A stretch of DNA of 64,000 nt from Spirosoma fluviale (GTDB lineage Bacteria; Bacteroidota; Bacteroidia; Cytophagales; Spirosomataceae). Shown in pieces: positions 1 to 64,000 of the stretch (positions within the stretch are counted from its first letter, which is position 1; every line of letters begins with the position of its first letter). Both the position numbers and the translations under genes were made by a program. The stretch spans positions 1-64,000 of the forward strand of contig CAMDJW010000008.1 of assembly GCA_945901025.1 (NCBI GenBank), written 5' to 3'. The notes beneath the pieces are model-generated. The model did not search any database, was not told where the DNA came from, and saw only the letters and a program-made list of their open reading frames with translations.

Positions 1-79
1 TTCATAGGTTTACTATTTATACACTGAATGATCCATTGAAATTCTTTGAAAGAAAGATCAAAATATCACATGCAAAATA

Positions 80-1156
80 TTAATTATTTTTCGAACCTGA
101 ATCGATCCACGATTTAATTTTGCTGATTTCGCAGGAAGAAATACTGACGCTTGCTGAGGGCATGGCGATGTAACCGGCCAAATGAGCCACGGAGCCATAT
201 AATTTACCATTTAGCGCATAGGTATAAACGTTGGCATAAGTGGTTAAATCAATTGCCCCTTGAGGTTTAGTTCCACTATGGCAACCGGTGCAGCTAGCTT
301 GTAAAATGGGCGTGATGTCTTTAGCATAGCTCATGTTCGTCGTGATGCAAGCAGTCCCAGAGGCCTCGCAAGAATTATTTTTCGCCCCTTGTTTGATCCA
401 AGTTAAGACCAAAGCGATGTTCTCTTTCGAGAAAGCGGCCATGGGTGGAGGAGGCATTCTGTCCTCCCCGGTTTCCAATAAACTCGTGTAGAGTTCACTT
501 GAAGTGGGGTTTTTGGTATTTACCTCTTTGATAATATTAGTATAGTCAGTTAAAATCACGCCATCTTTTTTGCTAATCGCATCATGGCAACCGCTCATGG
601 CACAGTTGGAGACTATTAAAGGAAGAATTTTTTGCTTAAAATATACGGTATCAGGATTGCAAACAACGTTTGTGGTAGGCGGGTTTGTCGGCGTGGTGAT
701 GGTGACAATCGGATTTACAGGATTAGTCGGTTTTAAATCTACGAGAATTGCGCCTGCTAGGTAGGAACCGATAATCCATTTCTTCACCATAGTAAGTTCG
801 CAAGATGTCAAAGAGCTTGACGCTGAAGGCATGGGGGAATAGCCAGGCAAGTGCATCATGGAGCCATATAATTTCCCATTTTTCACATAGAGAATAATTT
901 TATCGTAGGTTGATAAATCAACGTTTCCAGAGGGAGCTGTGGCATTATGACAAGAAATGCAATTGTTTTGAATGATGGGCCAAATGGATTTGTCAAATGA
1001 AATAATAACCGTATCGCATAAAGAAGCTGTAGGTCCCGGGGTCACAGGTGTTGTTGTTCCAGGGGTTTCTCCCGGTTTTATCGGCAAAGGAGTGTTTTTG
1101 TCGTTTTGGCATGCGAAAATTATACCCAGTAAAAAAATTACACGGATTCTTTTCAT
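80..1156 (-). CDS. Three-haem planctomycete-type cytochrome c lipoprotein
   Basis: A 358-residue exported lipoprotein with a type II signal peptide ending at Cys16 (IIFAC). A Thr/Pro-rich linker is followed by three c-type haem modules. The haem motifs are C66-I-S-C-H70, an unusual CX4CH motif C185-AMSG-C190-H191, and C289-T-G-C-H293. Modules 1 and 3 are close internal copies: both carry NGKLYGS, an HL-GY segment, MPSAS as a possible distal Met ligand, and a following SCE. Module 2 differs and has a MPPPPM segment. It is the last gene of a minus-strand operon with YceI, a DUF5777 barrel and a Rieske protein, about 88 bp after YceI. I infer an envelope electron carrier; the exact partner is not visible. 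The family assignment as a c-type cytochrome is firm, the role is inferred. Confidence 0.85.
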   Translation of the reverse strand: MKRIRVIFLLGIIFACQNDKNTPLPIKPGETPGTTTPVTPGPTASLCDTVIISFDKSIWPIIQNNCISCHNATAPSGNVDLSTYDKIILYVKNGKLYGSMMHLPGYSPMPSASSSLTSCELTMVKKWIIGSYLAGAILVDLKPTNPVNPIVTITTPTNPPTTNVVCNPDTVYFKQKILPLIVSNCAMSGCHDAISKKDGVILTDYTNIIKEVNTKNPTSSELYTSLLETGEDRMPPPPMAAFSKENIALVLTWIKQGAKNNSCEASGTACITTNMSYAKDITPILQASCTGCHSGTKPQGAIDLTTYANVYTYALNGKLYGSVAHLAGYIAMPSASVSISSCEISKIKSWIDSGSKNN

Positions 1157-1244
1157 TTTTTTTGGTTAAATTTTTACTGGAATCTAGGGCAATGTGTTTA
1201 TATATATATCAACGAACCAAGGAATCATTTGAAAATTTAAATCC

Positions 1245-1784
1245 TTATTTCTTGACATAATTTATTTTGCTACTCACTCGGATGACTTCGGCGATTTTAG
1301 CAAAAACAATTTTGGGAATGTCGATTTTGTAATCAACTAATTTGATGTCAAATTGGCAATTAAGACTAATTTGATCTCCAGTGGAGACAATGGTACCTTT
1401 AATTTCGATGGATCTTGTCACTCCGTGTATGGTTGCTGAGCCAGCAGCCGTTACTGAGTAGGTGCCGGGAACTTTTAGGTCGACTGATTCTCTGATTTTT
1501 CCTTTGAAAGTAGCACTGGGGAATTTATCACTTTCTAAATAATTTTCATTGAAATGCTCTTGCATTAATTTGTTAGGGAAAACGAAATTCGTGACACGCA
1601 TTTGTACTGCAACTTCATTGTTATCGGTGTTAATGATACTGCCTACTTGCTTATTTAACGCGTCGATATCCTCGAGAGGAGTTTTTGAAAAGAAAGAAAC
1701 CTCTCCGTTTTGTGCCATGTATAGTTGGCCATTTACCTGAAAACTAAAAAGAATTAGTCCCAATACTGCGATTAAATACCTCAT
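1245..1784 (-). CDS. YceI family periplasmic lipocalin-like protein
   Basis: A 179-residue protein with a cleavable signal peptide (ends VNGQ, about residue 19). The YceI signature is visible: alternating beta strands, the ESDKFPSATFKG segment (residues about 84-95) typical of the family, and a C-terminal IDIPKIVFAKIAEVIRV segment. YceI proteins form a lipocalin-like barrel that binds isoprenoid lipids such as quinones. The start codon overlaps the stop of the upstream DUF5777 gene by 4 bp, so the two are translationally coupled. In this operon with a Rieske protein and a multihaem cytochrome, a role as a quinone or isoprenoid carrier is a reasonable inference, not shown by the sequence. Confidence 0.9.
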   Translation of the reverse strand: MRYLIAVLGLILFSFQVNGQLYMAQNGEVSFFSKTPLEDIDALNKQVGSIINTDNNEVAVQMRVTNFVFPNKLMQEHFNENYLESDKFPSATFKGKIRESVDLKVPGTYSVTAAGSATIHGVTRSIEIKGTIVSTGDQISLNCQFDIKLVDYKIDIPKIVFAKIAEVIRVSSKINYVKK

Positions 1785-2710
1785 TTCTTATTTTTTTTAT
1801 CTGGTTCAAAGCTAAATGTTCTCGCCATATTAAATCCATAAAATATGTCGGCATTGGCCCAAGTACCCGTGGTTTGGCTGATGAAATGTTTTTCAATCAT
1901 GCCTTTGGAATTTGTGAAGTGCAATTGAAAAACGTGGCCGCCCGTTTCAATATCAAATCCGATGGAAAATGAATCTTGGTAAGGGTAAGGTGTGCCGGAC
2001 GTTTCCAAGAAATTTTGAGTATCCACGATATTCTTGTAATATTCAGCCGACAAACTTAGCCTGTTGGTCAACTTATATCTTCCCCCCATACCCAATGAAT
2101 ATAAGTTATTGTCGAAATAAACGGACTCAACTTTATTGTTGTGCAAAACGGTCGGCATAATCTGCAAGGATAATTTATCGGTAAACTTTCTGGCGATTAA
2201 CAATTGGCCCATGTATGTTTGTCGCTGTAAATTATTCTCATAGCGCATCATATTTCCTGAAGGCAGTGTATAGCCTGTTGGCATCGTGTTCGTTGCCAAA
2301 CTTCCATACATAGTCAGTGTAATAGGCATGGCATTCGATTGCCTCAAAACCTTATATTTGCTATAAAAATCATACGTTTTCTCAATCGTTGATCTTCCCA
2401 TTCCCACGAGCCAAACATCACTTATCCCATATTCCAGTCCTAATCTGATTTTGGCTTCATCTAATCCCAGGAAGTTATCCATAAACCCTGAATTTAAAGC
2501 ACCAAATCGATGTGAAATCCAAAAATTCAAATGTTTTTTGGCAATCGTTTCTACCGTCTGCCCATTGATAAATCGAGTGCCTTTAAAAGTAGCTTGAGTA
2601 TAGGTGGTTTTTTTAGCATCCTCTTGATTAAGCATGTTTAACAAATCATCCTGGCCTAAAAGTTGAGCAGCATGGAGCATTCCAAAAAGGAATAAGATCT
2701 TAGCTTTCAT
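1781..2710 (-). CDS. DUF5777 family outer-membrane beta-barrel protein
   Basis: A 309-residue protein with a signal peptide (ends LLGQ, about residue 19). An N-terminal region (DLLNMLNQED) is followed by alternating amphipathic strands such as YGISDVWLVGMGRS and the final FNMARTFSFEP. The pattern matches DUF5777, a Bacteroidota family predicted to form an outer-membrane barrel of unknown function. It starts 1 bp after the Rieske stop codon and overlaps YceI by 4 bp, so all three are one transcription unit. It could supply a pore that lets the associated redox proteins pass electrons or ligands across the outer membrane; this is inference from context only. Confidence 0.8.
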   Translation of the reverse strand: MKAKILFLFGMLHAAQLLGQDDLLNMLNQEDAKKTTYTQATFKGTRFINGQTVETIAKKHLNFWISHRFGALNSGFMDNFLGLDEAKIRLGLEYGISDVWLVGMGRSTIEKTYDFYSKYKVLRQSNAMPITLTMYGSLATNTMPTGYTLPSGNMMRYENNLQRQTYMGQLLIARKFTDKLSLQIMPTVLHNNKVESVYFDNNLYSLGMGGRYKLTNRLSLSAEYYKNIVDTQNFLETSGTPYPYQDSFSIGFDIETGGHVFQLHFTNSKGMIEKHFISQTTGTWANADIFYGFNMARTFSFEPDKKNKK

Positions 2711-2711
2711 G

Positions 2712-3146
2712 TTAAGAAAAAACCCGAAGGCTTGTGTTTGTCAATGTGGTTTTGTAGGCAGTAATTCCTTTGCTACTTACATTATTGGTTTTTTCACCCG
2801 TAATACTAAATGTTGCCCCATGAGCTGGACATGAAAATCCAGATCCATTATACATCACTTGAGGTTGGCCTTCGTGAGAGCAAATTTGAGTAACTGCAGC
2901 AAAACTGGTAGCTGAAATTCGTGCGATAACTACTTTATTGATCGTGATGTATTTGCCAACGGTATTCAACGCACTATACGAAGCATTTGTTAAATCCAAC
3001 GTAAAATCAATAGTTCCCGAAGGGGAGACCCCCGATTCATTTTGGCAAGAACTTAATGCACTAGCGCCACAATATACGGCCATTAAGGAAGCTCCCTTTA
3101 ATCCCAACGATTTTAAAAAGTCATTTCTTTTAATTCTGTTTTCCAT
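2712..3146 (-). CDS. Rieske [2Fe-2S] lipoprotein
   Basis: A 144-residue protein with the two Rieske ligand boxes C89-S-H91 and C106-PA-H109 flanked by the expected Gly residues, so it should bind a [2Fe-2S] cluster through two Cys and two His. The N-terminus (KRNDFLKSLGLKG) is a degenerate Tat-type signal and is followed by a lipobox ending at Cys34 (LSSC). Export in folded form and membrane anchoring are therefore likely. It is the first gene of the operon with DUF5777, YceI and the three-haem cytochrome. The size suits an arsenite-oxidase or bc1-like small Rieske subunit, but no large catalytic partner is present in this operon. Confidence 0.9.
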   Translation of the reverse strand: MENRIKRNDFLKSLGLKGASLMAVYCGASALSSCQNESGVSPSGTIDFTLDLTNASYSALNTVGKYITINKVVIARISATSFAAVTQICSHEGQPQVMYNGSGFSCPAHGATFSITGEKTNNVSSKGITAYKTTLTNTSLRVFS

Positions 3147-3451
3147 GGTAGGCTATTTTGTTAGAGTTTTTTTAAAGGTGTCAATCATGGTATTTCTTTG
3201 TACATATATTAACGTGTTATTAAAACTTAGGCGGAAGAAGATTTTAAAACTTTTTTTAATCCTATTAAAATGAAGTCTTGATTTTTGATAGACTTTCAGT
3301 GGAACAGTGCAAATTTAGGTTATTAAAACAAATAGCTAACGTTAACAATCTATGATTATTATCATAGGTTATTAGGATTCGGCATGTCGGCCAACCTAGT
3401 CGTCCATACTTGCTTTTACCTAATACGTAATACTTATAGCCTATTTATTAC
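3147..3451. other. Intergenic stretch with short palindromes
   Basis: This 305-bp gap lies upstream of the Rieske operon (minus strand) and downstream of the PQQ dehydrogenase gene. It must contain the operon promoter. I see a perfect 7-bp inverted repeat CTATGAT-tatt-ATCATAG at 3350-3367 and, next to it, the palindrome TAACGTTA. A minus-strand -7-like box TAAATTTG lies at 3310-3317 but has no well spaced -33 element. The open frame running through part of it on the plus strand looks non-coding. Confidence 0.5.
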
Positions 3452-4870
3452 TTAATTCGGGTTCACCCTAAACACCATTCCGGGATTTTCTACACCGATG
3501 TACATGTAACCATCTGAGCCCAACTTCACATTACGTAATCGGCCTACATTGATTAAAATCTTCTCTTGTTTCACGACCTTGTTATCTTGAATGACACAGC
3601 GATTGAGGTAGTTGAATCGCAAGGACCCAATCATTAAGTTGCCTTTCCAAGCTGGATATTTATCAGTATTCATGAAAGTCAAACCAGACGGAGCAATCGA
3701 TGGTACAAAGTAGGAGACAGGTTGTTCCATCCCTTCTTTTTTCGAGATATTGGTAATGGGTTTTCCATCATAGTTAATTCCGTAGGAAATGACAGGCCAA
3801 CCGTAATTACGACCAGCTTGGATGATGTTAATTTCATCGCCACCCCGCGGGCCATGTTCCGTTTCCCAGATATCACCGGTCCATGGATTTGTCGTTAATC
3901 CTTGCGGATTTCTTTGTCCATATGAGTAAATACTAGGATGAAATTTAGCAGGATCTTTCCCAACAAATGGATTGTCCTTAGGGACTGATCCATCGTCATT
4001 TAACCGATGAATTTTTCCATTGTCATTATCCGTTTCTTGTGGAAATACTTTTTCCATGCCCCTTTCTCCAACAGAGAAAAACATATATCCTTTCTTGTCA
4101 AACGTGATTCGAGAGCCAAAATGTTGGAATGTTTTAGTATATGGAAGCGACTCAAATAGTTCTTGGGACTCCACCCACATGTTGTTTTTTATTTTTCCTC
4201 GAACAATTCCAGTTGACGTCAACGTGGTCGAGCCATCCATTTTGGATTTAGAATAAGACATGTATACCCAACCATTTTCCGCAAATTTTGGATGCAATGC
4301 AATGTCCAAAAGTCCTCCTTGGCCTTTAGCCATCACGGATGGTGTTCCAGTAATTTCTGTTTTATTTCTTTTTTGATCGACCAAGTACAATTTCCCCTTA
4401 CGGTCGGAAATCAAATAATCTTTATTTGGCAATTGTGCAAATCCCCATGGACTATCAAATCCGGTGGCAATTGTATCCAATTTAATGGTTACACCTTCTG
4501 AAACAAAAATATTTGATTTAGGCTTGTTCTCGAATTTGTATTGCTCCACTCCAGCCAAATTTTCAATAATCAAATCAGCTAATTTATCGATGTCTTTAGG
4601 AGATAATATGCCTTTCCAAGTAGGCATTCCCATATCATTGTATCCATTCGTGATGCTGGCAACTAATTCTGGTTTTGTATTTCCATGTTTCCATTTACGA
4701 TCCACAAATGCTTCTACTTTTTCACCGTGACATGAGGCGCAATATTGCGTGTAAATCTTTTCTGTGGGCTCATCAATAACAGCTTTTTTAGGAGCCGTAT
4801 TTAACGACATGATGGATAGAGTGGCTGTGGCGATAAGGCCAACAATCATTATTTGTTTATACATGGTCAT
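3452..4870 (-). CDS. Cytochrome c / PQQ-dependent sugar dehydrogenase fusion
   Basis: A 472-residue exported protein. After a signal peptide (residues about 1-25) comes a cytochrome c domain with C44-AS-C47-H48 and a possible distal Met in the MGMPTW segment. From about residue 120 it continues as a glucose/sorbosone dehydrogenase beta-propeller (GSDH family; motifs GSRITFDKKGYMFFSVGERG, YSYGQRNPQG, EHGPRGGDEINII, GRNYGWPVISYG). These are the PQQ- and calcium-binding elements of soluble aldose dehydrogenases (Asd/YliI-like). It should oxidise aldoses at C1 in the periplasm and pass electrons to its own haem. It stands alone, convergent to nothing and upstream of the kelch gene on the other strand. 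Confidence 0.9.
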   Translation of the reverse strand: MTMYKQIMIVGLIATATLSIMSLNTAPKKAVIDEPTEKIYTQYCASCHGEKVEAFVDRKWKHGNTKPELVASITNGYNDMGMPTWKGILSPKDIDKLADLIIENLAGVEQYKFENKPKSNIFVSEGVTIKLDTIATGFDSPWGFAQLPNKDYLISDRKGKLYLVDQKRNKTEITGTPSVMAKGQGGLLDIALHPKFAENGWVYMSYSKSKMDGSTTLTSTGIVRGKIKNNMWVESQELFESLPYTKTFQHFGSRITFDKKGYMFFSVGERGMEKVFPQETDNDNGKIHRLNDDGSVPKDNPFVGKDPAKFHPSIYSYGQRNPQGLTTNPWTGDIWETEHGPRGGDEINIIQAGRNYGWPVISYGINYDGKPITNISKKEGMEQPVSYFVPSIAPSGLTFMNTDKYPAWKGNLMIGSLRFNYLNRCVIQDNKVVKQEKILINVGRLRNVKLGSDGYMYIGVENPGMVFRVNPN

Positions 4871-4923
4871 TTTTATTTATTCAACTACTAAACTAAAAAT
4901 TATTTTTCAATTTTAATAACTTC

Positions 4924-4953
4924 TTGGGAGGTCAAAGGTTTCCAATAATTTTG
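4924..4953 (+). promoter_or_regulatory. Bacteroidota-type promoter of the kelch gene
   Basis: TTG at 4924-4926, a 19-bp spacer, and TAATTTTG at 4946-4953 match the Bacteroidota consensus TTG-N19-TAnnTTTG. Transcription would begin near 4957, about 27 bp before the ATG at 4984. This also argues against translation starting as far upstream as 4924. Confidence 0.7.
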
Positions 4954-4983
4954 TATTTTAGCTATTCAATTGAATCTAAATCT

Positions 4984-5958
4984 ATGAAAAAATTAATCGG
5001 AATGGTCTTCGGACTAGCTATATCTTTTGCTTCTTTTTCGCAAATTCCTTCAGGTCCATGGCAAGTATTAGAACCTTCAAACACCGCTTTAAAACGACAC
5101 GAAAGTGGTTTTGTCGAATGTGATGGAAAGTTTTATGCCTTAGGTGGTCGTGGAAAAAAGGCGATTGAAGCCTATAATCCTAAGACAAATACCTGGGAAA
5201 ACTTGGGAGATACACCCATTGAATTTCATCATTTTCAGGCCTTAAGTTTCCAACATGAAATTTATGTTATTTGTGCCTTTACGGGTGGATATCCACATGA
5301 AAAACCCATTGAAAACATGTTGATTTTTAATCCCAAAACAAAAATTTGGCGTGACGGCCCCAAGATTCCTACGGACAGATTTCGAGGATCGGCAGGAATT
5401 TTCGCCTATAAAAATAAAATATATGCCGTTTGTGGGATTAAAGATGGACACTATGATGGGCATGTGAGTTGGTTCGATGTATTTGACCCGAAAACAAATA
5501 CGTGGTCCCAATTGCCTGACGCACCTAGAGCCAGAGATCACGTGCAAGCGGCTATGCTAGGGGATAAATTGTACATGGTGGGAGGACGTAATTCCCATGC
5601 CGCCATTGGAAAAGTGTTGGAGAAAACAATTGCTGAAGTAGATGTTTATGATTTCAAAACAGGTGCTTGGACAACTTTGCCTAATGGCCTTCCTACTCTC
5701 AGGGCTGGAACATGTACGTTGACGAAATATCCGTATGTCATTGTCTTACAGGGCGAAAGTTCCAAGCAAGTTCCGGCACACTCGGAGGTAGAGGCGCTTG
5801 ATGTTAGAACGAATGAATGGGTAAAATTTCCTTCTTTGTTGCAAGGCCGACATGGCACCTCGACCGTTTTATATAAAAACAAAATGTACATCATGGCGGG
5901 AAGCGCAAACCGTGGTGGAGGTCCTGAACTAAACACGATGGAATATTTACAATGGTAA
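4984..5958 (+). CDS. Exported kelch-repeat beta-propeller protein
   Basis: A 324-residue protein starting at ATG 4984 (MKKLIGMVFG), which gives a clean signal peptide ending at SFSQ. An in-frame upstream start at 4924 would overlap the promoter and is rejected. At least five kelch motifs are visible as a Gly-Gly pair followed by Tyr and Trp (ALGGRGKKAIEAYNPKTNTWENL, VWCGI-like blades, YMVGGRNSH, IMAGSANRGGGP), consistent with a six-bladed propeller. Function is unknown; such proteins may bind carbohydrate or proteins in the periplasm, or act like N-acetylneuraminate epimerases, which share the fold. The last nine codons are repeated about 86 bp downstream. Confidence 0.85.
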   Translation: MKKLIGMVFGLAISFASFSQIPSGPWQVLEPSNTALKRHESGFVECDGKFYALGGRGKKAIEAYNPKTNTWENLGDTPIEFHHFQALSFQHEIYVICAFTGGYPHEKPIENMLIFNPKTKIWRDGPKIPTDRFRGSAGIFAYKNKIYAVCGIKDGHYDGHVSWFDVFDPKTNTWSQLPDAPRARDHVQAAMLGDKLYMVGGRNSHAAIGKVLEKTIAEVDVYDFKTGAWTTLPNGLPTLRAGTCTLTKYPYVIVLQGESSKQVPAHSEVEALDVRTNEWVKFPSLLQGRHGTSTVLYKNKMYIMAGSANRGGGPELNTMEYLQW

Positions 5959-6066
5959 TTATAAAGAAAAATTCAATGTAAGGAGTACCAAAATCAATTA
6001 TTGTCCTCTCTAGATTAAACACGATGGAATATCTACAATGGTAATTTTTAAAGAAAAAATTTAATC
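5930..6066 (+). repeat. Direct duplication of the kelch gene tail
   Basis: The segment at about 5930-5980, containing the last codons LNTMEYLQW, the stop codon and the start of the 3' untranslated region, is repeated at about 6016-6066. The second copy encodes the same nonapeptide and stop, with one TTA to CTA synonymous change. The flanking A-rich sequence is also similar. The second copy has no upstream kelch frame, so it is a relic of a duplicated gene end. Confidence 0.8.
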
Positions 6067-6109
6067 GTATATTTCGTTTTAAAATCCGAAAGGATCCCTA
6101 AACTTCATT

Positions 6110-8422
6110 ATGAAAATATTTAAAATCATCATTCCTGTTGTCCTAGCTGCTATTTGCATGTATGCTGCTTGGAGCTGTTCCGATGCACAGGGTTCGGACA
6201 CATCCATGCCAGATGTGGTTGATTATAACTTTCACATTCGTCCCATTCTTTCTGACAGATGTTTCAAATGTCATGGACCGGATGCCAATAAGCGACAAGC
6301 AAATTTACGTTTAGATACGAAGGAGGGCGCTTATGCGGCGTTTAAGGATAATGCAAAAGCACATGCAATTGTGCCCGGAGATCCTTCCCAATCGGATGCT
6401 TTTCAGCGTTTAATTACCAAGGACACTGCACTCAGAATGCCTACTATGAAATCCAATTTGGTGCTTACTCAGCATGAAATTGATTTAATTGAAAAGTGGA
6501 TTGATCAAGGCGCTGTTTATAAGCCACATTGGTCTTTTATAAAACCCGTAAAGCCTGAATTGCCTGAGGCTGATGAGGCTTGGGTCCGAAACGACATTGA
6601 TTATTTTGTATATGTCAAAATGAAGGAAAAGGGTTTGAGCCCTTCAAAAGAAACGGATAAGGAGCGACTTTTAAAAAGGGTTTGCCTTGATTTGACCGGA
6701 TTGCCACCTACACTTGAAATGCAGGATCGTTTTTTAAATGACACAGATCCTAAAGCGTATGAGAAAATTGTGAATGAGTTGTTGGCCAACAAACATTTCG
6801 GGGAAAAAATGGCTGCACCGTGGTTAGACGTAGCCCGTTATGCGGACTCGCATGGATATCAAGATGATGGTTTAAGGACAATGTGGCCTTGGCGCGATTG
6901 GGTTATACACGCATTCAATTCCAATTATTCGTACAAGAAATTTGTGACTTGGCAGTTGGCAGGCGATTTAATTCCGGGGGCCAACAAAGAAATGTTATTG
7001 GCCACGGGGTTCAACCGAAATCATAAAATTACCCAAGAAGGTGGAGTGATCGACGAGGAGTATCGTGTGGAGTATATCAATGATCGGACGAGTACTTTTG
7101 GGAAATCATTTTTGGCATTAACTTTTGAATGTTCCAAGTGCCATGATCATAAGTACGATCCGATCTCGCAAAAAGACTATTATAGTACCTATGCATTTTT
7201 TAACCAGGTGCCTGAAAAAGGGTTATTTGGTACCATTGATGCATCTTTTGCTGATCCACCGAACATGCGAATTACCTCAAAGGACGTCAATAGTTTGTTG
7301 AAATTCATTAACAAGCGGGATACATTTGCGGTCGATGTGATGGTGATGAAGGATTCGGCTAATATGCGCAAAACGCATATATTAAGTCGGGGCAATTACG
7401 ATATGCCTACGTACGAAGTGGGCGTGGGAATTCCGAAAAGTATTCTTCCTTATTCGACGGCCAAATATGGTCAAAACAGATTGGGTTTAGTGCGTTGGAT
7501 GTTTGACGATGCGAATCCTTTAACATCTCGTGTGTTTGTGAATCGGATTTGGGCACAGTTTTTTGGTCGAGGAATTGTGAAAACTTTGGGTGATTTTGGG
7601 ATGCAGGGAGAGTTACCTACGCATCCGGAATTATTGGATTGGTTGGCCGTGGACTTCAAAGCACATCATTGGAACATGAAGCGTTTGGTGAAACAAATTG
7701 TGATGTCGGCTACGTACCAACAATCTTCCGATGCTACTTCAGCCGCATTAAAATCAGATCCAGAAAACATCTATTTATCGCACTCACCGCGTCTCAGATT
7801 ACCTGCTGAGAATGTGCGTGATCATGTCTTGGCATCGGCAGATATTTTAAATCCTGAAATTGGCGGTCCTAGTGTAAAACCTTATCAGCCAAAGGGTTTA
7901 TGGGAAATGGCTACTTCTGGCCGTGGATCCTTAATGACCTACATTCAAGATCATAATCAAGATTTGTATCGCAGAGGCATGTACGTTTTTATCAAAAGAA
8001 CGGTTCCTCCTCCGTCTATGTTGATTTTTGATGCCAGTAATCGGGATCAGTGTGAGGTCCAAAGAGGAAGGACAAATACACCTTTACAAGCTTTAGTTAT
8101 GATGAATGATCCACATGTGATGGAGAGTTCACGGGTTTTAGCGAGTCATTTATCGGCTGAGAAGGGAAGTTTAGATGTGGTTTTATCAAAGGCTTTTAGG
8201 AAAATTATTTGCAGAAAACCAAGTGAGAAAGAGTTGGTCATTTTAAAGCGTTATTTTGAAAATGAGCAGGCATCCTTTAAGAAGGAGCCTAATAAAATTG
8301 AAAAACTGATGAAGATTGGAGAATATAAAAAAGATCCGGGAGCGGTACGTTTTTATACGGCGGCATTGATGCAGACGATCCAATTAATATATAACATGGA
8401 GGAGGCTTTAATTCGAGTTTAA
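6110..8422 (+). CDS. PSD1 / planctomycete cytochrome c domain protein (DUF1549-DUF1553)
   Basis: A 770-residue protein with an N-terminal membrane/lipoprotein signal (AAWSC). It then has a planctomycete-type cytochrome c domain (PSCyt1, haem motif C51-FK-C54-H55), DUF1549 (PSCyt2, about residues 155-370) with a second CxxCH at C341-SK-C344-H345 followed by DHKYDP, and DUF1553 (PSD1, about 460-750). This is full length for the family. The catalytic activity of PSD1 proteins is unknown; they recur with DUF1501 proteins in Planctomycetota and some Bacteroidota and are associated with carbohydrate use. It leads an operon: the DUF1501 gene follows after 10 bp. An envelope redox enzyme is likely, with two haems. 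Confidence 0.93.
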   Translation: MKIFKIIIPVVLAAICMYAAWSCSDAQGSDTSMPDVVDYNFHIRPILSDRCFKCHGPDANKRQANLRLDTKEGAYAAFKDNAKAHAIVPGDPSQSDAFQRLITKDTALRMPTMKSNLVLTQHEIDLIEKWIDQGAVYKPHWSFIKPVKPELPEADEAWVRNDIDYFVYVKMKEKGLSPSKETDKERLLKRVCLDLTGLPPTLEMQDRFLNDTDPKAYEKIVNELLANKHFGEKMAAPWLDVARYADSHGYQDDGLRTMWPWRDWVIHAFNSNYSYKKFVTWQLAGDLIPGANKEMLLATGFNRNHKITQEGGVIDEEYRVEYINDRTSTFGKSFLALTFECSKCHDHKYDPISQKDYYSTYAFFNQVPEKGLFGTIDASFADPPNMRITSKDVNSLLKFINKRDTFAVDVMVMKDSANMRKTHILSRGNYDMPTYEVGVGIPKSILPYSTAKYGQNRLGLVRWMFDDANPLTSRVFVNRIWAQFFGRGIVKTLGDFGMQGELPTHPELLDWLAVDFKAHHWNMKRLVKQIVMSATYQQSSDATSAALKSDPENIYLSHSPRLRLPAENVRDHVLASADILNPEIGGPSVKPYQPKGLWEMATSGRGSLMTYIQDHNQDLYRRGMYVFIKRTVPPPSMLIFDASNRDQCEVQRGRTNTPLQALVMMNDPHVMESSRVLASHLSAEKGSLDVVLSKAFRKIICRKPSEKELVILKRYFENEQASFKKEPNKIEKLMKIGEYKKDPGAVRFYTAALMQTIQLIYNMEEALIRV

Positions 8423-8432
8423 TACCAATACG

Positions 8433-9884
8433 ATGGAAAATGAATTTTTAAATAGTAGGTTAAATGTAACAAGAAGGCACTTTTTCGGACAGGCAGCTGC
8501 TGGAATTGGTGGTTTAGCCTTGGGGTCTTTGTTGGTCCCTGACTTATGGAAAGGTGATTCGGCGGCGAATGCAATGCCTTTGGGAATGGCACATTTTGCG
8601 CCCAAAGCCAAGCGAATCATCTATTTATGCCAAAACGGTGCCCCGTCGCAGTTGGAGAGCTTCGACTACAAACCCACATTAGTCGCTCGCTCTGGAGAGG
8701 ATTTGCCGGCGTCTATTCGAGGAAATCAGCGATTAACGGGAATGACGGCAAGCCAAGATAAGTTTCCGTTGATGGGCTCGTTTTACGGCTTCAAACAATA
8801 TGGACAATCTGGGGCATGGATTAGTGATATCTTTCCTAATATAGCCAACATCGCGGATGATCTTTGTATCATTCGTACCATGAATACAGATGCGATTAAT
8901 CATGATCCTGCTTTGACTTTTTTACAGACAGGTGCACAGGTGGGTAATAGGCCAAGTATGGGTGCTTGGATGTCGTATGGATTAGGTAGTGAGAATAAAA
9001 ATTTACCCGCATTTTGTGTGTTGTTGTCGCGAGGAAGGGGCAATGGTCAGGGAGTATATTCCAAATTATGGACCAATGGATTTTTAGATTCTTTGCATCA
9101 AGGAGTTGTTTTTAGTAGTTCTGATGACCCTATTTTGTATTTGAATGATTCGGATGGGATTGATAAAAATGCGCGCAGGAGGATGCTGGATGAGTTAGCA
9201 GAGTTGAATCATTTGGGATTTGATGAGAATAAAGATCCTGAGGTGGAGGCAAAAGTCCAACAATATGAAATGGCATATCGCATGCAAACGGCTGTTCCTG
9301 AATTAACGGATTTATCTAAGGAACCTGATCATATAATTAAGATGTATGGTCCGGATTGTTTAGTTCCTGGAACCTATGCGGCGAATGCTTTATTGGCCAG
9401 AAAGTTGTCTGAATCAGGAGTTCGTTTTGTTCAATTGTATCATCAAGGATGGGATTCTCATGGAAATTTGCCCAAAGAAATGGCCATGCAGGCACAAGAT
9501 GTGGATCGCTCGTCGGCAGCATTAATTACCGATTTAAAGCAAAGAGGATTGTTGGATGAGACCTTGGTTATTTGGGGAGGTGAATTTGGCCGAACAAATT
9601 ATTGCCAAGGAACATATACAGTCGACAATTATGGTCGAGATCATCATCCTCGTGCCTACAGTATTTTTATGGCTGGTGGAGGCGTAAAGCCAGGAATAGT
9701 GTATGGTGAAACGGATGAATTTGGATATAATGTGGTGAAAGATCCGGTACATATTCATGATTTCCATGCAACAGTTCAACATTTAATGGGACTTAATCAT
9801 GAACAAATGACGTATAAGCATTTAGGCAGAAGGTATCGCTTAACTGATATTGCCGGTAATGTTCTTCCTGGCTTGTTGGCCTAA
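8433..9884 (+). CDS. DUF1501 family protein, Tat-exported
   Basis: A 483-residue protein with a clear twin-arginine signal (TRRHFFGQAAAGIGGLALG, residues about 14-32). The rest matches DUF1501, a sulfatase/alkaline-phosphatase-superfamily-like fold: AKRIIYLCQNGAPSQLESFDYKP near residue 55, INHDPALTFLQTG near 150, and the C-terminal VIWGGEFGRTNY...GRDHHPRAYSIFMAGGGVKPG metal-site region. DUF1501 genes nearly always follow PSD1 genes, as here (10-bp gap), and the two probably work as partners in the periplasm. The chemical reaction is not known. Confidence 0.93.
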   Translation: MENEFLNSRLNVTRRHFFGQAAAGIGGLALGSLLVPDLWKGDSAANAMPLGMAHFAPKAKRIIYLCQNGAPSQLESFDYKPTLVARSGEDLPASIRGNQRLTGMTASQDKFPLMGSFYGFKQYGQSGAWISDIFPNIANIADDLCIIRTMNTDAINHDPALTFLQTGAQVGNRPSMGAWMSYGLGSENKNLPAFCVLLSRGRGNGQGVYSKLWTNGFLDSLHQGVVFSSSDDPILYLNDSDGIDKNARRRMLDELAELNHLGFDENKDPEVEAKVQQYEMAYRMQTAVPELTDLSKEPDHIIKMYGPDCLVPGTYAANALLARKLSESGVRFVQLYHQGWDSHGNLPKEMAMQAQDVDRSSAALITDLKQRGLLDETLVIWGGEFGRTNYCQGTYTVDNYGRDHHPRAYSIFMAGGGVKPGIVYGETDEFGYNVVKDPVHIHDFHATVQHLMGLNHEQMTYKHLGRRYRLTDIAGNVLPGLLA

Positions 9885-9894
9885 TTTTATAACG

Positions 9895-12084
9895 ATGAAT
9901 AAATTTTTCAGACTTAGTACAAGCCTACTTATTTTCTTGCAGGGTTTGATTTTGGTGCTTGTTTTGTTTGCGGACAAAATCTATATTCCTTTGGCTTTTT
10001 TGGGTCGTTTGCATCCTTTAATCTTGCATCTGCCTATAGGCTTTGGAGTTTTTTTAGTGCTGATTTTTGTGCTTAAAAAGTGGATTGATGCGCAGGCTTT
10101 TCACGAAATTTTTAAATTCTTATTGTATTTAACTTCTATTTTTTCTGCTATTACAGCGATTTTCGGCATGTTTTTATCTTCCGAAGGCGGATATGAGTTG
10201 GAGCAAATCACCTTTCATCAGTGGGCTGGCTTGGGGGTCAATTGGCTTTATGTCCTTCTGCTTTTTGCGTATGAAAAAGGCTATTTAGAAGGTAGAAATC
10301 TATTTTATGGGGTGACGGTTGGTTTGGCTAGTTTTTTATTGGCTGGACATGGAGGAGCTGATTTAACGCATGGAGAAGGTTATTTATGGCCTGAAAAAGA
10401 TGGTGGGGCTGTAGTTTTGACTGAGGAATCAGTTGTGTTTGAGGCGGTAATTCAGCCCATTTTTAAGCAAAAGTGTGAATCTTGCCATAACGATCAAAAG
10501 ACCAAAGGAGCATTGAATATGAGTTCCGTGGCTAAATTATTAAAGGGTGGGAAAAATGGAGCGATTTGGAAGGCAGGAGATCCTTTAAATAGCCATTTTA
10601 TCCAAAGGGCTAAATTACCCTTGGACGATAAAAAGCATATGCCGCCGAAAGGCAAGGCTCAGTTGAGCCCCGATGAGGTGTTACTCTTAACTGCCTGGGT
10701 CCAAGAGGGCGCTTCAGTGTCTAAAAAGCTGGGGGCTTTTGGGGCAAATTCCAAGCTTATTTCGTTAGCCAAAAAATTACAAAATACGGCACAGGCGCTG
10801 TTGGTTCCTGTTAAAGAGTATGATTTCTCAGCGGCCTCAGAGTCTAATTTAGCTGCGGCTAATACTCCTTTTTGCTCTGTTTATCCTTTGTCTAGTGACG
10901 CTCCGGCCTTGCAGGCAGATTTTTACGTGAGTAAAAAATATGAACGAAAGACCTTAGAAAATTTATCTAAGGTATCTGATCAGTTGGTCGGCTTGAATCT
11001 CTCGAAAATGCCATTGAAAGATGATGAAATTAGTTTAATTACCAAATTCCCTAATTTAGAAAAGTTGATTTTGAACTTTACTGAAATTACTGGAAAGACC
11101 TTGGGGGAATTATCGGCCTGCAAGCATTTGACGTCATTGGCTGTTTCAGGTACGAAAGTGAATAAGGAGGTATTGGTCAATCTTTTAGGGAAAATACCAA
11201 CGTTGAAAGAGGTATTTATATGGAATACGGGAGTGGGCCTAGATCAAGTCGCCGGTATCCAAGCTCAGTTTCCTAAGGTAAAAATCCAAGCGGGCTATGT
11301 ACCTAAGGATGAGCAATTACAGATAAATCCACCCATTTTAGTGACTGAGAATTTCATATTAAAGCCTAACGAGGATTTTGTTTTTAAGCATACCTTAAAG
11401 GATGTGACTTTTCATTATACCTTAAATGATTCTACTCCAGATAGTTTAGGAGCTTTAGTGTCTCGAGGTCCGCTGAAAATAGAAAAATATTCAAAGGTTA
11501 AGGTGATGGCAACGAAACCAGGTTGGTTGGCCAGCCGTGTCTTGGAATATAAAGTGTATAAATCAGCCTTTATTCCGGATTCTATTTACTTACTTAGTAA
11601 ACCTGATCCCAAATACCCTGCTAAGGGAGGTTATAGTTTAAAGGATTTTGTTCAGGGTTTCAGGGAGACGGGTCGGCGCAGTGAATTGCCTGATTATACT
11701 TGGTTAGGATTTTTTAATAACGATTTAGAAGCCTTGTTTGAATTTAAAAAACCTATTTCGCCTAAGGGAATTACTTTTTCATATTTGAGAAAAACAGATT
11801 CGGATGTGTTTCCACCGGTAAGTATTGAGGTGTTGGCGGGCAATAGCCCTAATGCATTAAGTCGTGTGGCATTAGTGAAACCTGAGAAACCGGAAAAGCG
11901 AAATGGCTACACACAAATGGGGCAGGATATACCACTTAAACCAGGAATTTATAAGTATTATAAGATAAAAGCGCTATCACTTAGACGTTTGCCTAAATAT
12001 CTACTTAAAGAAGATAAAAAGGAGGAGGTCGTGAATAAGGGTAAGCCTGCTTGGCTCCGTGTGGATGAAATATTATTTTATTAA
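9895..12084 (+). CDS. Membrane cytochrome c protein with LRR-like and CHB_HEX_C-like domains
   Basis: A 729-residue protein. ATG 9895 is chosen, 10 bp after the DUF1501 stop; an ATG at 9850 would overlap that gene. Order of parts: four hydrophobic helices (residues about 5-150, DUF2231-like), a planctomycete cytochrome c domain with C194-ES-C197-H198 and a MPPKGKAQLS segment, an LRR-like block (about 360-460, repeated L--L-L motifs such as LEKLILNFTEITG), a chitobiase C-terminal-like immunoglobulin domain (about 500-560, FHYTLNDSTP), and a C-terminal discoidin-like region. It probably anchors the PSD1/DUF1501 system in the inner membrane and links it to the respiratory chain. This domain set is known mostly from Planctomycetota-like operons. 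Confidence 0.85.
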   Translation: MNKFFRLSTSLLIFLQGLILVLVLFADKIYIPLAFLGRLHPLILHLPIGFGVFLVLIFVLKKWIDAQAFHEIFKFLLYLTSIFSAITAIFGMFLSSEGGYELEQITFHQWAGLGVNWLYVLLLFAYEKGYLEGRNLFYGVTVGLASFLLAGHGGADLTHGEGYLWPEKDGGAVVLTEESVVFEAVIQPIFKQKCESCHNDQKTKGALNMSSVAKLLKGGKNGAIWKAGDPLNSHFIQRAKLPLDDKKHMPPKGKAQLSPDEVLLLTAWVQEGASVSKKLGAFGANSKLISLAKKLQNTAQALLVPVKEYDFSAASESNLAAANTPFCSVYPLSSDAPALQADFYVSKKYERKTLENLSKVSDQLVGLNLSKMPLKDDEISLITKFPNLEKLILNFTEITGKTLGELSACKHLTSLAVSGTKVNKEVLVNLLGKIPTLKEVFIWNTGVGLDQVAGIQAQFPKVKIQAGYVPKDEQLQINPPILVTENFILKPNEDFVFKHTLKDVTFHYTLNDSTPDSLGALVSRGPLKIEKYSKVKVMATKPGWLASRVLEYKVYKSAFIPDSIYLLSKPDPKYPAKGGYSLKDFVQGFRETGRRSELPDYTWLGFFNNDLEALFEFKKPISPKGITFSYLRKTDSDVFPPVSIEVLAGNSPNALSRVALVKPEKPEKRNGYTQMGQDIPLKPGIYKYYKIKALSLRRLPKYLLKEDKKEEVVNKGKPAWLRVDEILFY

Positions 12085-12108
12085 TCGAGGAAAATCAACA
12101 AATTAAAT

Positions 12109-13731
12109 ATGAAAAAATTCGTAACATTTCGGGCAATCGCTTGTCTAGTTATTTTAGCAAGCTCACCTATTTTTATCGTTTTAGGGCAAAAGAAAAAAGC
12201 TGTTGACCCTGTCGAGCAAATGAAAACGAAGGTTTTAAGCCTTGTTCAGTCCAAGGAAAAAAATGTCCAGGAGATGGTTGACATGGTTTTTAGTTTTGGT
12301 GAATAGGGATTTCAGGAGTTTGAAACTTCAAAATACTTGACTGGTATTTTAGAGAAAAATGGCTTTAAAGTAGAGAAAGGAGTTTCGGGAATTCCGACTG
12401 CTTGGATGGCCACATGGGGTTCAGGATCACCCGTTATTGCACTAGGTTCTGATATTGATTGTATTCCTAAAGCTTCTCAAAAACCCGGTGTAGCTTTTCG
12501 AGCACCGATGATAGATGGTGCGCCTGGGCATGGTGAGGGCCATAATTCAGGCCAGGCCGTGATTATTTATGCGGCCATTGCGGCCAAACAAATCATGGAA
12601 GAAAATAACATTCAGGGTACTTTGGTGATATGGCCTGGGGTAGCGGAGGAATTAGTTGCCAGCAAAGCTTGGTACATTCGGGATGGTTTTTTTAAAAAAG
12701 TGGATGCCTGTATTTTTACCCATGTGAGTAGCGATTTTTCGTCCAATTATGGCGATAATGGAATGAATGGATTAGTGAGTGTTCAGTTTGATTTTGAGGG
12801 AGATGCGGCCCATGCGGCAGGATCCCCTTGGAGGGGGAAGTCGGCGCTAGATGCCGTAGAATTAATGGATATTGGTTGGAACTTCAAGCGTGAACACCTT
12901 AAGCCTACGCAAAGATCTCATTATGTAATTCCAGATGGCGGGGACCAACCGAATGTTGTTCCATCCAAAGCGAACGTTTGGTATTATTTTAGAGAGCGGA
13001 CCTATGAAGACATATTAAAAAATTTCAAATCAGGGATAAAAATTGCCGAGGGAGCCGCGATGATGACGGATACTAAAATGTCGTATTCTCTTTTAGGTAC
13101 TGCGTGGCCGGGTCATTTCAACAAGCCGATTGCCGAGGCGATGTATAAAAATATTCAGCGGGTGGGTATGCCCAAATGGTCGGATGATGATGAAACTTTA
13201 GCCTTAGCTGTTCAGAAACTATTAGAAGCTCCTGCTAAAGATAATTATGGAAAACCCATTCATGGAATGAAGAAAACCATTGATAGTTTAAAAGGATCTG
13301 TTGAGTTTTCATGGGGTGGGGGTTCGGATGATATCGCCGATATTTCCTGGAATGTGCCCACAATAGTTCTTCGATATCCCGCTAATATTCATGGTACCAA
13401 AGGACATCATTGGGGTGATGCAATCGCGATGGCAACGCCTATTGCACACAAAGGAACTTTAGTCGGCGCGAAAGTAACCGCCTTAACGTTGATTGATATG
13501 CTGTACAATAAAAAAATCATCGAGGATGCGAAGACTTATTTTACCCAAGTACAAACGAAGGATCAAAAATACATTCCATTTATCTCGTATAAAGATCCCG
13601 CGCCAATTCATCTGAACAAAGAAATCATGGATCAATACCGGGATCGAATGAAACCTCTTTATTATGATCCGACTAAATATGGAACCTATTTAGAGCAATT
13701 GGGCATTAAATATCCAACGCTAACTAAATAA
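12109..13731 (+). pseudogene. M20 family amidohydrolase interrupted by an in-frame TAG
   Basis: Codons 1-65 from ATG 12109 (signal peptide, then EKNVQEMVDMVFSFGE) and the frame after the TAG at 12304-12306 are in the same reading frame and read as one M20 amidohydrolase (AbgB-like) of 539 residues. The codons straight after the stop (GFQEFETSKYL) continue the conserved F-E-x-GFQE motif, where a Leu codon (TTA or TTG) is expected at the stop. Metal-site and dimerisation motifs downstream are intact: GSDIDCIP, GHGEGHNSG, PGVAEE, HAAGSPWRGKSALDA, GGGSDDIAD. No ATG follows soon after the stop; the only nearby start is TTG 12337, after the signal peptide. It is the last gene of the PSD1 operon (24-bp gap). 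Recent inactivation, a sequencing error or stop readthrough are all possible. Confidence 0.8.
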
Positions 13732-13796
13732 CATTTTTGTATAGATTGGTCATTAAAGACAAGCGAATATTTAAAGTAAGAAACCTCTATTAAACT

Positions 13797-14678
13797 CTAA
13801 AAAAGATAGGGTTTAACTTGGGCTAAAAACTCAGGAACAATTATTTTAGGGTCGTCCTTTCTAAGCGTTTCAATAGGGATATATCCTCGGTAATTAGATT
13901 CTTTGATGATCTCAAAAGTCTTTTTTAAGTCGATCGGTATCTCGGTTTTGCCAGAAAAAACAGTCTCCTTTAATTGCCAGTTGATCGCATAGGGAATCGC
14001 TTTTTTGATTTCAGCATATACTTCCTTTTCACGAAAACTTCCTACATCCAAAATGAGCCCACACCATGGGCTGTTGACCCGCTGAATAATATCAATTACC
14101 TGGTCAGCCGTTTTTATGAAATCATGATGATTTTGAATGCCAATGATCACCCCTTTTTTTGCCGCGTATTCCGTACATTCCTTGAGCGAATCGACTACCC
14201 AGTTGGAAATTTGTTGCCACATATATCCAGGAAAATCACTTTTGCCAGCGAATACTCGGAGCACCGGAGCCCCTAATTTTGCGGTGGCATCTACCCAGTT
14301 TTTGACGAGTTGGATTTCGCGGTCTCTAGCTGATTTGTCCGCAAAAACAAAATCATTCCGACAACCTGTCCCGCTTAATTCTAGGCCAATTTGATGGCAT
14401 TTTCTTTTTAGCTTAAACAAGTAGTCATCTGAAGGAACCGTGGGGTAGCCGGGTAAATAGTACGCAGTTAAATCCAATCCTTCAAAACCATGTTCAGCAC
14501 AAAAATCCATCATGTCCTCCACGCTCATCTTTCCTGCCATTAATGGAGCATTAAAGGAGTAAGCATTTAGGCTGGTTTTTAATCTTTTGGATGGTGCCGG
14601 GGTGACGTGTTTGGCCGAATGGATATTCGCCAATAGTGGGCTCGCTAGAAAATAGCTAAGCATATTTCTTCTTTTCAT
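13797..14678 (-). CDS. Exported sugar phosphate isomerase/epimerase-like TIM barrel
   Basis: A 293-residue protein with an N-terminal signal (KRRNMLSYFLASPLLANIHS). The body is an AP-endonuclease-2 / xylose-isomerase-like TIM barrel: FCAEHGFEGLDLTAYYLPGYP (about residues 53-73), LGAPVLRVFAGKS, GVIIGIQNHHDF, CGLILDVGSFRE, and INWQLKETVF. The His, Asp and Glu residues in these strands are the usual metal ligands. Exported members act on keto-sugars or keto-glycosides rather than sugar phosphates. It is monocistronic and convergent with the amidohydrolase gene. Substrate cannot be read from the sequence. Confidence 0.85.
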   Translation of the reverse strand: MKRRNMLSYFLASPLLANIHSAKHVTPAPSKRLKTSLNAYSFNAPLMAGKMSVEDMMDFCAEHGFEGLDLTAYYLPGYPTVPSDDYLFKLKRKCHQIGLELSGTGCRNDFVFADKSARDREIQLVKNWVDATAKLGAPVLRVFAGKSDFPGYMWQQISNWVVDSLKECTEYAAKKGVIIGIQNHHDFIKTADQVIDIIQRVNSPWCGLILDVGSFREKEVYAEIKKAIPYAINWQLKETVFSGKTEIPIDLKKTFEIIKESNYRGYIPIETLRKDDPKIIVPEFLAQVKPYLF

Positions 14679-14892
14679 AGGTTTGGATTTTCATTTTAAA
14701 TGTAATAAAAAGAAAGGAAAAATTGTCCTGATAGTTAAATTATAAAATGGAAAAAGACCTTTAAAAATTGGTTGTATTTTCGGAATTACCTCAAAATTAA
14801 ATTTTTGCAGGAATGGTCATTTTGCGTTTAATAAAGATTTAATGATTTATTTTTGACTTCTCATAAAACCAAACGACCCTAATTATTTTAAA

Positions 14893-15843
14893 ATGAATCG
14901 AATATTAAAATTTATCGGATATTTCTTAGCTGTCTTATTCGTTGGAATCGTTGTTTTACTAGCCGTTTTCTATGAGGCTGATGTCCCTTTAGCAGCATTA
15001 AAACCCAAATACATTTCAGCTCAATCTCAATTTGTACCCATATTGGGCATGCAAGTTCATGTTCGCGATGAGGGCCCTAAATCGGATTCAATTCCTTTAG
15101 TCCTTTTACATGGCATGTCCTCTTCTTTAAACACCTGGGACGGGGTGGTCAATTCGGTGGCCGGTCGGAGAAGAACTATTTCTGTCGATTTACCTGGTTT
15201 TGGAATGACGGGCCCTAATCCTAAAAACCAATATAATTTTGTTTTTTACAATGAGTTTATTGATTCCCTTTGCGCAAAACTAGGGGTTCAGAAATTTACT
15301 TTGGTTGGCAATTCCATGGGGGGAGCCATCGCTTGGAATTATGAAATTACGCATCCGGGCCGATTGGATAAACTAGTTTTGATTGACGCTGCAGGTTACC
15401 CGCAAACCAAAGAAAAAGGAAGCTTAGGATTTTTGATCGCTTCCACTCCCGTCATAAATAATTTACTGCTCTATTTTACGCCAAAAGTTTTGGTTCGGAA
15501 GAGTTTAGAAACCATTTATTTTGATCAAAATTTAGTCACTGATGCTCAGGTAGAACGTTTTCATGATATTGTGGTCCGAGAAGGAAACCGGGCCGCGGCA
15601 CTTGAGATTTTTAAAGGTAGTTTTGGAAAACCTTTAGGGAAGACCAATCAAGTGAAAACACCTACCTTGATTTTATGGGGTGAATTTGATCATGTCATCG
15701 ATGTAGGTAATGCCGACCGATTTAACCAAGATATTCAAGGAAGTAAGAAGGTGATTTTTCCCAATGTGGGGCATGTGCCTATGGAAGAAATACCTGGAAA
15801 AATCGCAGATGAATTATTGAACTTTGTGGGCTCGAATAAATAA
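14893..15843 (+). CDS. Alpha/beta hydrolase, membrane-anchored
   Basis: A 316-residue protein with an N-terminal hydrophobic anchor (residues about 5-27) and a canonical alpha/beta-hydrolase fold. Oxyanion-hole LLHGMSSS, nucleophile elbow G-N-S-M-G-G (Ser about residue 154), acid in WGEFDHVIDV and His in NVGHVPMEE complete the triad. Closest general match is the MhpC/BphD-type hydrolase or haloperoxidase-like family. A possible -7 box TATTTTTG sits at 14848-14855. It is monocistronic; the substrate, probably an ester, is unknown. Confidence 0.9.
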   Translation: MNRILKFIGYFLAVLFVGIVVLLAVFYEADVPLAALKPKYISAQSQFVPILGMQVHVRDEGPKSDSIPLVLLHGMSSSLNTWDGVVNSVAGRRRTISVDLPGFGMTGPNPKNQYNFVFYNEFIDSLCAKLGVQKFTLVGNSMGGAIAWNYEITHPGRLDKLVLIDAAGYPQTKEKGSLGFLIASTPVINNLLLYFTPKVLVRKSLETIYFDQNLVTDAQVERFHDIVVREGNRAAALEIFKGSFGKPLGKTNQVKTPTLILWGEFDHVIDVGNADRFNQDIQGSKKVIFPNVGHVPMEEIPGKIADELLNFVGSNK

Positions 15844-15886
15844 AACTCCATTATTCTAGGTTTAATCTAAGACATAAACTTCTCTC

Positions 15887-17203
15887 TTAATTAATTTTAG
15901 GTGGATGGTAAATTCCCTTTTTTGCGAATTCTTGAAGGGTTTCGGCCAATTTAAATTTGCTAACTTGGTCAGCCGTAAAGCCTAATCCACCTTTGTTTGA
16001 GTTGAAGTCTAGATAGGACTGTGTTAGTCGGTTTTGATTGGAAACTACCCCAGGCATGTAGGTGTAAACTGAAAATAACCAATAGAAAATAGAGACAAAT
16101 AAAATGGTGTATGTTGTGCGGACAGTATTTGTTTTTTGGAATGCTAGCAAAATCGTAAACAGTATCGCCAAAGCTGCATAAATCCGATAATTCCCTATGA
16201 GATACACATAATCTCCAAATACAGCTCTTAACACGCTTATCATGAGTGCATTGGTCAAACAAAATAAAATTCCACTGACAATAAATAAGTCTTTTGAATT
16301 CACTAGTGTTCCTTTTTTCCAAAGGTTTATTTTCGTTGAAAGGGTGCCCTTGCTAAATTCATTTAAATACTTAGCCCAGATTAAGACCATGCCAAAACCA
16401 AAAATACCTGTGGTGTAAAGTCTCAATGGGATGGATTGTTCTTTGAAAAAGTCCATAAATCCACCTAAAAAAATGAAAAAACCAAAGAAACTTTTTAGTG
16501 GATTTTCTACGAAAAATTGGAACGCGTAGGCATGGTAATTCATGCTTGGGTACTTTAAGAAAAATAGGAATATTAGTCCAATAAGCACAATAAGCCAGAT
16601 GCAAAATTCTTTCCAGCGGTATTGTAGAAACAATAAAACGGCGCCAATGGGGATAAAAAATAAGCCATCAGAATTAGATAATGCAGCCAATAAAGTACAA
16701 AAAACGGCTAAAAAAAAGTATTTGTTTTTAGCTAATAAGTAAGTTGATATTAATCCAAACCCAATAACTGAATTGTGCTGAACTGCAGCTATCATCCAAT
16801 AACTCGATAAGGTATATTGAAAGCTAAGGTAGATAAAGATCAAACTAGCCATACAAATCCAACGGTTTTCCTTTGGTAGTACTTGGAATACAAAATAAAA
16901 TAAGGGTAAAAGATAAAGATGCGATTCCCAAATCATCCATTGGATGTTAAATTGGCCCAACACATAATAATTAAACAAGACTAACAATTTCAAAATGACC
17001 ACTCGGTGCTCATTATTAGGCGCCCAAATTAGGTCAAATCGTTGGGTTGAATCTTCGGTGGCCAACCAGTTTTTCAAAGTCATGGGTCCCACTTCAAAAT
17101 CATCTAACCAGGGAGCATTAACGGAAAATAGGAAAAGACATGCAATGAAAAGCAAGATTGGAATACCTGAAATCATAATATAATAAATATTTTTTCTCTG
17201 CAT
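15887..17203 (-). CDS. Polytopic membrane protein, GT-C-like
   Basis: A 438-residue protein from ATG 17203 (MQRKNIYYIM); a TTG 33 bp further upstream is less likely. Ten or so hydrophobic helices are spread over the whole length. The first periplasmic loop holds APWLDDFEVGP with a DD pair and then WAPNNEHRVVILKL. Acidic residues in the first loop are typical of GT-C type glycosyltransferases that use lipid-linked sugars, but no family can be named with certainty. It is monocistronic and convergent with the esterase gene, with short spacing. I call it a membrane protein of unknown function, possibly a glycosyltransferase. Confidence 0.7.
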   Translation of the reverse strand: MQRKNIYYIMISGIPILLFIACLFLFSVNAPWLDDFEVGPMTLKNWLATEDSTQRFDLIWAPNNEHRVVILKLLVLFNYYVLGQFNIQWMIWESHLYLLPLFYFVFQVLPKENRWICMASLIFIYLSFQYTLSSYWMIAAVQHNSVIGFGLISTYLLAKNKYFFLAVFCTLLAALSNSDGLFFIPIGAVLLFLQYRWKEFCIWLIVLIGLIFLFFLKYPSMNYHAYAFQFFVENPLKSFFGFFIFLGGFMDFFKEQSIPLRLYTTGIFGFGMVLIWAKYLNEFSKGTLSTKINLWKKGTLVNSKDLFIVSGILFCLTNALMISVLRAVFGDYVYLIGNYRIYAALAILFTILLAFQKTNTVRTTYTILFVSIFYWLFSVYTYMPGVVSNQNRLTQSYLDFNSNKGGLGFTADQVSKFKLAETLQEFAKKGIYHPPKIN

Positions 17204-17398
17204 GAAAAACGAAAATTGGAGATTAAAATTAACCAAATAAATTTAGAATGTTTTGAAGTGTCCGTTCTAGACAAGCGGATTGAATCTAGTGACTCGTATT
17301 TTTTAAGAATTTTATTGCTTTCACCTTCATCTTTAGCACTTTGATAGATCAAATGATATTAATTTGTCTATTCTCTTGGTTATTTTTTTCATTTTCTT

Positions 17399-17428
17399 TT
17401 GCCTATATCAATAGAAAATGTAATTTTG
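17399..17428 (+). promoter_or_regulatory. Promoter directly abutting the YHYH start codon
   Basis: TTG at 17399-17401, a 19-bp spacer and TAATTTTG at 17421-17428 match the Bacteroidota consensus exactly. The ATG of the next gene is at 17433, so the expected transcription start falls on or within a base or two of the start codon, which implies a leaderless transcript. Confidence 0.65.
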
Positions 17429-17432
17429 AATT

Positions 17433-18866
17433 ATGAGAAACTTACTTCATTTAGATAATCTATTCATACTATTCATAATACTCTTACTTTTGTCCTTGAA
17501 GCTAAATGCTCATCAAGGGGGTCATTTTTCTCAAGGGGAATTTTTAAAAGTTTGGCATTTTAAAAATGGTCAGACCGTTTCAGGTAATTTCCTTTATTCA
17601 ACCACAAATGAAATAATTTTAGAGCAAAATGGAGGTAATTTAGTTAAAATCCCTACCGCTATTTTGGCCAAAAATGATCTTAAGTTGGCCTTATTCAAAA
17701 TAAAAAAATATACACAGATTCATCAGAATTACACTCAAAGAAATAGTGTAAATAATCAAATTCGATTTTTAGAATTTTTTGATATAGTATCCTTAGGGTA
17801 TTTATTAATTTTCCTTTTGATCATCTTATCGCTGAGTAATAGACTTAAAAACCAAGTCTACTTTCTCCCCTTACGAAGAGTAGCCTTGTATAGTTTTTGC
17901 CTGGGAGCATTCATTCTGGCTTGTAAAACTTCCTCTGATGTTACGCCTGCAGGAACTAGCAATACAAACACGGGTGGGACGACCACCCCCAGTACCTCAA
18001 TAACCAAAACTAGTACATCGTTTATTGATTCTGCATTTGCTCCTTATAAATCTGCTACGTTGGCGACCAAATGGGATGATACGTATTTTTATGTTTCCTC
18101 GAATGGAATTCCAGCACATAACATGATGGTTGGGATAACGAGTTGGCAACAGCAGGTACCTATATCCCAACCGTATACCGGTACAAATCATTGGTCTATT
18201 CCCTTAGCGCCTGTGTATGCCGCCACTCCTGTCAGTACAAAAACAAATTTCATGAAGGGGGCTGTCGCACTTGCGGTCAACGGAGTTCCCATTTTTAATG
18301 CCTTAAATAATCGGGGGGAAGATTCCTTTTTGATTGGCGAATTAGATCAGTGGGGTGGCCATTGCGGCAAAGGCGATGACTACCATTACCACGCTGCCCC
18401 GCTACATTTATCGGCGACTTCAGGTCTAAAACCCATTGCATTTGCTTTAGACGGTTTTGCGGTTTATGGAGCAAAAGAACCCGATGGCTCGAATATGAAA
18501 TCACTGGATGAATCTCATGGGCATGTTGGGTCAAATAACATATATCACTATCATGGAACGAACGATTATCCCTATGTGGTGGGATCGATGAAAGGGAAGG
18601 TTAATGTGGATCCTTCCACGCCTGCACCTGAAAATCAAATTATTCCACAAGCATTTTCGAATCCATTAAGGCCCGCATTAACTCCTTTGAACGGCGCTTC
18701 CATCACCGCTTTTACCGCACCCACGGCTTCTAGTTATTTGTTGACCTATAAAATAGGTGCCAAAACAGGAAGTGTGCAATATAGTTGGACGAATTCCAAC
18801 TTATATACCTTCACTTTTACGGATGTGGATGGAAAACAAACGAGTTCAAATTACCAAAGAAAATGA
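17433..18866 (+). CDS. YHYH domain protein with SHD1-like N-terminal extension
   Basis: A 477-residue protein. Residues 1-26 are a signal peptide. Residues about 36-85 (VWHFKNGQTVSGNFL...LVKIPTAILAKNDLKLA) look like an SHD1 domain, common in planctomycete proteins. A transmembrane helix follows at about 119-135, then a second hydrophobic stretch with a lipobox-like LGAFILAC ending at Cys164 and a Ser/Thr-rich linker. The YHYH domain starts near 195; the name-giving motif is Y317-H-Y-H320, with a second YHYH at 371-374 and many further His residues, so metal binding is likely. The architecture looks like a lipoprotein fused to an unrelated membrane module. Function is unknown. Confidence 0.8.
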   Translation: MRNLLHLDNLFILFIILLLLSLKLNAHQGGHFSQGEFLKVWHFKNGQTVSGNFLYSTTNEIILEQNGGNLVKIPTAILAKNDLKLALFKIKKYTQIHQNYTQRNSVNNQIRFLEFFDIVSLGYLLIFLLIILSLSNRLKNQVYFLPLRRVALYSFCLGAFILACKTSSDVTPAGTSNTNTGGTTTPSTSITKTSTSFIDSAFAPYKSATLATKWDDTYFYVSSNGIPAHNMMVGITSWQQQVPISQPYTGTNHWSIPLAPVYAATPVSTKTNFMKGAVALAVNGVPIFNALNNRGEDSFLIGELDQWGGHCGKGDDYHYHAAPLHLSATSGLKPIAFALDGFAVYGAKEPDGSNMKSLDESHGHVGSNNIYHYHGTNDYPYVVGSMKGKVNVDPSTPAPENQIIPQAFSNPLRPALTPLNGASITAFTAPTASSYLLTYKIGAKTGSVQYSWTNSNLYTFTFTDVDGKQTSSNYQRK

Positions 18867-18882
18867 TATTAAAAAATCTCCT

Positions 18883-19809
18883 ATGAATCACGTGCGTTTA
18901 TCCCTCGTTTTTTGTGCCCTTTTTATCTCATTGTTGGCCGTGGGCCAACAAAAGAAATTTACTATTGTAGCCTTTGGTGACATGCCATATCGGGTGCCCA
19001 ATGACTACCCAAAATTTGAGCGGGTGATCAAAACGTTAAACCAAGAAAAACCTGATTTTATCGTGCATGTTGGCGATTTCAAATCGGGCTCAAGCCTTTG
19101 CTCAACCGAATATTTTGAGCGCATGCATGCCTATTTTGAAACCTTTGAACCCCCACTGATTTATACTCCGGGCGACAATGAATGGACGGATTGCAATCGC
19201 AAGGCCGCTGGTGAATACGATCCACTTGAAAGGTTGGATGTGCTGAGGAAAATGTTTTATGGATCTGATAAAAGCTATGGGAAGAAAAAAATCAATTTAG
19301 TTTCTCAGGCAAAATCTCCTGGTTTTGAAAAGTATGTTGAGAATAATTCATGGACCTATGGAGGTCTTCAGTTTGCGACGATTCATTTAGTGGGATCCAA
19401 TAATAATTACAAAGATGCAGGGGATAATCAAGAATTTATGGACCGAGAAAAGGCAAATTTAGCTTGGCTTGAACAAGTATTTGCAGCCGCAAAGTATAAA
19501 AAGGGACTCATGCTTTTTACTCAAGCCGATATGTTTTATAAAGACATGAAGCCTAGCAAAGGCTTTGAAAAAGTGGTCAACAAATTAAGTGAGTTGACTC
19601 AGAAATATGGCAAGCAAGTTTTTTTAGTGAACGGCGATTCTCATCGTTTCATTACGGATAAGCCTATTTTGATCAATGATCAAAAAGCTACTTTAATGAA
19701 CTTTACTCGTGTTCAGGTTTTTGGTGATGCGGAAATGGCTGCAATCAAAATCACCTATGATCCAAAATCAACTACACTTTTCCAAGTGGAACAGATGTTG
19801 ATCGATTAG
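18883..19809 (+). CDS. Exported calcineurin-like metallophosphoesterase
   Basis: A 308-residue protein from ATG 18883, 16 bp after the YHYH stop codon; this gives a proper signal peptide ending LLAVGQQ. In-frame upstream codons overlap the YHYH gene and are not used. Metallophosphoesterase motifs are present: AFGDMPYR, VHVGDFKSG, PGDNEWTDC and NGDSHRF, supplying Asp, Asn and His ligands for a dinuclear metal site. The spacing suggests co-transcription with the YHYH gene. The substrate is probably an extracellular phosphate ester or phosphodiester. Confidence 0.88.
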   Translation: MNHVRLSLVFCALFISLLAVGQQKKFTIVAFGDMPYRVPNDYPKFERVIKTLNQEKPDFIVHVGDFKSGSSLCSTEYFERMHAYFETFEPPLIYTPGDNEWTDCNRKAAGEYDPLERLDVLRKMFYGSDKSYGKKKINLVSQAKSPGFEKYVENNSWTYGGLQFATIHLVGSNNNYKDAGDNQEFMDREKANLAWLEQVFAAAKYKKGLMLFTQADMFYKDMKPSKGFEKVVNKLSELTQKYGKQVFLVNGDSHRFITDKPILINDQKATLMNFTRVQVFGDAEMAAIKITYDPKSTTLFQVEQMLID

Positions 19810-20678
19810 CGAATCGGATATACTTTATCAAGCCAAGCAGCTGTTTTGATAAAAACATCGGCTAGGCTTTTTTTCATTTCATGAGTCTCATTGGGGTACA
19901 AATTCAATTCAGTTTTGATGCCTAATTGAACTAGCTTATCATGTAAATTTTTAGCCTGATGTACGTCGACTAATTCATCGTTTTCTCCATGAAAAATGAC
20001 AGTGGGTACCCCAGACTTTTTACTCAAATTGAATAATGGACTAGAGGTTTTTGCGATTTCTGCTTGGGCATCCGGATTACCTAAAAAATAACTAATGGTC
20101 GCATCCGCAATGCCTTGTCGGCCCCGAATGATCGGATCAGATAAATCTGTTGGCCCTACAATATCCACCACCGTTTTAGTCATTTTTTTAGAGTCATTTG
20201 CATAGGCATACATGAGCGCTAGATGGGCTCCGGCACTGGCGCCAATTAATGCGAAAGACTTTTTCTTGTAACCAAGGCTATCGGCTTTGCTTGAAATGTA
20301 TTGCAATGCCTTGCTTACATCGTCCATTTGAGTGGGATATTTATTAGAACCGACTTTGACAAATCGGTAATTAATGGAAGCCATGGCATATCCTTTTTGA
20401 CCCACTAATAAATCGATTAAAGGTTTCGGTAATTGGTGCTTCCCGCCTTTGGACCAAAATCCCCCATGAATAAATACGACCATAGATGTTTTTTCGCCAT
20501 GCTTTTTAGGCAGGTAAATGTCTAATTCATTACGGTGGTCGGGGGCATTTCCATAGACCAAATTGGATATCGTTTGAAAATTACTAGAGTCGGCATGGAC
20601 AATTCGACCTCTTGCGCTAGTCGAAAAGACTAGCGTTTGAATGAAAATAAAAACCCAGAAACAAGTAATTTTACGCAT
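19806..20678 (-). CDS. Exported alpha/beta hydrolase (BD-FAE / carboxylesterase-like)
   Basis: A 290-residue protein with a signal peptide (ends FSTSARG). Esterase features are the oxyanion HGGFWSKG, the nucleophile elbow G-A-S-A-G-A (Ser about residue 147), an Asp in HGENDELVDV and the His in NETHEMK. It matches the esterase/lipase group that includes bifunctional feruloyl and acetyl-xylan esterases. It could remove acyl groups from plant glycans, consistent with the neighbouring hydrolases. Its stop overlaps the phosphoesterase gene by 4 bp on the other strand. A -7-like box for it lies inside the preceding terminator hairpin. Confidence 0.9.
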   Translation of the reverse strand: MRKITCFWVFIFIQTLVFSTSARGRIVHADSSNFQTISNLVYGNAPDHRNELDIYLPKKHGEKTSMVVFIHGGFWSKGGKHQLPKPLIDLLVGQKGYAMASINYRFVKVGSNKYPTQMDDVSKALQYISSKADSLGYKKKSFALIGASAGAHLALMYAYANDSKKMTKTVVDIVGPTDLSDPIIRGRQGIADATISYFLGNPDAQAEIAKTSSPLFNLSKKSGVPTVIFHGENDELVDVHQAKNLHDKLVQLGIKTELNLYPNETHEMKKSLADVFIKTAAWLDKVYPIR

Positions 20679-20684
20679 ATCAGG

Positions 20685-20712
20685 TTAAAAATTAGGGCAA
20701 AAATATGCCCTA
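20685..20712 (-). terminator. Terminator of the DUF1080 gene overlapping a -7 box
   Basis: On the minus strand TAGGGCA and TGCCCTA (20693-20712) form a perfect 7-bp stem with a 6-nt loop, followed by a run of T, as expected for an intrinsic terminator of the DUF1080 gene. The loop and second arm contain TATTTTTG, a good -7 element for the downstream esterase gene. Confidence 0.65.
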
Positions 20713-20720
20713 GGGAAATT

Positions 20721-21659
20721 TTATTTTGCTGGAGTTAAGATAATGTTTCGGTATTCCACAGGACCATGATCACCTTGAATCATGATGGGTCCTGGTTCAG
20801 ATTCATTGGAATCCATGGCACCTCCAGTGATACCTGGAATTTCTTGCTTATAAATAATTTGCTTTCCATTTCCGACCAAAGTGACTAATCGGCCCACCAA
20901 AGTAACATCAAACGTTTGCCATTCACCCGGCTCTTTTGCCACCATTTCTAGGGGAGAAATGAATCCATAAATAGCGCCTAAATAATCTTTTAATGGAGGC
21001 ATGCCTTTGCTGTCTGAAACTTGAACTTCATAGCGTCCTCTTAAATAGACACCGCTATTACTCTCTTTGGGATATCTGAATTCAATGTGTAATTTAAAGT
21101 CGGTATAGGTGTTTTTTGTCCGAATATTAGCGCCTGACCTTGGGCTTTTTAATGCACCATCTTCTACGATCCATTGGTTTTTCTTAGTTCCTAATGTCTC
21201 CCAGCCCGTTAAATCTTTTCCATTAAACAGGGTGATGGGTTTATCCCAAACAGGTTCTTTTTCGCGCCATAATTTTGGTGCTCTTATGCCAACCCAAGTC
21301 AAATTTTCTCCTTTTGAAGTGATCATGGTGCCTGATAATTTTCCATTTTCAAGCGTACCTTCTACTTGCAAATCTTGGTCTGAATCATCCCATTGTGGAG
21401 GTATGCGGAAGGATAGTTTTCCATCTTTGAAATTAATTTTAGAAACGGGTCTTGCACTTCCCCCATCAGCTACAAAAGAACCCGTTAAAGTTCGGATGCC
21501 TGAGTGATTTACTTCCAGCCACGAGGGTAGCTTTTTGTCTCCTTTAGTGACAGTAATATCCCATCGACCCTCAAGACTTTCATCTCCTGTAGGCTTAGCC
21601 GTTAATGTCATATTTGACATGACAAGAAAACTTAAAAATAAGGTAATTGTATTTTTCAT
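20721..21659 (-). CDS. DUF1080 (3-keto-disaccharide hydrolase) family protein
   Basis: A 312-residue protein from ATG 21659 (MKNTITLFLSF); the longer frame adds only a non-signal leader. After the signal peptide, residues about 30-130 form a small beta domain of its own (GRWDITVTKGDKKLPSWLEV), and residues about 135-312 form the DUF1080 jelly roll (ITLFNGKDLTGWETLG, WIVEDGALKSP, FELHIEF-like strand, NSGVYLRGRYEVQV, GPIMIQGDHGPVEYRNI). DUF1080 proteins have a concanavalin-like fold, and some hydrolyse 3-keto-disaccharides or 3-keto-glycosides. It is likely periplasmic and may work with oxidoreductases that make 3-keto sugars, none of which are directly adjacent. Confidence 0.9.
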   Translation of the reverse strand: MKNTITLFLSFLVMSNMTLTAKPTGDESLEGRWDITVTKGDKKLPSWLEVNHSGIRTLTGSFVADGGSARPVSKINFKDGKLSFRIPPQWDDSDQDLQVEGTLENGKLSGTMITSKGENLTWVGIRAPKLWREKEPVWDKPITLFNGKDLTGWETLGTKKNQWIVEDGALKSPRSGANIRTKNTYTDFKLHIEFRYPKESNSGVYLRGRYEVQVSDSKGMPPLKDYLGAIYGFISPLEMVAKEPGEWQTFDVTLVGRLVTLVGNGKQIIYKQEIPGITGGAMDSNESEPGPIMIQGDHGPVEYRNIILTPAK

Positions 21660-21879
21660 TGTGTTTATTTTGAACCTTAAATTAATCAAAATTTTAAGGC
21701 AAATCAAAAGCTAAATTTACCAGATTTTTAAAAACCATGAAAGGTCAGGTCATGGTAGATCCAAATTTGTCTAATTTAAATTTGTTCCTCCCGAAAAGAA
21801 AATATAGTTTTATGAGATAATAGCTTATCTAAACCTAAAAATAATCAGCTTTCAAAAGAGCTCGATTACCTTATCTTCT

Positions 21880-23145
21880 ATGAAAAACTCACAATGGAAA
21901 TTCGTTTTATTGGGCCTAGTGCTCTTCAGTTCTTTTAGTTTTATTTCCTATCGCTGGAATGCTGATTTGAAAAAGAAGGTTGTTGAAGCTACCGAAATCA
22001 AAGTTCCTGCAGGTTTCGTCGTCCAGTTAATGGCTTCGGATTTAGGAGCTACTAGGCATTTGGCCATTTCAAAAAACGGAGATATCTATGCTAAATTATC
22101 CAAATTAAAAGAAGGCAAAGGGATTTATTTGTTGCGTGATACTAACAAAGATGGGGTTATCGACGAGACGAAGCTTTTCGGAAATTATACGGGAACAGGT
22201 ATTGTGATCAACAAAGGATTTCTATATGCTTCGTCAAACAAAGGCATATTCCGCTATAAGATGAATGCTAATGAGGAGGTAATTGACATGGAAAATCCCG
22301 AAAACATCGTCAGTGGTTTACTAGATCATGGCCGTGATAATGCCAAGCCGTTCTCTTTTGACAACAAAAATAATGTGTATGTTTCCATTGGTTCTTACAA
22401 CGATGCGTGTAGAATTCCAGGTACTGGGACAGGAATGGTTCCTTGTTCTATTTTAGACTCAGCCGGGGGAATTTGGAAATTCAATGCAGATAAATTAAAT
22501 CAAGGATTTCAAGATGGCACGCGTTATGCGACTGGAATAAAAAATGCGGTAGGGACTTTTTGGAATGCAAAAACCAATTCTTTATTTATAACAGCTCATG
22601 GACGCGGTCAATTTCATGATTTTTATCCTCAATTTTATACGCCTAAGCAAAGCCAAGAAATGCCTGCAGAGGCTATTTATGAAGTACAAGAAGGAGATGA
22701 TGCGGGTTGGCCTGATATCTATTATGACCAATTTCAAAATAAAAAAATTCAAGCGCCTGAGTATGGTGGGGATGGAAAAAAAGTAGGGGGCGAAAAGGCT
22801 ATTAATCCAACCGTTGCTTTTCCAGCACACATGGGACCCAATGATTTACTTTTCTATACAGGTAAAATGTTTCCTGCAAAATATAGAAATGGTGCATTTG
22901 TAGCCTTTCATGGCCAATCAGCTGAATTGAAAAAAGGGTATTTAGTCGCTTTTGTTCCTTTTGTGAATAATAAGCCAAGCGGCAAATGGGAGATTTTTGC
23001 AGATAATTTTTCCGGCATTGATCTAGTTAAACCTTCAGGTCCAATCCAACATCGTCCTTGCGGATTAGCACAAGGACCTGATGGGGCTCTATATGTGTGT
23101 GATGATTTAAATGGGTCTATCTACCGCATTGCGTATAAAAAATAA
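21880..23145 (+). CDS. Sorbosone dehydrogenase-like PQQ beta-propeller
   Basis: A 421-residue protein with an N-terminal signal/anchor (about residues 6-25). It has a six-bladed propeller of the L-sorbosone dehydrogenase / GSDH type: FVVQLMASDLGATRHLAIS, RDTNKDGVIDE with a calcium-binding-like loop, NVYVSIGSYNDAC, ATGIKNAVGTFWNAKTNSLF, GDDAGWPDIYYD, and RPCGLAQGPDGALYVCDDLNG at the C-terminus. No haem motif is present, so electrons would go to a separate acceptor. It is 21 bp upstream of the GH31 gene, suggesting that the two form an operon for carbohydrate breakdown and oxidation. Confidence 0.87.
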   Translation: MKNSQWKFVLLGLVLFSSFSFISYRWNADLKKKVVEATEIKVPAGFVVQLMASDLGATRHLAISKNGDIYAKLSKLKEGKGIYLLRDTNKDGVIDETKLFGNYTGTGIVINKGFLYASSNKGIFRYKMNANEEVIDMENPENIVSGLLDHGRDNAKPFSFDNKNNVYVSIGSYNDACRIPGTGTGMVPCSILDSAGGIWKFNADKLNQGFQDGTRYATGIKNAVGTFWNAKTNSLFITAHGRGQFHDFYPQFYTPKQSQEMPAEAIYEVQEGDDAGWPDIYYDQFQNKKIQAPEYGGDGKKVGGEKAINPTVAFPAHMGPNDLLFYTGKMFPAKYRNGAFVAFHGQSAELKKGYLVAFVPFVNNKPSGKWEIFADNFSGIDLVKPSGPIQHRPCGLAQGPDGALYVCDDLNGSIYRIAYKK

Positions 23146-23166
23146 ATAGGTCTAAATTTCTTGGCT

Positions 23167-25302
23167 ATGAGAATTTTCCATCTTGCTTTCGCTTTATTCG
23201 TGTCGGCGTCAACAATGCTTGCCCAAATCCCTGTCATTTGGAAAGAGAGTTATCCAGGGATTTGGAAAGCGGAAGTGGGTAAGCCGCAAAAACACAGTTT
23301 ATTAAAAGCAGCTGGAGGCAAGGCTAATTTGGCCGCGCTCCAACTTTTACCCAAAACCCAATTTCCATTGGACAAGGGTGCGATCGAAGTCAAGGTGATT
23401 GACGGTAAAACGTACTTAAAATTTCCACTTCAAAAGGAAGAGCAAATTTTTGGTTTAGGGTTAAATTTTCAAACGGTCAATCAACGGGGTCGGATTTTAA
23501 ATCTCCACATGGATCACTTTGGGGGGAAGGATAATGGTCGAACACACGCGCCTGTGCCATTTTATGTGTCTACCAAAGGCTACGGAGTTTTGATTGACGC
23601 AGCTCAATACATCACCGTTTATGCGGGAACTGGAGTTCGGGTCGATTCCAAAAATCCTCCTGAACTGCAAGATCGGAATACCAATAAAAAATGGGATGCG
23701 CAGCCCTATTCAGACGCGGTTGAGATATTAGTTCCAGCCTCAGGGACAACGCTATATGTTTTTGCTGGTCCGTCGACCATGCAGGTCGTTCAGCGGTATA
23801 ATTTGATGAGTGGTGGTGGATATTTGCCGCCTAAATGGGGGCTAGGGTTTACCCAACGAGTACCCACGCTGTATTCACAAGACGATATTTTAAAGGAAGT
23901 AAACAGTTTTGAGGAACATGATTTCCCACTAGATTTTATAGGCGTGGAGCCAGGTTGGCATTCCATGTCCTATCCTTGCACATTTGAATGGGATCCAACT
24001 CGATTTCCTAATCCTAAATTATTTTTAGACCAATTAGCAGCCAAAGGAGTTTCGGCCAATTTATGGCTAAATCCTTATGTTTCTCCTAAGTCATCTTTGT
24101 ACCCTTTGGTCAAAAATCTCACGGGATCACATACGGTTTGGAATGGTTTAGTGCCTGATTTAACGTTGGCAAAAACACGCCAAGTATATAAAGATCACTT
24201 CAAGAAAAATCATTTGGATATTGGGGTTGGCGGCTATAAAATTGACGAGGTGGATGGCTACGACAATTGGGTCTGGCCGGATGTGGCCACGTTTCCATCG
24301 GGAACTAGTGCCGAGCAGATGAGGCAAATGTATGGGTCGATGGTGCAAAAAATGACGGCCGATTGGTACAAAGAAATCAACAAACGAACCTACGGTTTAG
24401 TGCGTGCCTCAAATGCGGGGGGAAGTCATTTGCCTTACGTGATTTACAATGATTATTACAACCATAAAGATTTTATCACCGCTTTAGTGAATAGTAGTTT
24501 TGTGGGTGTACTCTGGACCCCGGAAGTGCGTGCCTCAAAAACGGCCGAAGAGTGGATCCGAAGAATGCAATCGGCTTGTTTTTCTCCTATGGCCATGATC
24601 AACGCTTGGGCCGATGGCACCAAACCTTGGACTTTTCCTGAGGTGGCTGATGCGGTTAAGGATGTGGCCAATTTACGAATGCAGTTACTTCCTTATCTGT
24701 ACACGACTTTTGCCGCATATCATCGAGAGGGAAAACCTCCCTTTAGAGCGATGCAATTGGTGGATGGATTTGTCTCCCAAAATATTCAGGAGCGAGGTCA
24801 ATTTGACGCTACCCAGAATCCATACCAAATGGCTACTCGGAAAGACATTAAGGATCAATACATGATGGGAGATGCCATTTTAGTGGCTCCGATGTTTGCC
24901 GGCGAGAAAACAAGAAATGTTATTCTGCCCAAAGGCAAATGGTATGATTTTTATACAGGGGCATTTGTGGGTGAGAATCAAATCATTCAGATCGAACCTT
25001 CCTTAGAAAAAATTCCTTTGTTTGTTCGTGATGGAGGGATTATCCCGATGGTTCCCGTACACCGACAAGCTCCCAAAATGGATCAAAAATGGCCGCTCGA
25101 AATGCGTCATTACGGAAAATCAACGGGCGAGTTTACCTTATATGACGATGATGGAAAATCATTTGATTATGAAAAAGGGGCATTTTCATTGACCCATTTT
25201 TCAGTCCAAAAAGATGCTCAAGGTAAATTGGCCGGAAGCCAACCCGCTCAAGCGCCCATGGGATATTTAAAAGAAGTAAAATGGGTCTTTATGACCCACT
25301 AA
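23167..25302 (+). CDS. Glycoside hydrolase family 31
   Basis: A 711-residue protein; ATG 23167 is preferred to the TTG at 23161. A signal peptide (to SASTMLAQ) is followed by an N-terminal beta-sandwich with IFGLGLNFQTVNQRG, then the catalytic TIM barrel starting about residue 210 (PPKWGLGFTQRVPT). The nucleophile region is GGYKIDEVDGYD with Asp360 as the candidate nucleophile; the RASNAGGSHL segment and the C-terminal AILVAPMF and GKWYDFYTG motifs are typical of GH31. The family contains alpha-glucosidases, alpha-xylosidases and related enzymes; which one is not clear. It should act in the periplasm. Its end contains a hairpin that may terminate transcription from both sides. Confidence 0.92.
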   Translation: MRIFHLAFALFVSASTMLAQIPVIWKESYPGIWKAEVGKPQKHSLLKAAGGKANLAALQLLPKTQFPLDKGAIEVKVIDGKTYLKFPLQKEEQIFGLGLNFQTVNQRGRILNLHMDHFGGKDNGRTHAPVPFYVSTKGYGVLIDAAQYITVYAGTGVRVDSKNPPELQDRNTNKKWDAQPYSDAVEILVPASGTTLYVFAGPSTMQVVQRYNLMSGGGYLPPKWGLGFTQRVPTLYSQDDILKEVNSFEEHDFPLDFIGVEPGWHSMSYPCTFEWDPTRFPNPKLFLDQLAAKGVSANLWLNPYVSPKSSLYPLVKNLTGSHTVWNGLVPDLTLAKTRQVYKDHFKKNHLDIGVGGYKIDEVDGYDNWVWPDVATFPSGTSAEQMRQMYGSMVQKMTADWYKEINKRTYGLVRASNAGGSHLPYVIYNDYYNHKDFITALVNSSFVGVLWTPEVRASKTAEEWIRRMQSACFSPMAMINAWADGTKPWTFPEVADAVKDVANLRMQLLPYLYTTFAAYHREGKPPFRAMQLVDGFVSQNIQERGQFDATQNPYQMATRKDIKDQYMMGDAILVAPMFAGEKTRNVILPKGKWYDFYTGAFVGENQIIQIEPSLEKIPLFVRDGGIIPMVPVHRQAPKMDQKWPLEMRHYGKSTGEFTLYDDDGKSFDYEKGAFSLTHFSVQKDAQGKLAGSQPAQAPMGYLKEVKWVFMTH
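25282..25298. terminator. Bidirectional hairpin at the GH31 / DUF4965 junction
   Basis: TGGGTC at 25282-25287 and GACCCA at 25293-25298 form a perfect 6-bp stem with a 5-nt loop inside the last codons of the GH31 gene. T-rich sequence follows on both strands, which fits a shared terminator for the two convergent genes that abut without a gap. Confidence 0.5.
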
Positions 25303-27753
25303 TTATTTCTTTTTTGCCCAGTGTTTTTCTAGTGATTTGATGAAAAAACCGCCAACCACGCTTCTTGCTTGAAAGCCTACTTGCGCTCCCGTTGTAGTTT
25401 CATGCCAGTCGCTAAAGGGTACGCGACTTGAACTTTCATTCATGAATTTGTAAATCGGATGGACAAAAGATTGGAAATCTTTTTGATTATCGGCCAGGGT
25501 AGCGGTCCACATAATCCAATCACTTTTAGTATACGTTTTGCGACTGTCTAAAGGCAATCCGTAGCCATTTTGCTTGGTTAAATAATAAGCAATCTCTTTT
25601 TGGTATACCTCTTTAGGAAATAAATTCAGCCCTAGTAATTTATCCCAAACCAAATTATATTTTTGACTCCAAGTATTATTTTTATTGAAAGTAAGGGCAT
25701 AATGATCGCCCTCATCAGCCATTTTCATCCACTTACCTGCATAGTCTTTTGCGATGGCCTGCATCGAATCTGCCGTTGATTTTAACCCTAAACTTCTGGC
25801 CATTTGCGCGTAAGCACCTATCCCATTGATGGCTTTGATGGATAAGTTAGCATTTCGCTCCAAATGCCCCGCAAAATCATCCGTGCATAATTGGTTCACC
25901 GGATCCAAGCCATCTTTAACTAAAAAAGAAACCCAGCGAGTCAGCGTCTCCCAATGTTTTTTGGCAAATTGTGCATTGCCATCCTCTTTACAAATAGCAC
26001 CCGTTAAAATCACCATATTTCCAGCTTCTTCCACAGGCATGTCTTCAGGGTAAGTTTGACCATTCGCTATGGGATACGTGCCAATATCATGTGCAGGGAA
26101 TGGTTTTTTCCATTGCCCACTTTCACTGTAATACATAAGTGGTTCCACCATCCCTTTCAGTAAGGCGGTATTGTAAAGTAAACTGAGTGGGGCGGAGGGA
26201 TACGTTACGTCCACGGTCCAAATGGAACCATTGCTAAAGTTTTCTTTTTGCGGAAAAAGCACCTCATCATTCTCTCCACGTACTAATTTGTGGGCGGCCA
26301 ATGATTGTCTGTAACCTGCTACACATATTTCAGCATATTCTTTACCTCCAGCATTGAGTGCGTCTTGGTATATTTTCTTGTCAAAATTTTGACATATTTG
26401 CTTAATTTGATCATGTTCTTTAGCAGATGTGATGAGCAAATTTTCGATGTTTTGGTGTTTTTTAACCCACCAAGCTTTTAAATTTTTAGTAAAATATTGG
26501 ATGGAATACAAGTCGTCGTACGCTAGCATGACGGTTGACTTTTTTGAGCTAGGCCCAGCCTTCGCTGTCCATTCAGAAGTCAAAAATAGCTCTGGATTGG
26601 AAGCGCTTTTCTCATTGGAATTTCCTTCACTCAAGTTGATTAAATCGGTCAGTGATTTAATGCCTAATGTATGTTGGGTGTTAGTGCTAGCTAAGTACCC
26701 ATATCCCCAATCGATCCGAACATCATCTCCTTTTCGACCTAAAATTTGTTGATCTTTCACTCCTGTTTTCAAGTATTTTAAAGAACCTTTCGAACCTACA
26801 TTTGTTTCTAAAACTTGTGTAGATTCATTCCTAGCAATATCAGCGGCTAGCCCAAAAGTAATTTTGGTTTCATGTGTTTTACCATCCGTAGATTTTATTT
26901 CAAAATCTACGTAGGAAACAGGCCGGCTCAATAAATCTAAGTTCGATGCGATTAATGGAGATGTGAAAGTAAGATTTAATTTCACGGCACCACAGGCAAA
27001 TTGGTATTTGGTTTGTGTAGCTGTAATTTCTACTGCCAATTGCTGAGCTAAGGTTAATTGTTTGGCATTTTTTTGCTTCGCAAAACCAGCATCAAGCCAA
27101 GCATTTCCTCTTAAATTGATACAATGTAAGGCCAATAAATTTTTACCTTTTTTCAGGTTTTTCTTGACTTCATTTGCCAGTTCTATGTTTTTTATTTTCC
27201 TAGTATTACAGTTTTGGCAATCATAAATTTTAGTTCCATTTAAATAAACCTCCACATCATCATCGTGTCTTAGTTGGAGTATCAATTTATCTATATCGAC
27301 TTCCTCGTATTCAAATGTACGTCTAACCCAAATATTTTTGGAAGGCCATGAGGTGGCCCATTTATTATTTGCCCCTTTTCCAAAAGGCAATTTCCCGTTT
27401 TTCCATGAAGTACTTTGAAAATTTTCATTCATCCAATTTTGGCCAGGTTCCTCCTCTGTGTATATGCATTCAATGGGCTGAGATTTTTCTGCAATCGGCA
27501 CGATTGATTCGATCGGAAATGGTAAGGCACCTAAAAATTGATATGTTTTGTTATCTACTTTAATTAAACCGACCATCGACTGCTCATTCCCAGTCCAATG
27601 TTTCGTGGTGGAGGCATTTACTTGGTCCGAAAATGACCAAATGCTAAAATAGGGATCATGTGCAATCAGCGGGTAGGCAGGTGCTTTATGTACTTGGGCG
27701 AAAGTAAGTTGGCACAGACATGCCAAAATGAGGGTAGATAAAAACTTATTCAT
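25303..27753 (-). CDS. DUF4965 glutaminase-family protein
   Basis: An 816-residue protein with a signal peptide (ends CQLTFAQ). It has the domain order of the Bacteroidota glutaminase A group: DUF4964-like start (HKAPAYPLIAHDPYFSIWSFSD), DUF5127 with an embedded galactose-binding-like segment (about 115-230, WVRRTFEY...LHCINLRGNAW), then DUF4965 and DUF1793 six-hairpin-like domains (EYAEICVAGYRQSLAAHKLV, DIGTYPIANGQTYPEDMPVEEAGNM, PFSDWHETTTG). Some relatives hydrolyse L-glutamine, but the fold is that of (alpha/alpha)6 glycosidases, so a carbohydrate substrate is also possible. It is convergent with GH31. Confidence 0.88.
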   Translation of the reverse strand: MNKFLSTLILACLCQLTFAQVHKAPAYPLIAHDPYFSIWSFSDQVNASTTKHWTGNEQSMVGLIKVDNKTYQFLGALPFPIESIVPIAEKSQPIECIYTEEEPGQNWMNENFQSTSWKNGKLPFGKGANNKWATSWPSKNIWVRRTFEYEEVDIDKLILQLRHDDDVEVYLNGTKIYDCQNCNTRKIKNIELANEVKKNLKKGKNLLALHCINLRGNAWLDAGFAKQKNAKQLTLAQQLAVEITATQTKYQFACGAVKLNLTFTSPLIASNLDLLSRPVSYVDFEIKSTDGKTHETKITFGLAADIARNESTQVLETNVGSKGSLKYLKTGVKDQQILGRKGDDVRIDWGYGYLASTNTQHTLGIKSLTDLINLSEGNSNEKSASNPELFLTSEWTAKAGPSSKKSTVMLAYDDLYSIQYFTKNLKAWWVKKHQNIENLLITSAKEHDQIKQICQNFDKKIYQDALNAGGKEYAEICVAGYRQSLAAHKLVRGENDEVLFPQKENFSNGSIWTVDVTYPSAPLSLLYNTALLKGMVEPLMYYSESGQWKKPFPAHDIGTYPIANGQTYPEDMPVEEAGNMVILTGAICKEDGNAQFAKKHWETLTRWVSFLVKDGLDPVNQLCTDDFAGHLERNANLSIKAINGIGAYAQMARSLGLKSTADSMQAIAKDYAGKWMKMADEGDHYALTFNKNNTWSQKYNLVWDKLLGLNLFPKEVYQKEIAYYLTKQNGYGLPLDSRKTYTKSDWIMWTATLADNQKDFQSFVHPIYKFMNESSSRVPFSDWHETTTGAQVGFQARSVVGGFFIKSLEKHWAKKK

Positions 27754-27861
27754 GTGAAAGGTTTAGACATTAGGTATAAAGATATGAAATCTCAAAATCT
27801 CAAAATTGGAAAATTGTTAATTTATTTTTAACTCACATCTCAAATTAAAACCTATCATACC

Positions 27862-28953
27862 ATGAAATACATATTAACTGTTTTGATTAGTGCGACTTTT
27901 GCCTTTCAAGGCCTAGCCCAACAATTTAAAGTAAATCGTTATTTATATGTTGCCGCACCTGGAATACGCGATTATTTGGGGTATGGTGGACATGGGATTT
28001 TAGTTTTCGATATGGACCATGGACATAAATTTGTCAAAAGAATCAAAACCCAAGGCTTGCATCCCAACGGGAAACCGTCCAATGTCAAAGGAGTAGCTGT
28101 AAGTGTTCCATTGAATAGTATTTATGTAAGTACGTTGGAGTCTTTGCAGCGCATTGATCTGACGACTGAAAAATTGATTTGGGAACGTCAATTTGTAGGA
28201 GGTTGCGACCGCATGTCTATTTCACCTGATGGCAAAACGATGTATTTACCTTCTTTGGAGAAAAATTTCTGGAATGTGGTCGATTGCGAAACGGGGGATA
28301 TCATTAAAAAAATTGATGGGTTTAAGCGGGCGCATAATACCGTTTATGGCTCCTCTGGAAATTCCGTTTACATGGGTGATATTGGAAATCCTTGGTTGTA
28401 TGTCTCTGATACAAAAACGCATCAAGTACGTTTGAAAGTGGGTCCATTTTTAGGTTACGTACGTCCGTTCACCATCAATCATGATGAGTCTTTAGGTTTT
28501 GTGACGGTGGATAGCTTACTAGGATTTGAAGTAGGCGATTTGAAAACCGGCAAGAAATTAGCCAGTTTGGTGGTAGAGGGTTGGAATAAAGGTCCCGTGC
28601 GTAGGCATGGAAACCCAAGTCACGGCATAGGTTTGACTCCGGACGAAAAAGAAATTTGGTTGTGTGATGGATTTAATATGCGATTACATGTGTTTTCGGC
28701 GATCGCGCCATACCAACAGCTAACCACGATCGCCATGAAAGATATGCCGGGTTGGATTACGTTTAGTTTAGACGGAAAGTTTGCCTATCCATCTAGTGGC
28801 GAGGTGGTTGACGTTCGGACACGAAAAGTTTTATTGAATTTAGAGGATGAGTTTCACAATGCAGTTTCCAGTGAAAAAGTCGTTGAAATTCAATTTGAAA
28901 AGGGAAAGGCGGTTAGAGCTGGGGACCAATTTGGCGTCGGTCGTAAAAAATAA
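27862..28953 (+). CDS. YncE-like beta-propeller protein
   Basis: A 363-residue exported protein (signal peptide ending GLAQQ). Repeated blades with the pattern D-x-x-T-x-K and SPDGK-like turns (GCDRMSISPDGKTMYLPS, GIGLTPDEKEIWLCDG, WITFSLDGKFAYPSSGEVVDV) mark a YVTN/YncE or cytochrome-cd1-like seven-bladed propeller. There is no haem motif. Such proteins bind ligands or act as quinoprotein-like sensors; no specific role can be read. It is followed by a strong bidirectional terminator and stands alone. Confidence 0.8.
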   Translation: MKYILTVLISATFAFQGLAQQFKVNRYLYVAAPGIRDYLGYGGHGILVFDMDHGHKFVKRIKTQGLHPNGKPSNVKGVAVSVPLNSIYVSTLESLQRIDLTTEKLIWERQFVGGCDRMSISPDGKTMYLPSLEKNFWNVVDCETGDIIKKIDGFKRAHNTVYGSSGNSVYMGDIGNPWLYVSDTKTHQVRLKVGPFLGYVRPFTINHDESLGFVTVDSLLGFEVGDLKTGKKLASLVVEGWNKGPVRRHGNPSHGIGLTPDEKEIWLCDGFNMRLHVFSAIAPYQQLTTIAMKDMPGWITFSLDGKFAYPSSGEVVDVRTRKVLLNLEDEFHNAVSSEKVVEIQFEKGKAVRAGDQFGVGRKK

Positions 28954-28956
28954 TAC

Positions 28957-29000
28957 AACCCTAGGAAGAAGTTGTTGATTTTCTTCCTAGGGTTTATTTA
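28957..29000. terminator. Strong bidirectional terminator
   Basis: A 14-bp perfect stem (AACCCTAGGAAGAA at 28957-28970 with its complement at 28981-28994) and a 10-nt loop, with T- or A-rich flanks. It separates the YncE-like gene from the convergent GH39 gene and should stop both. Confidence 0.85.
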
Positions 29001-29002
29001 AA

Positions 29003-30673
29003 TTATTGCCAGGTTAATTGGAACAGGTCGACGGCCTGTCGGGGCAATTCCGTTTCTAGTTTTAATGCACCTTTTGTAATCTTTAATTTTTGGGGAGGAT
29101 TCACCATGGCCAATTGCCCTGCTTTTTCAAGCACTAAAATTTGTTCTGCCGTTGGCTCCTTTGGCGATCCCATCTTTTTCCAAACTTCATAGCTATTGCT
29201 ATGCAAATCATCGATTCGGTAATGTGTCAGTTTGGCCGAGGAGGATTTAATGCCTGATATTTCCAAGGTAACTTTTGAAAATTCTCCTCTTTTATCGACA
29301 TCATGGTAGTTCCAAACCATGATGGAGGCCGAGTTTTTATTTTTGGTGGCCATTGTCCCAATATCCGTTTTTATTCCTCTAAAACTTGAATCTAAAGCCA
29401 TTTGTAAAGAATAACTATGATCTGATTTTGATTCCACAAAATCCCCTTGCATCTTCCCAAACATCCTAAATACATTTAAGACGGGTTTGTCTACTCCATT
29501 GGTTGCTAAATCTCTGAAACCATAGAACCAGGGTTGGTTTTCAAATTCAAAAGCCCAGGTTACGGCACCCAATAAATTGGAATCGTATTTTTTTGCCAAT
29601 TCATATTTACGGGCAAAAGTGGCTGCAGTGTAGCTTGAATACATGGTTCCATTTCGGTAGGCATTTTGAGGACTTGTGGCCATTCCGCAGGCAGCGCAAC
29701 CTTCAGGATCTGATTCGCCGATAACGATGGGCAGGTTTTTTAATTGGGGATAGGCGCTGATCACCTTTAAATTATCTTCAATGTTTTTGAGCTGGGCTCT
29801 TGCGCTCATAACTACTCTTCCTTGTTCTAATTTAGGGGATCCTTTGGCATGAAATAAAATGATATCTAAGGGCGAGCCTATTTTTTTTGTCACATAATTG
29901 GTGTCAAATAAGCAATGTTTTAAAAACGCATCTTGGAATTTCATTCCTCCTCCCGTGATATCTGTCCCGCCTATTTTAGCCGTTGGCAATGCTCTTTTTA
30001 CCGCATCTGCTGAGTAATCATAGAGTTTAAAAAATTCTGCTTGCGTTCCTTTCCAATAAGCTGAATTGGGTTCGTTCCAAAGTTCCCAGTACCAGCTTTC
30101 CACCTCTTTTTGACCATAACGTGCCACACTATGTTTCACCCATTGGTAGATTAATTCCCCCCATTTTTTGTAATCTTTTGGCGGGTAGGCCCAGCCGGTG
30201 TAAATATCATTGTAGTTGTCGCCCGGTTTCCAATAGTGTTTATAGGGAACAGGGTGGGTGGAAAGTGCCTCCGGCATAAAGCCAATTTGGGCCAACGGTT
30301 TCATACCTCTCTGAATGTAGGTATCGAAAATCTTGTCAATAATGGTCCAGTCGTAGATGGGATTTCCTTGTGCATCCTCTGTGTAGGCATTGGTCGAACC
30401 CCATTTTAAATTTGCGACTCCATCGCCGGTGACCAACAAGCTATGCGCCCTTACGTATACGGGAACTGGGCTAAGGGCTGCTATTTCGGAAAGCAATTTT
30501 TTGCCGTCTTTCATGTAGGTGTAATTCGGCTCATCATATCCAAACCATGAATAAATGGGCTTCATTTTTTCCTGGGTTTTCGATAGGTCAACGGTGATTT
30601 TGGCTTGGTCGTTCATTTGTCCTAGGACATTGGCAGAAAAAAGCAACGCACATGCAAGGAATATTTCTTTCAT
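29003..30673 (-). CDS. Glycoside hydrolase family 39-like
   Basis: A 556-residue protein with a signal peptide (ends ANVLGQ). A TIM barrel of clan GH-A type is visible: YSWFGYDEPNYTYMKDG, WYWELWNEPNSAYWKG with Glu201 as acid/base, FHAKGSP, and VIGESDPEGCAACG with Glu320 as candidate nucleophile, then a C-terminal beta-sandwich (IMVWNYHDVD). This fits GH39 beta-xylosidases and relatives. It is exported and monocistronic; a -7-like TATTTTTG lies 18 bp upstream of its start. Confidence 0.87.
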   Translation of the reverse strand: MKEIFLACALLFSANVLGQMNDQAKITVDLSKTQEKMKPIYSWFGYDEPNYTYMKDGKKLLSEIAALSPVPVYVRAHSLLVTGDGVANLKWGSTNAYTEDAQGNPIYDWTIIDKIFDTYIQRGMKPLAQIGFMPEALSTHPVPYKHYWKPGDNYNDIYTGWAYPPKDYKKWGELIYQWVKHSVARYGQKEVESWYWELWNEPNSAYWKGTQAEFFKLYDYSADAVKRALPTAKIGGTDITGGGMKFQDAFLKHCLFDTNYVTKKIGSPLDIILFHAKGSPKLEQGRVVMSARAQLKNIEDNLKVISAYPQLKNLPIVIGESDPEGCAACGMATSPQNAYRNGTMYSSYTAATFARKYELAKKYDSNLLGAVTWAFEFENQPWFYGFRDLATNGVDKPVLNVFRMFGKMQGDFVESKSDHSYSLQMALDSSFRGIKTDIGTMATKNKNSASIMVWNYHDVDKRGEFSKVTLEISGIKSSSAKLTHYRIDDLHSNSYEVWKKMGSPKEPTAEQILVLEKAGQLAMVNPPQKLKITKGALKLETELPRQAVDLFQLTWQ

Positions 30674-30690
30674 AGACTAGGTTAAGTCGA

Positions 30691-30698
30691 CAAAAATA
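30691..30698 (-). promoter_or_regulatory. -7 element of the GH39 gene
   Basis: On the minus strand TATTTTTG (plus-strand CAAAAATA) matches the Bacteroidota -7 box and is placed to start transcription about 14 bases before the GH39 start codon. A well spaced -33 TTG is not evident, so this is only moderately supported. Confidence 0.4.
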
Positions 30699-30746
30699 TC
30701 CTTTTTGTTTTCAATTATCTTATAAATTTTTAATAAATTCATATAG

Positions 30747-31784
30747 ATGAAATATTCGATTTACCTATTTACGATTCTTTTTTTAACGATTTCGCTCAGC
30801 GTACAAGCCCAACAAAAGTTTTCGGTGTCGGGTAGAATTATTGAGAATAATCTAGAAGGCGCTCCTATTCCATTTGCCCATGTGTATTTAAATGGTACAT
30901 CGATTGGGGCTCAAGCCGATGTAAATGGCCGATTTGTACTAAGAAATATTCCTAAAGGAATTTACAAATTCTCTATTTCGATGGTCGGGTTTAAGACGTT
31001 GATGAAGTTGACAAGCATCGATTCTGACCTTAAAAACCTCGTGGAGCGCTTGGATGAAAATGTTACGGATTTAGTAGAAGTTCGGGTAAAGGGTCAAAAG
31101 GATAAGGTTTGGAATAAATCGATCAGGGATTTTGAAAATGAATTTTTAGGTCGAGATATTTCAAGGAGCGAAATTCAAATTTTAAACCGCGAGGTCATCG
31201 ATGTTGAGTATGATAAGCAGAAAAGGATCCTAACGGCAAAGGCACAACAGCCTTTGATGATTGAAAACCGAAATTTGGGTTATTTATATCGAGGCTTTTT
31301 AGTTGAGTTTCAGAAAGGGATTAACCGGATGAGTTTTAAGGCAAGTGGTTATTTTGAACCCTTAAACCCCAGTTCTCCTAAACAGCAGAAGCGCTGGGAA
31401 ACCAATCGGAAAGATGTTTTTCAGGGATCTGTCAAACATTTTTTGTGGGCATTGTACCGAAATAAGTTGACTGAGGAAGGGTTTTCCGCCTATTATTTTA
31501 AGGACCGCAAGTACATGCGCGTTGTACCTGAATTTAAAGCGAAAGAAGTGGTCAAACCCACCAGTGATTCAACTGTTTTTTTGTTGGAATTAAAGGGGAT
31601 GTTGACCATTGACTATAATTATAATTTTAGACAAAATTCTAGATTAATGCCTGTTTCACAGATTTTTTTCAATCAATATGGAGAATTGATTGATCCATAT
31701 TCCTTGGAATTGTATGGTAAAATGTCTGAAAATCGAATGGGAAAAGAATTGCCTTCAGATTATATCTATAAGCCGAAGGAATGA
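30747..31784 (+). CDS. Carboxypeptidase-regulatory-like domain protein
   Basis: A 345-residue protein with a signal peptide (ends VQAQQ). Residues about 25-110 form a CarboxypepD_reg-like beta-sandwich (FSVSGRIIENNLEGAPIPFAHVYLNGTSIGAQADVNGRFVLRNIPKG), the domain found at the N-terminus of SusC-like receptors. The remaining part (EVRVKGQKDKVWNKSIRDFENEFLG... and YNYNFRQNSRLMPVSQIFFNQYG) is a conserved Bacteroidota region without known function. It lacks a TonB plug or barrel. It probably sits in the envelope. Confidence 0.8.
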   Translation: MKYSIYLFTILFLTISLSVQAQQKFSVSGRIIENNLEGAPIPFAHVYLNGTSIGAQADVNGRFVLRNIPKGIYKFSISMVGFKTLMKLTSIDSDLKNLVERLDENVTDLVEVRVKGQKDKVWNKSIRDFENEFLGRDISRSEIQILNREVIDVEYDKQKRILTAKAQQPLMIENRNLGYLYRGFLVEFQKGINRMSFKASGYFEPLNPSSPKQQKRWETNRKDVFQGSVKHFLWALYRNKLTEEGFSAYYFKDRKYMRVVPEFKAKEVVKPTSDSTVFLLELKGMLTIDYNYNFRQNSRLMPVSQIFFNQYGELIDPYSLELYGKMSENRMGKELPSDYIYKPKE

Positions 31785-31815
31785 ATTTGAACCCATTTTT
31801 ATCTAGTGGATAATT

Positions 31816-33051
31816 TTAATTTCCTACATTTTTTCCTGCGATATAACCGGTGGTCCAAGCAGATTGGAAATTGAATCCGCCCGTTATGCCATCAATGTCC
31901 ATCACCTCTCCAGCAAAAAATAATCCGGGATGTATTTTACTTTGCATCGTGTTGACATCGATTTCTTGTAAGTCCACTCCCCCAGCGGTGACAAATTCTT
32001 CCTTAAACGTTGTTTTTCCTTGGACGATATAACGGTCATTCAATAGGGTATTTACAAGTTTATGGGTATTTTTTGCGCCTAAATCATTCCACCTGGTGGT
32101 GGGATTAATTTCATTTTTTTCCAACAAAAATAGCCAAAGTCTATTGGGGATCTCAAAGGGGTTTAGATTTGAAATCATTTTAGAACCATGTGCACTGATG
32201 GTTTTAACTAAGCTTTCGCGAAGCGTATTTTCTTTTGTTTCATTGAGCCAGTTCACTAAAATACTGAACTCATAATTTGATTCAGCTAGTATGCGCGCTC
32301 CCCAAGCAGATAACTGTAGGATAGCTGGTCCGCTCATACCCCAGTGGGTTATTAATAAAGGGCCTTTGCCCAACAATTTTTGACCTTCTATTCGAACCAC
32401 AGCCTGTTCTACCACGATGCCCATCAGTTCACGAATGGGTTCTTTAGGCATGTTGAATGTGAATAAGGAAGGAATCGGTGGGATAATGTTATGGTTTAAA
32501 TCGGCAAGCCAAGAAAATCCTGTCAATTTTGGTTGGCCGCCAATCGTAACAACCACCCGGTCTACTTTTTCAGTCACTTCTTTATAGGTAATTTCAAAAC
32601 CATTTTCTAAGGGCGTTATTTTGTCAATAGCACGCAGAGTCCATAATTCTACCCCTAACGTTTTTGCTTCTTTCCACAGGCAATCAATGATGCTTTGAGA
32701 CTCATTTGACAAAGGAAAAACACAAAGATCGGGATAGGTTTTCAATGGAACACCTCTATTTTCAAACCATTCCATGGTCGCTTTAGTATCAAATTGCTCA
32801 AAAGCTTTTCGCAGGAATTTTTCACCTCTAGGATATTTTTCGGATAATAATCGGTGATTTGTTAAAGCGTTTGTGACATTGCAACGACCGCCTCCTGAGA
32901 TTTTTACTTTTCCTAAAAACTTAGACGTTTTCTCAAATACCCGAACATGTGCTTGTGGAAAGTGTTTTTTTGCTGAAATGGCGGCAAAAAATCCGGCAGC
33001 TCCTCCTCCTAAAATGACTATTTCCAATGTGTATTTGCTAGTGTCAAGCAA
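31816..33051 (-). CDS. BaiN/RdsA-type NAD(P)/FAD-dependent oxidoreductase
   Basis: A cytoplasmic flavoprotein of up to 411 residues, family HI0933/BaiN. It shows the dinucleotide-binding motif ILGGGAAGFFAAI, the family motif SGGGRCNVTN, a HWGMSGPAIL segment and the C-terminal GEVMDIDGITGGFNFQSAWTTGYIAG. No ATG is available at the beginning: both candidate starts are TTG, at 33051 and at 33027, and the latter gives MEIVILGGG, which fits family starts better. The physiological substrate is unclear; BaiN reduces bile-acid dienes in clostridia, which is not transferable here. Confidence 0.9.
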   Translation of the reverse strand: MLDTSKYTLEIVILGGGAAGFFAAISAKKHFPQAHVRVFEKTSKFLGKVKISGGGRCNVTNALTNHRLLSEKYPRGEKFLRKAFEQFDTKATMEWFENRGVPLKTYPDLCVFPLSNESQSIIDCLWKEAKTLGVELWTLRAIDKITPLENGFEITYKEVTEKVDRVVVTIGGQPKLTGFSWLADLNHNIIPPIPSLFTFNMPKEPIRELMGIVVEQAVVRIEGQKLLGKGPLLITHWGMSGPAILQLSAWGARILAESNYEFSILVNWLNETKENTLRESLVKTISAHGSKMISNLNPFEIPNRLWLFLLEKNEINPTTRWNDLGAKNTHKLVNTLLNDRYIVQGKTTFKEEFVTAGGVDLQEIDVNTMQSKIHPGLFFAGEVMDIDGITGGFNFQSAWTTGYIAGKNVGN

Positions 33052-33359
33052 AATTCACGAACAAATAGGGGAAAAGAAATTATTTAAGCGATTAATTTTA
33101 TTTATTTCCCCACCTTAGCCGGATTATATCCCACCATTTTTCATTTGCTGGAATCAGTTCTTAAATCTTGCTTTCGTATAAGGTCCCATTATTTTCGGAA
33201 TTTATTTGGAAGATGCCCCCACAAAGTCTCGTGGAAACTAAGAAAAAATTATTGGAAGATTGTACACTAATGGAGTTGGGATTTTAACCTTCTGAGCTAT
33301 ATAAAAAAAGATCCGACTATGCCGGATCTTCCTTATTTAAAATCGATAAACTGATAATT
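33052..33359. other. Intergenic stretch with terminator and a short open remnant
   Basis: Apart from the terminator at 33301-33330, this 308-bp gap contains an open stretch at 33213-33287 on the plus strand (about 24 codons, ending MELGF). It has no recognisable family and no start signal I would trust. No RNA gene was identified. It may hold decayed coding sequence. Confidence 0.4.
33301..33330 (-). terminator. Terminator of the propeller-HEAT-cytochrome gene
   Basis: AAGATCCG (33308-33315) pairs with CGGATCTT (33323-33330) across a 7-nt loop. On the minus strand the stem is followed by a run of seven T, the form of an intrinsic terminator for the gene ending at 33360. Confidence 0.85.
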
Positions 33360-36011
33360 TTATTTCTTTTGCTCAGATAAGAACGTTATCAAAGAAGCAA
33401 ATTCCTCATACGATAATTCATTGGCTAGGCCAGTCGGCATCATCGATGTTTCCATCTCTTTTCTGCTGGAAATATCTGCCGTTTTAATCGTAGTGGTTTG
33501 ACCTGTAATATCTCTTAAAATTAATCTTTCTGCTGATTCAGAGGTAACAAATCCCATATATTCTCTTTTATTTTTAGTCGTAATTAATACCGTTGCAAAC
33601 CCTTGTGAAATCGATGCATTTGGTTTTAAAATAGACTCAGCGATTTGCTCTCTGTTCATGATTGCACCAATCTGTCCCATATAAGGTCCTTTTGGCATAT
33701 CCCCTGGTTTCAAACTATGGCAAACGACGCAGCCTTGCTTGTTGAATAAGGCTCTACCTGCAGCTGAATTACCTGGCATTTTAACCATGGCTAACATAAT
33801 ATCTTCAATAGAGGTATTTCCAATTTGTCCTTTTTTATTACGAATGGCTTCTAGGTCAACTTTCACCTCTTCTTTGGCTACCATATTTTGAGCAGCACCG
33901 GCCATCTCAGCGATTTCCATTTGATGCTTCTCATTTAAATCAGAAAATACGATTTTTTCAGCATCCGATGATTTGTTCCAAAGGGCCAAGTAAAAATTCT
34001 TTATTTCTGGACTTGATTCCCAATCAGCCGTTTTGTAATATGGACCATGTCCATTCGGCTTCGTCGACCACCAATATTGACCCTCATAGAAATTTTCTTT
34101 TTTGTACAATCGAGCAACTGTTTCCAAAATTTGTGATTTTAATTTAGGCTCTTTTGACTTATTGTAAGTGGAAATAAGTGCCTTGGCAACAGCCGGGTCA
34201 TGCATATAACGCATCGCCCATAAAGCAATCGTAGCGTTTTTTGTCCCCAAAGCTGCAATGCTTTCCTTCTTGGCATTTAAACTTCTTAGCGCTTGAACAG
34301 CTACGTGTGAAGGAATGATGGCCGAATTAGGTGTTGCGTGTGGACCTTCTTTATCTTTTGGAGGTGCCACAAACGAGTTAGGAACTTTTACTTGTAATAA
34401 AGCTGATATCGCTTCTTTGCGGCCTAATCTGCCTAAACCAATCGCCGAGGCAACTTGAATGCGTGGAGAAGGATCTTTTAATCCATTCAAATAAGGGGCT
34501 AATGGAATTAATTTGCTTTTCGTTTTTCTGTCGGCCATCGCTCTTAATGCAAATTCTCTAACGCTTTTATCTGCAACTAAGGTCACAAGATTTGCCAATC
34601 CCTTTTGATCCGCCGCTTGCGCATACGTGAAAATTCCAGTAGCTCTTGTATACAGAGGTAGCGATTTATCCGCCGCTAATTTCCAAGATATGGATGCAGC
34701 ATCCTTCGCACTTCTACCCAATAGTTCTTGTTGGGCCGTGATTCTTGCCACCGCACTGTTGGATTTCAATAAGTCTGTTAACTCAGCCAATGAAGATTTT
34801 TTAACATCAGGAAAGGCTTTATAAGTCCATCCTTTGGGTACCGCTTTAATGACAAATCCTTTGGTAGGACTTCCAGAAAATCCAGCTCCATCCCATGCCG
34901 CAAGGTATAGTTGGCCCGAGCCATCCACATCTAAATCAGTAATTTGAGCCAATTTAATGAAGGTTTCATCCTTTTGAGTGAAACTAGCTCCATCAGGTGT
35001 CACACGATGTATGTACAACATGCTATTTCCCCAATCAGCCATCATCGGCACTTGGTTGTATTTTGCTGGCCAAGTCGGCTCATCCATAAATAAGGACCCC
35101 GTCCCAGAACCGCCACCTACATCGACTAATCCCGGAATAATTTCTTCCGTAAAATGCTTAAACAATAAAGGATATCCATATTCACCCGATTGAATGTGAT
35201 GGCTAAAACGGATGTTCCAACCCGCGCCGTCATTGGTATTATCCCGAGTAAATATATTCATGTAGGCATCAATCGCCACATCGTAAATATTTCTAGTTCC
35301 GTGTGTATAAACCTCCATTTCAGTGCCATCTGGTCTTACTCGGACGATTCCTCCCCCTAACATGGTTAATTTTTTTCCTGAACGGTCCACGGCATCATGA
35401 AAACCAAAGTCGCCCACCGCGATGTAAATCCAGCCATCGATCCCTAAGCGAATTCCATTCGTTGAATGGTCTGTACCTCTACTTTGAAGGAATTTAACCG
35501 AACTAATATGCTTAATTAAAGGAGAGGAAGGTCCGTCAGCGACCCCATCATTGTCCTTGTCCTCAAAAACGACTAAATCCATACCTGAAGCTTTTCCCGT
35601 TTCTGGAGAGAATACAGTATGAAGTACATATACTTTGTTGCCCAAAGAAATGATTCCACGTGGATTGTCGACCATCGCAAATTGTGTGCTGACATCTACT
35701 TTTCCATCGTGGTCTTTGTCGATAAGCTTTAAGATATATCCTTTTTTAGGAGTCTTACCCAATGATCCAATTTTGTCTACTCCCACATATACCTCGCCAG
35801 TTGCGGCAACGGCCAAACAGGCAGGTGAAGGAGTGAGATCGCCACTCGTGAAATTTTTGACTTGCAACTCACCAGGCCAAAACCCTGCATTGCGTAAGGT
35901 GTCAATTTTGACAATGGCGCTTGAATTATTTTGCTTGGACGAAGAATCAAAAAAATGAATTCCAAAAAAGAAAAGTAGCCCATAAATCAAGGCGAAGCTA
36001 ATTTTTAACAT
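33360..36011 (-). CDS. PVC-type propeller/HEAT/cytochrome c protein
   Basis: An 883-residue protein with an N-terminal signal/anchor (about residues 3-19). It contains an N-terminal propeller of the membrane-bound dehydrogenase / sorbosone-dehydrogenase type (DKDHDGKVDVSTQF, NNVYVLHT-like strands, GIRLGIDGWIYIAVGDFGFHDAV, FTRDNTNDGAGWNIRFSHH), a middle HEAT-repeat region (about 400-640, IQVASAIGLGRLGRKEAISALLQV), and a C-terminal cytochrome c domain with CVVCH near residue 760 and MMPTG as a possible axial Met. It matches the large heme-binding proteins frequent in Planctomycetota and Verrucomicrobiota. A periplasmic alcohol or sugar oxidation role is inferred. Confidence 0.88.
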   Translation of the reverse strand: MLKISFALIYGLLFFFGIHFFDSSSKQNNSSAIVKIDTLRNAGFWPGELQVKNFTSGDLTPSPACLAVAATGEVYVGVDKIGSLGKTPKKGYILKLIDKDHDGKVDVSTQFAMVDNPRGIISLGNKVYVLHTVFSPETGKASGMDLVVFEDKDNDGVADGPSSPLIKHISSVKFLQSRGTDHSTNGIRLGIDGWIYIAVGDFGFHDAVDRSGKKLTMLGGGIVRVRPDGTEMEVYTHGTRNIYDVAIDAYMNIFTRDNTNDGAGWNIRFSHHIQSGEYGYPLLFKHFTEEIIPGLVDVGGGSGTGSLFMDEPTWPAKYNQVPMMADWGNSMLYIHRVTPDGASFTQKDETFIKLAQITDLDVDGSGQLYLAAWDGAGFSGSPTKGFVIKAVPKGWTYKAFPDVKKSSLAELTDLLKSNSAVARITAQQELLGRSAKDAASISWKLAADKSLPLYTRATGIFTYAQAADQKGLANLVTLVADKSVREFALRAMADRKTKSKLIPLAPYLNGLKDPSPRIQVASAIGLGRLGRKEAISALLQVKVPNSFVAPPKDKEGPHATPNSAIIPSHVAVQALRSLNAKKESIAALGTKNATIALWAMRYMHDPAVAKALISTYNKSKEPKLKSQILETVARLYKKENFYEGQYWWSTKPNGHGPYYKTADWESSPEIKNFYLALWNKSSDAEKIVFSDLNEKHQMEIAEMAGAAQNMVAKEEVKVDLEAIRNKKGQIGNTSIEDIMLAMVKMPGNSAAGRALFNKQGCVVCHSLKPGDMPKGPYMGQIGAIMNREQIAESILKPNASISQGFATVLITTKNKREYMGFVTSESAERLILRDITGQTTTIKTADISSRKEMETSMMPTGLANELSYEEFASLITFLSEQKK

Positions 36012-36322
36012 GGTACAATAGGTTTATATGTATTTGGTAAGTACAATTAATTAGCAATATATTAATTGATCCGATCATTTCAATCCTTTGAAATCATTTC
36101 TAATTGATTTTATTTTTTTTATTTTGCCTAATATTCCAATTTGCCTACATCATTTAAGATTTGAGTGAGCATTATTAGTTTCGACTGTTCGCTAAAATAA
36201 TTAAGCTGAATTTATTGAGGTGAAAGTTTAGCTGGTAAACCCAATGTTTTGCAATCTGATGTTAAAGTTGGTGTAAAGGAAAATGATACATTGGGTAGAA
36301 TTCGTCATTTAAAATCATAAAA
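36012..36322. other. Divergent intergenic region with an inverted repeat
   Basis: This 311-bp region lies between two divergently read genes and must carry both promoters. A perfect 7-bp inverted repeat ATTTCAA-tcct-TTGAAAT lies at 36077-36094 and could be an operator for the sugar operon that follows. A weak -7-like TACATTGG occurs at 36287-36294 but without a well placed -33. No gene is seen. Confidence 0.45.
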
Positions 36323-37231
36323 ATGAAAAAATTAAGCGTGTTTCTTTGCTTACTCGTTGTTGGTTTTTCAAGTCAAAAAGTTTTGGCCCAAAATACTTTC
36401 CCTTCTGAATTAGTGAATTTCAAAGCCTATCCTGAAAATCCGATTTTCACTGGAACGAATCTAGATACGTGGGATAAGCAAATAAGGGAGCGTGGATTTA
36501 TTTTGAAAGAGGGGCCCCATTATCATTTGTGGTTTACGGGTTATTCACTTGCCTCGCCGACCAAATTTTTAGGATATGCTACGTCAAAAGATGGAATTCA
36601 TTGGGAGCGTTTTTCGAAGGAAACGATACACCCGAGCCAATGGGTAGAAGATATGTATGTAGTTAAATCGGGCAAAACCTATTACATGTTTGCGGAAGGC
36701 GAGGGGGACATTGCACACATGATGGTTTCGAAAGACCGAATACATTGGCAGGAAAAGGGAAATTTAGACATTCGGAAGGTCGACGGAAGTCCCATTCGAA
36801 AGGGAGCCTATGGTACGCCAACGGTCATTCGAGCAAATGGAGTGTGGAACTTATTTTATGAACGAGATGATTTGGGAATTTGGTTAGCTACATCCAAAGA
36901 CCTAAAAATGTGGACGAATGTCCAAGATGAGCCGGTCATCAAAATGGGGCCGGACACCTATGACCTTTTTGCTGTGGCTATGAACCAAGTGATTCGCTAT
37001 AAAGGACTTTATTATGGATATTATCATGCATCGGCTTTTAAAGATTGGCATGAATGGTCTACCAACATTGCGGTATCTTCCGATTTGATTCATTGGAAAA
37101 AATATGAAAACAATCCGATCTTGGTCAATAATCAATCCAGTGGAATTGTGTTAAAGGATGGGAAAGGGTTCCGACTTTATACCATGCACAAAAAGGTAAA
37201 TTTGTATTTTTCAGAAGGCAATTCAAAATAA
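36323..37231 (+). CDS. GH43-like five-bladed beta-propeller glycosidase
   Basis: A 302-residue protein with a signal peptide (ends KVLAQ). Five short blades each repeat a -W- or -YY-F core: HYHLWFTGYSLASP, LGYATSKDGIHWERF, TYYMFAEGEGDIAHMMVSKDRIHWQE, GVWNLFYERDDLGIWLATSKDLKMW, YYGYYHASAFKDWHEWSTNIAVSSDLIHWKK. This is the pattern of GH43/GH32-like furanosidase propellers, with catalytic acidic residues in the central blades not certain. It leads the sugar operon: the aldo/keto reductase follows after 48 bp. A glycosidase releasing the sugar processed by the following genes is a fair inference. Confidence 0.75.
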   Translation: MKKLSVFLCLLVVGFSSQKVLAQNTFPSELVNFKAYPENPIFTGTNLDTWDKQIRERGFILKEGPHYHLWFTGYSLASPTKFLGYATSKDGIHWERFSKETIHPSQWVEDMYVVKSGKTYYMFAEGEGDIAHMMVSKDRIHWQEKGNLDIRKVDGSPIRKGAYGTPTVIRANGVWNLFYERDDLGIWLATSKDLKMWTNVQDEPVIKMGPDTYDLFAVAMNQVIRYKGLYYGYYHASAFKDWHEWSTNIAVSSDLIHWKKYENNPILVNNQSSGIVLKDGKGFRLYTMHKKVNLYFSEGNSK

Positions 37232-37240
37232 AAAAATCAA

Positions 37241-37248
37241 TACCTTTG
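37241..37248 (+). promoter_or_regulatory. Possible internal -7 element before the aldo/keto reductase
   Basis: TACCTTTG matches TAnnTTTG and lies 31 bp before the reductase ATG in the 48-bp gap. No well spaced -33 TTG is visible, so an internal promoter is only tentative. Confidence 0.35.
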
Positions 37249-37279
37249 TTTGAAACCTATTTAATCTCTTTAAAAATAC

Positions 37280-38221
37280 ATGGAATACCGCAAATTAGGT
37301 AAGACCAATGAGCTCATCTCCGTACTAGGATATGGCGCTTCCCCTCTAGGAAATGTGTTTGATGTCGTGGACGAACAGGAGGGCAAGAATGCCGTTCATT
37401 ATGCCATCGATCATGGAGTTAATTTTTTTGATGTTTCTCCTTTTTATGGAATCACTCTGGCTGAAACTCGCTTGGGGAAAGCCTTGCAGGGGAAACGAAA
37501 AGATATTTTTTTAGCGACCAAATGTGGTCGTTATGATTTGCGGGAATTTGATTTTTCTGCTAAGCGAATCATGGCAAGCATTGATGAATCACTCCAAAGA
37601 CTGCAGACGGATTATGTAGATTTGTTCCAGTTGCACGATATTGAATTTGTGACGAAAGAGCAAATTTTAAATGAGGCGATGCCGGCGATTGAAAAAATAA
37701 AAGCTTCGGGGAAGGCCAGGTTTATTGGGATTACAGGTTTGCCAGTACGCTATTTAGCGGAGATTGCACGCCAAATGGAATTGGACACGGTCCTTTCTTG
37801 GGCGCATTATAATTTGCTTCAAGATGAAATTAATGATGAATTGGTTCCATTGTCTAAAGAAAAAGGATTTGGCTTAATGAATGCCGCTCCGCTAATGCAA
37901 CGGATTTTATCTGATGCGGCGCTTCCCGAATGGCATAATGCCCCGAAGGAGATGTTGGCGATCCAACCTGCTTTATTGGAAATCTGTCAAAAATATGGAG
38001 TGCGTTTAAGTGATGTGGCAATGCGATATGCCATGGATCATCCTGATATTGCAACGACGATTGTGGGGATGTGCCGATTGACGTCAATCCAGCGAAACAT
38101 CGAATCTATCGATTTTAAAATCCCTGAAGGAATTTTAGCTGAGTTGGCCGCGGTCATTGCGCCTGTTAAAAACTTAATGTGGTTCGAAGGTCGGCCAGAA
38201 AATAATATACCTCGTTCTTAA
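37280..38221 (+). CDS. Aldo/keto reductase, L-galactose/L-fucose dehydrogenase-like
   Basis: A 313-residue cytoplasmic protein without signal peptide. The AKR tetrad is visible: Asp and Tyr in NFFDVSPFYG (about residues 49-58), Lys in FLATKCG (about 78-84) and His in DLFQLHDIE (about 113-121). The start MEYRKLGKTNELISVLGYGASPLGNVFD resembles plant L-galactose dehydrogenase and bacterial D-threo-aldose 1-dehydrogenase, which oxidise L-galactose and L-fucose at C1. It lies 5 bp before the zinc dehydrogenase. The assignment to L-fucose/L-galactose is supported by the mutarotase in the same operon but is inferred. Confidence 0.85.
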   Translation: MEYRKLGKTNELISVLGYGASPLGNVFDVVDEQEGKNAVHYAIDHGVNFFDVSPFYGITLAETRLGKALQGKRKDIFLATKCGRYDLREFDFSAKRIMASIDESLQRLQTDYVDLFQLHDIEFVTKEQILNEAMPAIEKIKASGKARFIGITGLPVRYLAEIARQMELDTVLSWAHYNLLQDEINDELVPLSKEKGFGLMNAAPLMQRILSDAALPEWHNAPKEMLAIQPALLEICQKYGVRLSDVAMRYAMDHPDIATTIVGMCRLTSIQRNIESIDFKIPEGILAELAAVIAPVKNLMWFEGRPENNIPRS

Positions 38222-38226
38222 ATCAC

Positions 38227-39246
38227 ATGAAAGCATTATTTCTAACGGCTGTGGGCCAAACTGAAATTCGTGAAATTGAAAAACCTAGCATAGGACCTGA
38301 GGAGGTTTTGTTGAAAATAGGCATGGTAGGTTTTTGTGGTGGAGACTTAAATGGTTTTAAGGGCCTTTTTGAATTGCAGGAATATCCCAATGTCTTGGGT
38401 CATGAAGTGGGAGGGACGATCGAAGCAATGGGAAGCCAAGTGCCTGAATCATTTAAAATAGGCAATAAGGTTACGGTATATCCTTATTTGAATTGTGGAA
38501 AATGCATTTCGTGTAGAAAGGGTCGAAGGAATGCATGCCAAGATAATAAAACGATGGGTGTTCGTCGGCCTGGTGCCATGACAAGGTACATCGCGATTCA
38601 TTGGCAAGATTTATTTGCGTCGGAGAAACTTAGCTTAAAAGAATTGGCTTTAGTGGAACCATTGACCGTGGGCTTTCATGCGGCGGCTCGTGGCCGAGTG
38701 AGTAGTCAAGACCGAGTTGCGGTGATCGGTTGTGGCATAGTGGGCATGGGAGCGATTGCTTCTGCAGTGAACAGGGGTGCCGAAGTGATTGCCATCGATA
38801 TCGATGATTCCAAAATGGACATTGCCAAAAAAATTGGCGTTGCACATACCATTAATACAAGTCGGGAAGATTTACATGAGGCATTGATGCGGATCACGGA
38901 TGGCGATGGGCCCGATGTGATTATTGAGGCGGTAGGAAACGCAATAACGTATCGAGCCGCAGTGGATGAAGTAGCTTATACAGGCCGTGTGGTTTGTATC
39001 GGGTATGCTAAATCTGCCGTGGAGTTTAATACGGGTATTTTTGTCCGAAAAGAAATAGAAATTTTGGGTTCTCGAAATTGTACGGATGAATTTCCGGAGG
39101 TGATTGCTTATTTAGAAGCGGGTAAATTCCCTGTAGAGGATGTGATTTCAAAAACAGTTTCATTAGATGATGCTGGGGCTGCATTGGCAGATTGGGCCGC
39201 TAATGCGAAGGGTATAACGAAAATAATGGTTGATTTTGACCGTTGA
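38227..39246 (+). CDS. Zinc-dependent sugar alcohol/sugar acid dehydrogenase
   Basis: A 339-residue medium-chain dehydrogenase. Catalytic zinc residues are Cys in GFCGGD and the GHE motif; structural zinc ligands are the four Cys of CGKCISCRKGRRNAC. The NAD-binding fold has GCGIVGMGAIA and an acidic residue in VIAIDIDD, which suggests NAD+ rather than NADP+. The PYLNCGKCISC...MGVRRPGAMTRYIAI stretch resembles L-galactonate-5-dehydrogenase (LgoD/YjjN) and L-threonine/sorbitol dehydrogenases. Together with the preceding reductase it could oxidise a sugar acid formed from a deoxy-L-galactose. Gaps of 5 and 4 bp show co-transcription. Confidence 0.87.
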   Translation: MKALFLTAVGQTEIREIEKPSIGPEEVLLKIGMVGFCGGDLNGFKGLFELQEYPNVLGHEVGGTIEAMGSQVPESFKIGNKVTVYPYLNCGKCISCRKGRRNACQDNKTMGVRRPGAMTRYIAIHWQDLFASEKLSLKELALVEPLTVGFHAAARGRVSSQDRVAVIGCGIVGMGAIASAVNRGAEVIAIDIDDSKMDIAKKIGVAHTINTSREDLHEALMRITDGDGPDVIIEAVGNAITYRAAVDEVAYTGRVVCIGYAKSAVEFNTGIFVRKEIEILGSRNCTDEFPEVIAYLEAGKFPVEDVISKTVSLDDAGAALADWAANAKGITKIMVDFDR

Positions 39247-39250
39247 AAAA

Positions 39251-40069
39251 ATGATAAAATCTTGCGCAACGATTGCCTTGGTACCAGAAATTACGTCGGG
39301 TCCATGGATTTATTGGAATGATTTAGAAAAGAGTTTGGCACATGCTTCTTCTTTGGGATTTGATGCGGTGGAATTGTTTACCGCTTCCGCTGACGGCCTT
39401 AATGTAACAGAAACTAAATTACTGGTAGAAAAATATAATTTAAATATAGCGGCTGTCGGTACCGGTGCGGGCAAAGTAATCCATGGATTAACTTTAACGG
39501 ATCCAGATGCGGCCATAAGGAAAAAAGCCATTGAATTTATTGAGTCGATGATCACCTTTGGAGCCGCTTTTGGGGCGCCAGCGATTATTGGGTCCATGCA
39601 GGGAAATGTGGTGGCGGGGCTTCCTCGGGAGCAGGCGATGCAATGGTTGGCCGATGGGCTCATTCATTTGGGGAAGCATGCGGCAACTTTAGGGGTGAAA
39701 TTAATTTACGAGCCTTTAAATAGGTATGAGACTAATTTAATTAATACGCTGGGCGATGGGGTTCAGTTTTTAAAGACGCGCCAAATACAGCAAGTGGGTT
39801 TATTGGCCGATTTATTTCACATGAACATCGAGGAGGCGGATATGGCGGCGAGCATTAAGGCATCAGGTGATTTGGTCATACATGTACATTTTGCGGATAG
39901 CAATAGACGCCCAGTGGGAAATGGACATTCAGATTTCAGGGAGGTGGCCAAGGTATTAAAAGAAATGAATTATACGGGGTATGTTTCTGCGGAGGCATTT
40001 GCTTGGCCTAATCCAGAGGCTGCGGCAACCCAAACGATTCAGTCATTTAATCAGTATTTTAATCAATAA
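39251..40069 (+). CDS. Sugar phosphate isomerase/epimerase, TIM barrel
   Basis: A 272-residue cytoplasmic protein. ATG 39251, 4 bp after the dehydrogenase stop, is chosen over a TTG at 39230 that would overlap. The hydroxypyruvate-isomerase / AP-endonuclease-2 fold is shown by SSLGFDAVELFTASADGL, GAPAIIGSMQGNV, KLIYEPLNRYETNLINT, LLADLFHMNIEEAD, IHVHFADSNRRPVGNGH and YVSAEAF. Glu, Asp, His and Glu in these motifs form the metal site. Unlike the other TIM-barrel protein in this window it has no signal peptide, so it acts on a cytoplasmic intermediate of the operon's sugar pathway. Confidence 0.9.
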   Translation: MIKSCATIALVPEITSGPWIYWNDLEKSLAHASSLGFDAVELFTASADGLNVTETKLLVEKYNLNIAAVGTGAGKVIHGLTLTDPDAAIRKKAIEFIESMITFGAAFGAPAIIGSMQGNVVAGLPREQAMQWLADGLIHLGKHAATLGVKLIYEPLNRYETNLINTLGDGVQFLKTRQIQQVGLLADLFHMNIEEADMAASIKASGDLVIHVHFADSNRRPVGNGHSDFREVAKVLKEMNYTGYVSAEAFAWPNPEAAATQTIQSFNQYFNQ

Positions 40070-40072
40070 TGT

Positions 40073-40408
40073 ATGCAACGATTTTGTTTAGCTTTAGATC
40101 TAGTGGATGATCCAGCATTAATTAAAGAATATGAGCACTATCATGCCAAAGGAAATGCTTGGCCCGAAGTAACCCAACATGATATCGATGCGGGCGTTTT
40201 AAATATCGAAATATTTAGAACGGGCAATCGGATGTTTATGATTTTGGAAACGGTAGATGAGTTTACTTTTGAAAAGAAAGCAGCTTTTGATGCGACTAAT
40301 CCTAAGATTGCCGCATGGGAAGAATTGATGTGGAAGTTCCAAAAGCCCTTGCCATGGGCAAAAAATGGGGAGAAGTGGATTTTAATGAATCGCATTTTTA
40401 AATCATAA
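40073..40408 (+). CDS. L-rhamnose / L-fucose-type mutarotase (DUF718)
   Basis: A 111-residue protein, the full size of the RhaM/DUF718 family. The characteristic N-terminus RFCLALDLVDDPALIKEYEHYHAKGNAWPEV and the C-terminal PWAKNGEKWILMNRIFKS are present; His and Tyr residues in the first helix and the W--M region form the active site. The enzyme interconverts alpha and beta anomers of a 6-deoxy sugar. It starts 3 bp after the isomerase stop. Together with the AKR it supports a pathway for L-fucose, L-rhamnose or L-galactose. Confidence 0.88.
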   Translation: MQRFCLALDLVDDPALIKEYEHYHAKGNAWPEVTQHDIDAGVLNIEIFRTGNRMFMILETVDEFTFEKKAAFDATNPKIAAWEELMWKFQKPLPWAKNGEKWILMNRIFKS

Positions 40409-40413
40409 ATTTT

Positions 40414-41433
40414 ATGCATCGGATGAAGGTATTTTTATTGGGATTTTGCTTGATTTTTAGTTTGAGTATTTGCGCTCAAAAACTACCGTCCGAGTTCATT
40501 TTTACCAAGGCACCTTTTGCCTCTAGTCATGCATCGACCATCGAAGAAACGCCCAAAGGATTAGTATCCGCTTTTTTTGCGGGCAGTGATGAAGGAAATA
40601 AAGATGTGGGTATTTGGTTGATTCGAAATATTCAAGGGCGCTGGACTCCTCCGATCCAAGTGGCGGATGGGGTTCAAAATAAAAAAGTCCAGTATCCTTG
40701 TTGGAACCCTGTCCTTTTCCAAATGCCTCAAGGCGAATTACTATTATTTTATAAAGTAGGTCCCAAACCATCCCAATGGTGGGGGATGCTGAAGCGTTCA
40801 AAAGACGCGGGGCTAACTTGGTCTGCGGCTGAGAAATTACCCCATGGGATTTTGGGTCCGGTGAAAAATAAACCTCTTTTATTGGCTGATGGTACTCTCT
40901 TATGTCCGAGTAGCTCAGAAGATTTGGGGAATAGATTGCATTTTGAAATGACAAAAGATGGAGGGAAGACCTGGAAAAAAACGAAGGTTTTAAATGATGG
41001 TAAACGTTTTTCAGCCATCCAACCCAGTGTGATTTTTCTAAAAGATGGCCGAATGAAATTATTGTGTAGAAGCGACACGGGTTTTATTATGGAAGCTTAT
41101 TCCTCAGACCAAGCAAATACTTGGACCCCCTTGCAAAAGACGAATTTAAAAAATCCTAACTCGGGTTCTGATGCCATAACGTTAAAAAGTGGCTTACATG
41201 TTTTGGTGCATAATCCACTTGGTAATAGGCCCAAAGAAACGGAAGGGGAGCGTGAGATTTTAGCGGTTTCCACGTCAAAAGATGGGACACATTGGACTAA
41301 AGTAGGCGAGTTAGAAAACACGCCCTTAAAAGAATTTTCCTATCCAGCCATTATCCAAACGCGCGATGGCCGCATTCACATCACCTATACTTGGAAACGT
41401 GAAAAAATCAAACATGCTGATTTAAAATTTTAA
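40414..41433 (+). CDS. Sialidase-like (Asp-box) six-bladed propeller
   Basis: A 339-residue exported protein (signal peptide ending SICAQ; ATG 40423 is an alternative start). Four Asp-box motifs mark the family: SKDAGLTWS, TKDGGKTWK, SSDQANTWT and SKDGTHWTK, within an exo-alpha-sialidase superfamily fold that also includes GH33 and rhamnosidase/arabinase-type enzymes. The starting FASSHASTIEETPKGLVSAFFAG strand is typical of Bacteroidota BNR proteins. It follows the mutarotase by 5 bp and is the last gene of the operon. Substrate is not certain; sialic acid is not implied by context. Confidence 0.85.
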   Translation: MHRMKVFLLGFCLIFSLSICAQKLPSEFIFTKAPFASSHASTIEETPKGLVSAFFAGSDEGNKDVGIWLIRNIQGRWTPPIQVADGVQNKKVQYPCWNPVLFQMPQGELLLFYKVGPKPSQWWGMLKRSKDAGLTWSAAEKLPHGILGPVKNKPLLLADGTLLCPSSSEDLGNRLHFEMTKDGGKTWKKTKVLNDGKRFSAIQPSVIFLKDGRMKLLCRSDTGFIMEAYSSDQANTWTPLQKTNLKNPNSGSDAITLKSGLHVLVHNPLGNRPKETEGEREILAVSTSKDGTHWTKVGELENTPLKEFSYPAIIQTRDGRIHITYTWKREKIKHADLKF

Positions 41434-41598
41434 AACCTTTTTGTTTTTGGTCAGTTAAATAGTTGAATTAATTATTTAATAGCATTTTAATAATTTAATG
41501 ATAGTATTACTATTATTATTTTTATGATTAAAACTCTTTTATATTTGTTTTTAAAAATATTTCATTAACTTAAATTGGCCAACCAAATTTCGTATTGA

Positions 41599-41829
41599 TT
41601 AATCTTCATCTCTCAATAACTCAAACTCTTTCAATATTTCCAAAGAATTCTCGCTAACCAGGTTTGACTCTTGACTTAGTTGATTTTTTAATATGCGCCT
41701 CTTCTGATAGATATTATATAAATTCACCGCTTCATTAATGTATCTATTTCTAGCTATTTTTAAATGAAGAGTGATTTCTTCTGCCTCTGCGTAAATAGGA
41801 TCGTCAAGTTTTAAGGATAGTGTTTTCAT
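41599..41829 (-). CDS. Orphan ribbon-helix-helix DNA-binding protein
   Basis: A 76-residue protein starting MKTLSLKLDDPIYAEAEEI, a short beta strand followed by two amphipathic helices (LKIARNRYINEAVNLYNIYQKRR), the pattern of RHH transcription factors and type II antitoxins. The C-terminal acidic tail (ENSLEILKEFELLRDED) would suit binding of a toxin. No toxin gene flanks it on either side. Its upstream region contains an 18-bp palindrome at 41855-41872, the kind of operator such dimers bind. It may be a solitary repressor or a remnant antitoxin. Confidence 0.7.
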   Translation of the reverse strand: MKTLSLKLDDPIYAEAEEITLHLKIARNRYINEAVNLYNIYQKRRILKNQLSQESNLVSENSLEILKEFELLRDED

Positions 41830-41854
41830 CTCAATTTTTCATAAAGGTATACAT

Positions 41855-41872
41855 TAAAAGTATATACTTTTA
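41855..41872. promoter_or_regulatory. 18-bp palindromic operator
   Basis: TAAAAGTATATACTTTTA is a perfect palindrome located 26 bp upstream of the RHH gene start and overlapping a -7-like box of the divergent PhoD gene. A related half-site (GGTATAC) lies at 41846-41852. It is a good candidate operator for the RHH protein. Confidence 0.65.
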
Positions 41873-41878
41873 CTTTTG
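41871..41878 (+). promoter_or_regulatory. -7 element of the PhoD gene
   Basis: TACTTTTG matches TAnnTTTG and predicts transcription about 35 bp before the PhoD ATG at 41917. It overlaps the last bases of the palindrome at 41855-41872, so a protein bound there would block it. A clear -33 TTG at the usual spacing is absent. Confidence 0.45.
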
Positions 41879-41916
41879 ATTAATTTTCTTTAATTTGATT
41901 CTTTAATAAGACCTTG

Positions 41917-43326
41917 ATGACTTTTCTTTTCAATCGATTTTCATTTTTCACAGTATTATTTCTGACTTTTGTTGTTAAAATTTCTGCCCAACAAGTGTAT
42001 TTCACGACGGGCTTTAAGGTCAGCGAATTGGGTTCAGATCATGCAACGGTTTGGACTCGTTTGTGTGAAAAGGAAAAACCAAATCCGGTGGTCCATCAGC
42101 GGCTGAATCAGGTTTTTAGACATCCCATTGACTTTGATGAAAATATGCCCATTGCCAAGATGGACGGCGCGGTTCTTGGAACAGCAGGTTGGGTCCGAAT
42201 TACCTTAAAATCAGGCCCCTCTGAAATTTCAAGTGGCTGGTTGAAAGCCGATCAAAAAAAGGATTTTACCGTATTTCATCTCTTTGAAGAGTTGAAACCT
42301 AATACGAAATATGAGGTTAGGCTGGAGGGGAGGTCGGCTGAAAAGGGCTTAATTCAGCGTGCAGCTGGGACTTTTACGACGGCTCCTCGTATTTTTGAAA
42401 AAAAGGAGTTGAACTTGACAACGTCTACTTGCCAATATTTTTGGAGCCATGATGATTCATTAAAAGGATTTCATTCTTACAATAGTATGGCTCTTTTGAA
42501 GCCGGATCTTTTTGTCCAAACAGGGGATTATGTTTATTATGATAAGCCAGGACCTATGGCGAATACGCCTGAAAAAGCGCGGCACAAATGGCATGCCATG
42601 GATGCTTGGCCTTCTTTAAAATCGTTTTTTCAATATACACCTGTGTATATGCTGAAAGATGACCATGATTTGTTGGCCGATGATGTACACCCTGGTTCGG
42701 CTTCTTTTGGCCAACTGACTATTTCGGAGGGTTTAAAAATTTGGCATGAAAATGTGCCATTATCGGACAAGCCCTACCGGACTTTACGCTGGGGGAAAGA
42801 TGTTCAGTTATGGTTTTTAGAGGGGAGAGAATACCGAAGCAATAACCATATGCCTGATGGAGCGGCAAAAACAATTTGGGGAAATGAGCAAAAGACTTGG
42901 TTCGTGAACACAATTCAACAATCCAATGCGACCTATAAAATCATTTTTTCTCCCACACCGATTATTGGCCCTGATCGAGGAGCTAAGGCTGATAATCATT
43001 CAAATCTTGCTTTCAAAACAGAAGGTGATTGGGCGAGGAGCTTGTTGACCGACCAAAATGCCATTATTGTTAATGGGGATCGGCATTGGCAATATGTTTC
43101 TAAGGATACGTCGACTGGCTTGATGGAGTTTGGTTCAGGACCTGTCAGTGACTTCCATGCGCAGGGTTGGCCTCCGAATGAAAAAAGACCTGAGCATCAG
43201 TTTCTGCGCGTAGCTGGAGGTTTTTTAGGTATTAAAATGGTTTACGAACAGCAAAAACCCATTTTATACATGACTCATTATGACGTCATGGGAAATAAGT
43301 TACACGAAGAAAGAATCAAAAAATAA
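41917..43326 (+). CDS. PhoD-like alkaline phosphatase
   Basis: A 469-residue exported protein (signal peptide ending KISAQQ); ATG 41917 is preferred to the TTG at 41914. An N-terminal beta domain (YFTTGFKVSELGSDHATVWTRL) precedes the metallophosphatase domain with DLFVQTGDYVYYDKPGP, MLKDDHDLLADD and VNGDRHWQY, which supply the Asp, Asn and His ligands of the PhoD Fe/Ca centre. It probably acts on phosphodiesters outside the inner membrane to release phosphate. It stands divergent to the RHH regulator gene. Confidence 0.9.
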   Translation: MTFLFNRFSFFTVLFLTFVVKISAQQVYFTTGFKVSELGSDHATVWTRLCEKEKPNPVVHQRLNQVFRHPIDFDENMPIAKMDGAVLGTAGWVRITLKSGPSEISSGWLKADQKKDFTVFHLFEELKPNTKYEVRLEGRSAEKGLIQRAAGTFTTAPRIFEKKELNLTTSTCQYFWSHDDSLKGFHSYNSMALLKPDLFVQTGDYVYYDKPGPMANTPEKARHKWHAMDAWPSLKSFFQYTPVYMLKDDHDLLADDVHPGSASFGQLTISEGLKIWHENVPLSDKPYRTLRWGKDVQLWFLEGREYRSNNHMPDGAAKTIWGNEQKTWFVNTIQQSNATYKIIFSPTPIIGPDRGAKADNHSNLAFKTEGDWARSLLTDQNAIIVNGDRHWQYVSKDTSTGLMEFGSGPVSDFHAQGWPPNEKRPEHQFLRVAGGFLGIKMVYEQQKPILYMTHYDVMGNKLHEERIKK

Positions 43327-43414
43327 GCATGTGTTTTCCATTTTTATTGGTTAATTTCAAAAAATATCTCAAAAATTTTTGTGTTGAATCGTGTACTTAA
43401 AACCTAATATTGAT

Positions 43415-44011
43415 ATGAAAAATTTACTCATTGTGGCCATTTTGTTTTTGAGTTTCCAACAAACCTCTTTGGCCAAAGAGCCTAAATTAAAAAAGATTTT
43501 TACAGGTAAAAACCTGGATGGTTGGAAATTACCTGAAGATTTAACTTGTTGGCGCGCCGAAAAAGGTATCCTCTACGTTCGCAATAACGCGGCTAGAAAA
43601 GGAAGTAATTTATGGACGGAGAAGACGTACACTAATTTCATTTTCCAGGCAGATTATTTGTTAGGGGATGGGGTGGTTGATTCGGGTGTTTGGATGCGTT
43701 CAGAAAATGATCAAATACAAATAGGTATATCAGGTTCATTAAAGCGAGACTTAACGGGTTCTCCTTATATTCCGAAACTTAGATATCCAGTGGAGGCGAA
43801 GGGCGCTTTGGCGTTAATCAAACCAACGGATTGGAACACCATGAAAATTAATATGGAGGGAAAAACCTATACCGTTTGGTTAAATGGCGTGGAAGTGATG
43901 ACTTATACTTCTGAAACCATTCCAGCTTCAGGACCTGTGGGACTTCAATTACATCCTGGTAATGTGATGTCCATACAATACCGCAACATTCGTTTGGCCG
44001 AGTTGCCTTAA
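43415..44011 (+). CDS. DUF1080 family protein, single domain
   Basis: A 198-residue exported protein from ATG 43415 (a GTG at 43391 is rejected because it puts charged residues before the signal). The DUF1080 jelly roll runs through the whole mature part: KIFTGKNLDGWKLPED, WRAEKGILYVRN, NFIFQADYLLG, DSGVWMRSEND, DWNTMKINMEGKTYTVWLNGVEV, GPVGLQLHPGNVMSIQYRNIRLAEL. It resembles 3-keto-disaccharide hydrolase family members or a carbohydrate-binding lectin-like protein. It is shorter than the other DUF1080 protein of the window and has no extra N-terminal domain. Confidence 0.87.
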   Translation: MKNLLIVAILFLSFQQTSLAKEPKLKKIFTGKNLDGWKLPEDLTCWRAEKGILYVRNNAARKGSNLWTEKTYTNFIFQADYLLGDGVVDSGVWMRSENDQIQIGISGSLKRDLTGSPYIPKLRYPVEAKGALALIKPTDWNTMKINMEGKTYTVWLNGVEVMTYTSETIPASGPVGLQLHPGNVMSIQYRNIRLAELP

Positions 44012-44013
44012 CG

Positions 44014-46422
44014 TTAAAAATCCTTTTCTCCGTAATCTGTTTTAGTTGATTTTACTTTCTGGCCTCGGTCATTAATTCTGAAACCCAGGCTAATTAGAAA
44101 GACACGATCCCATTTTCTGTAGTCGGTGCTACTAAAAAAATCTCGGGTCTGAGTTTGTATGGTTTGGATATTGGTGTTGAAAATATTTTGTGCTTGGAAG
44201 GTCAAACTGCCTTTGTTTTGCCAAAGCGTATATTTTAAACTGGCATTGGACAGCAATAATTCAGAGTCCATTCCTTGAGTCGTGACTGATTTAGATAGGT
44301 AATTAAAATCCCATGCGAACCGAAGTCTTGTAGAAATATCGAAGACCGTATTTCCATTAAAATTATAATTAAAGCTATTTTGAGTGGTCTCAATTCCGTT
44401 GAATTTTCCTCGAACATCAAATTGGAACAAATTACCAGAAAGATAGATTTTCCATTTTTTTGATGCTTTGATTTCGGTCGTCAATTCCATTCCTGTGGAT
44501 TGTGAATTACCCGCATTCGTATAGGTTCTTCCTAAAATTGTTCTGGAGTAAATTTCATTGACTCTAAAAACTTTATCTTGTAAGATATTCACATAGGCGG
44601 TAGCAGTAAAGGATATATTTGTATAGGCCTTGCTAAATGCTGTTTCGAACACATCTGCTATTTCGGGCAATAAATTTGGATCACCGTTTTCGATGGTCTC
44701 CGCATGTCGGTGATTTTTAAAGGGTGACATTAATTTAGTGGTAGGCCTTTCGATTCTACGGCTATAGGCCAGGCGAAGCGAATGAGTCTCGGATAATTTC
44801 CATTGTCCTTGGAACGATGGAAATAAATATAATTGATCTAAGGCGTATATTTTATTAGGCTCCGCGAGATGTGTAAGCTGTCTACTTAACATTTCGGATC
44901 GAAGTCCTATGCCGTAGGTAAATAAATTCTTTACGCCACTCCATTGGATATAAGGAGCGTGAATTTTTTGTGATAAATTCATTTGATCGCTAAAATTTGG
45001 ATCCGAATTCCATTGTTGATTAGCCGGATTTAATCGCTCAAATAAGAAATTTCCATCATGCTGAATTTGGCGAATGTGGTAACCCATTTCTATTTTTTTA
45101 TTGTTAGCTAAGGGAAGGGAATAATCTAGTTGAAATCTTAGGGCTGTCAGTGGGCTCGTCTCAGTAGATCTTTCCCATAACAGTAATTTGTTTGAACCCT
45201 CGTAGGTATCATAATTGTTCAAAGGCCCACCTAGTTCGGAATATTCATATAAAGCCAAGGCGCTCAATTTGCTTTTATTCGCATACACATGCGAGTAGTC
45301 AGCGGTAAATGTTTGAAATTTTCCGGAACGAACAAACAAGTTTTGATTGTAAAATTCTTTTAAAGGGGATTTAAATTGATTTGAAAATAAAGAGAGCGAA
45401 TTACCCGTTTGAATAAAGTCCTGGTAATTTAAATTCGCCATGCGATCCGTTTGTTTTTCGCCTAAATAGGTAGACCAATTCAATACATCTGTTGCATTGG
45501 GGTAAAAGCTACCGCCTGCCCGAATCGAATATTGAAAATCTCTGTAGTCTCTTATCCCCTTGGAGGGCATATAAGTTAATGTGTCTCGGTAGATAGTTCT
45601 TATTTCTCCTACGCGAAATCCTTCTATATCAAATCGCCTATAATCCGCTGCCGCGAAAATATTCCACTTTTTCTCTGCGTAAGTCCACATTAAATCAGAG
45701 CCCCAACGAAGCGGATTTGTTCCTCCATTCATTAAATTTCCGGACCAAGAAGTGCCTATTTTGCTGTCTATTTTCGTGATAATATTAATCATCCCAGCTT
45801 TTCCATCCGCGTCGTATTTAGCTGATGGAGCGGTTAGAACTTCCACTTGATCGATTAAATTGGCCGGGAGTTGCGCTAATACTTCAGCAGGAGTTCGACT
45901 AGACGGTTTTCCATCGACCAATAAAACAAATCCTGTACTTCCTCTCAAAGCAATATTTCCTTCCACATTGACTGTCACTGAAGGTAGGCGCTGAATTAAA
46001 TCGAGCCCTGTTCCATTGGCCGAGTTCTGAAATTGACCTGCATTAAAAATTTGCCTATCAATTTGCATGGAGGTGCTTACACGCTCTCCTTTGACGATAA
46101 CTTCAGTTAAAAACGTATTTTTCGGTTTTAATCGAATGTCCAATAAAACATTGGAACCGTTTAATGATTGATTAAATGATTGATAATTTAGCGCCTGGAC
46201 TTTGACATATGCGATATTTCCAGGGATCTTTTTGAAATTAAATTTCCCCAATGGGTCACTCAGCGTACCTTGAAAAACAGTTGAATCTTTCTTCCAAAGA
46301 CTTACATTAGCAAAAGGAATTGCTTCCCCTGTTTTTTCATCTTGAATAGTTCCTGACATGGATTGACCATTCAGGTTAAAAAAATGTAAAAGTATGATGA
46401 AAGTAAATAGGTAAGTTTTCAC
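44014..46422 (-). CDS. Outer-membrane beta-barrel receptor (OMP_b-brl_3, TonB-receptor-like)
   Basis: An 802-residue protein with a GTG start at 46422 (no suitable ATG). After the signal peptide (ends LNGQS) comes a carboxypeptidase-regulatory-like domain (MSGTIQDEKTGEAIPFANVSLW), a plug-like region (LDLIQRLPSVTVNVEGNIALRGSTGFVLLVDGKPSSRTPAEVLAQLPANLIDQVEVLTAPSAKYDADGKAGMINI) and a long barrel. This is the OMP_b-brl_3 type of Bacteroidota receptor. It could import a ligand or act as a structural outer-membrane protein; no SusD partner is adjacent, so it is not a canonical polysaccharide utilisation pair. A -7 box lies 4 bp before the GTG. Confidence 0.92.
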   Translation of the reverse strand: MKTYLFTFIILLHFFNLNGQSMSGTIQDEKTGEAIPFANVSLWKKDSTVFQGTLSDPLGKFNFKKIPGNIAYVKVQALNYQSFNQSLNGSNVLLDIRLKPKNTFLTEVIVKGERVSTSMQIDRQIFNAGQFQNSANGTGLDLIQRLPSVTVNVEGNIALRGSTGFVLLVDGKPSSRTPAEVLAQLPANLIDQVEVLTAPSAKYDADGKAGMINIITKIDSKIGTSWSGNLMNGGTNPLRWGSDLMWTYAEKKWNIFAAADYRRFDIEGFRVGEIRTIYRDTLTYMPSKGIRDYRDFQYSIRAGGSFYPNATDVLNWSTYLGEKQTDRMANLNYQDFIQTGNSLSLFSNQFKSPLKEFYNQNLFVRSGKFQTFTADYSHVYANKSKLSALALYEYSELGGPLNNYDTYEGSNKLLLWERSTETSPLTALRFQLDYSLPLANNKKIEMGYHIRQIQHDGNFLFERLNPANQQWNSDPNFSDQMNLSQKIHAPYIQWSGVKNLFTYGIGLRSEMLSRQLTHLAEPNKIYALDQLYLFPSFQGQWKLSETHSLRLAYSRRIERPTTKLMSPFKNHRHAETIENGDPNLLPEIADVFETAFSKAYTNISFTATAYVNILQDKVFRVNEIYSRTILGRTYTNAGNSQSTGMELTTEIKASKKWKIYLSGNLFQFDVRGKFNGIETTQNSFNYNFNGNTVFDISTRLRFAWDFNYLSKSVTTQGMDSELLLSNASLKYTLWQNKGSLTFQAQNIFNTNIQTIQTQTRDFFSSTDYRKWDRVFLISLGFRINDRGQKVKSTKTDYGEKDF

Positions 46423-46426
46423 TTGA

Positions 46427-46434
46427 CAAAAATA
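46427..46434 (-). promoter_or_regulatory. -7 element abutting the receptor start codon
   Basis: On the minus strand TATTTTTG ends 4 bp before the GTG start of the receptor gene, so transcription would begin at or next to the start codon. A -33 TTG at the usual distance was not found. Confidence 0.4.
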
Positions 46435-46486
46435 GCTATTATATTGTTAGAAAATAATAACACTTTGATTACTAATTCATTAAAAT

Positions 46487-47281
46487 ATGCAGGGAAATAA
46501 ATTGAATTTCATTTTCGCTTTCATTTTGTATGGCCTAATTCAGCCATTGGTTTTGGCTCAAAGACCTGCTCAGGGACCTATCTCGATGGATAAATTCAAT
46601 CCCGTCAATCAGGGATATTCATTGGTTTGGGAGGATGAATTTATTGGAAATCAATTGGACACCTTAAAGTGGAAACCCCGCGGATTAGGCAAGCGCGCAT
46701 TGGGTTTTGTATCTACTGAGGCGATCCAAGTCAAAGACGGGCTTTTGAATTTATATGCCTTGAAAAGAAACGATTCCATTCTCATCAGTGCGGTGGGTAC
46801 GCAAGGAAAATTCATGCCCCAATATGGTTATTTTGAGTGTAAGGCAAAACTTCAAAATTCTCCTGGCGTTTGGGGTGCTTTTTGGTTGCAGTCGCCCCAA
46901 CTTTCTGGTGGAACCGACCCGAAAATATATGGTGCGGAGGTGGATATCATGGAGTTTTTTAAAAAATTAGGAACGGATATTGTTTCGCATAATGTGCATT
47001 GGGGGCCTTATGGGGCGGGCCAACAAACCACCCGGGGAATGCAAAGTTATCTCAAGGGGCTTAGTTCAGGTTTTCATACTTTTGGATTACTTTGGACCCC
47101 TGAAACCTATACCTTTTACATCGATGGACTTAGGTTTTATGAAGTTCATTCAGGGGTTTCACAAGTTCCTGAATATCTAATTTTAAGTATGGAAATTCCA
47201 AGTGTCTTGGCTGATATAAGTAAGACTGTTTTTCCTGATGTTTTTTCTGTGGATTATGTGAAGGTGTATCAGAAAAAATAA
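46487..47281 (+). CDS. Glycoside hydrolase family 16
   Basis: A 264-residue exported enzyme (signal peptide ending LVLAQ). The GH16 jelly roll is clear: LVWEDEFIGNQLDTLKW, GYFECKAKLQNSPGVWGAFWLQSP, then the catalytic motif E151-V-D153-I-M-E156 with the nucleophile, the assisting Asp and the acid/base, and finally HTFGLLWTPETYTFYIDGLRFYE and VDYVKVYQK. The EVDIME form fits beta-glucanases/laminarinases and related galactanases. It is full length for a single-domain GH16. Located between the receptor and the sulfatase genes, it suggests attack on an algal-type glycan. Confidence 0.93.
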   Translation: MQGNKLNFIFAFILYGLIQPLVLAQRPAQGPISMDKFNPVNQGYSLVWEDEFIGNQLDTLKWKPRGLGKRALGFVSTEAIQVKDGLLNLYALKRNDSILISAVGTQGKFMPQYGYFECKAKLQNSPGVWGAFWLQSPQLSGGTDPKIYGAEVDIMEFFKKLGTDIVSHNVHWGPYGAGQQTTRGMQSYLKGLSSGFHTFGLLWTPETYTFYIDGLRFYEVHSGVSQVPEYLILSMEIPSVLADISKTVFPDVFSVDYVKVYQKK

Positions 47282-47297
47282 TTTAAAAAGGTGAGGA

Positions 47298-47456
47298 ATG
47301 AAACGGTATGAATCCTTTATGAAAGATTTTATATCTTTGAATTTAGGAAATATTCATTTGAAACCAGGAAATGGTACGCTTAAATTAATGAGCCAAAATT
47401 TGCTCAAGCCGAATGACCTTGATATTAAATTAGTAACCATGAGACGTATCAATTAA
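47298..47456 (+). pseudogene. Relic of a carbohydrate-binding C-terminal domain
   Basis: A 52-codon frame starting at ATG 47298 encodes a short leader and then ISLNLGNIHLKPGNGTLKL ... DIKLVTMRRI before the stop. This strand-turn-strand pattern is the last part of the beta-sandwich found at the C-terminus of many sulfatases and related enzymes, and it resembles the end of the protein encoded at 48981 (VKVGSIKLIKG...). The beginning of such a domain is missing. It is most likely the remnant of a deleted gene, not a functional small protein. Confidence 0.5.
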
Positions 47457-47466
47457 CCTACATGCT

Positions 47467-48978
47467 ATGAAAAATTTATTAACCTTTTTGTTGTCAACCA
47501 TCAGCTTTTTCGCTTTTAGCCAGAAGCCGAACATCATTTTTATATTTTCTGATGACCATACTTCACAAGCGATCAGTGCTTATGGAAGTAAAATTGCCAA
47601 GACGCCTAACATCGATCGCATTGCAAATGCCGGTGCTATTTTGTACAATAACGTAGTAACTAATTCCATCTGTGGGCCTAGTCGGGCTACCTTATTAACC
47701 GGAAAATTCAGCCACATGAATGGCTATAAGGTGAATGAAAAGGTCTTCAATATAGATCAACCCGTTTTTCCTGAAGCCTTGCAAAAGAATGGATATCAAA
47801 CCGCTTGGGTCGGAAAAATGCATTTAGGTGCTCTTCCTCATGGCTTTGATTTTTTAAATGTCTTGCCTGGCCAAGGATTTTATTACAATCCTGATTTCAT
47901 CAATAAAAACAATGAAAAGATTCAATACGAAGGTTATGTGTCTGATTTGATTACTAAATTTTCAAAGGAGTGGCTGGAGCAAAGAGATAAATCTAAGCCC
48001 TTTTTCATGGTGGTCGGTCATAAAGCCACTCATCGCGAATGGTTTCCAGACATACAGGATTTAGGTTCGTATGATGATGTGAATTTCCCGATTCCTGATA
48101 ATTTTTATGACAACTATGAAGGAAGGCCCGCCGCTCGTGACCAAGATATGACTGTCGATAAAACGATGGTATTGGGCTCAGATTTGAAGGTAAATGTCAA
48201 TTTTAATAATCCGACTTACAAGCGTTTTACACCTGCTCAAAAAGCTGCTTTTTATGAATACTATCAAAATAAAGTTACCAAGGAATTTGAGGAGAAGCAT
48301 TTGACAGGAAAGGCATTGGTGGAATGGAAATACCAACGATATATGAAGGATTATTTGTCTACTGCCCGTTCTTTGGACCGCAATATTGGCGAGCTTTTGG
48401 ATTATTTAGACAAAACAGGTTTGTCAAAAAATACAGTTGTTATTTATGCCTCTGATCAAGGTTTTTACATGGGAGAACACGGTTGGTTCGATAAGCGCTT
48501 TATCTACGAAGAGTCTTTGAAAACACCTTTTGTGATTAAATATCCTGGGAAAATTAAACCTGGGACTAAGGTCCAACAAGTCGTTTCGAATGTCGATTGG
48601 GCACCCACCGTGTTGGATATTGCAGGGGTAAAGCCAACCGAAGGAATGCAAGGAAAATCGTTTTATCCGTTGCTCGAAAACCCTAAAAAATCATGGGATA
48701 ATAAATCCTATTATCACTATTATGAATACCCTCAGCCTCATCGTGTCGCTCCGCATTTTGGATTGCGCACAGACCAATATACCTTGGCGAAATTTTATGG
48801 ACCCCAAGATTCTTGGGAATTATATGACATCAAAAAGGACCCTAAAAACATGAAGAATTTATATGGCGACAAAGCTTACGCAGGAGTCATCAAGAAATTG
48901 AAGTCGGAGCTCAAAGCAAAAATGATTGAATATAAGGATACTGACGCTTTAGAATTGTTGAATAAAGAGCAAAAATAA
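47467..48978 (+). CDS. Sulfatase, family S1
   Basis: A 503-residue exported sulfatase (signal peptide ending FAFSQ). Calcium ligands D29-D30 in FSDDHTS and the modification site C69-G-P-S-R-A are present; Cys69 must be converted to formylglycine. Further active-site motifs are WVGKMHLG, GHKATHREW and ASDQGFYMGEHGWFDKRF. The last region (YEYPQPHRVAPHFGLRTDQYTL) is typical of heparan- or glycan-sulfatase relatives in Bacteroidota. No sulfatase-maturing enzyme is encoded in the window. It is followed after 2 bp by a small exported protein. Confidence 0.93.
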   Translation: MKNLLTFLLSTISFFAFSQKPNIIFIFSDDHTSQAISAYGSKIAKTPNIDRIANAGAILYNNVVTNSICGPSRATLLTGKFSHMNGYKVNEKVFNIDQPVFPEALQKNGYQTAWVGKMHLGALPHGFDFLNVLPGQGFYYNPDFINKNNEKIQYEGYVSDLITKFSKEWLEQRDKSKPFFMVVGHKATHREWFPDIQDLGSYDDVNFPIPDNFYDNYEGRPAARDQDMTVDKTMVLGSDLKVNVNFNNPTYKRFTPAQKAAFYEYYQNKVTKEFEEKHLTGKALVEWKYQRYMKDYLSTARSLDRNIGELLDYLDKTGLSKNTVVIYASDQGFYMGEHGWFDKRFIYEESLKTPFVIKYPGKIKPGTKVQQVVSNVDWAPTVLDIAGVKPTEGMQGKSFYPLLENPKKSWDNKSYYHYYEYPQPHRVAPHFGLRTDQYTLAKFYGPQDSWELYDIKKDPKNMKNLYGDKAYAGVIKKLKSELKAKMIEYKDTDALELLNKEQK

Positions 48979-48980
48979 GG

Positions 48981-49472
48981 ATGAAAACTGGACTATTATT
49001 GATTTTGTTTAACGGGCTTTTCTTTGGAATAGGGGCTGATGCAGCTCCAAATCCAAGCCTAGTTCGAGTGGAAAAAAATGGCACCTTGAGGCTCAGTGCT
49101 GAAAAAGGGAAGGCGATTGGCCCCGAAATAAAATATATGCCTGAGTGGCGAGCTTATGGCTGGTTTACTGCAGGAGACCGAGTAGAATGGCAGGTCCAAG
49201 TGCCAGAAACAGGTATATATCACGTAAGCATCGAGTATTCCGTGGATAATTTAGAGGCGGGAAAGCAATTCATCTTGTTTAGTTCCTCGGCTAATTTGAA
49301 AGGAATTGTGGCTCGGAGCGGTTCTTGGGAAACGTATAAATTAGTAAAAGTAGGATCGATTAAATTGATTAAAGGAATACAAAAAATTACCTTTAAATCT
49401 CAAACGAAATTTGCCAAAGGAGCTATTTTGGATTTAAGGGAGATTCGATTAAGCCAAGTGAATAAAAATTAA
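48981..49472 (+). CDS. Small exported CBM-like beta-sandwich protein
   Basis: A 163-residue protein with a signal peptide (ends GADAA). The mature part (GWFTAGDRVEWQVQVPETGIYHVSIEYSV...GSWETYKLVKVGSIKLIKGIQKITFKSQTKFAKGAILDLREIRLSQ) has the strand order and motifs of carbohydrate-binding jelly rolls (CBM6/35-like or DUF5077). It starts 2 bp after the sulfatase stop, so it is co-transcribed. It may target the sulfatase substrate or help solubilise it. I cannot name the family with certainty. Confidence 0.65.
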   Translation: MKTGLLLILFNGLFFGIGADAAPNPSLVRVEKNGTLRLSAEKGKAIGPEIKYMPEWRAYGWFTAGDRVEWQVQVPETGIYHVSIEYSVDNLEAGKQFILFSSSANLKGIVARSGSWETYKLVKVGSIKLIKGIQKITFKSQTKFAKGAILDLREIRLSQVNKN

Positions 49473-49562
49473 GTGGCATCGATATAAATAAAACTTTGAG
49501 CATTCCTTTTTTTTCACTTCCTTTCCACTTCAATATTTTTAAAATTTTAAATCGATACTACT

Positions 49563-49673
49563 ATGGCCAAAGGGATGAATTCAAAAAAATCCGAAAAGAA
49601 GGAGGCAACTAAAACGCCTAAGGAAAAGAAGGAGGAAAAAAGAGACAAAAAAAATAAGTCGAATTACCAATAA
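49563..49673 (+). CDS. Small lysine-rich conserved Bacteroidota protein
   Basis: A 36-residue, very basic protein beginning MAKGMNSKKSEKKEATKTPKE, with Lys and Glu runs and no hydrophobic segment. Very similar short proteins (MA-KG-NSKK--KK pattern) occur widely in Bacteroidota and have no assigned function; they may bind nucleic acid. An A-rich leader precedes it and a good terminator hairpin follows at once, which supports a genuine short transcript. Confidence 0.6.
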   Translation: MAKGMNSKKSEKKEATKTPKEKKEEKRDKKNKSNYQ

Positions 49674-49696
49674 GCCCTTCTTGGGCTTATTTTTTT
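49671..49696 (+). terminator. Terminator after the lysine-rich gene
   Basis: AAGCCC-ttct-loop-GGGCTT with flanking T pairs, stem around 49672-49689, followed by seven T at 49690-49696. It starts in the stop codon of the small gene. Standard intrinsic terminator. Confidence 0.8.
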
Positions 49697-49720
49697 ATAG
49701 TTCTAAAAACATTAAAAAAT

Positions 49721-49897
49721 ATGCCCGCTCGAAAATTTTTAACGATGGCTTTAATGATTGGCATGCTACTTGGCTACGGTTGGCAGTCCATTGTAACTTC
49801 GATTGTTCTAAAGGGTATTTATCTAATGGTCAAAAAAATGGTACATTTTTTCCAATGGATACTTGAAAAAGCAAAGAAAATATTTGGTTTTAATTAA
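49721..49897 (+). CDS. Putative 58-residue single-helix membrane protein
   Basis: ATG 49721 opens a 58-codon frame: MPARKFLTMALMIGMLLGYGWQ, one long hydrophobic helix, then a basic amphipathic tail ending KKIFGFN. No homologue is recognised. It overlaps the end of the FN3-like lipoprotein gene on the other strand by 8 bp. A terminator lies just upstream, so it would need its own promoter, which I do not see. It could be a real small membrane protein or a chance frame. Confidence 0.35.
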   Translation: MPARKFLTMALMIGMLLGYGWQSIVTSIVLKGIYLMVKKMVHFFQWILEKAKKIFGFN

Positions 49898-50600
49898 CTC
49901 TGAAGCTATACGGAATCGTATAGGAGTTTAAAACTCCATCGCTCGTTTTCACAGACCAATAATATACATTGCCTGATTTTACCGTTACCCAAAGATTAGA
50001 ACTGGAGGTAACGTTCGGTGCGACCTGCCTATTTAAAACTTTAGCTTGATCGGTGTCTATATAAATTTCATAACTTAATACCTTGCTGTCGGCATCCGCA
50101 CCTGACCATATAAGATTGACTTTTCCTGCATTGGGAGTCACGCTTGCGCCACTGACTGGGGCAATAATCAAGGCTGGGAATGGTGCAATGGTTGAAGCCC
50201 CATCTCCGGCTAGGTAAAATTTCCAAACTTCACTGCTAGCCGTTTCTTTGGATTTGTTGGATTTGGAAATGACTTGCCAACGGTACGGCGTGCCTTTATA
50301 AAGGGTCACGGTCGCTTTATTTTCACTATTGACTGATTTGGTGGTATTAGTTAAGGTATTTAGATTGGTGATCACCAAATCGTACACATCTGTATCCTTT
50401 GCCGTAGCCCAAGAAAATGAGACATCGGACGTTAAACTCGATATATTACTTCCTTCATAGCAAACTGTGTTGTTGGCCGGTAAGGTGAGTGACGCGGCCG
50501 TCGGCGGGGAAATAACTACTACTGCCGGCGTGATCGTTTCGCCACCTTTTGAGCAGGCAAACATCAATAAGCTGATCCATAAAATTCCTAGATATTTCAT
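49890..50600 (-). CDS. Exported FN3-like lipoprotein
   Basis: A 236-residue lipoprotein with lipobox ending LMFAC (Cys16). Two fibronectin-type-III-like domains can be seen: residues about 35-130 (DVSFSWATAKDTDVYDLVIT...TPYRWQVISKSN) and about 140-236 (KVNLIWSGADADSKVLSYEIYID...NVYYWSVKTSDG). It is the last gene of the DUF1800/DUF1501 operon and overlaps the end of the DUF1501 gene by 4 bp, so it is translationally coupled. It probably serves as a surface binding module of that system. Confidence 0.8.
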   Translation of the reverse strand: MKYLGILWISLLMFACSKGGETITPAVVVISPPTAASLTLPANNTVCYEGSNISSLTSDVSFSWATAKDTDVYDLVITNLNTLTNTTKSVNSENKATVTLYKGTPYRWQVISKSNKSKETASSEVWKFYLAGDGASTIAPFPALIIAPVSGASVTPNAGKVNLIWSGADADSKVLSYEIYIDTDQAKVLNRQVAPNVTSSSNLWVTVKSGNVYYWSVKTSDGVLNSYTIPYSFRVN

Positions 50601-52696
50601 AGCTTAATTATTTTTAGTGTTTGATCAACTGTTTCTCCTTGGACCCGAATTAAATAAAGACCCGCAAAAAAGGTACTTAAATCTAAGCCGACTAACCTTG
50701 AAGAAGGAACTGGGTAGTTTTGATTTGAGACATTCAAGCCCGCAGCATTGACTATTGAGATATCTACCTTTTGATCTATTCCATGTACATGTACTGAAAC
50801 AGGTCCGGTCGTTGGATTTGGATATGCATTGACTGACTCTGAAACAAAAAACTCCTCTACATAAATCCCTTGACAATTTAAATCAGTGCTCACTTGGAGT
50901 TTCACTAAACCAGCGGGTAAGGCGGTGGACCAATTAGCCTCCGTTACTTTAAAGGCAGCATCATTTATTTTCACTAAATAAGTAGCGGCGCCACCTAGTT
51001 GGATGCTCATGGATTTATTTCCTGCGTCGATCGTTGATTGAACAACCAATGGTGCCGGTTCCGTGATTTTTACATCAAAGGCTTGTTGGAAATTCTTTAC
51101 ATTTTCCACCGTAAAGACCATGTTATATTCACCTAAAACCAAACCATTCAACACGCTATTGGCCACTCCTTTGGGCATAATAACCTGTTTTTCGTATTTA
51201 TTTGGTCCTTTGACTGTTAATGAATAGGCATAATTGGTATTCAAAACGGAAACTTTTAAGGAACCATTATTAGCCCCTATGCATGTGGAGGCCACCACTT
51301 CTACCTTGAAATTATTCGAAGGCAAAGTGAAAATTTCACAGCCATTAATATCGACTAATGCGCCTAGTGGAGTATCATTGCATTTATCGACTATATCCGG
51401 CACACCATCTTCATCGGAATCGATGTAGGCCGATTGGATGATGGGAATTTGTGTAAAGTCATTAAATAAAATCTCTTTGGTAAATGCTTTGGTACCTCCC
51501 ATCCATTGGTTCATGACAGATGCATAAACTTGACGGAAATCGTATTGCATGTCCATCTCGTAAGAGTAGTTGGTTTTATTAGGAATGATTGGATTCTTGC
51601 CAACGACCTTAGGATCTACTTTATTGCCAAATAAAATAACAGGCGAAACGGTACCATGATCTGTTCCATTGGTTCCATTGGAATGAACTGTTCTGCCAAA
51701 TTCCGAAACGCACATGCCCAACACTCGATCTGATTTTCCCATTTGGTCCAGACTTTTCATGAATGCAGTTACAGCCTCATCTATTTCTTTTAAAATAGTT
51801 GCATGCATTCCAGTCGTTTTATCTCCAGGTTCTACCTGCGCACTATGGGTATCAAAACCGCCAATCTGAACTTTATATATTCTAGTTTGTAATCCCCCTG
51901 AAATCAGTCGGCTGACGATTTTTAATTGGTCTGCCAAATTACTTCTTGGAAAGGCATATTCAGTTCCTTTTTTAAATTGCTCTTTCAGCACCTTTCCATA
52001 GGCATTTGATTGCTTGGCCATAAGCTGCAAATATTTCAATTTCTCGCCGATGGGTGTCGAAGGATAATTATTGTCAAACTCATTAATGATCTCATAAAAA
52101 GATTCTGGGTTTGAGGCCACTACGCTGGTAAATGATTTTTTTCCCGTAAACATCAAGGAAGAATTCCAACCAATTTCCATGGACAATGGATGAGGAAATA
52201 GCTCAGTAGGGTAGGCTTCAGGGAAATTAGGGTGCTTGGCTTCTAGGTAACGTGCGGCCCAACCGCTATTCTCGTATTTCAAGGCATCTGAGGCTGAATC
52301 CCAAATGTCCATCGACCTAAAATGCGAATAACTTGGTTGGGGATAGGCCACAGCCTGCACAATTTTTAATCGGTTTTCCTTATGTAAGGATTGAAATCCT
52401 TTTAAGGATGGATGAAGTCCTAATTCAGTACCTTCCAAAGGTAATATTTTTTTGTCCGGCAACATGACTGTCGACCGAATGCTATTCAATTTAGACAACA
52501 TATTCAATGGAATAACGGTATTTAAACCATCATTCCCTCCACTTAAAACGATGATCACAAGGATGTTACCTTCGGCAACTGTTTGAGCTAATTCGGATTG
52601 TGATCCAAAACCTAGTGATTCGTAAGGAATAGAAGAGAACAATGCAGGCAAGGCTGCCGCATGAGTCATTTGATGTATAAATTTTCTTCTGTCCAT
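50597..52696 (-). CDS. DUF1501 protein with TSP3-like and T9SS sorting domains
   Basis: A 699-residue protein from ATG 52696, which begins 1 bp past the DUF1800 stop; a longer frame overlapping that gene is rejected. An N-terminal Tat-like signal (DRRKFIHQMTHAAALPALFSS) precedes the DUF1501 domain (ILVIIVLSGGNDGLNTVIPL, GFDTHSAQV, FGRTVHSNGTNGTDHGTVSPVILFG). At about residues 405-435 is a thrombospondin type 3-like calcium repeat (DSDEDGVPDIVDKCNDTPLG). The C-terminus (AYPNPTTGPVSV ... DQTLKIIKL) is a type A T9SS sorting domain, so the protein goes to the cell surface. A Tat-type signal combined with a T9SS tail is unusual. Confidence 0.9.
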   Translation of the reverse strand: MDRRKFIHQMTHAAALPALFSSIPYESLGFGSQSELAQTVAEGNILVIIVLSGGNDGLNTVIPLNMLSKLNSIRSTVMLPDKKILPLEGTELGLHPSLKGFQSLHKENRLKIVQAVAYPQPSYSHFRSMDIWDSASDALKYENSGWAARYLEAKHPNFPEAYPTELFPHPLSMEIGWNSSLMFTGKKSFTSVVASNPESFYEIINEFDNNYPSTPIGEKLKYLQLMAKQSNAYGKVLKEQFKKGTEYAFPRSNLADQLKIVSRLISGGLQTRIYKVQIGGFDTHSAQVEPGDKTTGMHATILKEIDEAVTAFMKSLDQMGKSDRVLGMCVSEFGRTVHSNGTNGTDHGTVSPVILFGNKVDPKVVGKNPIIPNKTNYSYEMDMQYDFRQVYASVMNQWMGGTKAFTKEILFNDFTQIPIIQSAYIDSDEDGVPDIVDKCNDTPLGALVDINGCEIFTLPSNNFKVEVVASTCIGANNGSLKVSVLNTNYAYSLTVKGPNKYEKQVIMPKGVANSVLNGLVLGEYNMVFTVENVKNFQQAFDVKITEPAPLVVQSTIDAGNKSMSIQLGGAATYLVKINDAAFKVTEANWSTALPAGLVKLQVSTDLNCQGIYVEEFFVSESVNAYPNPTTGPVSVHVHGIDQKVDISIVNAAGLNVSNQNYPVPSSRLVGLDLSTFFAGLYLIRVQGETVDQTLKIIKL

Positions 52697-52697
52697 A

Positions 52698-54446
52698 TTA
52701 AAACAAGTGGATTTCTCCCATTTGGAATAAGGCGCCAAACAAATTTTCTAGTCGGTTACTTAAAATAGATCGAGTCTCTTCAGTCTGTTTACTCATGTGC
52801 GACTGATATAATTGCGTGTAATACGACGGGGCGTTTCCTCCCAATACACTCGCTTTAATACGTTCTTTGGACTTAGCAGAAATAGGTGCGCTCATGATTT
52901 TTTCTACCGTTTCATCAATAACTAGGTCGATGTTATCAGGAGATTTCAATAAGCTGACAAATTTAATTTTGTCTATTTGATTGTGTACATTCCCTTTGGT
53001 ATCACCTGAGCCAACCCATGCGCCCCATTTGGCAATTCCATTTCCTGAATTAGACCTTTTAGCGATTGTATCCGAATTAATCCAAAACAAGTCGTAAACG
53101 GGTTCTTGGTAATAAGCAGGCCAGCCAGATACACTAGGTGGGTCCGTAAAGTTTAAACCAATGTTACCCATTTCCCACTGCAAACTTTTGTATTTGTAAA
53201 AATTGGCGGTAAGGGGGTCTGAGTATCTCTTTGGAATATCCCCTCCTCCCGTATTAAATAAATACATGTCAAATTCTTTATAAAACCCAAACATAAATTC
53301 AATGGGAGATTTGATCATGGAATTATAAAACGAGTTGTCGTAAAAATGAGCACTACCTAAAAGAGCACGAAGTGGAACTTTAAGTTCGTAATTGTTTTTA
53401 CGAAGTAGGTCGGCCATAGGTACTATGACATTTTTTTCTACCGTATCAGTAATGATTGGATAACAGAAAAATTGGTAAAGTCTTCTACATAGGTATAAAG
53501 CACATTCGTTCGTATTAAAGAGCATATCGATGGCTTCATCTAATTCTTTTTTACCATCTTGACCTTTTCGACCTTTTATTACTCGATTGCCATAAAAAGC
53601 AGAAAACTTTTTATCGTCTGTATCGTGATTCCATTCATTGAATATGTTGGTGATAGGACCTGTTGTTTTTCTAATACTATCCCAACTAAATTGCCAACCC
53701 ACTAATAAGCGAGCCATTTCACTCACATCTTGCTCTGTAAATTGAGATCCAGGTCCTTTGCCTACCGTAAATAGTTCCTGTAGTTCTCGGGCATAATTTT
53801 CATCAGGTTTGTTTTTCTGACTGCTTTGTAAGTTTAAATAGTCCAACATAGTTGGATCCAAAGTAATTTTGTATATCGTGGTTTTGTAAGACTCAAAGGA
53901 AGTGTTAAAAAGAGTCATGTAGTGCTGATACAACATTTTGACACTTCCTTTTCCAGCCGCTAATAAATTATGAAGGAAAAATACCATGCGCCAGTGTACC
54001 GAAGTACTTTGCTGAATCATGTTTCTAAAAAGCCATGCATCATGAGAACTATGTCTCGGTCCTGGCGATCCATTATTAGGCTCGGGAACAAATACATATT
54101 CTTTGCCCGGTTCTACATAAAAGTGTAATTGTTTTTCTGTTTCCTCCTTTGTGATTTCGTAATCATAGTCATTGACCGGAACGCTCGGTTGCTTTTCAGG
54201 CGTGAAGATTAAGTCTAAAGATTTCTGTAGCGAAAGGTTATTGAGATCTAATAAATGCCTACTTCCATAACCTGTTAAAACACGATTTAACAGATGTTTC
54301 TTTTGGGCAGTTCCCCAAGTTCCGGTATATGCTTCGAGGCCAGTATTGACAATCGTTCTCGACACTCGGGCCTGCTCGATTTTAGAGAAATCGACGTTTT
54401 CTTTACGAAACTGGGCCACTAAATCTACTTTTTTTGTATTTTGCAT
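52698..54446 (-). CDS. DUF1800 family protein
   Basis: A 582-residue protein. Conserved DUF1800 features are visible: TWGTAQKKHLLNRVLTGYG near residue 40, the DENYARELQELFTVGKGPGSQFTEQDVSEMARLLVGW segment (about 228-262), and SGWPAYYQEPVYDLFWI near 430. DUF1800 proteins are paired with DUF1501 proteins in many bacteria and are thought to be exported; here no classical signal peptide is seen. It is the first gene of the operon, with the DUF1501 start 1 bp after its end. The biochemical role of the pair is unknown. Confidence 0.9.
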   Translation of the reverse strand: MQNTKKVDLVAQFRKENVDFSKIEQARVSRTIVNTGLEAYTGTWGTAQKKHLLNRVLTGYGSRHLLDLNNLSLQKSLDLIFTPEKQPSVPVNDYDYEITKEETEKQLHFYVEPGKEYVFVPEPNNGSPGPRHSSHDAWLFRNMIQQSTSVHWRMVFFLHNLLAAGKGSVKMLYQHYMTLFNTSFESYKTTIYKITLDPTMLDYLNLQSSQKNKPDENYARELQELFTVGKGPGSQFTEQDVSEMARLLVGWQFSWDSIRKTTGPITNIFNEWNHDTDDKKFSAFYGNRVIKGRKGQDGKKELDEAIDMLFNTNECALYLCRRLYQFFCYPIITDTVEKNVIVPMADLLRKNNYELKVPLRALLGSAHFYDNSFYNSMIKSPIEFMFGFYKEFDMYLFNTGGGDIPKRYSDPLTANFYKYKSLQWEMGNIGLNFTDPPSVSGWPAYYQEPVYDLFWINSDTIAKRSNSGNGIAKWGAWVGSGDTKGNVHNQIDKIKFVSLLKSPDNIDLVIDETVEKIMSAPISAKSKERIKASVLGGNAPSYYTQLYQSHMSKQTEETRSILSNRLENLFGALFQMGEIHLF

Positions 54447-54462
54447 CAGAACTAAAACATTT

Positions 54463-54470
54463 CAAATATA
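54463..54470 (-). promoter_or_regulatory. -7 element of the DUF1800 operon
   Basis: On the minus strand TATATTTG matches TAnnTTTG and predicts transcription about 13 bases before the DUF1800 start codon. A -33 TTG at the right distance is not obvious. Confidence 0.45.
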
Positions 54471-54525
54471 AAATTATTTTTTTAAAATAATGTTATAACT
54501 GATTTAACGGTCATTTTTTTTATCC

Positions 54526-55032
54526 ATGAAAAGAAGAGAATTTACAAGAAAGACCTGCCCGGCATTGGTGCTTGCCATTATTGGAAGCACTCTTTTAGAT
54601 TCGTGTGATAATGCAAAAGAGGAAACAGCAGTGATCGTTCCCCAGGAGGAAAAAGAGTATCTGGATCAAATGAAGGCGATTGGTACTACGGGATTTTTAC
54701 TGGTTCAAAATAAGGTGTATTTTAACTTAAAGCATGCGACTTATTCGAAGTTGTTGACAGCTACTAATTTTGTGAATGATTTAAATAATGGAGTGCTGTT
54801 GCTAAGGCAGAGTGATTCAAGCTTGCTGGCTTTTGATAATTGCTGCCCACATTTGGGGACTAAAAACCAATGGAGCTTTCAGAGCAATAAATTTAGGTGT
54901 GCTAATCATGGCAATAGCTTTGGGATTGATTCAGTTCAAATAGCTAATTGTAGTTCAAATAGTACTTATGGCAACTTGCGCTCGTTTAAAACCTTGCTCT
55001 ATAAGGATTTATTGACCGTGGATTTTAGTTGA
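54526..55032 (+). CDS. Rieske [2Fe-2S] lipoprotein, Tat-type
   Basis: A 168-residue protein with a Tat motif (KRREFTRKT) and a lipobox ending Cys27 (LLDSC). The Rieske boxes are C107-P-H109 (preceded by another Cys) and C125-AN-H128 with following GNSF, so a [2Fe-2S] cluster is expected. It is transcribed divergently from the DUF1800/DUF1501 operon, about 79 bp away, and could hand electrons to or from that system. It is the second small Rieske lipoprotein of the window; they share only the ligand boxes and general layout. Confidence 0.85.
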   Translation: MKRREFTRKTCPALVLAIIGSTLLDSCDNAKEETAVIVPQEEKEYLDQMKAIGTTGFLLVQNKVYFNLKHATYSKLLTATNFVNDLNNGVLLLRQSDSSLLAFDNCCPHLGTKNQWSFQSNKFRCANHGNSFGIDSVQIANCSSNSTYGNLRSFKTLLYKDLLTVDFS

Positions 55033-55044
55033 CATGCGTGTAAA

Positions 55045-55368
55045 CTAATCCACAAATGCTTCTCTAATCGTTTCTTTTGTTTTTTGAATTTCTGCTTCAG
55101 TTAAAGAGCCTAGTATTTTTATGATTCTTTTACGATCAATCGTTCCGATTTGATCGATAGCTAACCAGCCGACGGTATTTTGCAAATTTATTTTTATTCT
55201 GGTGGGAAAATTTTTTGAATTAGTCGTTAAAGGGGCAATGACAATCGTCTGCAGGTATTTATTCATTTCGTTTGGTGAAATGATCACACAAGGTCTAGTT
55301 TTTTTCATTTCACTCCCTTGCGTAGGATCCAGATTGACTAAAACGAATTGATATTGTTTTAAGTCCAT
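55045..55368 (-). CDS. mazF: MazF-family endoribonuclease toxin
   Basis: A 107-residue PemK/MazF toxin. The family core VLVNLDPTQGSEMKKTRPCVIISPNEMN is complete, and the second half has TIVIAPLTTNSKNFPTRIKI and GWLAIDQIGTIDRKRI. The enzyme cuts mRNA at short sequences in the absence of antitoxin. It overlaps the antitoxin gene by 10 bp, standard for mazEF. Length is normal and no inactivating change is seen. Confidence 0.92.
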   Translation of the reverse strand: MDLKQYQFVLVNLDPTQGSEMKKTRPCVIISPNEMNKYLQTIVIAPLTTNSKNFPTRIKINLQNTVGWLAIDQIGTIDRKRIIKILGSLTEAEIQKTKETIREAFVD

Positions 55369-55604
55369 TCCTCAAATGTTTCATCTTCAAATACATCAGT
55401 GATAAGTGTTTGATCATCGCCTGATTTATGCATCTTTTCAAATGCGTTTTCCCAATTTTTCCTAGGTTCCAAAACCGGTTTGATGATGATGCATTCTTTT
55501 TCTAACAAAAGCTCTACCGAATCGTTGATGTTGTATTTTTCTAAAATTGTTTTACTGAGACGTATACCTTTTGAATTGCCGATAGGGATGACTGAAACTT
55601 GCAT
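55359..55604 (-). CDS. mazE: MazE-family antitoxin
   Basis: An 81-residue protein with an N-terminal AbrB/SpoVT swapped-hairpin DNA-binding domain (VSVIPIGNSKGIRLSKTILEKYNINDSVELLLE) and an acidic, probably disordered tail (DVFEDETFEEWT) that would cap MazF. It overlaps the toxin gene by 10 bp. An inverted repeat upstream at 55616-55638 is the likely autoregulatory operator. Confidence 0.9.
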   Translation of the reverse strand: MQVSVIPIGNSKGIRLSKTILEKYNINDSVELLLEKECIIIKPVLEPRKNWENAFEKMHKSGDDQTLITDVFEDETFEEWT

Positions 55605-55615
55605 GATTTTAATTT

Positions 55616-55638
55616 ATGTAATTACTAAGTTATTACAT
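55616..55638 (-). promoter_or_regulatory. Probable mazEF operator
   Basis: ATGTAAT (55616-55622) and ATTACAT (55632-55638) form a perfect 7-bp inverted repeat with a 9-bp spacer, 12 bp upstream of the mazE start. Its location and symmetry suit binding of the MazE dimer. Confidence 0.55.
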
Positions 55639-55689
55639 TTTTATCTTAATTGCGAATTAGGTATCCTTGTTTTTATGATATTTTCAAAA

Positions 55690-56697
55690 TCATTCCCCTT
55701 GATCCACTTTTTTGATAAACGAAATAACCCCATTCATATAGGTTTTTTGATCATCCCACATGGCCAAATGGCTTCCGTTTGGACAATATAAATATTCGCC
55801 ATGTTGGACCATTTTACTTTGTTCTTCCATGGCTTTGGGATCCATGGTGTCATATTTGGCACCGATCATCAACGTAGGTATGGAGATTTCCTTCAGTCGA
55901 TTTTTAATATCCCAATTAGCAAGCAGGCCAGAAATTCCAAATTCACTAGGTCCTTGCATTTGCGTATAGATGGCATTGTTACCATGCTTAAATGATCTGT
56001 TTAAGGCGTCTGGCCAGTTGGCAAGCCGACAAATATGCTCGTGGTAAAAATTGGGAATTAACAGCTCCATGTACCTTGGATTAGCGAAATCTTTTTTCGA
56101 CTCGATGGCTCTGATCTCGTCGAGTATTTTGGGATCCATTTGTTTCGCCAAAACTTCTTCGGCATATTTTCCATATTCGGGGGCACTGGCGACCATGTTG
56201 GATACGAGCAGCGCTTTCATGTTTTTTTGATATTTCAGGGCATATTCCATGCCCAAGATTCCACCCCAAGAATTTCCGATGATGTAAAAATTAGATTGAT
56301 CAGCACCTATGGCTTTTCGGACCTGCTCCACTTCTTCCACAAAGCGCTCGGTCTTCCAAAGTGTGGTATCGTTTGGCTGATCACTGTAATAGGAACCGAG
56401 TTGGTCATATTCATAAAATTCAAATCCCTCTCTTTGGAAAAATGTTTCAAAACACTCCATGTATTCATGCGTCATGGCGGGTCCACCGTGCAGCAATAGG
56501 ATCTTGATTTTCGGGTTATTGCCAAAACGTTTAGTCCATACATTAAAGGTACCTTTGGGCGTTTTGATGGGAATTAATTTAACTCCAGCAGCCTCCAAGG
56601 TATCTGGATAGTTGAAAAAATTAGAAACTGTTTCTGATGTTTTGGTACATGAAACAAAGGCAAAAAGAGATACTAAGATGAGTGGTAAACGTTTCAT
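55690..56697 (-). CDS. Proline iminopeptidase-like lipoprotein (S33)
   Basis: A 335-residue lipoprotein with lipobox ending FVSC (Cys17). The alpha/beta-hydrolase triad is present: LLHGGPAMTHEYME for the oxyanion hole, G-N-S-W-G-G (Ser about residue 143) as the nucleophile elbow, an Asp in GAKYDTMDP and the His in NGSHLAMW. The HGGPA motif and the long lid region mark peptidase family S33, which removes N-terminal Pro from peptides. Being exported, it may act on peptides outside the cytoplasm. It is monocistronic. Confidence 0.9.
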   Translation of the reverse strand: MKRLPLILVSLFAFVSCTKTSETVSNFFNYPDTLEAAGVKLIPIKTPKGTFNVWTKRFGNNPKIKILLLHGGPAMTHEYMECFETFFQREGFEFYEYDQLGSYYSDQPNDTTLWKTERFVEEVEQVRKAIGADQSNFYIIGNSWGGILGMEYALKYQKNMKALLVSNMVASAPEYGKYAEEVLAKQMDPKILDEIRAIESKKDFANPRYMELLIPNFYHEHICRLANWPDALNRSFKHGNNAIYTQMQGPSEFGISGLLANWDIKNRLKEISIPTLMIGAKYDTMDPKAMEEQSKMVQHGEYLYCPNGSHLAMWDDQKTYMNGVISFIKKVDQGE

Positions 56698-56753
56698 AGC
56701 GTAAAGGATTTGTATAGGTTTGAAACTTATTTTTTGTTTAAAAAATAAAATTT

Positions 56754-58181
56754 TTAATTCGTCACCATCCCTGGTTCTAATAATGCCCTCGGACGGTTGC
56801 TTTCACCTGGTTTAGGAATGGGTCCCGATTGAATCGTTTTATGTGCGTCATTTTTTAAATTCAAAAAGGACTTTTCTTGTATCCGATTCACAAATTCAAA
56901 TGGATCATTTTTTCTAATGTATAATTCAGATCCCTTCTCTCCATTTCCCCAATTGGTAAACCTCCACTCTTTATGTATTAGGGTTTGTCCCATGACGTCC
57001 GATTTTGTTTTAGGGTCATAGTGAAAAACAAGGCTTTTGGCATAAGTCGGTGCGTTATTTTTACCCTTCATATAGGGAAGCAATGATTTTCCGTCCAATT
57101 TCGAAAGGTCATTTTCCCCTGTTAATGAAAGAAGGGTGGGGTACAAATCCAACAATTCTACCGGTTGGTCTAACACTTTACCTTTCGGAATTCCTGCACC
57201 AGCCATGATAAAAGGAACTCTCGTGGAGGCATCAAAGGCACTTAATTTCGCCCATAAACCTTCATGATCGCCCAAATGAAAGCCATTGTCACCCACTAAC
57301 ACCACGACCGTATTTTCCCAAAGCCCATTCTTGTCCATCACTTCCATGAGCTCTCCCACGTGCGCATCTGTAAAGGATATGCAGGCATAATATCCTTGAA
57401 TGGCAGCCGCTCTAGAATCTGGTTGGGCAAATCCCGATAATTCCGTTTGCATCGCCACAGCAGGTATATTAAGCATTTTAGGATCTTCGCGAATCTGGAT
57501 TTTGTCGACCGGATATAAATCAAAATATTTCTTAGGCGCGGTCCAAGGTAAATGAGGCTTATGAAATCCTGCAGCTAAAAAGAAGGGTTGGTCTTTCTTG
57601 GCGGCCAACAAATCTTTTATGGTTTTAGTGTTTAAACCATCCCTGGTTTTACTTCCATCAGTTGTCAATACATAGGCTTTTGGCCTTCCATCCCCTCCAC
57701 CATAGCGGGTGTCAATCGCCGCTTTTTCTTCAGCATCTATACTCGCTTCATCACTGTAGTAATTCCAGGACATCTCATCGCTCATTTTTGCATTATGAAA
57801 AACCTTACCTGCTCCAGCCGTAAAATAACCTTGATTCTTAAAATATTGTGGCAATAAAACCGCATCGGGCATTGCCTTTCTTGCGGGTACATTTAATACA
57901 TAAACGCCTGTATTTTCAGGTCTTTTTCCACTCAAAAAAGAAACTCGACTGGGATTACAAAGAGGATATTGACAATAAGCTCGATCAAACATCACACCCA
58001 TGGCAGCTAATCGGTCTATGTTCGGTGTTTTGACTTGATTATTTCCGTAGCAACCTAAACTCGTGTTCAGGTCATCGACGACGATCAATAAAACATTGGT
58101 CTTTTTAGCCTTGATTTGGGCTGATGAAAGAAGGGGCATTGCAAATAAGAGGAGCGCAAAAAAGTATGTATGTGATTTCAT
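56754..58181 (-). CDS. Sulfatase, family S1 (iduronate-2-sulfatase-like)
   Basis: A 475-residue exported sulfatase from ATG 58181; a longer frame overlaps the cupin gene and lacks a signal start. Motifs: metal ligands D36-D37 in VVDDLNTSLGCYGN, formylglycine site C75-N-P-S-R, AGAGKVFHN, AAGFHKPHLPW and VVLVGDNGFHLGDHEGLWAKLS. The CNPSR site and the DLNTSLGCYG start fit the iduronate-2-sulfatase-type subfamily. It follows the cupin gene by 11 bp, so the two are co-transcribed. As with the other sulfatase, a maturing enzyme must lie elsewhere. Confidence 0.93.
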   Translation of the reverse strand: MKSHTYFFALLLFAMPLLSSAQIKAKKTNVLLIVVDDLNTSLGCYGNNQVKTPNIDRLAAMGVMFDRAYCQYPLCNPSRVSFLSGKRPENTGVYVLNVPARKAMPDAVLLPQYFKNQGYFTAGAGKVFHNAKMSDEMSWNYYSDEASIDAEEKAAIDTRYGGGDGRPKAYVLTTDGSKTRDGLNTKTIKDLLAAKKDQPFFLAAGFHKPHLPWTAPKKYFDLYPVDKIQIREDPKMLNIPAVAMQTELSGFAQPDSRAAAIQGYYACISFTDAHVGELMEVMDKNGLWENTVVVLVGDNGFHLGDHEGLWAKLSAFDASTRVPFIMAGAGIPKGKVLDQPVELLDLYPTLLSLTGENDLSKLDGKSLLPYMKGKNNAPTYAKSLVFHYDPKTKSDVMGQTLIHKEWRFTNWGNGEKGSELYIRKNDPFEFVNRIQEKSFLNLKNDAHKTIQSGPIPKPGESNRPRALLEPGMVTN

Positions 58182-58192
58182 TTTATATTTTT

Positions 58193-58954
58193 TTAATTCC
58201 ACTGAATGGCATAATATTGGCAAGGTTTGTTGCCCACGTTGGTAATGTTATGCAGCACCTTAGATCCCAAACGAATGACATCTCCCGGTTTTGCTAATTC
58301 TTTATTATCTCCAATCCTTTCCTCCGCATTTCCGTCCATCATCAGGATAATTTCTTCATTGGCATGCGTGTGCGGATCGTGACTTTGTTGGCCCACATTC
58401 AAAGTCGTCACATGAATATCAAAACGATTCAACATCGCTGTGGCTCTGTCAAAAAACTGTCGGCCCCCGCCTTTAGCCGTCGGTTTAAATACGGCGCTTT
58501 CCCAAGGAACGATAAAGGATCCGCCCGCTTTTATTCCCCTCTCTTCATTCATGGGGGATTTCGCCAAATAGCTCATCTCATAAAGTTCGGCCAAGACACC
58601 TTCGGTATTTTCGAAAATAATTTGATCCTTAGGCATGACAGTAACCATGCTTCCGACTTGCAAAACCTGCTCTTTACCGCCTAAGCTAATCTTCAAATTT
58701 CCGTTTTTTAGAATGAAAAAATATTCTCTATCTGCGGATGCTTTTAAGGTATATTTCTTCTTTCCCTTGATCCGAATCACATTCATTTCCTGTAATTTTA
58801 AGGCATCTCCTTCGCCTTTGAAAACAGAAGATTTAGAGCCGAATTTCGTTTTGACTATTCGCTCGTCGATTGAATAAACCTTGGATTCCAATAAGGGAAT
58901 TTGGCCGAATAAAGGCTTTGAAATGAGTAAGCAGAATAGGAGAATATATTTCAT
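58193..58954 (-). CDS. Exported cupin protein
   Basis: A 253-residue protein from ATG 58954 (MKYILLFCLLI) with a signal peptide. It has two cupin folds; the C-terminal one carries metal ligands H-x-H and Glu in HDPHTHANEEIILMMDG and the downstream His in GSKVLHNITN. The N-terminal fold (residues about 60-120) lacks the ligand set. It lies 11 bp upstream of the sulfatase. It may bind or isomerise a sugar such as a uronate, or serve as a sensor; the sequence does not decide. Confidence 0.85.
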   Translation of the reverse strand: MKYILLFCLLISKPLFGQIPLLESKVYSIDERIVKTKFGSKSSVFKGEGDALKLQEMNVIRIKGKKKYTLKASADREYFFILKNGNLKISLGGKEQVLQVGSMVTVMPKDQIIFENTEGVLAELYEMSYLAKSPMNEERGIKAGGSFIVPWESAVFKPTAKGGGRQFFDRATAMLNRFDIHVTTLNVGQQSHDPHTHANEEIILMMDGNAEERIGDNKELAKPGDVIRLGSKVLHNITNVGNKPCQYYAIQWN

Positions 58955-59005
58955 AGAATAGGTTTTAGACAAAAGGTAAATAACGTCAATTTATACCCAA
59001 CATGT

Positions 59006-60568
59006 TTATTTAATGTCATACACGAGGGTTACTATAGATTGTTTAGGGATTTGAATTTGAGAAGCATTAACTTGTTGGTAAGCTAAGTTCTTCATTTCCG
59101 AAGTCGTAAAACTGTCTATTTTTTTGTTGTTTTTCACCTCAGGTATTTCAGTTTTAAATGATTCCCCTTGATTGACTAAAACTAAAACGACTTTCTTTTT
59201 ATCCCTAAATCCAGAAATCTTGCATTTTTCCTGATCGATATTCACCTCTATTCTTTGCATGTTGGGCCTAATGAATCTCGAGTAATTACCTAAGGTCCAA
59301 AGCAGTTTTGAATCAAATAAATCGGCGTCATATTTATTAACTTCTTTTTCTCCTTTTTGATCCTTATTGAATATATAAATCAAACCATCCTTAAAGTCAT
59401 TTGCGCTAACGGAAAGCCACCAACTCCATGAGGAAGCGTGGGAATTGACTAAATCAGCATGAATCACATTAGCTACATAAAGGGCCGTTTTCATGCCTAA
59501 ATCGACCACTCCGCCTTTAATTTCTCCCGCATTTTCACCTAAAATGCAATATTCCGATTGCCAGTATCCTACCTTGTATTGCTCGACTTCCGTATGTAGA
59601 TCATTACGTTTTTTGATCAATAAAGATTCAGGTGAGGTGGTGAAATAACTATGGCCACAGACTAATTTTTCAACGGACTTCAAATCGCCTAAATAATGTG
59701 GACTAGTGGGACTAAAAAAAGTTTCTATCTGATTGTCTTGTTGGACATTTTTTCGATTCGAATTTTTCTGATATAAATAATCAATCTGACCTGCCTCTGG
59801 AATTACGATGCTCGTTTTAAGGCCTTTTGTTTCAAAATGTAGGGCTAATTTTCTAACCGCCCATGCCATATCGGTATTGTTTATCGGTGTACCTTCTTGG
59901 GATGCCTTGCCATTTTTTCCAGGACCCCAGTCCCATTGAGGTTCGTTGAACGGGCTTAGGTAGTTGAACTTAAAGTGTGCCGAAACCTTAAGAAGATAAT
60001 CAGTCCACTCGTTTATTTTATCTGAATTAAAATTCCATTCGCCTAATTTGCCAGAGCCAATAGCCAATCTATTTTTGGTCATCTCTACCGGGGAAGAATT
60101 TAAAAACCCTAACGTATAGGGTACTCCGTATTTTTTTGCTGCATGTAGAAAAAATTGTTGGCCTTCTTGCTTTTTCCAATCCCAAACACCTTCCGAATAA
60201 AAGCTTTCTGCTCGTCGCCATTCATTGGTTATTTTACTATCAATTCCCTGCTCAGTACTTCCAGCTCCTATATTAAATCGCCATAGGGAGAGCCCTATTC
60301 CTTTCGGATTTCCTTGTGCATCTTTTTCTTGGCTAAAAAGCCATTCCGCGATTTTATTTTTTTTCGCTTGTGGGAAGTATTTTCCGACCATCGCGATGGA
60401 CCAACAATCCGACGCGCCAAAGCTGTGCATCGTTTGAAATGTTTTTTGTGGATCTAAGGTGATTTTTTGTGAAGGCGATGTGAATGGATTAAAAAATAAC
60501 AATCCGATTAAAAGCCAAAACCTACTACATGTATGTTTAATCAAATTTTTGTTGGCCTGATTCGGCAT
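59006..60568 (-). CDS. Glycoside hydrolase family 30-like
   Basis: A 520-residue exported enzyme. ATG 60568 is preferred, with alternatives at 60586 and a GTG at 60604. Start of the mature part: SQKITLDPQKTFQTMHSFGASDCWSI, a typical GH30 beginning. The TIM barrel has YLSPFNEPQWDWG with Glu209 as acid/base and GYWQSEYCILG with Glu339 as candidate nucleophile, and a C-terminal beta-sandwich (KCKISGFRDKKKVVLVLVNQG). Closest general match is the endo-beta-1,6-galactanase type of GH30. It would cut galactan side chains such as those of arabinogalactan. Monocistronic. Confidence 0.85.
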   Translation of the reverse strand: MPNQANKNLIKHTCSRFWLLIGLLFFNPFTSPSQKITLDPQKTFQTMHSFGASDCWSIAMVGKYFPQAKKNKIAEWLFSQEKDAQGNPKGIGLSLWRFNIGAGSTEQGIDSKITNEWRRAESFYSEGVWDWKKQEGQQFFLHAAKKYGVPYTLGFLNSSPVEMTKNRLAIGSGKLGEWNFNSDKINEWTDYLLKVSAHFKFNYLSPFNEPQWDWGPGKNGKASQEGTPINNTDMAWAVRKLALHFETKGLKTSIVIPEAGQIDYLYQKNSNRKNVQQDNQIETFFSPTSPHYLGDLKSVEKLVCGHSYFTTSPESLLIKKRNDLHTEVEQYKVGYWQSEYCILGENAGEIKGGVVDLGMKTALYVANVIHADLVNSHASSWSWWLSVSANDFKDGLIYIFNKDQKGEKEVNKYDADLFDSKLLWTLGNYSRFIRPNMQRIEVNIDQEKCKISGFRDKKKVVLVLVNQGESFKTEIPEVKNNKKIDSFTTSEMKNLAYQQVNASQIQIPKQSIVTLVYDIK

Positions 60569-60657
60569 TTTTTCTTGTAAGTTCATAAGCGTCTTTAAAA
60601 ACACATTTAAATTTGGTTTGAAAAAATCATTTTGCCTATATTTTTTTATAAATTTAA

Positions 60658-62004
<1,347 letters not shown>

Positions 62005-62008
62005 TAAA

Positions 62009-62046
62009 GAATCGGGCTTCAAATTGAGGCCCGATTTTATTTTTTG
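62009..62046 (+). terminator. Terminator of metY
   Basis: ATCGGGC (62011-62017) pairs with GCCCGAT (62029-62035) around an 11-nt loop and is followed by a T-rich run to 62045. Intrinsic terminator separating metY from the SGNH gene. Confidence 0.8.
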
Positions 62047-62068
62047 AGTGTATTGCTTTTGAAAACCT

Positions 62069-62896
62069 ATGATGAAAAAACTTATTCTACTTCTTTGCCT
62101 CGTATGGGTCCAATTTTCATTTGCGCCCCCCAATATCACTTGGGTCGCCATCGGAGATTCCATCACCTACTTAAATGATCACCCTAATGAGACGGGCAAC
62201 CGAACGACAAAAGGCTACATGACTCGGGTGGTTGAAAAAATGCCTCATATTAATTTTGTGAATCAAGGACATAATGGTTGGACCGCCATTAAAATTGCCA
62301 CCGAAATTGAAAATTTAGGCATTCAAAAGGCGGATGTGTATTCCATCTTTTTAGGAACAAATGATTGGTGGGGATCAAAGCCTTTGGGCGAGTTTTCTGA
62401 TTATGAAAATAATACAGGAAATGGGACGGTACATGGTTCATTTAGGATCATCGTCAATAAACTAAAGTCTTTAAATGCGAATGCTAAAATCATTTTTATC
62501 ACGCCGATGCAACGTGTAGACTTTGTTTATATCAACAATTTTAAAAACAATGCCTATGGTTCTTACCGTGATAAAAAGGGCCAAAATTTGGAAACTTTTG
62601 CGAATGCTGTGAAGGATATAGCTCGGTTTGAACATATGCCTGTGGTCGATTTATTCCATGCAAAAAAGATGGACCATGCGCATTTGGTTAAGTTTAAGCG
62701 GTTAAAAGACCCACTAAACAGCGAGTACAAAAACTTTAAATATCCAGATTTTATCGACGTGCCCTTTAATCCCGAAACCGACGAATATCCGTATCCGGTA
62801 GAAGCATCCGATGTGACTTTTGATGGCTTGCATCCATCCGATAAAGGCTATAAAATGATTACGAATTTATTGGTAAAGGAGTTTTCGAAATTGTAA
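62069..62896 (+). CDS. Exported SGNH/GDSL hydrolase
   Basis: A 275-residue protein with a signal peptide (residues about 1-18). SGNH blocks: AIGDSITYLND (catalytic Ser), a Gly in VNQGHNGWTA, LGTNDWWG with the Asn, and DGLHPSDKGYK with the Asp and His. The insert around residues 175-240 is longer than usual (HAKKMDHAHLVKFKRLKDPLN). Such enzymes often deacetylate glycans. It may start a transcript shared with the following gene, since only 49 bp separate them. Confidence 0.88.
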   Translation: MMKKLILLLCLVWVQFSFAPPNITWVAIGDSITYLNDHPNETGNRTTKGYMTRVVEKMPHINFVNQGHNGWTAIKIATEIENLGIQKADVYSIFLGTNDWWGSKPLGEFSDYENNTGNGTVHGSFRIIVNKLKSLNANAKIIFITPMQRVDFVYINNFKNNAYGSYRDKKGQNLETFANAVKDIARFEHMPVVDLFHAKKMDHAHLVKFKRLKDPLNSEYKNFKYPDFIDVPFNPETDEYPYPVEASDVTFDGLHPSDKGYKMITNLLVKEFSKL

Positions 62897-62945
62897 ATTA
62901 AGTTAAAAAATAAGGTGCGCGTTGGTGTTTAAAATCCTGTTTTCC

Positions 62946-64000
62946 ATGATAAACCAAATTAAGACTATTTTTTGTTCTTTGTTCGTGATTTGCATGTGTG
63001 CTTGTTCGCCCATTCAGCAAAAATCCACTGAAGTAAAAGGTCATTTTATCCTTTCAGATTTGGATTTACCCGTGTATGAAAAGGACTTGGATCATAAAGG
63101 ATTCATGCTGGCGATTGATGATCACTTTGATGAGTCAATGACCCGCGGAGAAGTTATATACAAAAACAATTGTTTAAGTTGCCATGGAACTCCCGTTGAT
63201 CCCGGCAGCATTCCTTCGGCGAGGAAATTTTGGGCGGAGCCTTTTAAATGGGGCCATGATTCATACGCTTTATACCAAACTATTACGAAAGGTTTTGGGT
63301 CGATGCCTCCCCAAATGCATTTAACACCTGTTGAAAAATACGATGTCATTCATTACATCCAACAAAATTTTATTGCTAAAAATTCGGCTGTTTCACTAAC
63401 GAAATGGGATGAGAAATATTTGAGTAGTTTGCCAAAAGGTGAATCAAAAGGACCCTTGCCAAAAGCGTATAAGCCTTGGGCGGAAATGGATTATGGCAAT
63501 TTTTTAATCAATACGTATGAGTTGGTCGGTTTGGGAGCAGCTCCTAGACCAAGATCGGGTGGCCCGGTTTCACCACTTCCGGATGAAAATTTTGGCCATG
63601 CAAACTTTGCCTATAAAGGAATTGCGATACGGTTGGATCCTGGAAAAGGGGGCGTGGCAGCTGGAAAAGCTTGGATGATGTTTGATCATGATGTGCTCCG
63701 AGTAGCAGGTGCGTGGACGGGAGAGGGATTTATCGATTGGGAAGCCATATTATTTAATGGCAAACATAATATTTCCCCAAGAACGGTAGGGGATCTGCAT
63801 TTTTCAAATCCGGTGGGACCTGGTTGGGCTAACCCGCTCACGGGATCTTTTGAGGATTTTCGCTTTATGGCTCGCGACAAAAGACGTTTTGGTCCGCTGC
63901 CTAAAGAATGGGCGCATTATAAGGGAATATATCAGAATGGGGATCAGGAAATCATTCGGTATACCGTTGGCAATTCAAATGTATTGGAGATGTTTGGCAT
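62946..64000 (+). CDS. Cytochrome c / DUF6797 protein, truncated by the window end
   Basis: ATG 62946 opens a frame that remains open to the last base, giving at least 351 residues. A lipobox-type signal (VICMCAC) is followed by a c-type cytochrome domain with C76-LS-C79-H80 and GSMPPQ as a possible axial Met. The next region (YGNFLINTYELVGLG... GFIDWEAILFNGKHN ... FMARDKRRFGPLPKEWAHYKG) matches DUF6797. Such proteins in Planctomycetota and Bacteroidota are large, usually with a further propeller and cytochrome domain, so the rest lies outside the window. Role: envelope redox enzyme for carbohydrate use, inferred. Confidence 0.85.
   Translation, partial: MINQIKTIFCSLFVICMCACSPIQQKSTEVKGHFILSDLDLPVYEKDLDHKGFMLAIDDHFDESMTRGEVIYKNNCLSCHGTPVDPGSIPSARKFWAEPFKWGHDSYALYQTITKGFGSMPPQMHLTPVEKYDVIHYIQQNFIAKNSAVSLTKWDEKYLSSLPKGESKGPLPKAYKPWAEMDYGNFLINTYELVGLGAAPRPRSGGPVSPLPDENFGHANFAYKGIAIRLDPGKGGVAAGKAWMMFDHDVLRVAGAWTGEGFIDWEAILFNGKHNISPRTVGDLHFSNPVGPGWANPLTGSFEDFRFMARDKRRFGPLPKEWAHYKGIYQNGDQEIIRYTVGNSNVLEMFG

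Follow-up and report, generated by a model that had tools for sequence, protein, structure and literature searches.

In the MtrCAB porin-cytochrome conduit, a large outer-membrane barrel encloses a decahaem cytochrome. To our knowledge, it is still largely an open question how ordinary aerobic bacteria bring electrons or reduced quinones to their outer membrane. Other described systems pair redox proteins with YceI-family lipocalins, most solved structures of which hold an isoprenoid or ubiquinone-8, and a YceI–cytochrome b561 system limits lipid peroxidation (PMC9113575). The LcoA-BcnA(-PsrA) system of Burkholderia detoxifies lipid peroxyl radicals, and its bound quinone has been proposed as a cofactor (PMC9113575). 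Cellvibrio Cbp2D, studied for the cytochrome-initiated reduction of polysaccharide monooxygenases, fuses YceI and cytochrome domains; in the parts of the source on which we draw, Cbp2D/Cbp2E (X158) is one multidomain protein with a carbohydrate-binding module, and no barrel or Rieske protein is described (PMC8981238). In the open-licence literature we found no relevant report of a YceI–Rieske or YceI–cytochrome unit in Bacteroidota, no report of electron conduits in Bacteroidota, of NrfD with ethylbenzene dehydrogenase in Bacteroidetes or of a 'Planctomycete cytochrome' with YceI, and no mention of DUF5777 by name.

The window analysed here, a stretch of 64,000 nucleotides from Spirosoma fluviale, begins at base 1 of its contig (C8), the first 149 bases of which are identical to the last 149 of contig C17. 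The four open reading frames considered here are complete and all lie on the minus strand, with the Rieske gene first, then DUF5777, YceI and finally the haem protein. These encode a Rieske [2Fe-2S] lipoprotein of 144 aa (2712–3146; Pfam PF00355, 30 bits versus a cut-off of 20.3), a DUF5777 outer-membrane beta-barrel of 309 aa (1781–2710), a YceI-family lipocalin of 179 aa with a hydrophobic segment at its N-terminus (1245–1784; PF04264, 50.8 bits versus 23.7) and a c-type lipoprotein of 358 aa (80–1156; PSCyt1, 39.8 bits versus 22, and Cytochrome_CBB3, 39.4 bits versus 27). The barrel is a full-length member of PF19089 (288.1 bits versus a curated cut-off of 23.1), a family whose function is unknown by name. 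The tight packing reported in the preliminary description follows from the coordinates: a 1 bp gap between the Rieske and DUF5777 genes (position 2711), a 4 bp overlap of DUF5777 and YceI (1781–1784) and an 88 bp gap before the haem gene (1157–1244). The three haems attributed to the last protein can likewise be read from its motifs CISCH, CAMSGCH (of the CX4CH type) and CTGCH, which lie in three single-haem segments with Pro/Thr-rich stretches between them; counterparts in related loci carry two or three motifs. The absence of a catalytic oxidoreductase, also claimed earlier, is true of the four genes themselves; their immediate upstream neighbour, also on the minus strand (3452–4870, 305 bp from the Rieske gene and possibly linked to the set), nevertheless encodes a glucose/sorbosone-dehydrogenase-like protein with a cytochrome c domain at its N-terminus according to Pfam. 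A gene of this type is also found directly upstream in L183, L184 and L192.

We consider it an even call that these four genes are this lineage's version of a Bacteroidota quinone-linked outer-membrane redox relay, most likely an antioxidant one. In its logic, such a relay would be nearest to LcoA-BcnA. Its core would have three parts: an outer-membrane barrel of the DUF5777 family; a YceI lipocalin in the periplasm, with an isoprenoid quinone as its probable ligand; and a one-electron carrier anchored by lipid, represented here by the Rieske and three-haem proteins and elsewhere usually by one small haem protein. On the inner side of the outer membrane, YceI would deliver or recycle electrons carried on quinone, the lipid-anchored Fe-S and haem proteins would swap single electrons with it, and the barrel would dock the redox lipoproteins and open a way to the membrane or the exterior. 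Such a relay would most likely serve to keep an outer-membrane quinone or lipid reduced, an antioxidant role such as that proposed for LcoA-BcnA, rather than respiration on an outside acceptor. As in the Burkholderia system, a YceI lipocalin is encoded with a membrane redox partner, but the place of cytochrome b561 is taken in this locus by an outer-membrane barrel together with lipoproteins of the Rieske and c-haem types. Matches to cytochrome b561 (PF01292) are absent from the genome, which rejects it as the YceI partner in this organism; this absence of the known partner counts against the proposed relay.

The DUF5777 barrel was found in 153 of the 395 sampled Bacteroidota genomes. Its neighbourhoods were compared in 39 same-family and 80 other regions, a non-random set picked by hand among the matches listed, with most genera represented once or twice. 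In a separate search, the 80 loci named were the top 80 of 578, with a bias toward close relatives. Gene calling simply took the longest ORF (at least 70 aa), so that small genes were missed. The exact four-gene order was found at 10 of the 39 same-family barrels and at none of the 81 barrels of other families. A YceI gene accompanies the barrel in 35 of 39 same-family and 60 of 81 other-family loci (leaving 4 and 21 barrels, respectively, without YceI), and a Rieske or haem protein does so in 36 of 39 and 67 of 81. Under the operon rule, YceI, Rieske and haem genes are all missing from one same-family barrel locus (L073) and from four others (L135, L140, L152 and L154). The 488 background genes, taken from 119 loci as those of at least 100 aa located at least five genes from a barrel, include no YceI, no Rieske and six members with a haem pattern, which rules out chance adjacency. 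Of the two findings that the preliminary description had named as speaking against it, a gene order confined to close relatives is what we see for the exact set of four, whereas a DUF5777 protein without a barrel fold is contradicted by the structure prediction (see below). The four-gene order is local, whereas its core, consisting of barrel, YceI and one-electron carrier, recurs across the phylum, and the redox parts and the barrel do form a real, recurring unit, as had been suggested. With the barrel family mostly encoded beside the same kinds of redox proteins, there is a concrete gene set for genetic study.

The one-electron partner varies by lineage, being a haem protein in most and a Rieske protein mainly in one barrel clade. 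On a barrel tree of 121 rows, obtained by a quick search with SH-aLRT support only (37 of the 118 inner branches are weak), the Rieske contexts required 6 changes versus a shuffled mean of 33.8; these contexts (four genes, same strand, no gap limit) were defined more loosely than the operon rule of the linkage counts. All but two of the 40 Rieske contexts are within one clade of 41 rows (38/40, support 95). The two others are L143 and L167, the latter with a Rieske protein of a different type that has bc1-like cysteines. The one-electron partner of the barrel is therefore exchangeable, and the presence of different one-electron carriers in one slot argues for electron transfer as the shared function. 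A separate barrel clade of 13 rows (support 100), which like L146 sits on a long branch, so that the joining of the two may be false according to a warning of the tree program, has no YceI near the barrel in 13 of 13 loci. Similarity clusters of the 4Fe-4S, NrfD and EB_dh types are present on 10, 9 and 7 of these 13 loci, and Pfam typing of cluster members identified 4Fe-4S and NrfD in L108, L101 and L134 and EB_dh in L134, L101 and L132. In L158 these oxidoreductase-type genes are on the other strand. Judging by this clade, electrons seem to enter by one of two routes, either YceI or a quinol-oxidoreductase module. More tentatively, and with distinctly less than even confidence, we suggest a modular DUF5777-barrel redox unit with an exchangeable electron entry (quinone-carrying YceI or an NrfD/4Fe-4S membrane complex) and exchangeable c-haem or Rieske lipoproteins, through which electrons of the inner-membrane quinone pool would act at the outer membrane.

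The clustering of barrel relatives with NrfD, 4Fe-4S and EB_dh proteins also fits a trans-outer-membrane conduit, which we regard as unlikely: electrons would pass from the quinone pool via YceI, the Rieske protein and the haem protein to an outside acceptor (a metal, humic matter or an oxidative polysaccharide enzyme), with the barrel as the path. A six-haem protein clusters with the barrel in L134 and L155, and Cbp2D offers a precedent for a YceI domain working with c-type cytochrome domains (PMC8981238). An outside location is suggested by the He_PIG repeats of the haem partner in L144 and by the proteins with SprB repeats that occupy the partner position in L104, which have a CX4CH motif without a cytochrome profile match. 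Against such a conduit, the barrel has only 12 strands, the window operon encodes no multihaem wire, and its lipoproteins lack the optimal surface-export motif (see below). The locus resembles MtrCAB in combining an outer-membrane barrel with c-haem proteins, but in place of a large barrel and a decahaem cytochrome it has a 12-stranded barrel and a single lipoprotein with three separate haem motifs; an MtrCAB-like conduit was rejected on the 12-stranded barrel. There is no MtrB-type barrel among the structural matches listed, a result that in itself rules nothing out.

Returning to the redox relay, the YceI protein is confidently predicted by AlphaFold to adopt the known lipocalin fold. Nine solved structures of the YceI type match it at Z scores of 18.3–19.8; among them are 2x32, 2x34 and 1wub, which bind polyisoprenoids. 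Of the sampled genomes, the 23 that lack a haem-copper oxidase all lack the barrel as well, whereas 153 of the 372 that have the oxidase carry it; three of the 23 (G477, G489 and G524) were deduced from numbering gaps on the assumption that both draws comprised the same 395 genomes. Shared descent confounds this association, since one family (f18) supplies 14 of the 20 genomes listed as lacking the oxidase. The linkage far above background, the exchange of partners, the YceI fold and the oxidase association were all counted in favour of the relay. Counted against it, besides the missing cytochrome b561, were this confounding, the barrels that have no YceI or none of the three partner types nearby, the incomplete ligand pattern in L137, the unspecific structural matches of the barrel, the unremarkable conservation of its more polar strand face and the lack of the optimal surface-export motif in the window lipoproteins (see below).

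The Rieske protein had been predicted to be Tat-exported. Its signal (KRNDFLK...SSC) contains R-x-x-F-L-K, the second arginine being absent, and among 80 distinct Rieske sequences, including that of the window, R-x-x-F is present in 80 and RR in none. Tat export in the strict twin-arginine sense is therefore doubtful, and a canonical twin-arginine Rieske protein was rejected. TatC is encoded in the genome although the Rieske signals carry no RR. The cluster ligands CxH...CxxH are intact in 79 of the 80 sequences (CSH-x14-CPAH in the window), whereas the Rieske-like partner in L137 is missing the full pattern. High-potential Rieske proteins of the bc1/b6f type have extra disulphide cysteines (CxHxxC...CxCH). 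These are absent from the window protein and present in 1 of 80 sequences (L167), which makes direct quinol oxidation by the window Rieske protein doubtful, judging by its sequence.

AlphaFold predicts a 12-stranded barrel for DUF5777 with high confidence (mean pLDDT 92.8), in line with its designation as an outer-membrane beta-barrel; the protein has a conserved segment, IETGGHVFQLHFTNS. A profile search of solved structures gave two weak matches, and the closest structural matches fall among generic barrels of 12 strands whose functions vary widely. Those to the COG4313 channel 4rl8 (Z 16.6), KdgM (Z 17.4, rmsd 2.1 over 167) and FadL-type channels (Z about 12) bear on a rather improbable alternative, a channel for hydrophobic or other small molecules in which the redox proteins would modify or detoxify cargo bound to YceI. 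Bacterial lipocalins are known to capture antibiotics (PMC5350466), but fold matches of this kind are shared by barrels of 12 strands in general, and the constant presence of one-electron partners does not call for a role in transport. The more polar strand face, assigned by hydrophobicity and not from coordinates, shows no excess of conservation over the other face (2.60 versus 2.65, p 0.59), which lends no support to a specialised pore. The idea of a conduit straight through the barrel is likewise doubtful given 12 strands, no multihaem wire and no known cofactor site.

Of the 109 haem partners, 79 have a lipobox pattern, as do 69 of the 80 Rieske proteins. That the partners are so often lipoproteins, together with fold matches to the polypeptide transporters FapF (Z 17.7) and NalP (16.1), could indicate that the barrel is devoted to exporting or assembling a redox lipoprotein; we see very little chance of this, as it leaves YceI unexplained and a common fold is no proof of function. 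The optimal surface-export (LES) motif of C. canimorsus is C-X-K-(D/E)2 after the lipidated Cys, and other species use other motifs, such as SDDDD and SDDFE (PMC5080379). The optimal motif is absent from the window lipoproteins (C-QNESG in the Rieske and C-QNDKN in the haem protein) and occurs in 4 of the 69 lipobox-bearing Rieske proteins, each being the barrel-adjacent copy of a tandem pair. The criterion is the C. canimorsus optimum and motifs differ between species, so surface exposure is compatible with absence of the motif. Acidic residues after the lipidated Cys are found in 65 of 69 Rieske proteins versus 23 of 37 background lipoproteins from the same loci (p 6e-5), the two sets having been defined by different lipobox patterns, and in 54 of 79 haem partners, which are not enriched. 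Because of these different patterns, the unenriched haem partners and the lack of the optimal motif in the window proteins, we do not claim surface exposure.

Genes of the ECF sigma type lie upstream on the same strand at 15 of 39 same-family and 12 of 81 other-family barrels, the cluster having been typed by Pfam in L070, L080, L092 and L100. They could point to a role in sensing the redox state of the envelope, coupled to an ECF sigma factor, to which we give only a slim chance: neither the window operon nor most of the other loci have a sigma gene alongside, the pair may do no more than regulate expression, and the partner of ~460 aa is poorly typed. Among six such partners scanned, those of L079, L080 and L092 had no OMP_b-brl_2 match, those of L070 and L100 matched below the cut-off and that of L104 above it. 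The same-strand sigma-type genes were also counted for the redox relay.

All four genes of the operon on contig CAMDJW010000008.1 have complete ORFs, closely packed on the minus strand (Rieske protein, 3146-2712; DUF5777 barrel, 2710-1781; YceI, 1784-1245; three-haem lipoprotein, 1156-80), and each product exceeds the curated Pfam cut-off for its own family. The redox/barrel unit proposed in the preliminary description is real and of interest, and the suggested class of function was sensible. The component families are individually already known; we found no description of their combination in the open-licence literature searched. Base 1 of the window is also base 1 of the contig, which overlaps at its start with another contig of the same genome (C17): the 149 bases at the end of C17 recur unchanged as bases 1-149.

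The gene neighbourhoods were compared in 119 regions around DUF5777 barrels, 39 from Spirosomataceae and 80 from other families of Bacteroidota, chosen by hand from the matches listed (120 regions were fetched in all, one being the end of C17). Neighbours were genes on the same strand no more than four positions from the barrel, with gaps of up to 200 bp. The 39 barrels from Spirosomataceae had YceI in 35 cases, Rieske in 35 and a haem protein in 13, with contiguous Rieske-barrel-YceI in 32 and the full four-gene order in 10. The respective counts for the 81 barrels from other families were 60, 4 and 63, with the full order in none, so that the four-gene boundary drawn initially is too wide for general conservation. 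Among 488 background genes at least five genes from a barrel there were no YceI, no Rieske and six haem patterns. By the neighbour rule, none of the three partners was found in L073 (Spirosomataceae) or in L135, L140, L152 and L154 (other families); the L135 region ends at a contig end, and in L140 and L152 YceI adjoins the barrel on the opposite strand, in L152 together with a haem gene. The best 80 of 578 matches had YceI in 70 loci, Rieske in 39, haem in 44 and the full order in 12; L233 and L256, which start ~110-170 bases before the match, had none of these genes. In 24 loci (e.g. L118:6021-6410) a cluster of small proteins, one member typed as OB-fold-like tRNA_anti-like (PF12869), lies near the barrel, haem protein and YceI.

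Sampling 150 genomes of the family and 395 across the phylum showed DUF5777 (PF19089) in 97 and 153 (152 of these over the cut-off), respectively; all 14 control genomes of either survey lacked it. Among the best 80 of 578 matches, the nearest named isolates were three Aquirufa species (L189-L191, ~70% barrel identity), in which a tandem pair of Rieske genes precedes the barrel, and a freshwater-type MAG (L183) reached 95%. Judging from these barrel identities, the source of the window is probably a relative of Aquirufa.

The one-electron carrier appears exchangeable. When 121 barrels were placed on a quick maximum-likelihood tree, the Rieske contexts required 6 changes versus a shuffled mean of 33.8, and 38 of 40 fell into one clade of 41 rows, with L143 and L167 standing apart; we relied on this clustering rather than on deep branching because 37 of 118 inner branches were weak. 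Barrels outside the Rieske clade mostly have a small haem protein in this slot, and its motif is often CX4CH rather than CXXCH. Since the L167 Rieske protein alone has bc1-type cysteines, the slot was apparently taken up on more than one occasion, by Rieske proteins of differing kinds. A Rieske-like partner in L137 (7393-7827, minus strand) is without the usual CxxH ligand pattern.

The Rieske protein of the window has the ligands CSH-x14-CPAH; the additional cysteines found in bc1-type proteins are absent, suggesting a potential below that of a bc1 Rieske that oxidises quinol. In the signal of the window protein, R-x-x-F-L-K is retained but a second arginine is missing, and RR occurred in none of 80 Rieske signals, so Tat export in the strict twin-arginine sense is doubtful; with TatC encoded in the genome, export in folded form is plausible. 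The haem protein carries three haem motifs, and its counterparts in 12 named loci two or three. The motif C-X-K-(D/E)2, given as optimal for export in PMC5080379, is absent from both window lipoproteins (Rieske and haem protein) and was found in 4 of 69 homologous Rieske sequences.

No YceI was found near the barrels of a 13-row clade (support 100); the two YceI genes of L158 adjoin the other barrel of that locus. Clusters typed as 4Fe-4S occur in 10 of these 13 loci (L101, L108, L120, L132, L134, L139, L155, L158, L160 and L173), nine of them with NrfD-type and some with EB_dh-type genes (the latter in 7 of all 13 loci); neither 4Fe-4S nor NrfD was found in L105, L121 and L142. Pfam confirmed 4Fe-4S and NrfD in L108, L101 and L134, and EB_dh in L134, L101 and L132; L134 and L155 matched multihaem profiles. 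From gene content, a presumed quinol oxidoreductase appears to replace the presumed quinone carrier YceI in this clade, an apparent quinol-linked system worth a study of its own. It is mainly on account of this replacement that we take YceI, in the window's version, to be where electrons enter.

The DUF5777 structure predicted from a 60-sequence alignment had 12 strands (mean pLDDT 92.8, pTM 0.84). Its best matches among 1000 realigned PDB chains were FapF (Z 17.7, rmsd 3.6 over 217), KdgM (Z 17.4, rmsd 2.1 over 167), NanC (Z 16.8) and the COG4313 channel 4rl8 (Z 16.6), 12-stranded barrels of differing function; what DUF5777 does can therefore not be read from its fold. The YceI model (35 sequences, pLDDT 89.1) matched BcnA, BcnB, 2x32, 2x34 (the latter two a Saccharophagus polyisoprenoid-binding domain), E. 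coli YceI and TT1927b at Z 18.3-19.8, the next unrelated barrel reaching only Z 11.8.

According to PMC9113575, a YceI lipocalin and a cytochrome b561 limit lipid peroxidation, and re-reduction of lipocalin-bound ubiquinone is suggested. The window genome has two YceI genes but, unlike that system, no match to cytochrome b561. The barrel occurred in none of 23 sampled genomes without a haem-copper oxidase versus 153 of 372 with one (p ~1e-5, uncorrected for descent). Sigma-type genes lie upstream of 15 of 39 barrels in Spirosomataceae and 12 of 81 elsewhere, which suggests stress or surface control. Because of the analogy with PMC9113575, the oxidase association and these sigma-type genes, we consider, with modest confidence, that the system more likely has an antioxidant function or recycles quinones at the outer membrane than serves extracellular respiration. 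In 15 loci of Spirosomataceae (e.g. L070:3686-5744) the sigma-type gene precedes Rieske-barrel-YceI, usually with a protein of ~460 aa with weak or no Pfam match in between.

Directly upstream of the Rieske gene, a glucose/sorbosone-dehydrogenase-like protein with a cytochrome c domain is encoded at 3452-4870 (minus strand), and the same two-domain type occupies this position in L183, L184 and L192. It may donate electrons or be unrelated; the distance of 305 bp speaks for a separate transcript that stops short of the operon. Elsewhere in the window, a PSCyt1-PSCyt2-PSD1 gene is followed by a DUF1501 gene (6110-9884, plus strand), whose product has a true N-terminal twin arginine (TRRHFF).
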